Of a stretch of 42,114 bases of DNA, positions 1-42,114 are shown piece by piece; within the stretch, counting starts at the first letter, position 1; each line of letters opens with the position of its first letter. The notes beneath the pieces were generated by a model, which was given only the letters and a program-made list of their open reading frames with translations, ran no database searches and had not been told where the DNA came from. The stretch covers positions 1 to 42,114 of the forward strand of contig NZ_BCNS01000201.1 of the NCBI RefSeq assembly GCF_001528745.1. The letters are read 5' to 3'. Both the position numbers and the translations under genes were made by a program. This DNA is from Marinobacterium profundum. Lineage in GTDB: Bacteria; Pseudomonadota; Gammaproteobacteria; Pseudomonadales; Balneatricaceae.

Positions 1-516
1 CGTTCATGCGTTTGCCCTGGGCAGCGGGACGACTTGTATGCAAAGTGGATAGGTGCATATGAATCAAAAAACCATCTAGTGTAGTTAAAGACTCTGTACG
101 CATTCTATGTTCTAAATAAGGCAGAAAAAGATGCCCTGTCTGATTTCAAGCAACAGATCAATGAAAGAATCGTGAATTCAGCGGCTATTTTGAAACTATT
201 AACCCGGTGGACAAATAGGTTCCCTCCCTATTTGTCCGTCACGCCAGAAAAACTAGCGCAAGTGCATGGACTTGCTGGTTTTTCTGGCGTTCGCATTGGC
301 CTGCGGCCAATGATGAAGCATCCCTGCTTCATGTATTAACCCGCCGGGTTAATATTATTTGCCGCTAATCCGTCGATTCAGGCATCGAGTGGGGTGACGC
401 GAATAATTACCCGCAAAGGTGGTGGTTCTTTTATAGGCACGGGCATGGAGGTCGAAGATCTCCTCAAGAGCAAAACAATAGATCTAGAATCTATCCAGGA
501 CTTCAATCACAAGTCT
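1..516 (+). pseudogene. Broken unrecognised reading frame interrupted by a MITE
   Basis: One frame is open from the window edge to an in-frame TAG at 82-84, then again from 85 to a TAA at 337-339 that lies inside the inserted element at 199-352. If the element and one copy of its TA duplication are removed, codon CTA (196-198) joins TTA (355-357) in the same frame, and the frame continues through VTRIITRKGGGSFIGTGMEV and onward past 500. Coding character fades after about 516, although the frame stays open to 678. I do not recognise the protein. The reading is that a gene, already carrying a stop or a sequence variant at 82-84, received an in-frame insertion. The 5' end lies outside the window. 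The real 3' end is uncertain. Confidence 0.45.
197..354. mobile_element. MITE-like element with IS630-type ends, five tandem hairpins
   Basis: The element at 199-352 starts TTAACCCGGTGG and ends CCGCCGGGTTAA, an 11/12 terminal inverted repeat, and is flanked by TA on both sides (197-198, 353-354), the duplication typical of IS630/Tc1-mariner transposition. Its left 12 bp are identical to the left end of the IS630-family element at 41112-41123. The interior is almost wholly stem-loops: 209-219/227-237 (11-bp perfect stem), 241-263/270-290 (long imperfect stem), 294-301/305-312 (8 bp), 313-320/325-332, and 335-343/345-353. There is no transposase, so it would have to move in trans. A related fragment lies in opposite orientation at 20454-20609. 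Confidence 0.75.
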
Positions 517-638
517 TTGGCCCAGCCTGCTGGCCTGCGCCAGAAAAGAGACCCTGGGCAACAGGCTCAGGGGCAGGCTGACAATTGGCCTTATAGAGGG
601 CTGATAGGGCGGCGCTCAGTTTTACGGGAGGGGAGTTA

Positions 639-1145
639 TTGGACACTGACATTCGATATGAAATACCGGGGGATGTAGCCGACATTCACCGCCTCATTGA
701 GCTGGCGTTCCGCAATGCGCCCCATACGGATCATACCGAGCAATATATAGTTCAAGCGCTGCGGGCTGCCGGGGCTCTGTGGGCTTCACTGGTGGCAGAG
801 TCAGGCGGGAAGCTTGTCGGGCATGTGGCGTTGTCGCCGGTGCAGATATCCGATGCTGCACCTGGCTGGTATGGACTGGGGCCAATCTCGGTGCATCCGG
901 ACTATCAGGGGAAAGCGGTGGGTTCCAGACTGATGCAATGCGCCCTGGCCGAGCTGGAGGCTCGGGGTGCGGCAGGCTGCGTTCTCTTGGGTGACCCGGG
1001 TTACTATGGCCGCTTTGGTTTTAAGGCGCAGAGCCGACTGGTTTTGCCGGGTGTGCCTTCTGAGTACTTTCTGGCACGGTCATTTGGAGGAGCCATCCCA
1101 CAGGGCTCGGTGCAATACCACCTGGCGTTTACTGCCCGAGACTAG
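639..1145 (+). CDS. GNAT N-acetyltransferase, YhbS-like
   Basis: A 168-aa acetyl-CoA-dependent N-acetyltransferase fold protein. The start is a TTG at 639, chosen because a strong purine-rich ribosome site (GGGAGGGGAG, 625-634) sits just upstream and the IRYEIPGD beginning matches YhbS-type proteins at full length. The acetyl-CoA loop region is VHPDYQGKAVGSRLM (about residues 86-100), followed by GDPGYYGRFGF, a hallmark of the YhbS/COG3153 group. The substrate is unknown; such proteins may modify small amines, tRNA-linked or protein amines. Its stop codon TAG (1143-1145) lies within the terminal repeat of the MITE-like element at 1141-1306. If CTAG or TA is the duplicated target, the stop codon belongs to the original gene and was not altered. 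Confidence 0.85.
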   Translation: MDTDIRYEIPGDVADIHRLIELAFRNAPHTDHTEQYIVQALRAAGALWASLVAESGGKLVGHVALSPVQISDAAPGWYGLGPISVHPDYQGKAVGSRLMQCALAELEARGAAGCVLLGDPGYYGRFGFKAQSRLVLPGVPSEYFLARSFGGAIPQGSVQYHLAFTARD

Positions 1146-1306
1146 TGTAGTGTTTCACTCTTGATGGTGCTTTAGAACGCGCTCATTTTTTCGCCAGCCA
1201 AGGCGTGAGGCAGAGTCATAGTGGGGCTACGGCGACAACGAACAACGCAGGATAGCGGAAAAAGGGGCCGTTATAAGCTTCATATAGCGTGAAACACTAC
1301 ACTAGT
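1141..1306. mobile_element. 166-bp MITE-like element with 18-bp perfect TIRs
   Basis: The sequence ACTAGTGTAGTGTTTCAC at 1141-1158 is repeated perfectly inverted at 1289-1306. The interior (about 130 bp) has no convincing ORF. The end sequence contains CTAG, so the target duplication could be CTAG (as in the IS5 group) or TA (as in IS630-type elements), with true TIRs of 14 bp inside it. It is unrelated in sequence to the MITE at 199-352. It lies immediately at the stop codon of the acetyltransferase gene and could affect its 3' mRNA end. Confidence 0.75.
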
Positions 1307-1405
1307 ACAGGGGCTAACTGTGTAGCTGTGATGGAATGCCCGGCAGCAAGGCTGTTGAAATAACAGTCAGGCGCGTCCGCGTACCTGCGCCCGCTCTTTT
1401 TGGTT

Positions 1406-1436
1406 TAAAAGCCCGTAGCCTCCCAGTGGCACGGGT
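1406..1436 (-). terminator. Probable terminator of the SLC13 permease gene
   Basis: Read on the minus strand, CCCGTGCC pairs with GGCTACGGG (one bulged base) around a short loop, and the hairpin is followed by CTTTTAAA. It lies 35-65 bp past the permease stop codon. The surrounding 1307-1471 holds no other gene. Confidence 0.45.
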
Positions 1437-1471
1437 TTGTCCTTTTAATTTGAGAGTCAGCCGTGACTCCA

Positions 1472-3244
1472 CTACCGCAGGGGCCACCCCAGCAGCAAAA
1501 CGCCTATCGTCAGCGCGCCTGTGACCAGATTCATAGGTACGCCCACGCGCAGAAAATCAGCAAAGTGATAATTGCCAGGTCCGTACACCATCAGGTTGGT
1601 CTGATACCCCAGAGGTGTCGCAAAGCTGGCGGAGGCCGCCATCATGATCGCGAATACAAAGGGCTCGCTGTTCAGACCGCTCATCTGGGTGATCTGCAGC
1701 ACGATCGGCAGCATCAGTATGGCGGCGGCATTGTTGGTGATGACCTCGGTGAGCAGGGATACCGTGACGTAGGTCAGTACCAGCAGCAGCCAGTCGCTAT
1801 CCTGACTCAAAAGGATAATATGCTCGGCCAGAAAGGCCGCCACGCCGGTCTTTTCCAGCGCCGTGCCCAGGGCAAAAGAGGCGGCGATAGTGATGATGAC
1901 ATTCAGATCCAGACTCTTTTCCGCCTGGCTTACCGAACAGCAGCCACTGGCAAGCATCAGGCCTGCCCCCAGCAGTGCGGCGTTGAGCATGCTGATAAAA
2001 CCAATGCTGGCCGCCCCTATGACTGTAATCAGAATGGCCCAGGCGATAGTGGCCTGGCCGTGGCGCGGTGTTTCGGCGCCCATGTCGCTGATCAGCAGGA
2101 AATCCCGGTTGTAGCGCTGGCGGGTGACAAAGGCGGGTCTGGCTTCAAGCAGCAGGGTATCGCCGGCCTGCAGCGATATGGTACTGAGATTGCCACGAAT
2201 GCGCTCACCGTGGCGGGCCACCGCCAGTACCACGGCGCCGTAGCGCTCGCGAAAGCGGGCATCCCGAATTGCCAGGCCAATGGCGGCACAGTGTGGCGAT
2301 ACCACGGCTTCCACCAGGCAGCGTTCGGGGCGCTGTTGCTGCAAGACTTCAGCAGCAGCGTTCTCTGCCGAGGGCACAATGCCCTTGATGCGCAGCAGAT
2401 CGGTGATGGCCTCGGTATCGCCGGCGAAAACCAGCCGATCGCCGCCCTGCAAAGGCTCCTCGGAAGACACTGCCGTTACTACGGCACCATCGCGTTCGAT
2501 CTCCACCAGATAGACACGCTTGAGGTGGCGCAGCCCGGCCTGCTCCACACTGCGACCCACCAGGGGGCCGTTCGGGTCTATGGCGACCTCCAGGGTGAAT
2601 TCACGCAGATTGGCAAAGGCGCTTTCGGGTTCACGACTCGGCAGCCAGTGGGGGAAAAACAGCCACATAAAGGCCAGCCCGCCCAGCGCTACCGGCAGGC
2701 CCACGGCGGTGATGGCGAACAGCGAAAAGCCGGGGCTCCCCGTCAGCGTCTGGTACTGGGCATTCACGATCAGGTTGGTGCTGGTACCGATCAGTGTCAG
2801 GGTGCCGCCCAGAATGGCACAGTAACTCAGTGGAATCATCAGTTTGGACGGCGCTATGCCGATGCGTCGTGACCAACTGTGTACCGCAGGAATCAGAGTA
2901 GCTACAACGGGTGTGTTGTTCAAAAAGGCGCTGAGTACGACTACGGGCGTGAACAGACGCGCAAGTGCTCCGCGCTCGCTGGCAGGGTTGCCCAGCACCC
3001 GGTCAATCAGCAGGTCGGCAGCCCCTGAGGCGTGCATGCCCGCCGCCACAACGAACATCGCTGCAACGGTAATGAGCCCGCTGTTGCCAAAGCCCGCCAG
3101 CGCATCGGCGGGGCTCAGTATGCCAGCAATGCTCAGCAGGCTGAGGGCGGCCATCATGACCAGGTGCGGCCGAATCCGGCTGCTAACAAGCGTTATTAAA
3201 ACGCTGGCGGTGAGCGCCAGGGAAAACCAGCCTTGCCATTGCAT
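1472..3244 (-). CDS. SLC13-family permease with two TrkA-C (RCK_C) domains
   Basis: A 590-aa inner-membrane transporter of the SLC13/DASS (CitM-ArsB superfamily) fold. Hydrophobic helices cover about residues 1-195, then a cytoplasmic segment holds two RCK_C/TrkA-C-like domains (about 215-275, ending GGDRLVFAG, and 305-370, ending AGDTLLLEA), and the second transporter half covers 385-590. The motif NNTPVVA (about 108-114) and the matching TNNAAAILMLP in the second half are the paired SNT-like signatures of sodium:anion symporters. This architecture is common in proteins annotated as sulfate or dicarboxylate permeases; the substrate cannot be told from sequence. It starts at ATG 3244 and stands alone. 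Confidence 0.85.
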   Translation of the reverse strand: MQWQGWFSLALTASVLITLVSSRIRPHLVMMAALSLLSIAGILSPADALAGFGNSGLITVAAMFVVAAGMHASGAADLLIDRVLGNPASERGALARLFTPVVVLSAFLNNTPVVATLIPAVHSWSRRIGIAPSKLMIPLSYCAILGGTLTLIGTSTNLIVNAQYQTLTGSPGFSLFAITAVGLPVALGGLAFMWLFFPHWLPSREPESAFANLREFTLEVAIDPNGPLVGRSVEQAGLRHLKRVYLVEIERDGAVVTAVSSEEPLQGGDRLVFAGDTEAITDLLRIKGIVPSAENAAAEVLQQQRPERCLVEAVVSPHCAAIGLAIRDARFRERYGAVVLAVARHGERIRGNLSTISLQAGDTLLLEARPAFVTRQRYNRDFLLISDMGAETPRHGQATIAWAILITVIGAASIGFISMLNAALLGAGLMLASGCCSVSQAEKSLDLNVIITIAASFALGTALEKTGVAAFLAEHIILLSQDSDWLLLVLTYVTVSLLTEVITNNAAAILMLPIVLQITQMSGLNSEPFVFAIMMAASASFATPLGYQTNLMVYGPGNYHFADFLRVGVPMNLVTGALTIGVLLLGWPLR

Positions 3245-3604
3245 CGTTGCAGTTTCCGGTGACTTGGTGAGTCAAAGTTATCGAGTGTTGATGGGCATTA
3301 ATGGAGCTTTTGTGGCGTGCTTGCGGTGCGCTTCCGCTGTGTTAGAGGCGAACCTTAGTACCGCCGGGATAGCGACAGGGCGGAGTATAAAATGGCGTTT
3401 AAATAACAAATAAGAATATGTTTGGCTATTGATAGATTAAAAGAGAATATGAAACTTGCCGCGCAGGGGCATCGTTGACGACCAGGGGTGGAGCAAGCCG
3501 CCACGGGGTTGTTCAGGAGAGTGCTCCGGATGCAGAATGATCCCTTAGCGCAGGGGTTTCGCCGACAGGGCAGACAGGAAATACAAGGAAGGGAGAGCAT
3601 TCCA
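3245..3604. other. Intergenic region between divergent genes
   Basis: This region must hold the promoters of the SLC13 permease (minus) and the nitronate monooxygenase (plus). It has an AT-rich core around 3385-3450, but I see no well-spaced sigma70 pair and no repeat. A longer in-frame start for the downstream gene at 3488 is possible but lacks family similarity. Confidence 0.4.
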
Positions 3605-4663
3605 ATGACACTGCAACAGTTACTGGGTATCGAATTACCTATCATTCAGGCGCCCATGGCGGGTGCTCAGGGTCATGCGCTTGCCGCCGCCGTGTGCAAC
3701 GCCGGTGGTCTGGGTTCCTTGCCCTGCGCCATGTTGACGACTGAAGGCCTGCAGGCCGAGCTTGAAGCGCTCACCGGCGCTACGCAGCGGCCTTTTAACG
3801 TTAATTTTTTCTGCCATAAGCCACCAGAGCCTGATGCTGCCCGAGAGGCGGGTTGGCGCCAGATGCTGGCACCGCTTTACCGCGAGTTTGGCGTCGATGC
3901 GCAGGCCATACCGCCGGGGGCCGGGCGTGCGCCCTTTAGTGATGTCATGGCGGATGTACTGGAGCCTTTTAGGCCGGCGGTTGTCAGCTTTCATTTTGGC
4001 CTGCCGTCGGATGCACTGATGGCGCGGGTGAAGAGTTGGGGGTCAAAGGTGATGTGCTCGGCCACCACTGTGGAAGAAGCGCTCTGGCTTGAAGCCCGGG
4101 GCGTGGATATCCTGATTGCCCAGGGGCTTGAGGCCGGTGGTCACCGGGGCCATTTCCTGTCGATGGATCTGAGCCGCCAGAGTGGCACCTTTGCGTTGCT
4201 GCCGCAGATTGTGCAGGCGGTATCGATTCCGGTGGTGGCAGCGGGCGGCATCGCCGATGCTCAGGGTATCAGTGCAGCCATGGCTCTGGGTGCCCTGGGT
4301 GCGCAGCTGGGTACGGCTTATCTGTTGTGCCCCGAAAGCCTGATCAGCGACCTGCACCGTGCCGCTCTGCGCCTCGTCGCATCGCATAGTCCTGAGGCCA
4401 GCCATACCGCCCTGACCAACCTGTTCACGGGGCGTCCTGCACGGGGCATTGTCAATCGTGCGATACGGGAACTGGGGCCATTGAATGATGCGGTGCCCGA
4501 GTTTCCACTCGCGACCACGGCTATTGGGCCTTTGCGTGCGGCCGTCGAAAAGCAGGGTAGCGGCGACTTCACGCCACTCTGGTGCGGCCAGAATGCCAGC
4601 GGCTGCAGGGCGATACCCGCAGGCGAGCTGACACGCCAACTGGGTGCCGCTCTTGACGCCTAA
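3605..4663 (+). CDS. Nitronate monooxygenase (2-nitropropane dioxygenase family)
   Basis: A 352-aa FMN-dependent TIM-barrel enzyme that oxidises alkyl nitronates to carbonyl compounds and nitrite, protecting against nitroalkane poisons such as propionate 3-nitronate. The start MTLQQLLGIELPIIQAPMAG at 3605 follows an AAGGAAGGGAG ribosome site (3586-3596) and matches the family N-terminus; the frame is open 117 bp further upstream without family similarity. The QAPMAG segment (15-20), the glycine-rich EAGGHRGHF (176-184, H180 being the expected catalytic His), and AAGGIADAQG for FMN phosphate binding are all visible. There is no partner gene nearby. A dehydrogenase-type relative within the same barrel family cannot be wholly excluded. 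Confidence 0.88.
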   Translation: MTLQQLLGIELPIIQAPMAGAQGHALAAAVCNAGGLGSLPCAMLTTEGLQAELEALTGATQRPFNVNFFCHKPPEPDAAREAGWRQMLAPLYREFGVDAQAIPPGAGRAPFSDVMADVLEPFRPAVVSFHFGLPSDALMARVKSWGSKVMCSATTVEEALWLEARGVDILIAQGLEAGGHRGHFLSMDLSRQSGTFALLPQIVQAVSIPVVAAGGIADAQGISAAMALGALGAQLGTAYLLCPESLISDLHRAALRLVASHSPEASHTALTNLFTGRPARGIVNRAIRELGPLNDAVPEFPLATTAIGPLRAAVEKQGSGDFTPLWCGQNASGCRAIPAGELTRQLGAALDA

Positions 4664-4924
4664 CCATGCGCCAGGGTTTGGTTTAGGCGCAATCGGCCTG
4701 CGGGCTTGAATGCGGCTCCGCGGGGTCAAGGGAAGGGCAAGGTCCTTTCATCTTGGCGATATCAGCGGGGTTTCACCGGTCGATATGCCGCAACACCAAA
4801 GCCTTATAGCCAAACAGTTGTTTAATAGTTGGCCGGAGGCAGCAAAGCGACCTAGATTTTCTCTTGTATCCTTGTCCGCACAGGCGCTGTGCCAGCAAGG
4901 GTAAAATTCAAAAGGGAGTTTGGC

Positions 4925-5698
4925 ATGAATTTTCAAAGCAAGGGTAAGCCATTAAGCGACAGTGGCCTTGAGCAAATCTGTGACACCCTGGGCGTTGGTG
5001 GCGCTGAGGTCTGGGCCGTACTCAGTGTTGAAACACGGGGCTTTGGCTTTCTGGAAAATCGAAAACCCCGCATTCTGTTTGAGCGCCACATCTTTCATCG
5101 CCGTACCGACGGCGCCTTTGATCAGGAGAATCCCAATATCAGCAACAGCGCCCCCGGTGCCTATTCCGGTGGCCCTGCGGAGTACGCCAGGCTGGAAGCA
5201 GCCATGCAGCTCAATACCCAGGCCGCGCTTGAAAGTGCTTCCTGGGGCATCGGCCAGGTGATGGGGTTTAACTATGCAGTGGCGGGTTATGCTGACGTCA
5301 ATGTCATGGTTGACGCTATGGTCGCTGACGAAGACAGCCAGATTCTGGCGATGGCCCATTTTATCAAGGGGAATAATCTGGCCACTGCCATGCAGCGCAA
5401 GAACTGGGAGGCATTCGCCCGGGGTTACAATGGCCCGGCGTTTCGCAAAAATGATTACGATGTTCGTCTGGCCGCCGCCCATGCGCGCTTTCGGGTGGCG
5501 CTGCCCAACCTGGGGCTGCGTACCGCCCAGGCAGCGCTGCTGTTTTTGGGATTTGATCCAGGCCCTGTCGATGGGGTGCGCGGGCGCAGAACCCGCTCCG
5601 GGCTGGTGCAGTTTCAGGAGCGCTTTGGCTTGAACCAAAGCGGCGAGCTGGATCAGGCTACCGAGCAGGCTCTGAGCCAGGCGGCCTTTGGCGATTAA
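4925..5698 (+). CDS. N-acetylmuramidase with C-terminal peptidoglycan-binding domain
   Basis: A 257-aa protein with an N-acetylmuramidase domain (DUF3380 family, about residues 12-190) and a peptidoglycan-binding three-helix domain (about 197-252, LGFDPGPVDGVRGRRTR). E36 in VLSVETRGFGF is the expected catalytic acid, followed by the family signature ILFERHIFHR (50-59). Start ATG 4925 follows AAAAGGGAG. This architecture is typical of phage endolysins, but no other phage gene lies nearby and no signal peptide is present, so it is either a domesticated endolysin or is released by lysis. The stretch 4664-4924 upstream has no gene that I can support. Confidence 0.87.
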   Translation: MNFQSKGKPLSDSGLEQICDTLGVGGAEVWAVLSVETRGFGFLENRKPRILFERHIFHRRTDGAFDQENPNISNSAPGAYSGGPAEYARLEAAMQLNTQAALESASWGIGQVMGFNYAVAGYADVNVMVDAMVADEDSQILAMAHFIKGNNLATAMQRKNWEAFARGYNGPAFRKNDYDVRLAAAHARFRVALPNLGLRTAQAALLFLGFDPGPVDGVRGRRTRSGLVQFQERFGLNQSGELDQATEQALSQAAFGD

Positions 5699-5854
5699 CA
5701 CAAATTCCCTTGCGCGTGGCCTTGGGCGTGCAACTTCGCCCTGGCCACCGCCAAAAGCCGCTGGCAAGCGACTGACAGATAAGGCACTATCTCGGCCCTG
5801 TAATTTGTGGCGTGACAGGATGCGCCCTCTACGAATCCTTCAGGGTCCTTATTT

Positions 5855-6391
5855 GTGGCAGTTAAACCTACCATCTTCAAAGCGCGGATCTCACTGTCCG
5901 ATCTGAACCGCGACTATTACGACACTCTCAACCTCACCATTGCACAGCATCCGTCCGAGACACTCGAGCGGATGATGGTGCGGGTGCTGGCGTACTGCCT
6001 GAATGCCCGTGAGCATCTGGTCTTCACCAAGGGTATCAGTGCGGCGGAAGAGCCCGACATCTGGGCGCGCACGCTGGATGATCAGATTGCTCTGTGGGTC
6101 GATGTAGGTGAGCCTGCGCTGGACAGGGTAAAGAAGGCCACACATCAGGCGCGGGAAGTGCGGGTGTACAGCTTCAATACCAAGTCGGATGTTTGGTGGG
6201 AGCAGGGTCGCAGCAAATTTTCGGCACTGAAGGCGTCGGTTTTTCGCTTTGAATGGGCGGAAATTGTAGCCTTGGCGGCGCTGGTGGAACGCACCATGGA
6301 TCTGTCCGTGACCATCACCGGGGATTCGGCCTATGTTGCTGCGGCCGGTGGCGAGTGCGAAGTGTCCTGGACGGTGCTACAGCAGATCTGA
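5855..6391 (+). CDS. yaeQ: YaeQ family protein
   Basis: A 178-aa protein matching the YaeQ family over its whole length: the HPSETLERMMVRVLAYCL segment near residue 28 and the EEPDIWARTLDDQIALWVDVG segment follow the E. coli YaeQ pattern. YaeQ has a PD-(D/E)XK nuclease-like fold and was once proposed to compensate for RfaH loss in transcription; its real function is not settled. The start is GTG 5855. A GC-rich hairpin follows the gene before the convergent RIO kinase gene. Confidence 0.88.
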   Translation: MAVKPTIFKARISLSDLNRDYYDTLNLTIAQHPSETLERMMVRVLAYCLNAREHLVFTKGISAAEEPDIWARTLDDQIALWVDVGEPALDRVKKATHQAREVRVYSFNTKSDVWWEQGRSKFSALKASVFRFEWAEIVALAALVERTMDLSVTITGDSAYVAAAGGECEVSWTVLQQI

Positions 6392-6412
6392 GGGTACTGC
6401 AAAGAAAGGGCT

Positions 6413-6442
6413 GGCGCCCGCCGCCGAAGCGGGGAGGGCGCC
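6413..6442. terminator. GC-rich hairpin between convergent genes
   Basis: GGCGCCC (6413-6419) pairs perfectly with GGGCGCC (6436-6442) in the 67-bp gap between yaeQ and the RIO kinase gene. No U-run follows on either strand, so it may be a 3'-end stabiliser rather than an intrinsic terminator. Confidence 0.35.
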
Positions 6443-6458
6443 GATCCTGTATCTAAAC

Positions 6459-7316
6459 CTAGCTTTCTTCTTCGGCTTCGCGCAAACGTTCCTGGCGAGC
6501 CTGTTCCTCGGCAAACACCGATTTGATCTCGTCCAGTACCGCATCCACATCGGCACTTTCGGTGCTTTCGGCGAACTCGCCGGTCAGCTCGATATCTTCG
6601 TGCAACTTGCCGTCTTCGTACAGCGCCCAGATTTCCTTGGCATAACGGCTACCGAGCAGTTCGGGGGCGAACTGACTGTAGTAGTGGGTCATGTTGTCGA
6701 CGTCCCGCGCCAGCATCGATTGGGCGTGGTTGTTAGCCGCCGCATCCACCGCCTGGGGCAGGTCGATGATCACCGGGCCGTATTCATCCACCAGAACGTT
6801 GAATTCCGACAGATCTCCGTGCACGACGCCGGCGCAGAGCATGCGCATCACGTAGTTCATCAGCAGGGCGTGGTCTTCCAGCGCCTGCTCGGCAGACATG
6901 GAAACATCACTCAGACGCGGCGCGACATCGCCGGCTTCGTCCGTGATCAGTTCCATCAGTAGCACGCCATCTGTGCAGCCATAGGGCTGAGGCACGCGCA
7001 CACCGGCCGCTGCCAGCCGATAGAGAGCATCGACCTCGGCGTTCTGCCAGGTTTCTTCCTGCTGCTTGCGGCCGAATTTCGAGCCCTTTTCCATGGCGCG
7101 GGCGCGGCGGCTGTTCTTGACCTTGCGGCCTTCCTGATAATTGACCGCCTGCTTGAAGCTGCGTTTGGTGGCTTCCTTGTAGACCTTGGCACAGCGTATC
7201 TGGGTGCCGCAGCGCACCACATAGACGTCGGCTTCCTTGCCGCTCATCAGCCGGCTGATCACTTCATCCACCAGGCCGTCTTCGACCAGGGGCAATATGC
7301 GTTTGGGAGTTTTCAT
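6459..7316 (-). CDS. RIO-type serine protein kinase
   Basis: A 285-aa RIO1-like atypical protein kinase. Visible motifs are the flexible ATP loop SGKEADVYVV (25-34), likely lysine K44 in CAKVYK, the catalytic loop VVHGDLSEFNVLV (164-176, with D168 and N173), and the metal-binding IIDLPQAVD (183-191, D185). A basic insert of about residues 50-90 (KVKNSRRARAMEKGSKFGR) and an acidic, glutamate-rich tail follow the pattern of the bacterial PA4780-type proteins. In eukaryotes and archaea RIO kinases act in small-subunit maturation; the bacterial role is not established. It starts at ATG 7316. Confidence 0.87.
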   Translation of the reverse strand: MKTPKRILPLVEDGLVDEVISRLMSGKEADVYVVRCGTQIRCAKVYKEATKRSFKQAVNYQEGRKVKNSRRARAMEKGSKFGRKQQEETWQNAEVDALYRLAAAGVRVPQPYGCTDGVLLMELITDEAGDVAPRLSDVSMSAEQALEDHALLMNYVMRMLCAGVVHGDLSEFNVLVDEYGPVIIDLPQAVDAAANNHAQSMLARDVDNMTHYYSQFAPELLGSRYAKEIWALYEDGKLHEDIELTGEFAESTESADVDAVLDEIKSVFAEEQARQERLREAEEES

Positions 7317-7548
7317 GGCGCCCTGTTACCTGAACCAGGGGCTGGATGGAACAGCGCCGCCTGTATAGGCCAGCGGGGAGGGGTGGAACAGCGGCATCCA
7401 GTAGACTCCTTGACGAAATGGGACCTGACTGCGGGACTGGCCCGCAGCAGGGTGTCTGAGTTTAACACCGCAGTGCAGCAGGCTTCGACCGCCGGATGCC
7501 GAAACCGACGGTTTTTTCAGTATTTATTGCTCCGCGCAGGTTTGAGCG

Positions 7549-8361
7549 TCACTGTGCGCCAAAGATGAAGGCCGATTGCACGCTGCCCATGACCCTGTCT
7601 TCAAACACTTTCAGGCCCGGATCTTCGCCTGCGGCACCGGCTATAACGTGCAGCGGCAGCAAATGTTCCTCCGCCGGGTGAGATGCCCGGCCGCCCGGCG
7701 CCTGGGCCCAGTTGCCAAGGCGCTGTTCGCGCTCGGCCCGGGGTAGGGTTACGGTCTCGGCCAGCCAGTGGTCAAAACGTATCGAGTCGGAATCAGGCTG
7801 AGCGCCGCCCTGACGCAGGCGCTGCATGTTGTGAAAGCTCATGCCGCTGCCAATAATCAGCACGCCCTCATCGCGCAAGGGCGCCAGTGCTCGGCCAAGC
7901 GCAAGATGCTCGGCAGGTTCAAGGCCTGTGCGCAGCGACAGCTGCACCACAGGGATATCAGCATCGGGAACGGCAAGCTTGAGCGGGATGAATACGCCGT
8001 GGTCCAGCCCGCGTTTGTGCTCCTGAGTACAGGGGATGCCGGCGCTGGCGAGCTGCGCCTGAATGCGGCCCGCCAGTTCAGGGCTGCCAGGGGCCGGCCA
8101 TTTGAGCTGATAGGTATGGGCGGGGAATCCGTAATAGTCGTACAGCAGGCCTGGTGTGGCCTGGGCATTAACGCTGAACTGCGGCGCCTCCCAGTGGGCG
8201 GAAATCACCAGCAGAGCTCTGGGGCGAGTGTCTAGCTGGCGTATAAAGTTGCGCAGCCAGGCTTCCATATGATCCCAGGTGCCGGCCGGGGGCCAGTCCA
8301 TGAAAAAGCACGGGCCGGCGCCGTGGGGAATAAATATGCTGGGCAAGCGTGGTGGGCTCAT
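7549..8361 (-). CDS. DODA-type extradiol ring-cleavage dioxygenase (YgiD-like)
   Basis: A 270-aa class III extradiol dioxygenase-family enzyme of the YgiD/DODA type, which cleaves catechols such as L-DOPA at the 4,5 bond. Candidate metal ligands are H13 (IFIPHGAGP), H56 (VISAHWEAP) and H232 or H237 near the C-terminus, with H121 (GLDHGVFIP) and H176 (GMSFHNMQ) as the conserved active-site histidines. The length is normal. It sits downstream of doxX but is separated from it by a strong terminator, so it likely has its own promoter. The physiological substrate is unknown. The region 7317-7548 between it and the RIO gene holds no gene. Confidence 0.85.
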   Translation of the reverse strand: MSPPRLPSIFIPHGAGPCFFMDWPPAGTWDHMEAWLRNFIRQLDTRPRALLVISAHWEAPQFSVNAQATPGLLYDYYGFPAHTYQLKWPAPGSPELAGRIQAQLASAGIPCTQEHKRGLDHGVFIPLKLAVPDADIPVVQLSLRTGLEPAEHLALGRALAPLRDEGVLIIGSGMSFHNMQRLRQGGAQPDSDSIRFDHWLAETVTLPRAEREQRLGNWAQAPGGRASHPAEEHLLPLHVIAGAAGEDPGLKVFEDRVMGSVQSAFIFGAQ

Positions 8362-8402
8362 GCAATTGTCCTCTATGGCGGCGGTGAACTGCTGCCGCCA
8401 GG

Positions 8403-8427
8403 AAAAAACAGACCCCGGCGGCGGGGT
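8403..8427 (-). terminator. Intrinsic terminator of doxX
   Basis: On the minus strand ACCCCG-CCGC-CGGGGT (8427-8412) is followed by CTGTTTTTT (8411-8403). It lies about 20 bp after the doxX stop codon and before the dioxygenase gene, so it separates the two transcripts. Confidence 0.7.
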
Positions 8428-8445
8428 GAGCAGACAGAGTGCAGT

Positions 8446-8898
8446 TTAGAACTTGAATCCAAACTGGCGATCAAGCGAGAAGCGCTCGCCACCGCGCAGG
8501 AAAACAGCAAAGGCAATCAGGCCCCACATCAACGGATATTCCACTCCGCCGCTGGTCCAGAAGAAACCGTTGGCGACATGTACCGACAGGGCTACAGCCA
8601 TCAGGCCTGCGATGGCCAGTGCCGCCGGACGGGTGAGCAGGCCCAGTACCAGTGCCAGGCCACCGAAGAACTCCACCAGGCCTGCCAGCAGGGCGAACAG
8701 GAAACCGGGCTCCATGCCAAGGTTGGTGGCGAAGAACTGGCCGGTGGCATCCAGGCCGTAACCGCCAAACCAGCCAAAGAGTTTCTGGGCGCCGTGGGGC
8801 ATCAGCAACAAGCCCGCAGTGATGCGTATCAAAGGGTAGCTTAGCGTTGACAGGCGATCGAACAGGGTGCTGGCGCTGGTAGAGGTCTGGGTGGTCAT
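8446..8898 (-). CDS. DoxX family membrane protein
   Basis: A 150-aa four-helix inner-membrane protein of the DoxX/DoxD family. The signature LLMPHGAQKLFGWFGGYG (about 32-49) and the following GLVEFFGGLALVLGLLTRPAALA are typical. Relatives are linked to oxidative stress, thiosulfate oxidation or quinone chemistry; no function can be assigned here. Start ATG 8898 follows GGAGATA. It is transcribed divergently from the lysR gene, which suggests that the regulator controls it. Confidence 0.85.
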   Translation of the reverse strand: MTTQTSTSASTLFDRLSTLSYPLIRITAGLLLMPHGAQKLFGWFGGYGLDATGQFFATNLGMEPGFLFALLAGLVEFFGGLALVLGLLTRPAALAIAGLMAVALSVHVANGFFWTSGGVEYPLMWGLIAFAVFLRGGERFSLDRQFGFKF

Positions 8899-9005
8899 GG
8901 CGTATCTCCAAATGCAGGTAAGTGGGTGTCAGCCGGTGCGCTGAAACTGGAGACCATGGTATGTTGGTTTCCCTATGGTGGGTAGAATGCAAAATAGGAA
9001 CATAA

Positions 9006-9024
9006 GGTTTCCAAATCGGGAACC
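9006..9024. promoter_or_regulatory. Candidate operator between doxX and lysR
   Basis: GGTTTCC (9006-9012) and GGGAACC (9018-9024) form a near-perfect dyad (one mismatch) around AAATC. A related GGTTTCCC (8966-8973) and AGGAAC (8996-9001) lie nearby. The position between the divergent doxX and lysR genes is where a LysR-type regulator would bind. This is inference from symmetry and position. Confidence 0.45.
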
Positions 9025-9060
9025 ATATCTACTATCCGTTAGCCATTATCAGAGAACCCT

Positions 9061-9282
9061 ATGACCTCACATATTAGCGGCGGATCTTTCAGCTTCGGCG
9101 GCATGCTTGGCGGATCTTTGGAAGACATCAAGGCGTTCTGCGCCGTGATCGAGTTTGGCTCAGTGTCACGGGCGGCTATTGCGATAATGTGGAGACCAAT
9201 CTTGGGTGCTCGAACCGGCCACGCCGGCGCCTTGGCTAGTCCGGTAGTCATTATCAGAGAATCCCATGACTTCACATATTAG
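9061..9282 (+). pseudogene. Truncated lysR copy 1 (73-aa frame)
   Basis: It encodes the first 40 residues of the LysR regulator, including the first part of the helix-turn-helix region (SVSRAAI), then 33 unrelated residues before a stop at 9280-9282. It lacks the recognition helix and effector domain, so it cannot act as a normal regulator. Its last 17 bp overlap the start of copy 2, an arrangement compatible with translational coupling. Confidence 0.7.
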
Positions 9283-9487
9283 CGGCGGATCTTTCAGCTT
9301 CGGCGGCATGCTCGGCGGCTCGCTGGAAGACATCAAGGCGTTCTGCGCCGTGATCGAGTTTGGCTCAGTGTCCCGGGCGGCAATTGCGATAATGTGGAGA
9401 CCAATCTTGGGTGCTCGAACCGGCCACGCCGGCGCCCTGGCTAGTCCGGTAGTCATTATCAGAGAATCCCATGACTTCACATATTAG
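9266..9487 (+). pseudogene. Truncated lysR copy 2 (73-aa frame)
   Basis: It encodes the same 73-aa protein as copy 1, because all 8 nucleotide differences between the two copies are silent. It ends 17 bp inside the intact lysR gene (start 9471), in another frame since 205 is not a multiple of three. Its 5' part (9266-9385) is nearly identical to that of the intact gene. Confidence 0.7.
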
Positions 9488-10430
9488 CGGCGGATCTTTC
9501 AGCTTCGGCGGCATGCTCGGCGGCTCGCTGGAAGACATCAAGGCGTTCTGCGCCGTGATCGAGTTTGGCTCAGTGTCACGGGCGGCTATTGAAATGGGTG
9601 AGACAAAGGGCAGTATCAGCCGGCGGGTATCACGGCTGGAGGCCAGGCTTGGCGCTGCACTGCTGGCCCGCACGCCCAGGGCCGTAAGTGCTACTGAGGA
9701 GGGTATCGCCTTTTATGCCAAGGCCCGGGATGCGCTCTCATTGCTGGCCGATGCTACCCAGGGGGCGCGCCAGTCTCGCACTGTGCCCCACGGCAATCTG
9801 CGGGTGACGGCACCGATGGATATTGGCCTCGATGTGTTGCCGCCGCTGTTGGTGCGGTTTCGCGCCTTGCATCCACAGATTACGGTGGAGTTGCTATTGA
9901 CGGATGCGCCGCTGGACCTGGCGGCCAACCGTATCGACCTGGCGTTGCGCGCCACCTCCGGCAATCTGCCGGACATGGGTTACCGTGCATCCGCGCTGGC
10001 AACGTTTCGCATGAGGCTTTATGCCGCCCCCGGCTACCTGGAAGCGCGGGGAATGCCCGAAACCCCACAGGATCTGCAGACCCAGGATCTGGTGACCTTT
10101 CGTGAATTGGCGGGGGCTGCGAACCTGTCCCTGGTAAACGCCAGGGGACGGCGGGTGGAAGTCACGGCAAGGCCGGTGGCTCGCACCACGGACTACGCCA
10201 GCGTGCACCGGATTATTCAGGCCGGTGGCGGTATCGGTGTATTGCCGGATCTGATTGCGGGTGCCAGTCTTGCCGCTGGTCTGATTCTGCCGGTGTTACC
10301 CGACTGGTTCCTGAGCGACGGCAAGCTCTACGCCATCAGCCTCAGTGGTGACCAGGCGCCGGCGCGGGTGAGCGTGTTTCGGGATTTTATTCGCGCCGAA
10401 CTGAATGGGCCAGTCGCTGGTACTGCCTGA
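9471..10430 (+). CDS. LysR-family transcriptional regulator
   Basis: A 319-aa regulator with an unusual glycine/serine/phenylalanine-rich N-terminal extension (residues 2-19), a winged helix-turn-helix (about 20-78, with SVSRAAIEMGETKGSISRRV) and a LysR substrate-binding domain (about 105-305, starting HGNLRVTAPMDIG). The effector domain resembles the common regulators that control neighbouring oxidoreductases or exporters; the ligand is unknown. It is divergent from doxX, its likely target. The 5' end is the third unit of the 205-bp repeat, so its own promoter region has been replaced by the repeat spacer; only a weak ribosome site (AGAGA) precedes the ATG. Confidence 0.9.
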   Translation: MTSHISGGSFSFGGMLGGSLEDIKAFCAVIEFGSVSRAAIEMGETKGSISRRVSRLEARLGAALLARTPRAVSATEEGIAFYAKARDALSLLADATQGARQSRTVPHGNLRVTAPMDIGLDVLPPLLVRFRALHPQITVELLLTDAPLDLAANRIDLALRATSGNLPDMGYRASALATFRMRLYAAPGYLEARGMPETPQDLQTQDLVTFRELAGAANLSLVNARGRRVEVTARPVARTTDYASVHRIIQAGGGIGVLPDLIAGASLAAGLILPVLPDWFLSDGKLYAISLSGDQAPARVSVFRDFIRAELNGPVAGTA

Positions 10431-10468
10431 GCCTTGCGGTCGTCATTAGAGCCACGGATGTAATGCAA

Positions 10469-10500
10469 AGCGCTGGGTCGCTACTGTGCAGCGCATTTTT
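10469..10500 (+). terminator. Probable terminator after lysR
   Basis: GCGCTG (10470-10475) pairs with CAGCGC (10489-10494), followed by ATTTTT. It lies 40 bp past the lysR stop codon. The 13-nt loop is long, so the call is tentative. Confidence 0.4.
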
Positions 10501-10574
10501 GTAGCGCGCCTTTACAGTGCCTGAAATGAGCAAAAATGGTGCACTGCACAATAATTTTTCTCAGCTGTTTATTT

Positions 10575-10603
10575 TTAACTTATTGAAAAATAAAAGATAT
10601 ATT
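10575..10603 (+). promoter_or_regulatory. Candidate sigma70 promoter of the TorF-type gene
   Basis: TTAACT (10575-10580) and TATATT (10598-10603) are 17 bp apart within an AT-rich block, about 90 bp before the start codon at 10692. It is the only well-spaced pair I find in the 261-bp gap after lysR. Confidence 0.4.
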
Positions 10604-10691
10604 TATTGGCACGAATTGTGATTGCTGCATTGCCAGATTACCGAATTCCGTGCGCCGGTCGTACGGAGCCTTACTGGCAAGGAGTGACACC

Positions 10692-11348
10692 ATGAAAAAG
10701 CTGAGTCTTGTATTGGGTTCCTGTGTTCTGGCATTGAGTGCCGCGCAGGCGACGGCCGACGTGACCGCCAATGTCGCCATGACCACCGACTATGTCTGGC
10801 GTGGCATGACGCAAACCGACAATGACCCTGCGCTGCAGGGTGGCTTTGACTACAGCCATGAGGCTGGCTTCTACACAGGTATCTGGGCATCCAATGTCGA
10901 CTTCGGTACTTCGGCGGATCTGGAAGTCGACCTCTATGGTGGCTATGCCACCGAATTCAGTAATGGCGTGGGTCTGGATGTTGGCGCCATCCGCTATATG
11001 TATCCCGACGCTGCGGACACTTCGAACTGGAACGAAATCTACGCTAATGCCAGCTTTATAGGGCTGAGCGCAGGCATCGCCTTCAGTGATGATGTTTACG
11101 GCAGTGACGAAGATGGCACCTATTACAGCCTGGGCTACGATTACGCTCTGACGATGGACCTTGGCCTGTCGGCGTCTGTGGGTTATTACGATATCGATAT
11201 GGCGCAGTCCGACTCGGTTGACTGGAAACTGGGGTTGTCCGGTGAGTTCGAAGGTGTGGGACTGGAGCTGGCCTACTTTGATATAAACCACGATGACAGC
11301 ACCCTGGATGACGACGGCGTGATCTTCACTCTGTCCAAATCGCTGTAA
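10692..11348 (+). CDS. TorF-family putative porin
   Basis: A 218-aa exported beta-barrel protein. A signal peptide (1-22, ending ATA before DVTAN) is followed by the family opening AMTTDYVWRGMTQTDNDPAL and alternating beta-strand pattern with aromatic girdles, ending in FTLSKSL, a barrel-type C-terminus. This is the TorF/Gcw_chp family (TIGR02001), outer-membrane proteins of unknown transport specificity. It starts at ATG 10692 after AAGGAG (10679-10684); an upstream in-frame start would precede the signal peptide. It is monocistronic, with its own terminator. Confidence 0.87.
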   Translation: MKKLSLVLGSCVLALSAAQATADVTANVAMTTDYVWRGMTQTDNDPALQGGFDYSHEAGFYTGIWASNVDFGTSADLEVDLYGGYATEFSNGVGLDVGAIRYMYPDAADTSNWNEIYANASFIGLSAGIAFSDDVYGSDEDGTYYSLGYDYALTMDLGLSASVGYYDIDMAQSDSVDWKLGLSGEFEGVGLELAYFDINHDDSTLDDDGVIFTLSKSL

Positions 11349-11371
11349 CAGATTCAGGAGTCCGTCGCTGC

Positions 11372-11399
11372 AAAGCCCGCCTTTTTTGGCGGGCTTTTT
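11372..11399. terminator. Bidirectional intrinsic terminator
   Basis: AAAGCCCGCC-TTTTT-TGGCGGGCTTT: a strong stem with T-runs on both strands between the convergent porin and M48 protease genes. It overlaps the last two bases of the protease gene's stop codon (11398-11400). Confidence 0.85.
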
Positions 11400-12441
11400 A
11401 GTCTCTGCTGTGTCCTATCTGCAGGGCTTTCGCCGCCGTTTTCATGCGCAGGTAGCGCTCGGCGGTGCCGGGATGAATGAGGCCGCGACTGTGGCGAATG
11501 GCGGTTGGAAAATCGGTGCCCAGGCGGCGCCAGAACTCGATGCCCGGTTGTAGCGGCACGCCGGCCCGGTGCAGCAGCACCAGTGCCTGCAGGTCGGCTT
11601 CAAGTTCCCAGTTCAGCGCCTGATGGTGGATTCCCAGGGTCGCGGCTATGCCGGGGCTTGGGTATCCCTGGGTCAGGGCCAGTAGATCGAGCAGTGCACC
11701 AAGCAGCAGATTGCGTAGCTGCTTGTCGATATGCTGCAGGCCGTTGTGGGCGATTTCGTGGGCAATCACCAGGGCGAGTTCATCATCGCCCTGGGCATAG
11801 CTGAGCATTCCCTGATTGATGCGAATTTCGCGCCCATCGGCATGGGCATTAATGGCACTGCTGCGAATAAGCCGCACGGGCCAGTCGCACAATTCTTCGG
11901 GCATCAGGGTCAGGTCCATCCGGCTGTCACCGCGCTCTATCTGCAGGCTAAGTGGCCCCGACATCTCTCGCAGTTGGGTATCGATGCTGTTATAGGTTTC
12001 GCTTGTAAAAGCGCGGCCCTGCAGGCGCAGCAGGCGATCACCGGCGTGAAGTCCGGCCTTGGCCGCGGGGCTATCCGGCAGCGGCGTGCGCAGTGTCGGT
12101 CGTTGATCAAGCCCATAAACCGTGTGGGCGGCGGGGCGCTGCTGGCGTGTATAGCTGTCTATGCTGTGCAGGCGCAGGCCGTACTCGCTGCGTCGGTGCA
12201 TCGGGCACAGCTCAAGTGCCGCGATCAGCAACGGGCGCGCTACACGGGCGAGGCGGTATTCGCGGGCATGCCGCAGTATCAGCGCCTGAGTAAGCTGGTG
12301 TTCGGCCTCTGTGGCAATGGCTTCATCTGCAGGCGGATCCGGCAACTCGCCTGGGCCTGCGCAGGCAGCGAGCAGCAGTGAAAACGCAAGGCCGATTACG
12401 GATTTTAAATGGCGGCAGGAGAGGCGACGGATGTTGGGCAT
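11398..12441 (-). CDS. M48-family metalloprotease lipoprotein with PDZ domain
   Basis: A 347-aa predicted periplasmic lipoprotein. The lipobox LAAC puts the lipidated cysteine at C27. A PDZ domain (about 112-180, PLPDSPAAKAGLHAGDRLL) precedes an M48 zinc-protease domain with HEIAH (228-232) and the third zinc ligand in NWELEAD (near 279-281). The C-terminal HPGTAERYLRM is the usual M48 substrate-cleft segment. The residue after the lipidated cysteine is alanine, not aspartate, which favours sorting to the outer membrane. A role in envelope protein quality control, like BepA/LoiP-type proteases, is inference. A 28-aa ORF ends at its start codon. Confidence 0.87.
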   Translation of the reverse strand: MPNIRRLSCRHLKSVIGLAFSLLLAACAGPGELPDPPADEAIATEAEHQLTQALILRHAREYRLARVARPLLIAALELCPMHRRSEYGLRLHSIDSYTRQQRPAAHTVYGLDQRPTLRTPLPDSPAAKAGLHAGDRLLRLQGRAFTSETYNSIDTQLREMSGPLSLQIERGDSRMDLTLMPEELCDWPVRLIRSSAINAHADGREIRINQGMLSYAQGDDELALVIAHEIAHNGLQHIDKQLRNLLLGALLDLLALTQGYPSPGIAATLGIHHQALNWELEADLQALVLLHRAGVPLQPGIEFWRRLGTDFPTAIRHSRGLIHPGTAERYLRMKTAAKALQIGHSRD

Positions 12442-12527
12442 CAGCGGCGCGGTAGCGCCTGGGCGAGAATGCGCTGCTCTTTTGCTGTCAGCGGTTTTAC
12501 TGCTGCTATAAAGGAGGCTCTGTACAT
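12441..12527 (-). CDS. 28-aa upstream ORF, coupled to the M48 gene
   Basis: ATG 12527 to TGA 12443-12441; the stop shares its A with the ATG of the protease gene (TGATG), a classic coupling arrangement. An AGGTG sequence lies about 9 bp upstream, inside a perfect palindrome GGTGATCACC (12530-12539). The peptide is basic (MYRASFIAAVKPLTAKEQRI...) and matches no family I know. It may be a leader peptide or simply a chance ORF. The rest of 12528-12790 shows nothing further that I can name. Confidence 0.35.
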   Translation of the reverse strand: MYRASFIAAVKPLTAKEQRILAQALPRR

Positions 12528-12790
12528 GGGGTGATCACCTTTTGATCGCTCTGATTAACTGCTTTTTGGCTGCCGGTTTCTCACGCCACTGACGTCTTTA
12601 CTGTAGCTGGATCGCCGCTTTGGTGGCGAGGTCGGGGTGAAGACAGTGTAGCAGTCAAAAAGCGGCCAAAAGGTGGCGAAAACCGGCGTTTTCGGCCTCG
12701 GCCCGACTTGATCCGCCGGCCTCATTCGTCCATGCTGCACGGCATTCGCCGATGCACCGGCGAGCCCATATTCAAAGGCAGGGCCGAACC

Positions 12791-13189
12791 ATGACGTACA
12801 AACTGACAGAGCAGCAGCGAGGCAAGGTGATTGCCCGTGAAGCGCAGGAGCGATTCGATCACTTTCTGCAAAAAGTGGCAGACTGGGAAGAGATATGGAG
12901 CCTGAGCGACGCTGAAGGCTGTGTCATGCTGAACACCGATGATGGCGAGAGCTGCCTGCCGGTATGGCCCCATCCAGACTACGCGCTGGACTGGGCCACC
13001 GATGGCTGGGAAGGTTGCGAAGCATTGAAAATCGACCTGCAGGCCTGGTTCGAACGCTGGTCTCCGGGGCTGGATGAAGACGGTATTCTGGTGGCGGTAT
13101 TCCCGCGCACGGATGAAGAAGGCGTGCTGCTGTCGGCCGGCGATCTGACGGAGTCGATCGAAGCGCTCTTGGGAGCCGGTGGTGACTGA
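12791..13189 (+). CDS. DUF2750 domain protein
   Basis: A 132-aa acidic cytoplasmic protein. The pattern FLQKVADWEEIWSL followed by PVWPHPDYA and the C-terminal LVAVFPRTDEEG matches the DUF2750 family, small proteins of unknown function. Start ATG 12791 is preferred over a frame extension to 12752 because similarity begins at MTYKLTEQQR. The stop codon overlaps the next gene by 11 bp, so it appears to be the first gene of the operon running to rimK. Confidence 0.8.
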   Translation: MTYKLTEQQRGKVIAREAQERFDHFLQKVADWEEIWSLSDAEGCVMLNTDDGESCLPVWPHPDYALDWATDGWEGCEALKIDLQAWFERWSPGLDEDGILVAVFPRTDEEGVLLSAGDLTESIEALLGAGGD

Positions 13190-14189
13190 CCACAACTCAG
13201 GCTCTGCCGCGGATCTTGCGCCGCACCCGTTCGAAACCCTGACGCCTGAATTCATCATGGATGCAGTGGAGGAACTCGGCTATCTGTGTGATGGCGTCAT
13301 CTTCCCACTCAACAGCTATGAAAATCGTGTCTATCAGGTCGGTATTGAAGATCAGCCACCGCTGATCGCCAAGTTTTACCGGCCCCATCGCTGGAGCGAA
13401 GCTCAGATTCTGGAAGAGCATGGGCTCTGCTACGAGATGGAGGAGTTTGAGCTGCCGGTGGTGGCGCCCTGGCGTGACCAAAGCGGACGTAGCCTGTTCC
13501 AGCGCGGGGACTTCTGGTTTGCACTCTATCCACGTCGTGGCGGCCGTGCCCCTGAATTCGATGATCTGGATAACCTGCTGATTCTGGGCAGGTTCCTGGG
13601 GCGCATGCACGCCATAGGGGCGAAAAAGCCATTTGCGCATCGCCCGGTGCTCAACAGCCAGACCTATGGCCATGCCAGCGTGGCGCTGCTGCACGAAGAC
13701 TTTATCCCGCGGGATTTGCGTCCGGCCTATAACACCCTGAGCCGCGATGTACTCAAGCTGGTGGATGAGGCCATGGCAGAGCCTGCAACCCTGATCCGGG
13801 TGCACGGTGACTGTCATGCCGGCAATGTACTCTGGCGCGACAATACGCCCAACTTTGTCGATTTTGACGATACCCGCATGGCGCCTGCGGTGCAGGATAT
13901 CTGGATGCTGCTCTCGGGTGATCGCGACAGCCAGCAGCGCCAGTTGTGCGAAGTGGTGGAAGGCTATAACGAATTCTATGATTTTCACCCGCGCGAACTG
14001 CGCCAGATAGAGGCATTGCGTACGCTGCGCATCATGCATTATTCGGCCTGGCTGGCGCGGCGCTGGGCTGACCCTGCATTTCCCAAGGCCTTCCCCTGGT
14101 TTAACACTGAGCGTTACTGGAGTGAACATATCCTCGAGTTGCGCGAGCAGTTTTCCGCCCTGCAGGAGCCCTCTCTGCGTCTGCTTTGA
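13179..14189 (+). CDS. srkA: Stress response kinase A (YihE family)
   Basis: A 336-aa Ser/Thr kinase of the SrkA/YihE (aminoglycoside-phosphotransferase-like) fold. K65 (LIAKFYRP) is the likely ATP-binding lysine; VHGDCHAGNVLW (208-219) holds catalytic D211 and N216, and FVDFDDTRM (227-235) the metal-binding aspartates. In E. coli SrkA counters MazEF-driven cell death and envelope stress. The start is one of two adjacent GTG codons (13179, 13182) after GGGAG; both overlap the DUF2750 gene, indicating translational coupling. Length matches the family. Confidence 0.92.
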   Translation: MVTDHNSGSAADLAPHPFETLTPEFIMDAVEELGYLCDGVIFPLNSYENRVYQVGIEDQPPLIAKFYRPHRWSEAQILEEHGLCYEMEEFELPVVAPWRDQSGRSLFQRGDFWFALYPRRGGRAPEFDDLDNLLILGRFLGRMHAIGAKKPFAHRPVLNSQTYGHASVALLHEDFIPRDLRPAYNTLSRDVLKLVDEAMAEPATLIRVHGDCHAGNVLWRDNTPNFVDFDDTRMAPAVQDIWMLLSGDRDSQQRQLCEVVEGYNEFYDFHPRELRQIEALRTLRIMHYSAWLARRWADPAFPKAFPWFNTERYWSEHILELREQFSALQEPSLRLL

Positions 14190-14228
14190 GCAGGCCGGGC
14201 ATACTGTGATGAATAAAAGGATGCCGGC

Positions 14229-15212
14229 ATGATTCCACTGCATGGACCTGATGGTTTGGTTTACGCATTTTTGATGGATCGCAAGGGCGGTACTCGTGAA
14301 CTGAGCTGGGAGGAAGCCGGCCAGTGGGACGCCTCCCAGGGGTTGCTGTGGCTGCATTTTGACTATAGTCATGCCAACAGTCGGCGCTGGCTGGCGGATC
14401 AGAGCGGTTTGCCAGCACTGGCGGTGGATTCCCTGCTTACCGAGGAAACAAGGCCCCGTGCCGCCTTGCTGGGCCCGGGGTTGCTGCTGGCGCTGCGGGG
14501 TGTGAACCTCAACCCTGAAGCCGATCCCGAGGACATGGTGTCGATTCGGCTCTATGTCAGTGAGGATCTGGTGGTCAGCACCCGCAAGCGCCAGCTGCTG
14601 TCGATATCGGACATGGTGGCGGAAATGCGCACGGGTGTCGGCCCCACCGACAGCGGTGACTTCCTGGTGGGGCTGGTCGATCGGCTGGTCATGCGCATGA
14701 GCGATACGGTGGACGAGTTTGAAGACCGGGTCGGGGATCTGGAAGATCAGGTGCTGTACAGTGGTAACGGCGAACTGCGCCAGCCGCTGGCCCAGTTACG
14801 GCGCCAGACTATAGGTCTGCGCCGCTATCTGGCACCGCAGCGCGAGGCACTGGCGCGGATTGTGACTGAGCCACTGGGCTGGATGGATGAGCACGCACGC
14901 ATGCGCATGCGCGAAGTCTCTGATCGGTTGGTGCGCCATATCGAAGATCTGGATGCGGTGCGCGAACGCGCGGCCGTGACCCAGGAAGAGTTAATGAGTC
15001 GCATGTCCGATCAGCTCAACAGCAGGCTCTATGTATTGTCGCTGGTGGCGGCTATCTTTCTGCCGTTGGGCTTTCTCACCGGACTGCTGGGTATTAATGT
15101 TGGCGGTGTGCCGGGGGCGGAAAACCCCTCGGCCTTTATGGAATTTTCGCTGTTTCTGGTCGTGCTGGTCGCGGTGCAGTTATGGATATTCCGCCGCAAG
15201 CGCTGGCTCTGA
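14229..15212 (+). CDS. zntB: ZntB-type zinc transporter (CorA superfamily)
   Basis: A 327-aa CorA-superfamily protein. A large N-terminal cytoplasmic domain with the long stalk helix (about 150-265) leads to two membrane helices near the C-terminus; the pore signature is GIN (in TGLLGINVGGVPGA) rather than the GMN of magnesium-transporting CorA, which points to ZntB. ZntB moves zinc across the inner membrane, with uptake coupled to protons in recent work. The C-terminus RRKRWL is cytoplasmic. It follows srkA by 39 bp and precedes rimB by 27 bp. Confidence 0.9.
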   Translation: MIPLHGPDGLVYAFLMDRKGGTRELSWEEAGQWDASQGLLWLHFDYSHANSRRWLADQSGLPALAVDSLLTEETRPRAALLGPGLLLALRGVNLNPEADPEDMVSIRLYVSEDLVVSTRKRQLLSISDMVAEMRTGVGPTDSGDFLVGLVDRLVMRMSDTVDEFEDRVGDLEDQVLYSGNGELRQPLAQLRRQTIGLRRYLAPQREALARIVTEPLGWMDEHARMRMREVSDRLVRHIEDLDAVRERAAVTQEELMSRMSDQLNSRLYVLSLVAAIFLPLGFLTGLLGINVGGVPGAENPSAFMEFSLFLVVLVAVQLWIFRRKRWL

Positions 15213-15239
15213 CGGCGCTCAATTGCAGGGATTAACGTC

Positions 15240-15668
15240 ATGCTGGAAACAATAGGTTGGCGCGAGTGGCTGTCGTTGCCGGAACTGGGGATCGACCGCA
15301 TCAAGGCCAAGGTCGATACAGGTGCTCGCACATCCTGCTTGCACGCATTCAAGCTAGAACCCTTTTATGAGCGCGGTGCACTCTGGATTGCGGCTGATGT
15401 GCATCCCATACAGAACAACCAGGATACGGTGCTGCATTTTGTAGCGCCGGTACTGGACGAGCGACAGGTCTCCGATTCCGGCGGCCATCGCGAAAAGCGT
15501 ATCGTCATTCAGACTCTGGCACGTATGGGCGAGCATGAATGGCCCATTGAAATGACACTGACCAACCGTGACAGCATGCGCTTTCGCATGCTGCTCGGGC
15601 GCACTGCTATGTTGAACCGTTTTGCCGTCGACCCGGCGGCCTCATTTTTGTTAGGAGCACAGTCATGA
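15240..15668 (+). CDS. rimB: RimB-like retropepsin-fold protease (COG4067)
   Basis: A 142-aa protein of the COG4067 family, often annotated 'ATP-dependent zinc protease' but with a retropepsin-like aspartic protease fold. [13 protein letters not shown] (24-36) carries the DTGA active-site motif with D26, and MLLGRTAML near the C-terminus is the second family motif. In Pseudomonas, RimB is encoded with RimK and modulates its glutamylation of ribosomal protein S6; that role is carried over by the linkage. The stop overlaps the rimK start (ATGA), so the two are translationally coupled. Confidence 0.88.
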
Positions 15669-16570
15669 AGTTGGCAATTCTTTCCCGCAATGCGCAGCTG
15701 TACTCGACCCGTCGCATGGTTGAGGCTGCCAAGGCGCGTGGTCATGATGTGCAGGTTGTCGATGTGCTCAAATGCTACATGAATATCAATATGCAGCACC
15801 CCGAGATCCACGTAAAAGGCGAGGTTCTGAGTGATTTTGATGCGGTTATTCCCCGTATCGGCGCCTCTGTTACCTTTTACGGTACGGCAGTGTTGCGCCA
15901 GTTTGAAATGATGGGCACCTATCCGCTGAATGAATCGGTGGCGATTTCCCGCTCCCGTGACAAGCTTCGCTCCATGCAGTTGCTGTCACGCAAGGGCATA
16001 GGCCTGCCGATTACCGGCTTTGCCAACAAACCGTCCGATATCCCGGATCTGGTGGAAATGGTCGGCGGCGCACCCCTGGTGATCAAGCTGCTTGAAGGCA
16101 CCCAGGGTATCGGTGTGGTGCTGGCTGAAACCCGCCAGGCAGCTGAAAGCGTGCTTGAAGCTTTTATGGGGCTCAAGGCATCGGTCATGGTGCAGGAGTA
16201 CATCAAGGAAGCGGGCGGTGCGGATATTCGCTGTTTCGTGATCGGTGACAAGGTGATTGCCGCCATGAAGCGCCAGGCCAAGGCCGGTGAATTCCGCTCC
16301 AACCTGCACCGTGGCGGTGCTGCAAGTTTGGTGCGCCTGACGCCGGAAGAGCGCAGCACGGCCGTGCGCGCGGCCCGTACCATGGGGCTGAACGTGGCAG
16401 GGGTGGATATTTTGCGCTCCAACCACGGCCCACTGGTGATGGAGGTTAACTCTTCACCCGGCCTGGAAGGTATCGAGGCGGCTACCGGCCTTGATGTCGC
16501 TGATCGCATCATTCAGTTCCTCGAAAAGAATGCCAGCAGCCACAAGACCGGCACCCGCGGCAAAGGCTGA
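15665..16570 (+). CDS. rimK: RimK, ribosomal protein S6 glutamate ligase
   Basis: A 301-aa ATP-grasp ligase that adds glutamates to the C-terminus of ribosomal protein S6 (or makes poly-glutamate). Domain order is typical: N-terminal domain 1-95, ATP-grasp lid with [14 protein letters not shown] (about 140-153), and the metal-binding [12 protein letters not shown] (about 260-271). AGGAGCACAGTC precedes the ATG. It shares the ATGA overlap with rimB, so they are one translational unit at the end of the operon that begins at 12791. In pseudomonads the RimABK system changes ribosome composition and global translation; whether c-di-GMP enters here is unknown. Confidence 0.93.
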
Positions 16571-16578
16571 GCCTGACG

Positions 16579-16613
16579 GCGAGGTGCGAGGTGCGAGGTG
16601 CGAGGTGCGAGGT
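16579..16613 (+). repeat. Five tandem copies of GCGAGGT
   Basis: A perfect 7-bp microrepeat (five units) right after rimK, followed by degenerate GCGAGGGGCGAGG-like sequence to about 16645. It is prone to slippage. No coding role. Confidence 0.9.
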
Positions 16614-16723
16614 AAAGAGAAAGGGGCGAGCGGCGAGGGGCGAGGATAAAGCGGCAAGCAAACCTATGATCTAATGCAGTGGTGCTGATTGGGCGCCGCG
16701 GCACTTTCTTCCGGCTATTCAAA

Positions 16724-16765
16724 AAAAAGCCCCGGTTGACCTTCATAAGGTAACCGGGGCTTTTT
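16724..16765. terminator. Bidirectional intrinsic terminator
   Basis: AAAAAGCCCCGGTT (16724-16737) pairs with AACCGGGGCTTTTT (16752-16765). T-runs on both strands fit termination of the rimK operon and of the convergent GNAT/C39 gene. Confidence 0.88.
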
Positions 16766-16840
16766 GTTATGGGCGCTGCGCAGGCGGTTGTGCGTTTCTG
16801 ATGCCAGCAGGTTGTCGGAGTTTTGTCTGGCGCAGTGCGT

Positions 16841-17953
16841 TCAGGTTTTGCGTCGGCTCAGGGCCAGGGTGCTTTTGAGGCGCGAACGGCCAAAGGCGGC
16901 CATCGCCAGAAATTCATTCACTTCCACCGGCACGTCTATGTAGTCGGTCTGGCTTTGCCATTCGTCGCGGTCGTGATCCGGGTCTGTCAGATAAACGAAG
17001 CGCTCATCGGCGGCGGTAATGATAATCCAGTGGGGCGCCTTGTTGCGGTTGAGCCGCCAGGTGCTGATCAGGCTGATAAGCACATCGCCGTTTTGAATAT
17101 GCTGTTGCAGCTGTGCCAGGGTCATTTCCCGTTCGTGGATCTCGACGCCGGTTTCGGTGAGTTGTTCGATAAAGTCTTCATGGGCCAGAGCTATGACCTG
17201 TTTCTTCTCAGGATTGCGCACGCTGTCGATAAAGGGCACTTGAGTCGTGTTGCAATACAGTCGTACGTCGAAGCCTCGGCGCCAGGCGCTCAGCGCCAGG
17301 CCCTGGGGTGAGCAGCCGCCGTGGCCTGCGGTCATGAAGATGGTGGTGGATTCGCGCCAGATCTGCAGTTCTTCCCGGCGGCTCATGGCGTATTCGGGAA
17401 TCAGGGCGTGCATGCCCATCATCAGGCTGGCGGGGCCGCAGGTAAAGGGCGTAGTCTGCTCGTAAAAGGCCGTGCGGATCTGTTCACCGTTAGGTACGCG
17501 GCGGCGAATTGGTTTTTCCATCTTTTGGGCACTGGAGCCGTCTTCGTAATAAGCCTCGATGGTGCCTATGGGCTGGTAGCCGCTCTGCCGGTACAGGGCG
17601 ATGGCGCTCTGATTGCCGACATTGACCTCCAGGCGCATGAAAATACACAGCTGCTCGCGGGCGGTTTTCTCGGCGTCCTGCAGCAATTGCCGGGCGATGC
17701 CGCGGCCACGCATCTGCGGCAGTACCGCCAGCGAATAGAGCCGCGCCAGATGCGTGCCCTTGCGGTATAGCACCAGCGTATAGCCAGCAATTTCGTCGTC
17801 ACTAAAGGCCATCAGCAGACTGGCATGGCCGTGCTTGATCAGGCGCTGGAAGCTGCGGCGCGACAGCTTGTCGCCGCTGAAGCACTGCTGTTCGATGTCG
17901 AGCAGGGTGTCGATGTCGGCGGAGGTTGCCGGGCGCGTGCTCAGGGTGTTCAA
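16841..17953 (-). CDS. GNAT acetyltransferase fused to C39-like peptidase
   Basis: A two-domain protein. The N-terminal GNAT domain (about residues 6-146) has the RimI-like acetyl-CoA loop LPQMRGRGIARQLL and VNVGNQSAIALYRQSGY. The C-terminal papain-like C39-type peptidase has TTPFTCGPASLM with catalytic C172, H308 (APHWIII) and D324 (YLTDPDHD). The start is uncertain: no ATG exists after 18085, and the frame between 18085 and 17954 looks noncoding; TTG 17953 (LNTLSTRPATSAD) gives a clean domain start and leaves 171 bp for divergent promoters. Fusions of this kind are found almost always beside RLAN-type ATP-grasp ligases, as here. The pair is predicted to make or trim a modified peptide or protein tail. 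Product and target are unknown. Confidence 0.88.
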   Translation of the reverse strand: MNTLSTRPATSADIDTLLDIEQQCFSGDKLSRRSFQRLIKHGHASLLMAFSDDEIAGYTLVLYRKGTHLARLYSLAVLPQMRGRGIARQLLQDAEKTAREQLCIFMRLEVNVGNQSAIALYRQSGYQPIGTIEAYYEDGSSAQKMEKPIRRRVPNGEQIRTAFYEQTTPFTCGPASLMMGMHALIPEYAMSRREELQIWRESTTIFMTAGHGGCSPQGLALSAWRRGFDVRLYCNTTQVPFIDSVRNPEKKQVIALAHEDFIEQLTETGVEIHEREMTLAQLQQHIQNGDVLISLISTWRLNRNKAPHWIIITAADERFVYLTDPDHDRDEWQSQTDYIDVPVEVNEFLAMAAFGRSRLKSTLALSRRKT

Positions 17954-18124
17954 GCTGTTTTTTGTCCGTACAGGCCAGAGGGATAGGGCGATATTACCAC
18001 CGGGATCCGGCACAGGTATCAGTACTGTACTAAATTTATCGGCGTGCCCGCCAAACCCTTGTACCGGCGGCCACAGGGCGCGCATAATCGCGAAAATTCA
18101 CCCCCTGCCGGAACTGCCAGATCG

Positions 18125-19603
18125 ATGCCTTCCTCTTTTTACGTTGTGGTCGATGACCTGGGTGACTGGGCGCCCTATTACCCCAGTAAAGATGTCATAT
18201 CCTTTGATCAGTACCTGGCGCTGGCGGACACGCTGCGGGCTGGGCGTGTGCGTATCCTTAACTGTTGTCGCAACAGTCGGGCGCTGGGTCGTGGGTACTA
18301 CTGCTCGTTGCTGGCGGAGGCGCGTGATCACCACGTGATTCCCTCGGTGCGGGTGATCAACGATCTGCGTCGCAAGTCGCTGTACAGCCTGCAGCTGGAT
18401 GGTCTGGAGAGCACTCTGGATAGTCTGGCGGGCCGCATTTCGAGTGATCAGTCCAATATCGAGCTGCGCATCTTCTTTGGTGAAGTGTTGATGAGCGAGC
18501 TTTCGCCCATCGCCAAGCAACTGTTCGAGCGCTTCCCGTGCCCGGTGCTGGAGGTACGCCTGAAGCGGGGCAAGGTCTGGCAGGTGGATAGTATTCGTCA
18601 GATCTCGGTGCGTGATATCAAGCTCGAAAGCGAGCAGGAACTGTTTGCCGCGGCGCTGGAGCGCTTCAGCAACCGCATGTGGCGCAAACCCCGCGCGCGC
18701 AAGCGCTACCGCTTTGATCTGGCCATGCTGGTGGATCCGGATGAAGCACTGCCGCCAAGTGACAAGGATGCCATCAAGCATTTTATCGACAGCGGTCGTC
18801 AGCTGGGCATCAACGTGGAGTTGATCGGCAAGCGGGATCTGATGCGTCTGCCCGAATACGATGGGCTCTTTATCCGCGAAACCACCGCCATTGATCACCA
18901 TACCTATCGTTTTGCCAAGAAAGCCGAAGCCGAAGGTCTGGTGGTGCTGGATGATCCGACCTCGATACTGCGCTGTACCAACAAGGTCTATCTGGCGGAG
19001 TTGCTGCGCATCAACAAGATCGCCACCCCTGGCACACGTATTGTCAGCAATACCGACAAAGACACGCTGGATGAAATGATCGAAGCGCTGGGCTTCCCGA
19101 TCGTGCTGAAAATTCCTGATGGGGCCTTTTCCCGTGGCATGTGCAAGGCGGAAACGCGTCAGGAGTTGGTGGCCGGGCTGAAGGAACTGTTACAAAGTTC
19201 GTCTCTGGTGCTGGCGCAGGAGTTCCTGTACACCGATTACGACTGGCGTATTGGCGTGCTAAACAACAAGCCGCTGTTTGCCTGTCGTTACTATATGGTG
19301 AAGAACCACTGGCAGATCTATCGTCACGGTAGCAGCGGAGCCGTGGATTCCGGTGGCTTCGATACGTTACCGACTTACGAGGTGCCGCCGGCGGTGCTGG
19401 CAGCGGCGCTGAAGGCGACGCGCCTGATCGGCGACGGTCTCTATGGCGTGGATCTGAAGCAGAGTGGCGATCGGGTAGTGGTGATTGAGGTTAACGACAA
19501 CCCCAATGTTGACGAAGGTGTGGAAGATCTTTTTCTGGGTGCTGCGCTCTACCATGAAATTATGGCCGAGTTTCTGCGTCGAATGGAGCTGAATCGTCGC
19601 TAA
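18125..19603 (+). CDS. RimK-like ATP-grasp ligase with RLAN N-terminal domain
   Basis: A 492-aa protein with an N-terminal RLAN-type domain (about 1-165, FYVVVDDLGDWAPYYPS) and a RimK-like ATP-grasp module (about 200-490). NKVYLAELL starts the ATP-grasp region, VLKIPDGAFSRG is the lid/phosphate loop, and VIEVNDNPNVDEGVED holds the metal ligands. Such ligases join an amino acid to a carboxylate through an acyl-phosphate. ATG 18125 is chosen as the start of the conserved domain; the frame is open to 18044. The gene is divergent from the GNAT/C39 gene and only about 2 kb from rimBK, yet it is not a rimK duplicate: it is longer and has an unrelated N-terminus. Substrate unknown. Confidence 0.9.
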   Translation: MPSSFYVVVDDLGDWAPYYPSKDVISFDQYLALADTLRAGRVRILNCCRNSRALGRGYYCSLLAEARDHHVIPSVRVINDLRRKSLYSLQLDGLESTLDSLAGRISSDQSNIELRIFFGEVLMSELSPIAKQLFERFPCPVLEVRLKRGKVWQVDSIRQISVRDIKLESEQELFAAALERFSNRMWRKPRARKRYRFDLAMLVDPDEALPPSDKDAIKHFIDSGRQLGINVELIGKRDLMRLPEYDGLFIRETTAIDHHTYRFAKKAEAEGLVVLDDPTSILRCTNKVYLAELLRINKIATPGTRIVSNTDKDTLDEMIEALGFPIVLKIPDGAFSRGMCKAETRQELVAGLKELLQSSSLVLAQEFLYTDYDWRIGVLNNKPLFACRYYMVKNHWQIYRHGSSGAVDSGGFDTLPTYEVPPAVLAAALKATRLIGDGLYGVDLKQSGDRVVVIEVNDNPNVDEGVEDLFLGAALYHEIMAEFLRRMELNRR

Positions 19604-19711
19604 TCCGGTGCTGTGATCATTAACGGGTGTCGCATCGCTGCAGGACAAGCAGCGGGGCGGTGCCCGTTTTTGTATCCCGGGCTGGTTGATCTGCCCGAAA
19701 ATCAGGCACAA

Positions 19712-19745
19712 AAAAACCGGCGCCTCTAAAGGATCGCCGGTTTTT
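19712..19745. terminator. Bidirectional intrinsic terminator
   Basis: AAAAACCGGCG (19712-19722) pairs with CGCCGGTTTTT (19735-19745); it serves the ATP-grasp gene and the convergent cold-shock gene. Confidence 0.85.
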
Positions 19746-19762
19746 CGCGTGTCAGAAACGTC

Positions 19763-19966
19763 TTAAACGACGCTGACGTTCTCTGCCTGAGGACCTTTCT
19801 GGCCCTGAGTCACGTCGAACTGTACTTTCTGGCCTTCGGTCAGGGTACGGAAGCCGTCGCCAGTGATAGCGCGGAAATGAACGAATACGTCCGGGCCGCT
19901 ATCCTGAGCAATGAAACCGTAACCTTTTTCTTCGTTGAACCACTTAACAGTGCCGGTAGTGGACAT
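19763..19966 (-). CDS. Cold-shock domain protein (CspA family)
   Basis: A 67-aa single-stranded nucleic-acid-binding OB-fold protein. The RNP1-like KGYGFIA (15-21) and RNP2-like VFVHF (27-31) motifs are intact. Start ATG 19966 follows GGAG; the frame stays open to 20032 but the family begins at [10 protein letters not shown]. Acts as an RNA chaperone. A promoter candidate 180 bp upstream implies a long 5' leader, typical of cold-induced csp mRNAs. Confidence 0.95.
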
Positions 19967-20146
19967 TGTTGAACTCCATAAGGATTTTGTTTTACGTAAA
20001 GCCTGGCAGTATCGAAAAACGACAGCCACCAAGGCGGGTCTGGCTGAGAAATGCAGGAATTCCGTTATGAAGATCAGAACGAGGTACTACTAACAGGAGC
20101 ATCGTGCGTTGACATCAAACTGGAGCTGTATTTCAAGCTTGATAGG

Positions 20147-20174
20147 AGGATAGCGAATTCTAGGGGGAAGTCAA
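20147..20174 (-). promoter_or_regulatory. Promoter of the cold-shock gene, long 5' leader
   Basis: On the minus strand TTGACT (20174-20169), 16 bp, TATCCT (20152-20147). Transcription would start near 20140, giving a leader of about 175 nt before the ATG at 19966. Long leaders that refold in the cold are known for cspA-type genes. Sequence-based prediction only. Confidence 0.55.
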
Positions 20175-20453
20175 CTGCATTTGCGGGCCTGGCGAGGATA
20201 TTTTCGGATGCTGCAAAAATGATTTGTTCGGGGCCATTTCGCTGTTGCAATGCGAGCGAAAATCGCCATAGCAGCAGGCTCGGGTGGTTGCGCGGCGGTG
20301 CTGGGTGCTTTGCCAGAAATCCTCTTTTCGCAGTGCAGTTGTGATGTGCTGCAAGCTGCGCCGCTTTGGCGTGCTCGGTAAGGCCTTGTGGCGATGGATT
20401 AATCTACCCCCAGAGGGGAGTTGTCCTGGTACGGTCATTGCAGCAGAATATTC

Positions 20454-20609
20454 TATTAACCCAGCGGGTTATTACATGAAGCAGGGATGCTTCAGCATTG
20501 GGTCTTAGGTTGAAGCGAGGGCCCAATTCGAACGCCATCTCTTCGCCCCAGGAAGGCCAGCATGCCCACGCACCTGCGCCCATTCTTTTAGGCTAAAGAG
20601 CTATGGCGT
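20454..20609 (-). mobile_element. Fragment related to the MITE at 199-352, inverted
   Basis: From TA at 20454-20455, TTAACCCAGCGGGTTATTAC and the following hairpin (TGAAGCA/TGCTTCA) match the reverse complement of 313-352 with only two or three differences. Further on the sequence diverges, but hairpins remain in the same order: ATTGGG (20497-20502)/CCCAAT (20522-20527), then ACGCCATCTCTT (20532-20543) with AAGAG...ATGGCGT (to 20609). The second terminal repeat is not visible. The remaining gene-free sequence, 20175-20453 and 20610-20829, shows nothing else I can name. Confidence 0.6.
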
Positions 20610-20829
20610 GACCGCAAACACGCGTCCATGCGTATGCGGCATACGATCGCCATGGATGGCGGGAATGCAGAAAATGCAGGAGCATTTTTCTGTCGTACAT
20701 CCTGTACATAACGGGCAAGCAGGGCGGGAACCTGTTTGCCCGAGAGTTTGATAAGTAGCGTGGCAGGGGTCTTCTGTCGCATTCTGCGGTAACACGCCAG
20801 GCCGGAGCCTGTCGTTTGAGAGCGACACT

Positions 20830-22098
20830 ATGTATACACATCCCTTGCGTGACCAGATTATTGCCGAGGTACATGCCCGGCCGTTTCAGCAGATTAGTGC
20901 GCCTCTGGCGCTGTTGCAGGTCGCCATCCTGCACGATGGTGAACCCCAGGGTGCCGTCGAACGCAAGGTGCGTGAGCTCGCAACGCAAGAAGGTTTCGAG
21001 CTTGAAACCGGTGCTTGCGGATTTTTCTTTTGCCGCCAGGGGCAGCGTGCCTTGCGCTACGAGCCCCATAGCGAGTTTTACAGCCTGACGTTCTACCGCT
21101 TTGGCGAAACCGAAGCACCGGAGCTGCCAGAAGGCTGGAGCGAGCAGTTACCCGGCGCCTTCCTGTGTGGCGTGGAAGTGCTGTTTCGCAGCGAGGCGGC
21201 GGATTTTGAGGGTTGGGCGGAGGCCCACTTCAACGCGGGTCATCCTGGGGCTTCGCAGATCAATGGCTCCGATGTCATGGGGCATGCGGCAGCGCTGCGC
21301 ACCAACTTTCGTGTATGCAGTGACAATGGCTACAATCGTGTGCTGGTGCAGGACAAAGGCGGCATGACGCTGTTCCAGGCCGGGCGTCTGTTGCAGCGTA
21401 TCTGTGAAATCGAAACCTACCGTCATATGGCGCTGCTGGCGTTGCCGTTGGCACTGGAGACCATGCCGATGGTGTCGGTGCTTGATCAGCAGTTGGCTGA
21501 TGTTGTTGAGCGTATCGCCGAGCCTGACAGCGATGCAGCTTTGCTGTTGCAGGAGCTGATGGCGCTAGCGGCCAGGGTGGAGGGGTTGTCGGCTCACACT
21601 GCCAATCGCTTTTCGGCCACTGAGGCGTATTTTGCCCTGGTGGACAGGCGTATTGCCGAATTGCGCGAGTCGCGTGTCGAGGGTCTGCAAACGGTGGAGC
21701 AGTTCATGGAGCGGCGGCTTGATCCGGCCCACCGTACCTGTCGCTCAACGGGCGAGCGTATTGAGCGGCTGTCGCAACGCATAGGTCGTTCTACCGATCT
21801 CATTCGCTCCCAGGTCGACCTGTCGATCGAAAATCAAAATCGTGATCTGCTGCGCGGAATCAACCACCGTGCCCGCAGCCAGCTGCGACTGCAGGCCAAG
21901 CTCGAAAGCTTTACCGTAATAGTGGTGACCTACTATGCCTTCGATCTGATCGACCGCACGCTGCGCAATGTGGTGGTGGACGAGGCGCTGGAAACCCGAG
22001 CCAGCTTTTTGCTCAGCGCATCGGTGCCATTGATCGCGCTAGGCTTGTTTTGGTACGTACGCAAGATGCTTAAGGGCTACGACAAGGATGAGGAATAG
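20830..22098 (+). CDS. DUF3422 family membrane protein
   Basis: A 422-aa protein covering the whole DUF3422 family. It opens with HPLRDQIIAEVHARPF (4-19), the family hallmark, has long predicted coiled-coil helices at about 225-360 (RVEGLSAHTANRFSATEAYF; QRIGRSTDLIRSQVDLSIE), and ends with a hydrophobic C-terminal segment (about 365-415) holding one or two membrane helices and a charged tail. The overall layout (globular domain, coiled coil, C-terminal membrane helices) recalls CorA-like stalks, but no GMN motif is present. Function unknown. It starts at ATG 20830; it is alone between the MITE fragment and the convergent fghA. Confidence 0.87.
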   Translation: MYTHPLRDQIIAEVHARPFQQISAPLALLQVAILHDGEPQGAVERKVRELATQEGFELETGACGFFFCRQGQRALRYEPHSEFYSLTFYRFGETEAPELPEGWSEQLPGAFLCGVEVLFRSEAADFEGWAEAHFNAGHPGASQINGSDVMGHAAALRTNFRVCSDNGYNRVLVQDKGGMTLFQAGRLLQRICEIETYRHMALLALPLALETMPMVSVLDQQLADVVERIAEPDSDAALLLQELMALAARVEGLSAHTANRFSATEAYFALVDRRIAELRESRVEGLQTVEQFMERRLDPAHRTCRSTGERIERLSQRIGRSTDLIRSQVDLSIENQNRDLLRGINHRARSQLRLQAKLESFTVIVVTYYAFDLIDRTLRNVVVDEALETRASFLLSASVPLIALGLFWYVRKMLKGYDKDEE

Positions 22099-22180
22099 TG
22101 CGCGGTCTGAGCTTTCAAATGAGGTTTTTTATGAAGGTTGAGAGGGCTTTCAGGCACTTTGCAGGTGCTTCCAGATAAAG

Positions 22181-22210
22181 CGCCGGGCGCTCGGAAGCGG
22201 GCGCCCGGCG
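22181..22210. terminator. GC-rich hairpin between convergent genes
   Basis: CGCCGGGCGC (22181-22190) pairs perfectly with GCGCCCGGCG (22201-22210). Only TGTTGTT follows on the plus strand, so it is a weak intrinsic terminator at best. It lies between the DUF3422 gene and fghA. Confidence 0.5.
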
Positions 22211-22226
22211 TGTTGTTCTAACTGGC

Positions 22227-23072
22227 TCAGGCGTTGTTCAGTGCCTTGGCATGAAAGCGCAGGTGATCTTCGATAAAGCTCGAGATGAAGAAATAGCTGT
22301 GGTCATAGCCCGGCTGCATACGCAGTTCCAGTGCATGGCCGCTGGCATCGCAGGCGGCTTGCAGCGCCTCGGGTTTGAGCTGGTCGGCAAGGAAGTTGTC
22401 GGCACCGCCCTGGTCGATCAAAAGGGGCAGGCGTTCTGTCAGCTCGCTGCGAATCAGGGCGCAGGCATCGTAGGCCGCCCAGGTGCTGCGATCGTTGCCC
22501 AGGTAGCCGCCCAGGGCTTTCTCGCCCCAGGGGCACTGGCTTGGGTTGCTGATAGGTGCAAAGGCGGATACCGAACAGTACACGCCTGGGTTTTTCAGGG
22601 CGCTGATCAGGGCGCCGTGGCCGCCCATGGAGTGGCCGCTGATGCTGCGTTTGCCTGTGACCGGGAACTGTTCTTCAATCAGAGCCGGTAGCTCGATATT
22701 GACGTAGTCGTACATGCGGTAATGGCTGGCCCAGGGCTGCTCGGTGGCGTTAACGTAGAAACCTGCGCCGCTGCCAAAATCATAGCTGTCATGCTCGCCC
22801 GGCATGTCGAAGCCGCGGGGGCTGGTGTCAGGGCATACCAGTACCAGGCCAAGTTCTGCGGCGACACGCAGGGCGCCAGCTTTCTGGGTGAAATTTTCAT
22901 CGGTGCAGGTCAGTCCCGAGAGCCAGTACAGGCTGTGGCAGGGTGCACTGAGGGTTTGATCAGGCAGGTAGATGGCGAAAACCATATCGCAATCAAGACT
23001 GGTGGATCTGTGGCTATAGCGTTCGAGCCAGCCGTCGAAAGCTCTATTACGGGAAAGGCGTTCCAGACTCAT
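22227..23072 (-). CDS. fghA: S-formylglutathione hydrolase
   Basis: A 281-aa alpha/beta hydrolase of the esterase D family that splits S-formylglutathione into formate and glutathione, the second step of glutathione-dependent formaldehyde oxidation. The nucleophile elbow GHSMGGHG (146-153) has S148; D225 (GGADNFL) and H258 (GYDHSYFF) complete the triad; [12 protein letters not shown] (50-61) is the family signature. It is 106 bp downstream of adhC in the same direction, with a hairpin between that may reduce its transcription. Length is standard. Confidence 0.95.
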
Positions 23073-23131
23073 GGTGACGTATCCGGTTTAGAAGGTGGAA
23101 GGGCGGTGACAGAGTGCCCGCGATGCAGCAA

Positions 23132-23151
23132 AAAGGGCCTTCAGGCCCTTT
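23132..23151 (-). terminator. Possible attenuator between adhC and fghA
   Basis: Minus strand AAAGGGCC-TGAA-GGCCCTTT followed by TTGC: an 8-bp stem with a tetraloop and a short U-run, inside the adhC-fghA gap. It could terminate a fraction of transcripts or stabilise the adhC mRNA end. Confidence 0.5.
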
Positions 23152-23178
23152 GCGTGCGCGTGCCTTGTTCAGACAGAA

Positions 23179-24309
<1,131 letters not shown>

Positions 24310-24561
24310 TTAGAGGATCTTGAGTTCTGTACCTGAACCTGGGCCTGAGACTTTGCCAAAGTTATGTTGCACCTGAGTACAAGGTGGCGCCGGGTGTGCC
24401 CTGGACGGCGGTAACAGCATTGTGATGGGCTCAGTTTATCGGCTGCCAGGGTCAAGGTTAAGCCTTCTTCTTACATAACATTGTTGCTCAGCTGCAATAA
24501 TGCGATTTTGACTGGCGGGTATTAGGGCCTGCTGCCGCCGCAGGCCTTGGGCTGACAAGAG

Positions 24562-25179
24562 TCAGGCGCGCAAGGTCAGAGGACGTGCGCGGGCGAGAAA
24601 TCCCAGAATGTCACGTCGGCTGATCACGCCGCTGAGCTGGTCCCTGCTGTCGACGACCGCCAGGGCATTGATATCCCGCTCCAGCATCAGCAGCGCAGCC
24701 TGACGAATGTCTTCGGTTTCACTAACGGCGATCATGGGTTGCTGCATCAGTTCGGTGATGGGGCTGCCACTGACAAAGCTGACCTTGCCATTGCGAACCA
24801 TCAGGCACTTGAGTACTTCGGTGCGAGTCAGCATGCCCACCATTTGCAACGGCGGGGCCATGACGACTAATTGGGCGATGTTGTGCCGTTGCATCAGTTG
24901 CCAGGCATCACCCAGATTCTGCAGGGTGGTAATGCTGATCGGCTTGCGTGACATCAGGCTGGCGACAGTGCTGGATGCCTGATCCTCCGTGCCTTGCTGC
25001 GGCTGGGTGCCGAGTGCCGAGTTGCGGTAAAAACGCGTTGGATCCGGCCGTGCTGCGGCCGGTGCGTTTTGCGCCGTTGTACCGGGTTGTGCTGTTGAAC
25101 GGGGCGCGCCCAGGTGTTGCCTGAGCTGGTCCGAGTTCCCTTCGAATACAGGCCCCGTCGACGAGAAGAGTTTAAACAC
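24562..25179 (-). CDS. CBS-domain protein
   Basis: A 205-aa protein with a paired CBS (Bateman) module in its C-terminal two thirds: first repeat about 75-130 (LMSRKPISITTLQNLGDAWQ), second about 140-200 (ITELMQQPMIAVSETEDI, ending GVISRRDILGFLAR). The N-terminal 70 residues are Gln/Pro/Ala-rich and probably disordered. CBS pairs bind adenine nucleotides and gate attached partners; here no catalytic partner is fused. The start is GTG 25179 after GGAGGTG. It is divergent from the peroxiredoxin gene; the 218-bp gap must hold both promoters. Confidence 0.85.
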   Translation of the reverse strand: MFKLFSSTGPVFEGNSDQLRQHLGAPRSTAQPGTTAQNAPAAARPDPTRFYRNSALGTQPQQGTEDQASSTVASLMSRKPISITTLQNLGDAWQLMQRHNIAQLVVMAPPLQMVGMLTRTEVLKCLMVRNGKVSFVSGSPITELMQQPMIAVSETEDIRQAALLMLERDINALAVVDSRDQLSGVISRRDILGFLARARPLTLRA

Positions 25180-25397
25180 GCTTCACCTCCGACAGATGTT
25201 GCCTTGCTGGCAACCTGTAACTCCCTAAGACTAGACCATGCCTGTAGGGGGTCTGGCAAGGGGAGGGCGGGTGAGGGCGGTGTGTCTGATTCGGTGCGGC
25301 GCAGTGTTCGTACAGGCGGTGAGTGGCTACACTGCGGCGTGAGTTTGATCCAGGCGCAATCGTGCGTCTATCCAGCTTTGGCAACAGGAGCATGCAA

Positions 25398-25871
25398 ATG
25401 ATCAGAACAGGTGACAGTATTCCGGCCGTAAAGATTACCGCCCTGACGGCGGGCGAGCAGAAAACGCTGCCGGCCAGCGAGTTGTTTGCCGGCAAAAAGG
25501 TTGTGCTCTTTGCGGTACCAGGGGCCTTTACGCCCACCTGCTCAAACACCCATTTGCCGGGCTATGTGGTCAAGGCTGATGAGTTCCGTGCCAGGGGTGT
25601 GGACATGGTCGCCTGCCTGTCGGTCAACGACTCTTTCGTGATGCGGGCCTGGGGACAAAGTCAGAACGCCGAAGCCCTGACGCTGCTGGCCGATGGTGGT
25701 GGCGCGCTCACTCAGGCACTGGGTCTGGGTGCGGATACGGCGGATTTTGGCGGGCTGCGGTCGCGTCGATATGCCATGATCATCGAGGATGGTGTGGTCA
25801 GGGCACTGAACGTTGAAGAGCCGAAAAAATTTGAAGTTAGCGATGCCGACACCCTGCTGGCACTGTTGTAG
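25398..25871 (+). CDS. Prx5-type peroxiredoxin
   Basis: A 157-aa thiol peroxidase. PGAFTPTCSNTHLPG (41-55) is the Prx5 active site with peroxidatic C48; C73 is a further cysteine in the position often seen in this family. It reduces hydrogen peroxide and alkyl peroxides, probably with glutathione/glutaredoxin. ATG 25398 is preferred over ATG 25392 because AGGAG (25386-25390) is 7 bp away from the former but only 1 bp from the latter. Complete, single gene. Confidence 0.92.
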   Translation: MIRTGDSIPAVKITALTAGEQKTLPASELFAGKKVVLFAVPGAFTPTCSNTHLPGYVVKADEFRARGVDMVACLSVNDSFVMRAWGQSQNAEALTLLADGGGALTQALGLGADTADFGGLRSRRYAMIIEDGVVRALNVEEPKKFEVSDADTLLALL

Positions 25872-25902
25872 TTTTTCGTTTTGTAACCCGCTGGTCCCAG
25901 TA

Positions 25903-25916
25903 TTGATGTAGATCAA
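25903..25916. promoter_or_regulatory. FNR/Anr-type binding site
   Basis: TTGATGTAGATCAA is a perfect match to the FNR consensus TTGAT-N4-ATCAA. It lies 126 bp before the small membrane-peptide ORF (26042) and 31 bp after the peroxiredoxin stop codon, so it most likely activates the 26042-26995 genes when oxygen is low. I cannot place the -10 element with confidence. Confidence 0.75.
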
Positions 25917-26041
25917 GTCTCGCTGTATTGGTCGGGTGCTGGGGCTGTCATACCTCGGGAAGTTTGAGCTGCGTCAATATCTGCGTCGGCAGATACCGAT
26001 AACCTCTGTGTTAATTCCAATGCAATACAGAGGTGGTGCAA

Positions 26042-26176
26042 ATGTTCGGTCTGGATGTGTATAGCGTAGAAGTACTGCTGCCAAGCGTCGTCGGCGTGCT
26101 GGCGATGGCGTCGGTGATGGTCTGGGGTTTTGTGCGAGTCTGCAATCTGATCAACCAGGAGCCACCGCGGGACTAA
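26042..26176 (+). CDS. 44-aa single-span membrane peptide
   Basis: ATG 26042 follows AGAGGTGG at a good distance. The peptide starts MFGLDVYSVEVLLPSVVGVL, has one hydrophobic helix of about 25 residues, and ends with a short polar tail (NLINQEPPRD). I do not recognise a family; small subunits of terminal oxidases (CydX/CcoQ-like) have this general size and shape, but no oxidase gene is nearby, so this is only an analogy. The perfect FNR site upstream is the main reason to take it seriously. Confidence 0.55.
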   Translation: MFGLDVYSVEVLLPSVVGVLAMASVMVWGFVRVCNLINQEPPRD

Positions 26177-26416
26177 GAGTAGCGGTCAAACATGCGGCCA
26201 GGCAGGGTCCCTGCATGGGTTTCCATCTGCATCGCACTTCTGGCGTGCGCTATTAAAGTGCGTGTTTTGGAAGGTCCGAAGTATTTTATTGGTGACAGGC
26301 TCAGAATCCCGATTTCCGTGCCTATACTTTGGGCAGGTTCAGCTGTAAGGCTGCTGTTACACTTGAGCGGTTTGGGCCAGCGGGTTTGGCCTTGTCGCCC
26401 CGGAATGGGCTGGAAC

Positions 26417-26995
26417 ATGCGCAAGTTGTCTGGGCAGAGGTTAATGGAAGACCTCGGATTGCCCTATTTCAGGACGATTTCGACGTTTGGTGCACTCACT
26501 GATACCACAGTGGTGCATTTGATCCGCAGCGGCGAAGTCATGGCGCTGGATCCCGGTGAGATACTGTTCGAAGCCGGTGAGCACTCCGATGGCTTCTATG
26601 TCATTCTCAAAGGCCAGCTGGCCTTTCACAAGCATCATCAGGGCCACTACGGCTTTATCCGCAACTATCATTTTGGCGAAAATATTGGCTTTGTCGGCAT
26701 GATAGCGCTGCATCGGCGTATCGGTCGCGCGCAGGCCGTGGAAGACGTCATAGTGTTAAAAATATCCACCCGTCTGTTTAACGACCTTTATGAATCCGAT
26801 ACTCAGGAGTTCGCATTGCTGTTGATGAATCTGGCCAGGGACATGGCACGTGGTCTGCGCGCGGTGGACAATCTTGTCGTTGAACACAGCTATGCGGCTG
26901 AAGTTGCAGCTGACGCAAGCGCCAGATCCCAGGTAGCGGATATCCCAGATGCCACTGCGGGGGCTGAGGTGCACCGCCAGGCCGGGCTGCATTAG
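26417..26995 (+). CDS. Cyclic nucleotide-binding domain protein without HTH
   Basis: A 192-aa protein holding one cNMP-binding/CRP-type beta-roll (about residues 25-130: GEILFEAGEHSDGFYVILKGQLAF, then FGENIGFVGMIALHRRIGRAQA) and a helical tail with no recognisable DNA-binding winged helix. The arginine in RRIGRAQA is where CRP contacts the cyclic-nucleotide phosphate. It could be a nucleotide sensor acting on a partner protein. ATG 26417 is used; ATG 26444 (after CAGAGG) is an alternative, and the frame extends to 26192 without family similarity. The stop codon is inside a hairpin. The FNR site at 25903 may control it. Confidence 0.78.
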   Translation: MRKLSGQRLMEDLGLPYFRTISTFGALTDTTVVHLIRSGEVMALDPGEILFEAGEHSDGFYVILKGQLAFHKHHQGHYGFIRNYHFGENIGFVGMIALHRRIGRAQAVEDVIVLKISTRLFNDLYESDTQEFALLLMNLARDMARGLRAVDNLVVEHSYAAEVAADASARSQVADIPDATAGAEVHRQAGLH

Positions 26996-27001
26996 CCCGG
27001 C
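26981..27001. terminator. Hairpin at convergent gene ends
   Basis: GCCGGGCT (26981-26988) pairs perfectly with AGCCCGGC (26994-27001), overlapping the stop codon of the cNMP-binding gene and 7 bp before the end of the DUF2058 gene. No strong U-run. Confidence 0.45.
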
Positions 27002-27007
27002 GGTTGT

Positions 27008-27553
27008 TTACCACATCAGATCGTCAGGTATCTGGTAGTCGGCGTAGGGATCGTCTTCATCGGGCTTGGCTTCGGGCTTGATGCGAATCACGCGCTGCGG
27101 TGCCTTTGCTTCCACTCGGGCGGCGATATCATCGGGCATAAGGCCGTAACCCGGCTGCATGATGACGATGGCAAGCTGGCCACGACTGAGCTGGTTGTGC
27201 GTTGCGCGATCCAGATGCAGCGTCTTTATGACCCGGTCATGCACAAAGTTGTACGCCATGCTGCCGTCCTTGGGCGCTTTGGTGCTGTGCTGCTGTATCA
27301 GTTGCAGGGCTTCGGCCAGGCCTGCCTTGCGGGCTCTGTCTTCCTCGCGCTGCTGGTTCAGCAGGCGATCGCGTTCCTGCTTTTCCTGGCGCTGGCGTTC
27401 AATATCGGACTGGACATTGGTGTCCGGATCCTCTGTCTTGATGCCGGACTTGCGCAGCTTGGTTTGCTTGCGCTTGGTGTCCTTGGCCTTCTTGGCCTGG
27501 CCCTTGTTGGCCATGCCCATGTTCAGCAGCTGATCCTGCAGTGTGCGCGCCAT
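27008..27553 (-). CDS. DUF2058 family protein (YaiL-like)
   Basis: A 181-aa soluble protein, matching DUF2058 (E. coli YaiL) in full: LQDQLLNMGMANKGQAKKAK start, a very basic first third (KDTKRKQTKLRKSGIKT), a charged coiled coil (about 50-90), and a C-terminal domain with RGQLAIV and MPDDIAARVE. The family is described as nucleoprotein/polynucleotide-associated, but its function is unknown. It starts at ATG 27553; convergent with the preceding gene. Confidence 0.87.
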   Translation of the reverse strand: MARTLQDQLLNMGMANKGQAKKAKDTKRKQTKLRKSGIKTEDPDTNVQSDIERQRQEKQERDRLLNQQREEDRARKAGLAEALQLIQQHSTKAPKDGSMAYNFVHDRVIKTLHLDRATHNQLSRGQLAIVIMQPGYGLMPDDIAARVEAKAPQRVIRIKPEAKPDEDDPYADYQIPDDLMW

Positions 27554-27738
27554 TATCGTAACTACCCGTGACTGGAAATCAGCCGCACTATAGCATAATC
27601 CCGGCGCCGATTAAGAGCTGTACCACGGTGCCGATAGGCTCGGTGCTGGTGTACTATGGCGACAGCCTGGGTTCTGATCAGGTCTGTTGAAAAATCCATG
27701 CTGTCTTGTGTTTTGATCCTTGAATGGGAGTCTTGCGC

Positions 27739-28386
27739 GTGTCTGATCTGGTCGAGCTGTTACCTGCCATTGTGGCATTGACGCTGCTGTCGGTTTCCCC
27801 CGGGCTGGATACGCTGCTTACGGTGCGCAATGCGGCGCGCGGCGGTGTGGCTGATGGTGTGGTGACCAGCTTCGGCATCTGCAGCGGGCTCTTTGTACAT
27901 GCCGTGCTGTCCGCACTGGGCATCTCGGTATTGCTGATGCAGTCTGCGGTGCTTTTTGGTGCGCTTAAGATGGCGGGCGCAGCCTACCTTATCTGGCTGG
28001 GGTGGGGCAGTTTGCGCCAGGCGCTGCATGGCCGTGGGCAAGAGGCTGCAGCAGACTCGGTGCAGGCGGTAACGCAGCAGCAGGTTTCTTTCTGGCGCTG
28101 TGGGCGCGAGGGCCTGTTGTCGAATTTGCTCAACCCCAAAACCATCATCTTCTATATGGCGTTTTTGCCCCAGTTTATTGATCCCGCCGGTGCGGTGCTG
28201 CCCCAGGCCTTGTTGCTGGCGGCGATACACTTTGTTATCGCCATGAGCTGGCAATCGTTGCTGGCGCTGCTGACGTGCCATGTGCGGGGCTGGGTGCGTT
28301 TGCCAATATTACGCAGGCTCTGTCATGGCGTTACGGGTCTGGTGATGGTGGCACTGGGCGTGCGATTGGCGCTGGCAAAGATTTAA
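27739..28386 (+). CDS. LysE-family amino acid exporter
   Basis: A 215-aa inner-membrane protein with six predicted helices and the LysE/RhtB signature SPGLDTLLTVRNAARGG near the N-terminus (about 20-36). Members export amino acids such as lysine, threonine or homoserine lactones; the substrate is not determinable. The start is GTG 27739, because GGGAG (27726-27730) lies 8 bp before it; an in-frame ATG at 27724 lacks a ribosome site. A second paralogue lies at 30445. Confidence 0.85.
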   Translation: MSDLVELLPAIVALTLLSVSPGLDTLLTVRNAARGGVADGVVTSFGICSGLFVHAVLSALGISVLLMQSAVLFGALKMAGAAYLIWLGWGSLRQALHGRGQEAAADSVQAVTQQQVSFWRCGREGLLSNLLNPKTIIFYMAFLPQFIDPAGAVLPQALLLAAIHFVIAMSWQSLLALLTCHVRGWVRLPILRRLCHGVTGLVMVALGVRLALAKI

Positions 28387-28442
28387 CAGCGTGTTGCCGG
28401 GGTTGTGAGTCGCGCGTGGAAAACTGATTACTGAGGTGAATG

Positions 28443-29006
28443 ATGCGAATAGCAGTATTTTGTGGCTCGGCGGATGGGCGTCCCGGCAGTCGGTACAAGG
28501 ATGCAGCCTTTAAACTGGGTCAGGTATTGGCGGAACGCGGGATTGAGGTGGTGTACGGAGGGGCTCGAGTAGGCCTTATGGGGGCGGTTGCCAGCGGTGC
28601 CCTGAGTGAGGGCGGCAAGGTTATTGGCGTATTGCCCAAGGGGCTGGCTGATCGGGAGTTGGCGCATCCGGAACTGACCGAACTGCGGCTGGTGGAAACC
28701 ATGCACCAGCGCAAGGCGCTGATGTCGGATCTGGCGGATGCCTTTATCGCGTTGCCAGGCGGCGTGGGCACCTTTGAGGAAATATTTGAGATCTGGTGCT
28801 GGGCGCAGCTGGGTATTCACCACAAGCCGTTTGGTTTGCTGAGCATCGACGGTTACTACGACAAGCTGGTGGAGTTTATTCGCCAGAGCAGTGATGAGGG
28901 CTTTGTGAGGCCCGAGTATGTGGACATGCTGATGGTGGAGTCTGATGCCGAGCAGTTGCTGGCGGCTTTTGATTCGTACCAGCCACCGGCGGATAAGTGG
29001 GGCTAA
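28443..29006 (+). CDS. LOG-family nucleotide phosphoribohydrolase (TIGR00730)
   Basis: A 187-aa Rossmann-fold protein of the LOG family. VYGGARVGLMGAVA and PGGVGTFEEIFE (the PGGxGTxxE motif) are the hallmarks of cytokinin riboside 5'-monophosphate phosphoribohydrolases, which release the base from N6-modified AMP; many bacterial members act on AMP-type nucleotides. ATG 28443 is preferred to ATG 28440 for spacing from GAGGTGA. Complete and alone. Confidence 0.92.
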   Translation: MRIAVFCGSADGRPGSRYKDAAFKLGQVLAERGIEVVYGGARVGLMGAVASGALSEGGKVIGVLPKGLADRELAHPELTELRLVETMHQRKALMSDLADAFIALPGGVGTFEEIFEIWCWAQLGIHHKPFGLLSIDGYYDKLVEFIRQSSDEGFVRPEYVDMLMVESDAEQLLAAFDSYQPPADKWG

Positions 29007-29028
29007 GGATTTGCTCGTCCTGTGTAAA

Positions 29029-29052
29029 CGCCCGGCGAGCAAGGGCCGGGCG
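29029..29052. terminator. Hairpin between convergent genes
   Basis: CGCCCGGC (29029-29036) pairs with GCCGGGCG (29045-29052) in the gap between the LOG gene and the yceI-like gene. No U-run, so likely a transcript-end stabiliser. Confidence 0.4.
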
Positions 29053-29088
29053 CGATCAATGCATGTCAGATGTTAAATACAGCGATGC

Positions 29089-29664
29089 TTACTGGCGTAC
29101 GCCCTCAATATTCAGATCCAGGTAGACGGTTTCGGCGGCGGGTCCAAGGTTATAGTTGATACCGAATTCTTTTAGCTTAAGCTCAGCTGTGCCCTGAAAG
29201 CCTGCGCGATAGCCTCCCCAGGGGTCATCGCCTTCGCCTACACGAGTTACATTGATGGTGACGGGCTTGGTGATGCCGTGCAGGCTCAGATCACCCTTGA
29301 GTACACCGCTACCATCGCCGTTGGTCTTGTAAGATGTGCTCACGAAGGTGATTTCAGGGTAGGTGGCTGCGTCCAGAAATTCGGCGCTGCGCAGGTGCTT
29401 GTCACGCTCGGCCTGGTTGGTGTTGACACTGGCGGCTTCGATGGTGATGGCGACGCTGGCGCTGTTCGGGTCTGCGGCATCGTAGATAAAGCTGCCAGCG
29501 AATTTCTCCAGTCGGCCTGTGACCCAGCTAAAGCCCAGGTGATTGGCGCGAAAGTTCACGGATGCGTGGGCGCCTTCGGTGTCGATGGCGTATTCAGCGG
29601 CATGCAGCGGGCCTGCGGCCAACAGTCCGCCCAGTGTCAGGCATTTAATCAGGTTAGTTTTCAT
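29089..29664 (-). CDS. YceI-family periplasmic protein
   Basis: A 191-aa exported lipocalin-like protein with a signal peptide (1-22, cut before AEYAID). HASVNFRANHLGFSWVTGRL (33-52) and LHGITKPVTI are the YceI signatures; the barrel binds isoprenoid chains such as ubiquinone precursors. Its start overlaps the stop of the cytochrome b561 gene (ATGA), so the two form a coupled pair transcribed leftward, the usual arrangement of yceI-type genes. Complete. Confidence 0.92.
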   Translation of the reverse strand: MKTNLIKCLTLGGLLAAGPLHAAEYAIDTEGAHASVNFRANHLGFSWVTGRLEKFAGSFIYDAADPNSASVAITIEAASVNTNQAERDKHLRSAEFLDAATYPEITFVSTSYKTNGDGSGVLKGDLSLHGITKPVTINVTRVGEGDDPWGGYRAGFQGTAELKLKEFGINYNLGPAAETVYLDLNIEGVRQ

Positions 29665-30233
29665 GGGTTCTCCCGGGTGATTCCAAGAATGCGTGTCAGG
29701 GTTGAGTCTTTGTCGACAAAATGATGTTTCAGCGCTGCCAGTGCATGCACGCTAGAAAGCGCAATTAGTGCCGTTGAGCTCCAGTAGTGAATAACGCCCG
29801 CCTTGTCGGCCTGGTGATGCAGCTCAATGGGTAGCGGCGGCACCGAGAACCAGTTGAATACAGCGATCTCCTGGCCTCCCGCGGTTGACATAACGTAGCC
29901 GGAGAGCAACGCCGTAATCATTAATAGGTAAAGCAGGCTATGGGCACATTTAGTTAGCAGGCGGATGGCACGCCCGTGGCCTGGCAGGGCGCGGGGCGCA
30001 GGATCCACGCAGCGACACAGTATCCGCAGACTCAGCGCGAGCAGCAGTAGCATGCCCAGACTGCGGTGCCAGTGGGGCAGTGTCTTGTAATTGGGGTCGT
30101 AGTAACCCAGATCGATGATATAAAGGCCGAGAAAGTAGAGGCCCAAGACCGCGACAGCCATGAGCCAGTGCAGGCTAATGAGCGGCCAGCCATAGGTTGT
30201 GTCATCGTTTCTGAGTTTGAGCTTCACTGCCAT
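29661..30233 (-). CDS. Cytochrome b561
   Basis: A 190-aa four-helix diheme cytochrome b of the CybB type. SLHWLMAVAVLGLYFLG (about 19-35) starts helix 1 with a heme-ligand His, and HWHRSLGMLLLLALSLRI and HALAALKHHFVDKD carry further histidines. It moves electrons between the quinone pool and periplasmic partners, fitting the quinone-binding type of the downstream YceI protein. First gene of the two-gene unit; ATG 30233. Confidence 0.92.
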   Translation of the reverse strand: MAVKLKLRNDDTTYGWPLISLHWLMAVAVLGLYFLGLYIIDLGYYDPNYKTLPHWHRSLGMLLLLALSLRILCRCVDPAPRALPGHGRAIRLLTKCAHSLLYLLMITALLSGYVMSTAGGQEIAVFNWFSVPPLPIELHHQADKAGVIHYWSSTALIALSSVHALAALKHHFVDKDSTLTRILGITRENP

Positions 30234-30444
30234 AATTGCCCTTTGGTGTTCCTGCCCCTCGTATCGGGTAGATTAGTCCGCTGCGTGCAGTATAGGTTCC
30301 GCAGCCAGAGCGCGTAGCGCACCCGCTAATTCAAGCTGACGCTCTATAGTCGAGCGTGTTGCGGCTGTGCTGGCGGGGTTATATATGATTTGAATTAAAC
30401 CTTATCCCAACATTCATTTACATCGAAAAAGGATGCTTTGCCCC

Positions 30445-31062
30445 ATGACATGGATGAGCTGGTTGTCACTCTGTGCGATTTGCCTGGCGGGTGCCGTATC
30501 CCCAGGCCCGAGCCTTGCGGTCGTGCTGCGGCATACTTTGGGCGGCGGCGGTCGCCACGGCATGATGACAGGTATCTGTCATGCGCTCGGCGTCGCGCTC
30601 TGGGCGCTGGTGACCATCGCTGGGCTGTCGGTGCTGATTCTTGAGTCCGCGGCGCTATATAGAGTCATTACGCTGGCGGGCGCGGCTTATCTTGTCTGGC
30701 TCGGGATCAAGGCGCTGCGCAGTGCCGGTGGCGGGGCACTGCAGGCCGAGGCGGGCAAGCCTGCCAGCCTTGTGCGCGCCGGCATCGATGGTTTTATGAT
30801 CTCTGTGCTCAACCCAAAGCTGGCTATGTTCTTCCTGGCGCTGTTCTCCCAGTTCGTGTCCCCCGGTATGTCGCTGGCGGGCCAGGCGCTGATGATTGGT
30901 ACGGCGGCGGTTATCGACGGCCTCTGGTACTGTCTGGTGGCGCTGTTTCTGTCCCGTACCGGGGTGCTCGCCTGGCTGGCTCAGCGCAGCCGCGCCATCG
31001 ATAGAACCACCGGGGTTATCCTGCTTTTGCTGGCGCTGCGCGTGGTGCAATTGCAGGCGTAG
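30445..31062 (+). CDS. LysE/RhtB-family amino acid exporter
   Basis: A 205-aa six-helix exporter. AVSPGPSLAVVLRHTLGGG (about 16-34) is the LysE/RhtB signature and SVLNPKLAMFFLALFSQF the mid-protein signature. It is a distant paralogue of the product of 27739-28386. ATG 30445 is favoured because AAAGGA (30428-30433) is too close to the first in-frame ATG at 30433; ATG 30454 is a third option. Substrate unknown. It is followed by the ffs promoter. Confidence 0.85.
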   Translation: MTWMSWLSLCAICLAGAVSPGPSLAVVLRHTLGGGGRHGMMTGICHALGVALWALVTIAGLSVLILESAALYRVITLAGAAYLVWLGIKALRSAGGGALQAEAGKPASLVRAGIDGFMISVLNPKLAMFFLALFSQFVSPGMSLAGQALMIGTAAVIDGLWYCLVALFLSRTGVLAWLAQRSRAIDRTTGVILLLLALRVVQLQA

Positions 31063-31093
31063 CGCAACGATTTTTCTTTTGTAATCAATCCTT

Positions 31094-31121
31094 TTGCATT
31101 CTTCATCAAGGCTGGTATACT
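31094..31121 (+). promoter_or_regulatory. ffs promoter
   Basis: TTGCAT (31094-31099), 16 bp, TATACT (31116-31121), giving a start near 31128 and a short 5' precursor segment before the 4.5S RNA body. Confidence 0.6.
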
Positions 31122-31164
31122 GCCGGCCTGTCTCGTTTAGAGGCTGGTCAGACGACCATGTTAT

Positions 31165-31274
31165 GGTAGCTCTGCTGGTCCTCCCGCAACGATAAACCGT
31201 GAACCTGGTCAGGCCTGGAAGGGAGCAGCCACAGCGGTCGACTCGTGTGCCGGGATGTGGCTGGTGGAGCTGCC
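31165..31274 (+). ncRNA. ffs: Signal recognition particle 4.5S RNA
   Basis: The bacterial small SRP RNA. The apical Ffh-binding loop GGTCAGGCCTGGAAGGGAGC and the closing strand GTGTGCCGGGATGTGGCTGG follow the E. coli 4.5S RNA closely; the 5' strand CTGCTGGTCCTCCCGCAACG pairs with it, and the ends GGTAGCTC/GGAGCTGCC close the rod. With Ffh it delivers membrane proteins co-translationally. Exact ends are estimated from base pairing. Confidence 0.93.
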
Positions 31275-31361
31275 CCCATCTTTATTTAACTCTTTGTTTT
31301 ACCTCGAATTATTGGTTGTTATACCTGTGCTGCATGGAAGTGCGACACAAGGTGCGACACA

Positions 31362-31664
31362 ATGCCCCGTCCTTGTGCTTATATCCAACCCTCAGAACAT
31401 TCCGTTTTTTACTTCAGTATTCGTGTGCCCCAGACCTATATCCGTCATTCATTACAGACCAGATACAGGTCTAAGACCATCGTAGGAAGTGCGTTGCTCC
31501 TGAGCAGGCACAGTTTTTGTTTGCCCACGCTGAAGAGCTGAAATCGGTTGAGATATCCGTACTGTGCGGAAGCACTCTGATACTGCTGCTGAAGTACGTC
31601 AGGTGCAAGGCGGCTCCGTGCCTGCTGTACGTGCGAAGGGCTGCCCTGACTTTTGGCCATCCTG
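31362..31664 (+). pseudogene. Remnant of a tyrosine-recombinase N-terminus beside ffs
   Basis: ATG 31362 opens a 59-codon frame (MPRPCAYIQPSEHSVFYFSI, then RVPQTYIRHSLQTRYRSKTI) that stops at 31541. The pattern 'FYFSIRVP...RHSLQTRYR' resembles the N-terminal domain of phage/island integrases (YYFRIRVPKDLR...I.RSLKT). In another frame QFLFAHAEELKS near 31510-31545 could be its continuation after a frameshift. No catalytic domain remains. The direct repeat GTGCGACACAA occurs twice just upstream (31340-31362). Likely scar of an element once integrated at ffs; the rest of 31275-31714 has no gene. Confidence 0.45.
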
Positions 31665-31714
31665 CAGCAGTCACTTGAAGCCCTGCGCCTTGAAGTTGCT
31701 GGTGAAAAAGCACT

Positions 31715-32755
31715 TTAGGAAGTGGGCAGGCCTCTCTGGCTTTCCACACGGTTGCGGCCCTTGTCCTTGGCGCGGTAGAGCGCGTCATCGGCACGGCGCA
31801 GCAGGTCTTCGAAGCTGTCGTCGGCCTGGAACAGGCTGACGCCGAAGCTGGCGGTGAAACTCAGGCCGGGCTCTATCTCGTGCTGCTGAATCAGTTTGCG
31901 CAGTTTTTCACAGGCCTGCAGGGCATTTTCCAGCGCCATATTGGGGAAAATAAGGGTGAACTCTTCACCGCCCCAGCGGGCAAAACAATCGACACTGCGG
32001 ATATTGCTGCGCACCAGATCGGCGGTGTTTTTCAGTACCTGATCGCCGATACCATGACCGTGGGTGTCGTTGATATCCTTGAATAGATCGAGGTCAAAAA
32101 TGGCCAGTGAAAGGGGGTGCTTGTAGCGTTTGGCGCGGCTAATTTCCTGCTGGATTTCTTCCTCGAAGCGCTTGCGGTTAGCGATTTCGGTCAGCTGGTC
32201 GGTATTCGAGACGTATTCTACTTCGCGTATTTTTGCCTTTAATTCCCGGTTTTTTTCTTCCAGTTCGCAGGCTTTCTGCTGCAGGGTGTTTTCCAGTGTA
32301 ATACTGCCATCACGCAGGTATTTGTTCTGTTCGATTAGCTCAAATTGAAGAGCTTTGTACTGATGAATGTCCTCGGCGGCACCGATAATACGGGAGGCGC
32401 TGCCATCGGGGTGACGGCTGAGAATGCGAGCTCGATCCCGTACCCAGAGATAACTGTTGTCGGCTTTCTTGCAGCGATATTCAATGCAGGAGTCTTCGCG
32501 TGCGCCTTTGATAAAGCTATCGATATTATCAATCACACGGGAATAATCGTCCGGATGAATAATGTTTTCCCAACTAAAGACATCATGTTGCAAGCTGCCT
32601 GTTTCATAGCCTAGCATGCGATACCAGCCGGGGTTGCGTGCGACATGGCCTGTGTCGGCGTGCCAGTCCCAGGTGCCTTCAACAATGATATCCAGGATTT
32701 GATTAAGGGTCGTATCGGCCTCGGCCAGAGAGCTGTGCTGGTAGGTTTTATGCAT
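31715..32755 (-). CDS. Diguanylate cyclase, PAS-GGDEF
   Basis: A 346-aa soluble enzyme making cyclic di-GMP from two GTP. A PAS domain (about 15-133, WYRMLGYETG, ending RIIGAAEDIHQ) is followed by a coiled coil (about 136-182) and a GGDEF domain (183-340) with NTDQLTEIANR and the active site GGEEF (262-266). An intact RSVD I-site (253-256) five residues before it indicates product inhibition. With no membrane segment it senses a cytoplasmic signal through the PAS domain, which has no obvious cofactor motif. ATG 32755. Alone in its transcript. Confidence 0.93.
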   Translation of the reverse strand: MHKTYQHSSLAEADTTLNQILDIIVEGTWDWHADTGHVARNPGWYRMLGYETGSLQHDVFSWENIIHPDDYSRVIDNIDSFIKGAREDSCIEYRCKKADNSYLWVRDRARILSRHPDGSASRIIGAAEDIHQYKALQFELIEQNKYLRDGSITLENTLQQKACELEEKNRELKAKIREVEYVSNTDQLTEIANRKRFEEEIQQEISRAKRYKHPLSLAIFDLDLFKDINDTHGHGIGDQVLKNTADLVRSNIRSVDCFARWGGEEFTLIFPNMALENALQACEKLRKLIQQHEIEPGLSFTASFGVSLFQADDSFEDLLRRADDALYRAKDKGRNRVESQRGLPTS

Positions 32756-33141
32756 CAGTCAGGGGCCCATGTTGCGAGGAAAAACAGCTGTAACCCCGGG
32801 GCGCGCTAAAGCCGGACAGGTCGAATAATCTGGGAACAATGAGGTCGCAGTGATATGCAGGTTCAGGTTGGCAGGGGTGAAGTGTCATGGTTACCGGATC
32901 CCATACAGGCATGCTGAATCATGGAGCTGTACCAGGCCAGCAAATAACCGGCCTTATGCGCGTTGAACCCTTATCCTAACAGTACTTTGGCTGCAAAACC
33001 CATTTGTTTTACAGCGTGAGAAACCCTGTTGCGCGTACGCTGGTGATTGGTGCATATACTTAATATCAGGCATGTTTTAGACATGTTTTTAATGTCAGCT
33101 GCATGCCTTCCATGATCCTGCCCAGGCCCGCTAAGCCTTAA
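32756..33141. other. Gene-free stretch
   Basis: This 386-bp gap between two leftward genes holds an AT-rich patch near 33050-33095 with the near-repeat CATGTTTTAGACATGTTTTTA, but no ORF, RNA or terminator I can support. The promoter of the diguanylate cyclase gene is expected at its left end. Confidence 0.4.
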
Positions 33142-33477
33142 TCAGGCAGGCTCGTCCGCTGCGTCTGAGTAGACGCAAACATTCCAGGCCTGCGCCAGGC
33201 CATCGGGCGCTTCGCAGTAACGACTGAAAAACTCAGTGATCTCGCGGCGCTGGCAGTGTTGCTCGAAGGCATTCATGTCCTGCCATATTTCATGAAAAAC
33301 TATGGGGTAGCTTTCGCCATCGGCGAAGGGGCTGCTGACCTGGCGGGTGACGCGGTATTGCACACAACCATCTTCACGCAGCGTATTGGGTTCAAGGGAC
33401 TGCAATTTGGCAAAAAGCTCGGCGTCTCTGCCCGGGCGGGGCTTGAACTGGGCGGTGCAGTAAACGAGGGATGACAT
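33142..33477 (-). CDS. ABM-domain monooxygenase (YgiN-like)
   Basis: A 111-aa ferredoxin-like dimeric alpha-beta barrel protein of the antibiotic biosynthesis monooxygenase (ABM) family. AQFKPRPGRDAELFAKLQSL, REDGCVQYRV and YPIVFHEIWQDMNAFEQHCQ follow the YgiN/putative quinol monooxygenase pattern, with the conserved E (FHEIW) and H (EQHC). ATG 33477 (MSSLVYC) is chosen over an upstream TTG at 33483. The function may be quinol oxidation; no partner gene is adjacent. Confidence 0.87.
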   Translation of the reverse strand: MSSLVYCTAQFKPRPGRDAELFAKLQSLEPNTLREDGCVQYRVTRQVSSPFADGESYPIVFHEIWQDMNAFEQHCQRREITEFFSRYCEAPDGLAQAWNVCVYSDAADEPA

Positions 33478-33686
33478 TGGCAAGTTCCGGTTAGCATGTT
33501 TAATAAAATGCCGAGTATACGTAGCCGAATCCTCTATGTCTTTCTGCCTGGCGCCAGGTCTGTTATGCGGGCAGGTTATTTCAGTGCATGCTCGTCATGG
33601 TGCTTTGTTGTGGCCTTTGGTTGTGATTACAGATCAGGTTTTGTATGTCGGTCAGCAGCGGGATGCTTATAAAGGTAATAGGGGGT

Positions 33687-33716
33687 TTCACTTGTGTTGT
33701 CGTGGCAGCGTATAAT
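33687..33716 (+). promoter_or_regulatory. Candidate promoter of the TRAP operon
   Basis: TTCACT (33687-33692), 18 bp, TATAAT (33711-33716), 85 bp before the dctP-like start at 33801. The -10 is perfect and the -35 weak, which suggests an activator. The rest of 33478-33800 has nothing else that I recognise. Confidence 0.55.
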
Positions 33717-33800
33717 CAGACGCTTTTTGTCAGCGCTAACATAGTCTTGGTGGTGCCGGCATTGTTCCAGCAGATGTTATTCATATAAGGATTAGAGAAT

Positions 33801-34811
33801 ATGTTGAAACGACGGACATTGATCGCAGCAGCGACTTTGGGGATGTTGTTGGGGCCTTTCGCCAGCGCTGACTATAAGCCTGAATATACGGTATCCACGG
33901 TTCTGCCGGCGGCATTCCCCTGGGGCCAGGCCGCTGAGAAGTGGGTCGAGCTGGTGACGGAGCGCTCCGAAGGCCGTATCAATATGAAAATCTACAGCAA
34001 CTCCCAGCTGGTCTCAGGCGATCAGACCAAGGAATTTTCCGCCATGCGTTCGGGGCTGATCGATATGTCGGTGGGTTCCACCATCAACTGGTCGCCGCAG
34101 GTGCCGGAACTGAACCTGTTTTCTCTGCCGTTTCTGATGCCAGACGAACAGGCCATTGATGCGATTACGCAGGGCGATGCTGGCAAGGCTGTATTCGAGG
34201 CGATTGAGAAACGTGGCGTGACGCCGCTGGCCTGGGGTGAGAACGGCTTTCGTGAACTGTCCAACTCCAAGCATGCCATAGTGACGCCTGATGATCTGAA
34301 GGGGCTCAAGATCCGTGTTGTCGGCTCGCCGCTGTTCCAGGATACCTTCAGCGCCCTGGGTGCCAACCCGACTCAGATGAGCTGGGCTGATGCCAAGCCT
34401 GCACTGACCACAGGCGCCGTCGATGGCCAGGAAAATCCCTTGTCTGTGTTCGATGTCGCCCGTATTGATCAGGTCGGTCAGATCTACCTGACCCAGTGGC
34501 ACTACATGGCCGACCCGCTGGTATTTGCTGTCAGCAACCGTGTGTGGAAAACCTTCTCGGCTGAAGATCAGGCGCTGCTCAAGCAGGCGGCCATTGATGC
34601 TGGGCAGTGGGAAATCAAGAAGTCCCGTGCTGAGCTGGCTGACACCCTGGCCATGATCAAGGAACGTGGCGTCAACGTCACCGACCTGACGCCGGAACAG
34701 CAGGCGGCTTTCGTACAGGCGACCAAGTCGGTGTACGACACCTGGACGCCGCGCATCGGGGCGGATCTTGTGAAGCAGGCGCAGGACGCCGTCGCTAACC
34801 GCTCGCAGTAA
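33801..34811 (+). CDS. TRAP transporter substrate-binding protein (DctP family)
   Basis: A 336-aa periplasmic protein with a signal peptide (1-23, FASA before DYKPEY). LKGLKIRVVGSPLFQDTF holds the conserved arginine that binds the substrate carboxylate, and GAVDGQENP is a DctP signature. It captures a small organic acid and hands it to the DctQM membrane complex. Substrate cannot be told from sequence; the family ranges over C4-dicarboxylates, sialic acid, sugar acids and keto acids. First gene of the operon, separated from dctQ by a strong hairpin. Confidence 0.92.
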   Translation: MLKRRTLIAAATLGMLLGPFASADYKPEYTVSTVLPAAFPWGQAAEKWVELVTERSEGRINMKIYSNSQLVSGDQTKEFSAMRSGLIDMSVGSTINWSPQVPELNLFSLPFLMPDEQAIDAITQGDAGKAVFEAIEKRGVTPLAWGENGFRELSNSKHAIVTPDDLKGLKIRVVGSPLFQDTFSALGANPTQMSWADAKPALTTGAVDGQENPLSVFDVARIDQVGQIYLTQWHYMADPLVFAVSNRVWKTFSAEDQALLKQAAIDAGQWEIKKSRAELADTLAMIKERGVNVTDLTPEQQAAFVQATKSVYDTWTPRIGADLVKQAQDAVANRSQ

Positions 34812-34824
34812 ATCGCGCAATTCC

Positions 34825-34852
34825 GCGCCCGCAGCCAGTGCTGTGGGCGCGC
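34825..34852 (+). terminator. Intercistronic hairpin between dctP and dctQ
   Basis: CGCGCCCGCAG (34825-34835) pairs with CTGTGGGCGCG (34842-34852), followed by CCTTTAATT. Such a hairpin just after a binding-protein gene usually protects its mRNA or attenuates the membrane genes so the binding protein is made in excess. Confidence 0.6.
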
Positions 34853-34870
34853 CTTTAATTCGGAGTCAAC

Positions 34871-35374
34871 ATGTCCCCCAGATCGCCGAAAGCCGGCCCC
34901 GAAGCCTGGCTGGCTTCGCTGGCGCTGGCTGCCATCTGCCTGATCAGTCTGGGCAATGTGGTCGTCAGGTATGCCACTGACGCATCTTTTGCCTTCACCG
35001 AGGAATACTCGGTGTTTCTGCTGGTGGTGATGACCTTCGCCGGTGCCGCCGTGGCGGCCCGTTCCAACCAGCATATCCGTATAGAGTTGATCGAACACCG
35101 TTTGCCGGCGAGCTGGCTGCCGCTGCTCTATGTGCTGCAGTGGGCCGCGAGCCTGCTGGTGCTGGCTATTGCCGTTTGGTATGGCGCCATCTTCGCGTTT
35201 GAAGAGTATGAGTGGGAGTCGCTGTCTCCGGGCCTGGGGCTGCCCAACTGGATTTACGTGATCTGGCTGCCAGTGCTCTGCGGCGCCATGATGATCCGAC
35301 TTACCCAGAATTTGATCGACCGGCTGCGCGGGCGCGACAACGCACAGGCTGAGGAAGAGCACTATGAGTCCTGA
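34871..35374 (+). CDS. TRAP transporter small membrane subunit (DctQ family)
   Basis: A 167-aa inner-membrane protein with four predicted helices. EEYSVFLLVVMTFAGAAVAARSNQHIRIE (residues 40-68, cut here as EEYSVFLLVVMTF and AGAAVAARSNQHIRIE) is the DctQ signature. It stabilises and pairs with the large subunit. The start is ATG 34871 after CGGAG. The last 11 bp overlap the dctM-like gene, so translation is coupled. Confidence 0.9.
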   Translation: MSPRSPKAGPEAWLASLALAAICLISLGNVVVRYATDASFAFTEEYSVFLLVVMTFAGAAVAARSNQHIRIELIEHRLPASWLPLLYVLQWAASLLVLAIAVWYGAIFAFEEYEWESLSPGLGLPNWIYVIWLPVLCGAMMIRLTQNLIDRLRGRDNAQAEEEHYES

Positions 35375-36668
35375 TTTGCTGATGATTGGCAGTTTTCTGC
35401 TGGCGCTGTTGCTGGGTGTGCCCGTGGCCTTTTCCCTGGGGCTGGGCGGTGTGGTTGGTATTCTGAGTGGCCTGTCCCCCGATATGCTGGCGACCCTGGG
35501 CACCAATACCTACAACAGTGTGGCGAAGTATCCGCTGATCGCCATACCACTGTTTATCCTCACCGGTCTTATCTTTGAGCGCGCAGGTGTGGCCGCAAGC
35601 CTGGTGCGCTTTGCCCAGGCGCTGATCGGGCCCCGACATGGTGGCCTGGCCGTGGTTGCCATCCTGGTATGCCTGATCATGGGTGGCATGAGTGGTTCGG
35701 GCCCGGCGGATGCCGCCGCCGTGGCGATGGTTATGTTGCCAAGCATGCGCAAGGCGGGCTATCCGCAGCCATTTTCCGCCGCCCTGATTGCGGCCTCATC
35801 CTCGACCGCAATACTGATACCGCCGTCCATCGCGCTGATTCTGTATTCCATAGTGGTGCCGGGTGTCGATCTGCGGGCGCTTTTTGCCGCCGGTCTCTTT
35901 CCTGGCATCCTGGCCGGGATGTCACTGTTGGTGCCAGCCTGGCTGCTGTCGCGGCATTACGGCTGGGAATCGCCGGATGCGTCCGAGCGGCCGCCGCTGC
36001 TGCAGAGTTTTCGCGAGGCAATACCTGCATTGTTTGCACCTGTGCTGATTCTTGGCGGATTGCGTTCTGGGCTCTTTACGCCCACGGAAGCGGCAGTCGT
36101 GGCCGTTACCTATGGCGTGATCGTGGGTGTGGTGGTGTACCGCAAGCTTGGCTGGCGCGATATCGCCAGTCTGCTGAATGATGCGGCTGTGACCTCCGGC
36201 ATCGTTATGCTGATCATCGCCCTGGCGGGCATCTTTGCCTGGGCCGGCACCACGCTGGGTACCTTCCGTCACTTGGCCGACGCACTGCTGTCGCTGTCGG
36301 ACAATGGTTGGGTGTTGCTGGGGCTGGTAATGGTGCTGGTGCTGATCGCCGGCATGCTGCTGGATGCGATTTCGATCTATCTGATTCTGATTCCCATTCT
36401 GTTGCCGCTGATGCAGCATTTTCAGTGGAACCCGGTGTGGTTCGGTATTCTGCTGGCGATGAATATCGCTATCGGGCAGTTTACGCCGCCGGTGGCGGTC
36501 AACCTGATGGTGACCACGCGTATCGCCAATATACGGCTGGAGCAGACCCTGGGCTGGGCGCTGGTATTTATCGCCGCCATGTCGGTCAGTCTGTTGCTGG
36601 TGATGCTGATCCCCGGAATAGCCCTCTGGCTGCCGGACAAGCTCGGTTACGTGGTGGGCGACTGGTAG
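35364..36668 (+). CDS. TRAP transporter large permease (DctM family)
   Basis: A 434-aa sodium-driven permease of the DctM/SiaM type with about 12 helices. GVPVAFSLGLGGVVGILSG near the start, GGMSGSGPADAAAVAMVMLP (about 110-129) and the AIGQFTPPVAVNLMV segment (about 370-384) are the paired helical-hairpin signatures of the elevator domain. It completes a three-gene TRAP system with 33801 and 34871. The C-terminus LGYVVGDW is periplasmic by prediction. Confidence 0.93.
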   Translation: MSPDLLMIGSFLLALLLGVPVAFSLGLGGVVGILSGLSPDMLATLGTNTYNSVAKYPLIAIPLFILTGLIFERAGVAASLVRFAQALIGPRHGGLAVVAILVCLIMGGMSGSGPADAAAVAMVMLPSMRKAGYPQPFSAALIAASSSTAILIPPSIALILYSIVVPGVDLRALFAAGLFPGILAGMSLLVPAWLLSRHYGWESPDASERPPLLQSFREAIPALFAPVLILGGLRSGLFTPTEAAVVAVTYGVIVGVVVYRKLGWRDIASLLNDAAVTSGIVMLIIALAGIFAWAGTTLGTFRHLADALLSLSDNGWVLLGLVMVLVLIAGMLLDAISIYLILIPILLPLMQHFQWNPVWFGILLAMNIAIGQFTPPVAVNLMVTTRIANIRLEQTLGWALVFIAAMSVSLLLVMLIPGIALWLPDKLGYVVGDW

Positions 36669-36778
36669 CAAGGTGAGCATTTTTATCTTACATCGACCCA
36701 TTACGATGGTTGAGGTGAGATTGAGGTGACTGTGTTGGAGCCTGTGCAGGATGGGGTATCCGAGTGGTTTGATGGCGC

Positions 36779-36990
36779 GTTACTTTCTTTGCTTGTGCAA
36801 AGAAATAAAGTAACCAAAGCCCCCCATAAGCCGGCCTTCGGCTGCACTGCGCGCCAGAATCATGCGTCCGGACGCCCTGCCTTCAAGCTGAAAGGCGGGA
36901 CATCCATGACGGCGGCTCGACAGTCCCTGTCTCGCCCCGTCGGGTCTGATCGGAACATAATCCCGGTGCTCTTCGGCTGCTGAGGGGGAA
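36779..36990. repeat. Repeat-like noncoding element with TTACTTTCTTTGC hairpin
   Basis: GTTACTTTCTTTGC (36779-36792) and GCAAAGAAATAAAGTAAC (36797-36814) form a stem with a 3-nt bulge. About 175 bp of GC-rich sequence follows, containing GCCGGCCTTCGGC and CGACAGTCCCTGTCTCG. This 'TTACTTTCTTTGC...GCAAAGAAAGTAAC' pattern plus trailing GC-rich segment is widespread in proteobacterial genomes and usually annotated only as spurious ORFs. The whole 36669-37247 gap (579 bp) has no protein gene I can support. Confidence 0.5.
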
Positions 36991-37247
36991 CAAGAGCCGC
37001 TCTGATGTTTCGTGAGAATGCTCTAACGCTGTTTAAGTTGGCCATTTGCCGATTTATCACTTCCAAGGTTGCCTCATAACGGACTTGCCCTCGTAGCAAT
37101 CGGCTACGGATACCGGCGTTCTGCCCATGGCTGTCGTCAGGATAATCACTACACTTTAAAGTGCTCATGGCCACAGTGTCATGGCGGGCGTGCCGTTAGC
37201 AACAGCGGGTGCGCTCCCCCTGTTTTGACAACCAGACGGAGGTTTGT

Positions 37248-37721
37248 ATGTTCAATTTCGAGCTGAAATACCTGAAGCCGTTCTGTCTATCCGCCTTTTT
37301 GCTGTCAGGCACTCCGGGGGCCCTGGCGCAGACCAATGCGCAGGCAGCATCCCTGTTTGATCGCTTGGGCGGCCTTGCACCCATTTCCGTGGTGGTAAGT
37401 GATTTTGTCGATGTAGTGGTTGCGGACAGCGTGATCAATGCGAACGAGGCGGTGGCTGCGAGTCGTTCGCGGGTGCCGTCACCCTATCTTAAGTACCAGG
37501 TAACAGCGATGGTCTGCGAGGTGACCGGTGGACCTTGTCGCTATACCGGTCGGGACATGAAGGTGTCCCACGTACATCTGAACATCAGTGCTGCAGAGTG
37601 GGATCAAATGGTGAGCCTGTTCAAGGACGTGCTGGCAAAACATCAGGTACCCGAGACCGAAACCGCTGAGCTGCTGGATATTGTCGGCTCCACCCGGGCG
37701 GATATCGTCACGGCTCCCTGA
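37248..37721 (+). CDS. Exported group 1 truncated hemoglobin
   Basis: A 157-aa globin with a signal peptide (1-28, GALAQ end). LFDRLGGLAPISVVVSDFV (36-54) is the 2-over-2 globin A/B helix start, RYTGRDMKVSHVHLNIS (98-114) holds the proximal heme His, most likely H108, and LDIVGSTRADIV is the usual C-terminus. Most truncated globins are cytoplasmic NO/O2-handling proteins, so export to the periplasm is unusual; a heme pocket of the TrHbN type is inferred. Two further cysteines (C90, C97) could form a disulfide. Start ATG 37248 after CGGAGG. Confidence 0.88.
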   Translation: MFNFELKYLKPFCLSAFLLSGTPGALAQTNAQAASLFDRLGGLAPISVVVSDFVDVVVADSVINANEAVAASRSRVPSPYLKYQVTAMVCEVTGGPCRYTGRDMKVSHVHLNISAAEWDQMVSLFKDVLAKHQVPETETAELLDIVGSTRADIVTAP

Positions 37722-37733
37722 CCGAAGCTGGTT

Positions 37734-37771
37734 ACGCCTGGCGCAGCTTCGCAGCGGTCAATGCCAGGCGT
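37734..37771. terminator. Hairpin between convergent genes
   Basis: ACGCCTGGC (37734-37742) pairs perfectly with GCCAGGCGT (37763-37771) in the gap between the globin and sterol-desaturase genes; no clear U-run. Confidence 0.45.
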
Positions 37772-37811
37772 TGCCAGGTTCAGTCAGTATTTCGCCGCCA
37801 TAATGCCTGCG

Positions 37812-38954
37812 TTATTTCTTCTTCAGGTGCCGGGTCAGCGGATAGAGTAGCTGACCCATAAAACTTCTGGGCAGGCGCACCGTGGTGCCGTAGTCCGCTG
37901 GCCAGTGCTTTGCGGGCATATGGTAGGTGCCGAAGAGGCGATCGAACAGCACCGTATGGGCCGAGTAGTTGGTGTCGATGGCGGGTTTTTCCGAGCTGTG
38001 GTGCCAGTGGTGAAACTGCGGCGTGACCATAATGTACTTTAGCGGGCCGAAGGAAATGCCCAGATTGCAGTGAATCAGAATAGCCTGCAGCGCCGCAATG
38101 GCGACGTAGATATCCAGCGCCGCCTGGTCTGCACCCAGCAGATAGAGCGGCACCATCACCATGGCCCTTTCCGAGAAGACCTGGATAAAATGCCCGCGCG
38201 AACCTGCGAGCCAGTCTAGATGTTCAATGGAATGGTGTACGGCGTGGATAGGCCAGAGCAGTTGTACCTCGTGGTAGAGGCGATGCTCCCAATAGAGAAC
38301 GAAATCGGCGCACAGAATAATGATCAGCACCTGCAGCAATACAGGCACCGAGCGAATGGCCTGCTGCACGCTTTCGCTCAGGGCCCAGTCGAAGTGGCTG
38401 GCGTGGTAGTTTCCGTAAATCAGAATGGCCGAGATGGCCAGGTGATTGAAGCAGAAATAGAACAGATCCAGCCCCCATTCGGGCCGCAGCACCACCTGGT
38501 TGCGGTACTTTGGGAAAAGCTTTTCCAGCGTCATGAATACCGCGATAGAACCCATAAAGGCGAGAATCAGCCAGTCGACCCCCAGTGACAGTCGGCGCGG
38601 CTCCACTGGGCCCACCGGAATGCTGTAGCCGCCCAGGGCAAAGGCGATCAGGGTTAGCACTATGCCCGCCGCCCCCAGGCGCTTGTAGCCGTTCAGAACA
38701 AAACTGAGTACGCCAAAGAAGAGCGAAAAATACATGCCGTACTTGAGAAACTGCTGCAAGAAGGCCGCGTCGTAGGCTTGGCGCAGTTCGATGGTCGTCA
38801 GATAGGCAGGATACAGATAGGCCAGTACCGCGAGCAGGCTGAGCGTGCCCAGTGCCACAGAGCAGTAGCCACTGATCTTGCCATCACCCAGGCGAAATTG
38901 GCGTGCGGCATCCAGCTCCTGTTGCCGTTCCCTGTAGGAGTAGTCGTGTTTCAT
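37812..38954 (-). CDS. Sterol desaturase / fatty acid hydroxylase family protein
   Basis: A 380-aa membrane protein with about six hydrophobic segments and the diiron histidine boxes HRLYHEVQLLWPIHAVHHS (HxxxH ... HAVHH) and FHHWHHS (HHxHH). The family hydroxylates or desaturates lipids at the membrane surface; the bacterial substrates are mostly unknown. An N-terminal 3-helix extension of about 140 residues precedes the catalytic half, and the C-terminus is very basic (LTRHLKKK). ATG 38954 (MKHDYSYRER) is preferred; an in-frame TTG at 38975 is possible. Confidence 0.88.
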   Translation of the reverse strand: MKHDYSYRERQQELDAARQFRLGDGKISGYCSVALGTLSLLAVLAYLYPAYLTTIELRQAYDAAFLQQFLKYGMYFSLFFGVLSFVLNGYKRLGAAGIVLTLIAFALGGYSIPVGPVEPRRLSLGVDWLILAFMGSIAVFMTLEKLFPKYRNQVVLRPEWGLDLFYFCFNHLAISAILIYGNYHASHFDWALSESVQQAIRSVPVLLQVLIIILCADFVLYWEHRLYHEVQLLWPIHAVHHSIEHLDWLAGSRGHFIQVFSERAMVMVPLYLLGADQAALDIYVAIAALQAILIHCNLGISFGPLKYIMVTPQFHHWHHSSEKPAIDTNYSAHTVLFDRLFGTYHMPAKHWPADYGTTVRLPRSFMGQLLYPLTRHLKKK

Positions 38955-39179
38955 CCGTTGCCCATTTAATGCCAAAGTCTGTGTGATTCACGGTGATGTT
39001 CAACGCAGCGCCTTGTATCCGCTGGCGTCGTGAAACCGGCCCGTGACTCTGGCGATAATAATGGACTCTGCAGGCGGGCGCGAGGGTTGGCGCGAGGGCG
39101 GGTTTAAAGACTTAGGGGCGCATGAGGCCGACAGGCGCTGTTGCGTCTGCCGGCTCTGTGTTACGGGGATGCTGAAGGG

Positions 39180-40085
39180 TTAAGCCTTGAGGTGCTGGCC
39201 GAAGAACTCAATGGTGCGGCTCCAAGCGAGTTCTGCTGCCGCTTCGTCGTAGCGCTCGGTGGAGTCGTTATGAAAGCCGTGATTAACACCGCTGTACATA
39301 TGCATGTTGTAGCTTTTGTCTGCCGCTTTTAGGTCCGCTTCATACTCGGGCCAGGTGGCATTGACTCGCTTGTCGAGCTCCGCCAGGTGAATCAGCAGCG
39401 GCGCCTTGATGTTGGCGCGCAGTTCCTTCACCGGCGGTGTGCCGTAGAAGGGCGCCGACGCATTGACTACATCCGGCAGGCTTGCCGCCAGCATGTTGGC
39501 AACGTAGCCACCGAAACAGAAACCCACCACGCCGAGCTTGCCGTTGCTTTGGGGGTGCGCTTTAAGAAAGCGGGCCGCAGCCTTGAAGTCGGCTTCTACC
39601 TTGGCCTTGTCCAGCGAACTCTGCATCTCGCGGCCCTGGTCATCATTGCCGGGGTAGCCGCCCAGTGAGTGCAGAATATCGGGGGCAAAGGCGATAAAGC
39701 CGGCCTTGGCCACGCGCCGGGCCACGTCTTCTACATAGGGATTCAGGCCGCGGTTTTCGTGCACCACCAGTACCATGCCGGTAGGCCCCGCTACCTCTTT
39801 GGGCATCACCAGGTAACCCCGGCCTTCACCATGACCCTCGGGGGACGGGAAGGTCATGTATTCGGCCTTGATGTCACCGTCATTGAAAGATACTTGCTCA
39901 GCCAGGGCATAGTTGGGCAGCAGTGCCGCCGACAGCACGCTCATGCTGAAGCCCAGCACAGTTAGCGATGACAGGCGGGTGAGAAATTCGCGCCGGCTGA
40001 TATCGCCGTGGGCGTATTCGTCGTACCAGTCGAAGGCTTCCTGCGGAATCTGCTGTGGCTCGCCATTTTCCTTGTTAGCTTGCAT
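39180..40085 (-). CDS. Tat-exported dienelactone hydrolase family protein
   Basis: A 301-aa alpha/beta hydrolase. Catalytic residues in the dienelactone hydrolase pattern are E110 (VVHENRG), C190 (GFCFGG), D238 (AELDKR) and H269 (VNHGFHND). SRREFLTRL (30-38) followed by a hydrophobic stretch is a twin-arginine signal, preceded by an unusually long 29-residue acidic leader (MQANKENGEPQQIPQEAFDW...), a form seen in this YghX-like subgroup. It probably acts in the periplasm on a small ester or lactone; the substrate is unknown. ATG 40085. Confidence 0.9.
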   Translation of the reverse strand: MQANKENGEPQQIPQEAFDWYDEYAHGDISRREFLTRLSSLTVLGFSMSVLSAALLPNYALAEQVSFNDGDIKAEYMTFPSPEGHGEGRGYLVMPKEVAGPTGMVLVVHENRGLNPYVEDVARRVAKAGFIAFAPDILHSLGGYPGNDDQGREMQSSLDKAKVEADFKAAARFLKAHPQSNGKLGVVGFCFGGYVANMLAASLPDVVNASAPFYGTPPVKELRANIKAPLLIHLAELDKRVNATWPEYEADLKAADKSYNMHMYSGVNHGFHNDSTERYDEAAAELAWSRTIEFFGQHLKA

Positions 40086-40168
40086 TCAGTTGCGCCTCAA
40101 TCGTTTGTAAGGGGTAGCGTAATCAGGCTAGCAGAATGTGGTGAAAAGCTCGCGATAAGTTGCACAGC

Positions 40169-40183
40169 TTTACATTCCTTTAC
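40169..40183 (-). promoter_or_regulatory. GTAAA-N5-GTAAA direct repeat, CpxR-like
   Basis: On the minus strand GTAAAGGAATGTAAA exactly fits the CpxR consensus GTAAA-N(4-8)-GTAAA. It lies 84-98 bp upstream of the Tat-exported hydrolase gene. An envelope-stress link would suit an exported protein, but the motif is short and could be chance. The remaining 40086-40407 shows only a 38-codon ORF (40200-40316) of no recognisable family. Confidence 0.3.
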
Positions 40184-40407
40184 AGTTGAGATGTTTGTCA
40201 TGAAAGATACCCTGGGTTCTGGCGTCGCTATTTGGCTTGTTGGCGGCCAACTGCCGATACAAAAGACAGGGGTTCCTGTGGTTGCTCTAAACACAGGGTT
40301 GGTAGCGCGGCTATAGTTGGCTGCAGAAGTGCAGGACGGTGTTGACCTGATACGGCGTTCTGCGTAATAACTTTTGGTCACAGGGCCAATCAGGAAGGGA
40401 AACGACT

Positions 40408-40953
40408 ATGAACGAAAAGGAAAAAATGCTGGCGGGTTTGCCCTTTGATCCCAGGGACCCTGTGTTGGTGGGTTATCGGCTGGGCGCAAAATCAGTGTGT
40501 CACCGATTCAATATGGCGGATCCTGCCGATCTTGAGGATCGGATGATGCTTCTGGCCGGGCTGTTGCGACTTAAAGGCGCAGCGCATATAGAGCCAAACT
40601 TCTTTTGTGATTACGGTTTCAACATCTATATTGGCGATGGCTTCTATTCAAACCATAATCTGACGATTCTGGATGTTTGCCGGGTGGATATTGGCAGTAA
40701 GGTCATGTTCGGGCCTAACGTTTTGCTGTCTGGTGCCACGCATCCTGTTGATCCGGTCGAGCGAATGAGTAATGAGTACGGTGCGCCCATCAAAATTGGT
40801 GACAATAGCTGGCTCGGCGGTAACGTTGTGGTGCTGCCGGGCATCACTATTGGCAATAATTGCGTTGTGGGTGCAGGCAGCGTTGTCACCCGTGATCTGC
40901 CGGATAATGTTGTGGCGGCGGGAAATCCCTGTCGGGTTATCAGGTCGGTGTAG
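40408..40953 (+). CDS. Maltose O-acetyltransferase family (hexapeptide-repeat)
   Basis: A 181-aa trimeric left-handed beta-helix acetyltransferase. MNEKEKMLAGLPFDPRDPVL is the Maa/NodL opening; the hexapeptide repeats run about 70-175 (IYIGDGFYSNHNLTILD; IGDNSWLGGNVVVLPG; IGNNCVVGAGSVVT). H112 in LLSGATHPVDP is the expected catalytic base. It acetylates sugars such as maltose or glucose with acetyl-CoA. A single gene with no sugar operon nearby, so its natural acceptor is unclear. Confidence 0.93.
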   Translation: MNEKEKMLAGLPFDPRDPVLVGYRLGAKSVCHRFNMADPADLEDRMMLLAGLLRLKGAAHIEPNFFCDYGFNIYIGDGFYSNHNLTILDVCRVDIGSKVMFGPNVLLSGATHPVDPVERMSNEYGAPIKIGDNSWLGGNVVVLPGITIGNNCVVGAGSVVTRDLPDNVVAAGNPCRVIRSV

Positions 40954-41109
40954 GTTGTTGTGTGGTGTTGTGAGAGTCCGGTCTCCGGATGAATCTGGCG
41001 TTGTACTGATGGGCGAAACGGCGCATCTGCCTCGATATGTTCAGTATGACAACCAGCCACAGTGGTCATCTGACAAGTCTTTTCCGACTGTAGGTATCAA
41101 CCACATAGG

Positions 41110-42114
41110 TATTAACCCGGTGGCAATTTAGATCTGATATAATGTGCGCATGAATACCGACGCACGCAAGCTCAGCACAGAGCAACAAGAACTTCTCAGA
41201 CAGCAAGCCATTCGGCTCCGTTTGGAAGGCAAAACTTTCCGTGAGATCGGGCAGCTGCTCAATGTTCACCCCGATACTGTTGGACGCTGGTACCAGCGTT
41301 ATGAAGCCGGCGGCAAGGCGGCCTTGGCAGTACAAAAACGGGGCCCCAAGAACAAGCCGCGTCGTCTGACCGAGGCGCAGGAGCAACGTGTCATTGAGGC
41401 GATTCAGGACCAGATGCCGGATCAGTACAAACTGGGGTTTGCTCTCTGGACGCGGCGTGCTATCGCCGAGTTGATCAAGCAATTCTGGGGTATCAACATT
41501 CCGGTTCGCACTCTGGGCGACTACCTCAAGCGCTGGGGCTTCTCGCCGCAGAAGCCGCTGAAAAAAGCCTGGGAACAGAACCCGACCCGTGTCGATGCTT
41601 GGCTGAAAGAAGAGTATCCGCAAATCAAGGCGCGTGCCAAAGCCGAGAATGCGCAGATTTTCTGGGGTGATGAAACCGGGATCAAGAATACAACCCAGCA
41701 TGGTCGTAGTTATGCTCCGATCGGCAAAACGCCCGTGCAGCCACTGCCGGCCAAGCGAGTATCGCTAAATATGATCTCGGCGATCACCAACCAAGGGACA
41801 GTGCGTTTCATGCTGTACGAATCGACGATGAACGCCAGGGTTCTCATCAAATTTCTTCGGGCTCTGATCGAGTCGACGCCCGGCAAAGTGTTTCTGATTC
41901 TGGATAACCTGCGAGTCCATCATGCCAAGATCGTGAAGCGCTGGCTCGCAAAGAAGCCCGTGAAGCGCTACCTGGAAGTGTTCTTTTTGCCAGCGTACTC
42001 ACCTGAACTGAACCCGGATGAATACTTGAACTGCGACCTGAAAAACATGGTGCACAGTGGTCCGGCGGTCCGCTCGATTGAAGACCTGAAGAAACGCACT
42101 CGAGCATGCATGCC
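41110..42114 (+). mobile_element. IS630-family insertion sequence, left part
   Basis: The left end is TA (41110-41111) followed by TTAACCCGGTGG (41112-41123), identical to the left terminal 12 bp of the MITE at 199-352. TATAAT (41138-41143) just inside is a likely transposase -10 element. The transposase starts at 41150 and continues beyond the window, so the right end is not seen. Confidence 0.8.
41150..42114 (+). CDS. IS630-family transposase, 3' end outside the window
   Basis: 321 codons are visible. An N-terminal helix-turn-helix (about 13-58, RLRLEGKTFREIGQLLNVHP, GRWYQRYEAGG) is followed by a second winged-helix segment, then the DDE domain: first Asp in FWGDETGI, second in ILDNLRVHHA, and the Glu in LPAYSPELNPDEYLNCD. 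All motifs are intact and no stop or frameshift interrupts the frame, so it looks active as far as seen. It shares its terminal repeat with the MITE at 199-352 and might mobilise it. Start ATG 41150. Confidence 0.93.
   Translation, partial: MNTDARKLSTEQQELLRQQAIRLRLEGKTFREIGQLLNVHPDTVGRWYQRYEAGGKAALAVQKRGPKNKPRRLTEAQEQRVIEAIQDQMPDQYKLGFALWTRRAIAELIKQFWGINIPVRTLGDYLKRWGFSPQKPLKKAWEQNPTRVDAWLKEEYPQIKARAKAENAQIFWGDETGIKNTTQHGRSYAPIGKTPVQPLPAKRVSLNMISAITNQGTVRFMLYESTMNARVLIKFLRALIESTPGKVFLILDNLRVHHAKIVKRWLAKKPVKRYLEVFFLPAYSPELNPDEYLNCDLKNMVHSGPAVRSIEDLKKRTRACM

Follow-up and report, generated by a model that had tools for sequence, protein, structure and literature searches.

In a known layout, a LysR-type regulator gene and its neighbour point away from each other and a palindromic site lies between the two; mosaic alleles arise from homologous recombination between related lineages. 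Short-homology (illegitimate) tandem duplication in bacteria yields head-to-tail copies with a fixed junction and can change gene expression; one account describes a system of selected gene duplication with designed 9-bp borders (PMC11111574). Here we set beside these systems the doxX-lysR locus of Marinobacterium profundum, in which two truncated lysR heads precede one intact gene (Table 1; positions refer to the window, the whole stretch of 42,114 nucleotides that was analysed). The titles and abstract openings matched by a literature search did not describe this array, a statement about those texts and not a claim that it is absent from print.

Table 1. Coordinates of the features at the doxX-lysR locus in the window.
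Feature	Positions	Strand	Basis or remark
doxX-family gene, divergent neighbour with a control region common to lysR	8446..8898	-	Pfam DoxX 4.4e-19
Putative operator palindrome GGTTTCY-N5-GGRAACY, 19 bp	9006..9024	+	only complete copy near the array
Short leader ahead of copy 1; 55 bp from operator start to ATG (G001 likewise)	9025..9060	+	
Copy 1: lysR head (40 codons), next leader and start of next head; 73-aa frame	9061..9282	+	
Long leader 1: operator-like half palindrome GGAGACC (9191-9197) and lysR leader	9183..9265	+	ATG-anchored G002 alignment
Copy 2: second truncated lysR head, identical 73-aa protein	9266..9487	+	
Long leader 2, adjoining the intact gene; half palindrome 9396-9402	9388..9470	+	99% identity to long leader 1
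Copy 3: intact LysR-type regulator, 319 aa	9471..10430	+	Pfam HTH_1, LysR_substrate

Both tandem-repeat detection (TRF) and the open reading frames confirm that the lysR gene start is present three times with a 205-bp period in the given sequence, as an earlier note on this DNA had proposed. The repeat extends over 9035-9591 (2.7 copies, 96% matches; copy limits 9035-9239, 9240-9444 and 9445-9591), so that the array itself stands but begins 26 bp ahead of the 9061 given previously, because four differences between copies 1 and 2 (9039, 9043, 9057 and 9060) already fall within the leader, ahead of ATG 1. When the own genome, a draft of 226 contigs and 5.64 Mb, was searched with copy 1, copies 2 and 3 were recovered at E-values of 8.7e-87 and 2.1e-59, far beyond chance given a next-best match at 0.29, and no further copy of the repeat was found in this draft. 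The product of copy 3 is a LysR-type regulator by its two Pfam domains (HTH_1, 6.2e-16; LysR_substrate, 1.1e-36), and its best relative of solved structure is 3hhg_A (4.6e-37). The 73-aa products cover HTH_1 positions 1-21 of 60 alone (E 0.012; 16 bits, with a cut-off of 26.6) and, lacking a complete HTH, do not qualify as LysR-type regulators. Behind doxX and on the same strand lie genes for a LigB-type dioxygenase and a RIO1-domain protein (6459-8898 together with doxX), a possible LysR target operon. Elsewhere in the window, at 16579-16613, the heptamer GCGAGGT is repeated exactly five times just past an ORF at 15665-16570, possibly as a variable-number repeat.

Comparison of the locus in relatives, which the earlier note had suggested, returned a single gene head in each of the four that carry the ortholog (tblastn: one each in G001, G002, G003 and G006, three in the window). 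Our genus sample comprised seven genomes, the own genome included; the control region was matched in five of the seven and the ortholog is present in the same five, while G004 and G005 gave no match to either. Identity to the intact LysR protein is 95% for G003 and G001, 89% for G006 and 84% for G002. Measured from the start of the palindrome, the ATG lies at a distance of 55 bp both in G001 and at copy 1 of the window, 73 bp in G006, 101 bp in G002 and 136 bp in G003; the leader of copy 1 is of the short form and those of copies 2 and 3 are of a longer form, so two allele types occur in one array. The duplicated unit consists of the right half of the conserved doxX-lysR palindrome, the leader and lysR codons up to codon 40, and its copies are adjacent and direct, share a constant junction and form an arrangement absent from the relatives, as in partial tandem duplication. 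Half operator, leader and head follow one another in order with no foreign insert between them, an assignment for which the G002 leader is the single reference; since the alignment to that leader starts at the right half of the palindrome, the unit was contiguous at the original locus. We consider it likely that the array is an ordinary partial tandem duplication of the lysR 5' end that combines two allele types, with the 73-aa frames as by-products.

Five genus genomes (the own genome and the four relatives with the ortholog) carry the palindrome pattern in the doxX-lysR gap; in the window its two arms match except at one base. A slightly stricter pattern has no site at one mismatch or fewer in the rest of the window and a single site at two, where chance gives a mean of 0.75 sites at up to two mismatches. 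A general inverted-repeat search of 8890-9600 returned one pair (8905-8917/8941-8953) and did not list the palindrome. Position, symmetry and conservation suggest the palindrome as a site that this LysR protein may bind. From the start of the complete palindrome it is 55 bp to ATG 1 and 465 bp to the ATG of the intact gene, with only half sites lying nearer to the latter. This bears out the proposal that the array moves intact lysR away from the sequence originally upstream of it: the gene lies 410 bp further from the putative operator.

The 33 residues that follow the LysR residues in the short frames had been described as novel, but most of them come from translation of the lysR leader, and the last ones from codons of the next head. 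Anchored at the ATG, the segment between the heads aligns to the G002 lysR leader with a score of 39, compared with a mean of 12.6 (sd 5.8) for shuffles, none of 5000 reaching it. A 56-bp part of the segment scores 32 against the same leader, beyond the maximum of 26 among control stretches from the window and the four relatives' loci (0 of 894 reach it), and 13, 0 and -4 against G003, G006 and G001. The anchored alignment is not significant for the other four targets, as 1494 (G003), 2706 (G006), 2632 (G001) and 2768 (own copy-1 leader) of 5000 shuffles do as well. Unanchored local matching to G002 is weaker than the anchored test (20 of 2000 shuffles) and rests on an 11-bp exact run that in both sequences starts 42 bp upstream of the ATG; for the other leaders the corresponding counts are 588 (G003), 1092 (G006), 963 (G001) and 162 (own leader) of 2000. 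That the leader match is one of five targets tried, and that it weakens without the anchor, counts against the partial duplication that we favour. At its end the long leader is identical to the leader of the G001 ortholog for 26-27 bp, and the copy 1 leader has 4 differences in 26 over the same leader end. Searched as DNA in 56 other genomes, the segment found as its sole match this 27-bp leader end of G001, and within the own genome it has no source beyond the two array copies. Similarity to the lysR interior, sought from the left end of the unit, is not significant (350 of 2000 shuffles), and two further ideas were therefore dropped: that the segment is a diverged copy of the lysR interior, and that border homology explains the breakpoint. 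A breakpoint that shows no significant similarity of this kind is a second point against the partial duplication.

An exact 140-bp repeat (9233-9372 and 9438-9577) means that units like copy 2 were possibly miscounted by short-read assembly, and the exact copy number of the array is unproven. Two strain alleles, or collapsed repeats, could also have been wrongly joined to give the array as an assembly artefact, and the 140-bp repeat, the 226-contig draft and the occurrence of two allele types at a single locus would all be in keeping with this; the junction, however, is seen twice, flanked each time by variants specific to the copy (9168/9177 and 9232 versus 9373/9382 and 9437), and joining two alleles of a single-copy locus gives no head-to-operator junction by itself. 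We regard an artefact of this kind as quite improbable.

Copies 1 and 2 encode identical 73-aa proteins, as had been noted, and their eight coding differences (9066, 9108, 9114, 9117, 9118, 9168, 9177 and 9232) are all silent. As 24% of random changes in the 73-codon frame are silent, eight out of eight has p about 1e-5, which disfavours free drift after duplication and which the earlier note had taken to argue for selection on the short proteins. Silent-only divergence would then reflect purifying selection after duplication. Most codon differences that full-length single-copy orthologs show within these 40 codons are silent too (silent/replaced codons from copy 3: G001 11/1, G003 14/1, G002 16/1, G006 17/3), and the same holds for the relatives among themselves (7-20 silent, 1-4 replaced; G001 versus G003 7/2, G001 versus G006 19/4), so purifying selection on full-length genes suffices and selection on the 73-aa proteins is not needed. 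The 33-codon tail, derived from noncoding leader, has one of the eight differences (7/120 versus 1/99 bases, p 0.075), and because this single difference (9232) would be silent by chance with a probability of about 0.24, there is almost no evidence on the tail. With 21 of the 60 HTH_1 positions matched as a further point against it, we hold selection for the 73-aa proteins to be very unlikely. The HTH_1 stretch kept in the 73-aa product is followed, in LysR-type regulators, by the recognition helix and then the long dimerisation helix; because the rest of the HTH and the dimerisation helix are missing from it, a role as a dominant-negative LysR partner is unlikely.

The distribution of the differences also speaks against selection on the short frames. 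Copy 1 and copy 3 differ at 9 of 84 sites in 9035-9118 and at none of 63 in 9119-9181 (Fisher p 0.010, an optimistic value because the tract boundary was picked after seeing the data), and copies 2 and 3 have two base differences over their common 147 bp. The divergent tract of copy 1 takes in four noncoding leader sites, crosses the start codon and stops within the head, and its divergence of 10.7% is near that between copy 3 and G001 (13/120 bases). Because the tract spans noncoding leader and then ends, it is what would be expected of allele exchange and not of selection on a short protein. Conversion from another locus of the own genome, also raised in the earlier note, has no support, as no second copy that could act as its source was found in the draft genome. 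A better fit would be exchange with another allele or lineage. Several observations sit less easily with allele mixing. The relatives show somewhat more replacements among themselves, which makes seven silent differences out of seven a rather clean result, if not an unlikely one. The copies also show mixed affinities to the relatives: over the first 58 bases copy 1 differs from G003 at 5 and from G001 at 8, and copies 2 and 3 differ from G003 at 8 and from G001 at 7. The long-leader donor allele is absent from the sampled genomes, which offer the 27-bp identity to the G001 leader and the longer match to the G002 leader.

Each short frame does end 17 bp into the next head, the arrangement from which coupled translation had been suggested, but the overlap itself is no evidence of evolved coupling, because a period of 205 (1 mod 3) and an open leader frame together produce it. 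Such a frame is open in 34% of shuffled leaders. Translational coupling of the short frames may occur. If the short frames acted as upstream reading frames, they would pass ribosomes to lysR and, with the displaced operator, alter its dosage, array length serving as a slow switch. The 17-bp overlaps, the 465 bp between the only complete palindrome and the intact start, the 140-bp repeat, which could recombine, and the lack of a terminator-like site in 8890-9600 (no intrinsic terminator was found) agree with this reading; the account of the overlap by period and open leader, the missing arrangement in the four relatives with the gene, and the failure to locate a promoter in the same interval (no sigma-70-like promoter was found) weigh against it, and we think it unlikely. 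Very improbable, in our estimate, is the extended proposal that the array is a regulatory device in which each unit inserts an overlapping 73-codon frame and a half operator, gain or loss of 205 bp tunes or switches regulator dosage, and gene conversion keeps the frames open. A change in copy number of the array by recombination is plausible. For the displacement of intact lysR from the complete palindrome, the most likely effect would be a modest change in LysR expression.

Under the partial duplication with allele mixing, a 205-bp segment that begins midway in the putative lysR operator, takes in the leader and stops at codon 40 would have been duplicated in tandem, placing two truncated gene heads ahead of one intact lysR. 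The left end of copy 1, on the one hand, and copies 2 and 3, on the other, would descend from different full-length alleles, one with the short and one with the long leader, united by homologous exchange with a related lineage in an order of events, and with a donor lineage, that we infer. Most of the silent differences would then predate the array, having arisen in full-length alleles under purifying selection, and the 73-aa frames would be by-products in which the reading frame of the lysR head continues into leader DNA. Transcripts starting at the original control region would cross both short frames before reaching intact lysR, and expression of the regulator has probably changed. What looks like strong evidence for selection on a short protein can thus come from older differences between full-length alleles that were inherited by partial copies. 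The locus also provides a natural case in which partial copies of a regulator gene's own beginning come between the gene and its likely operator, with possible effects on expression.

Set against the described systems, the array shares with illegitimate tandem duplication its head-to-tail copies and fixed junction, and differs from the selected system in that it comprises only half an operator, a leader and 40 codons and has no significant border similarity that we could find (PMC11111574). Copy 1 resembles inter-lineage mosaic alleles in its abrupt drop from about 11% to 0% difference; unlike usual mosaic alleles, the mosaic sits inside a tandem array and its donor lies outside the sampled genomes. 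The locus as a whole keeps the known LysR layout of a divergent pair, doxX and lysR, with a conserved 19-bp palindrome between them, and departs from it in that partial copies push the intact gene away from that site.
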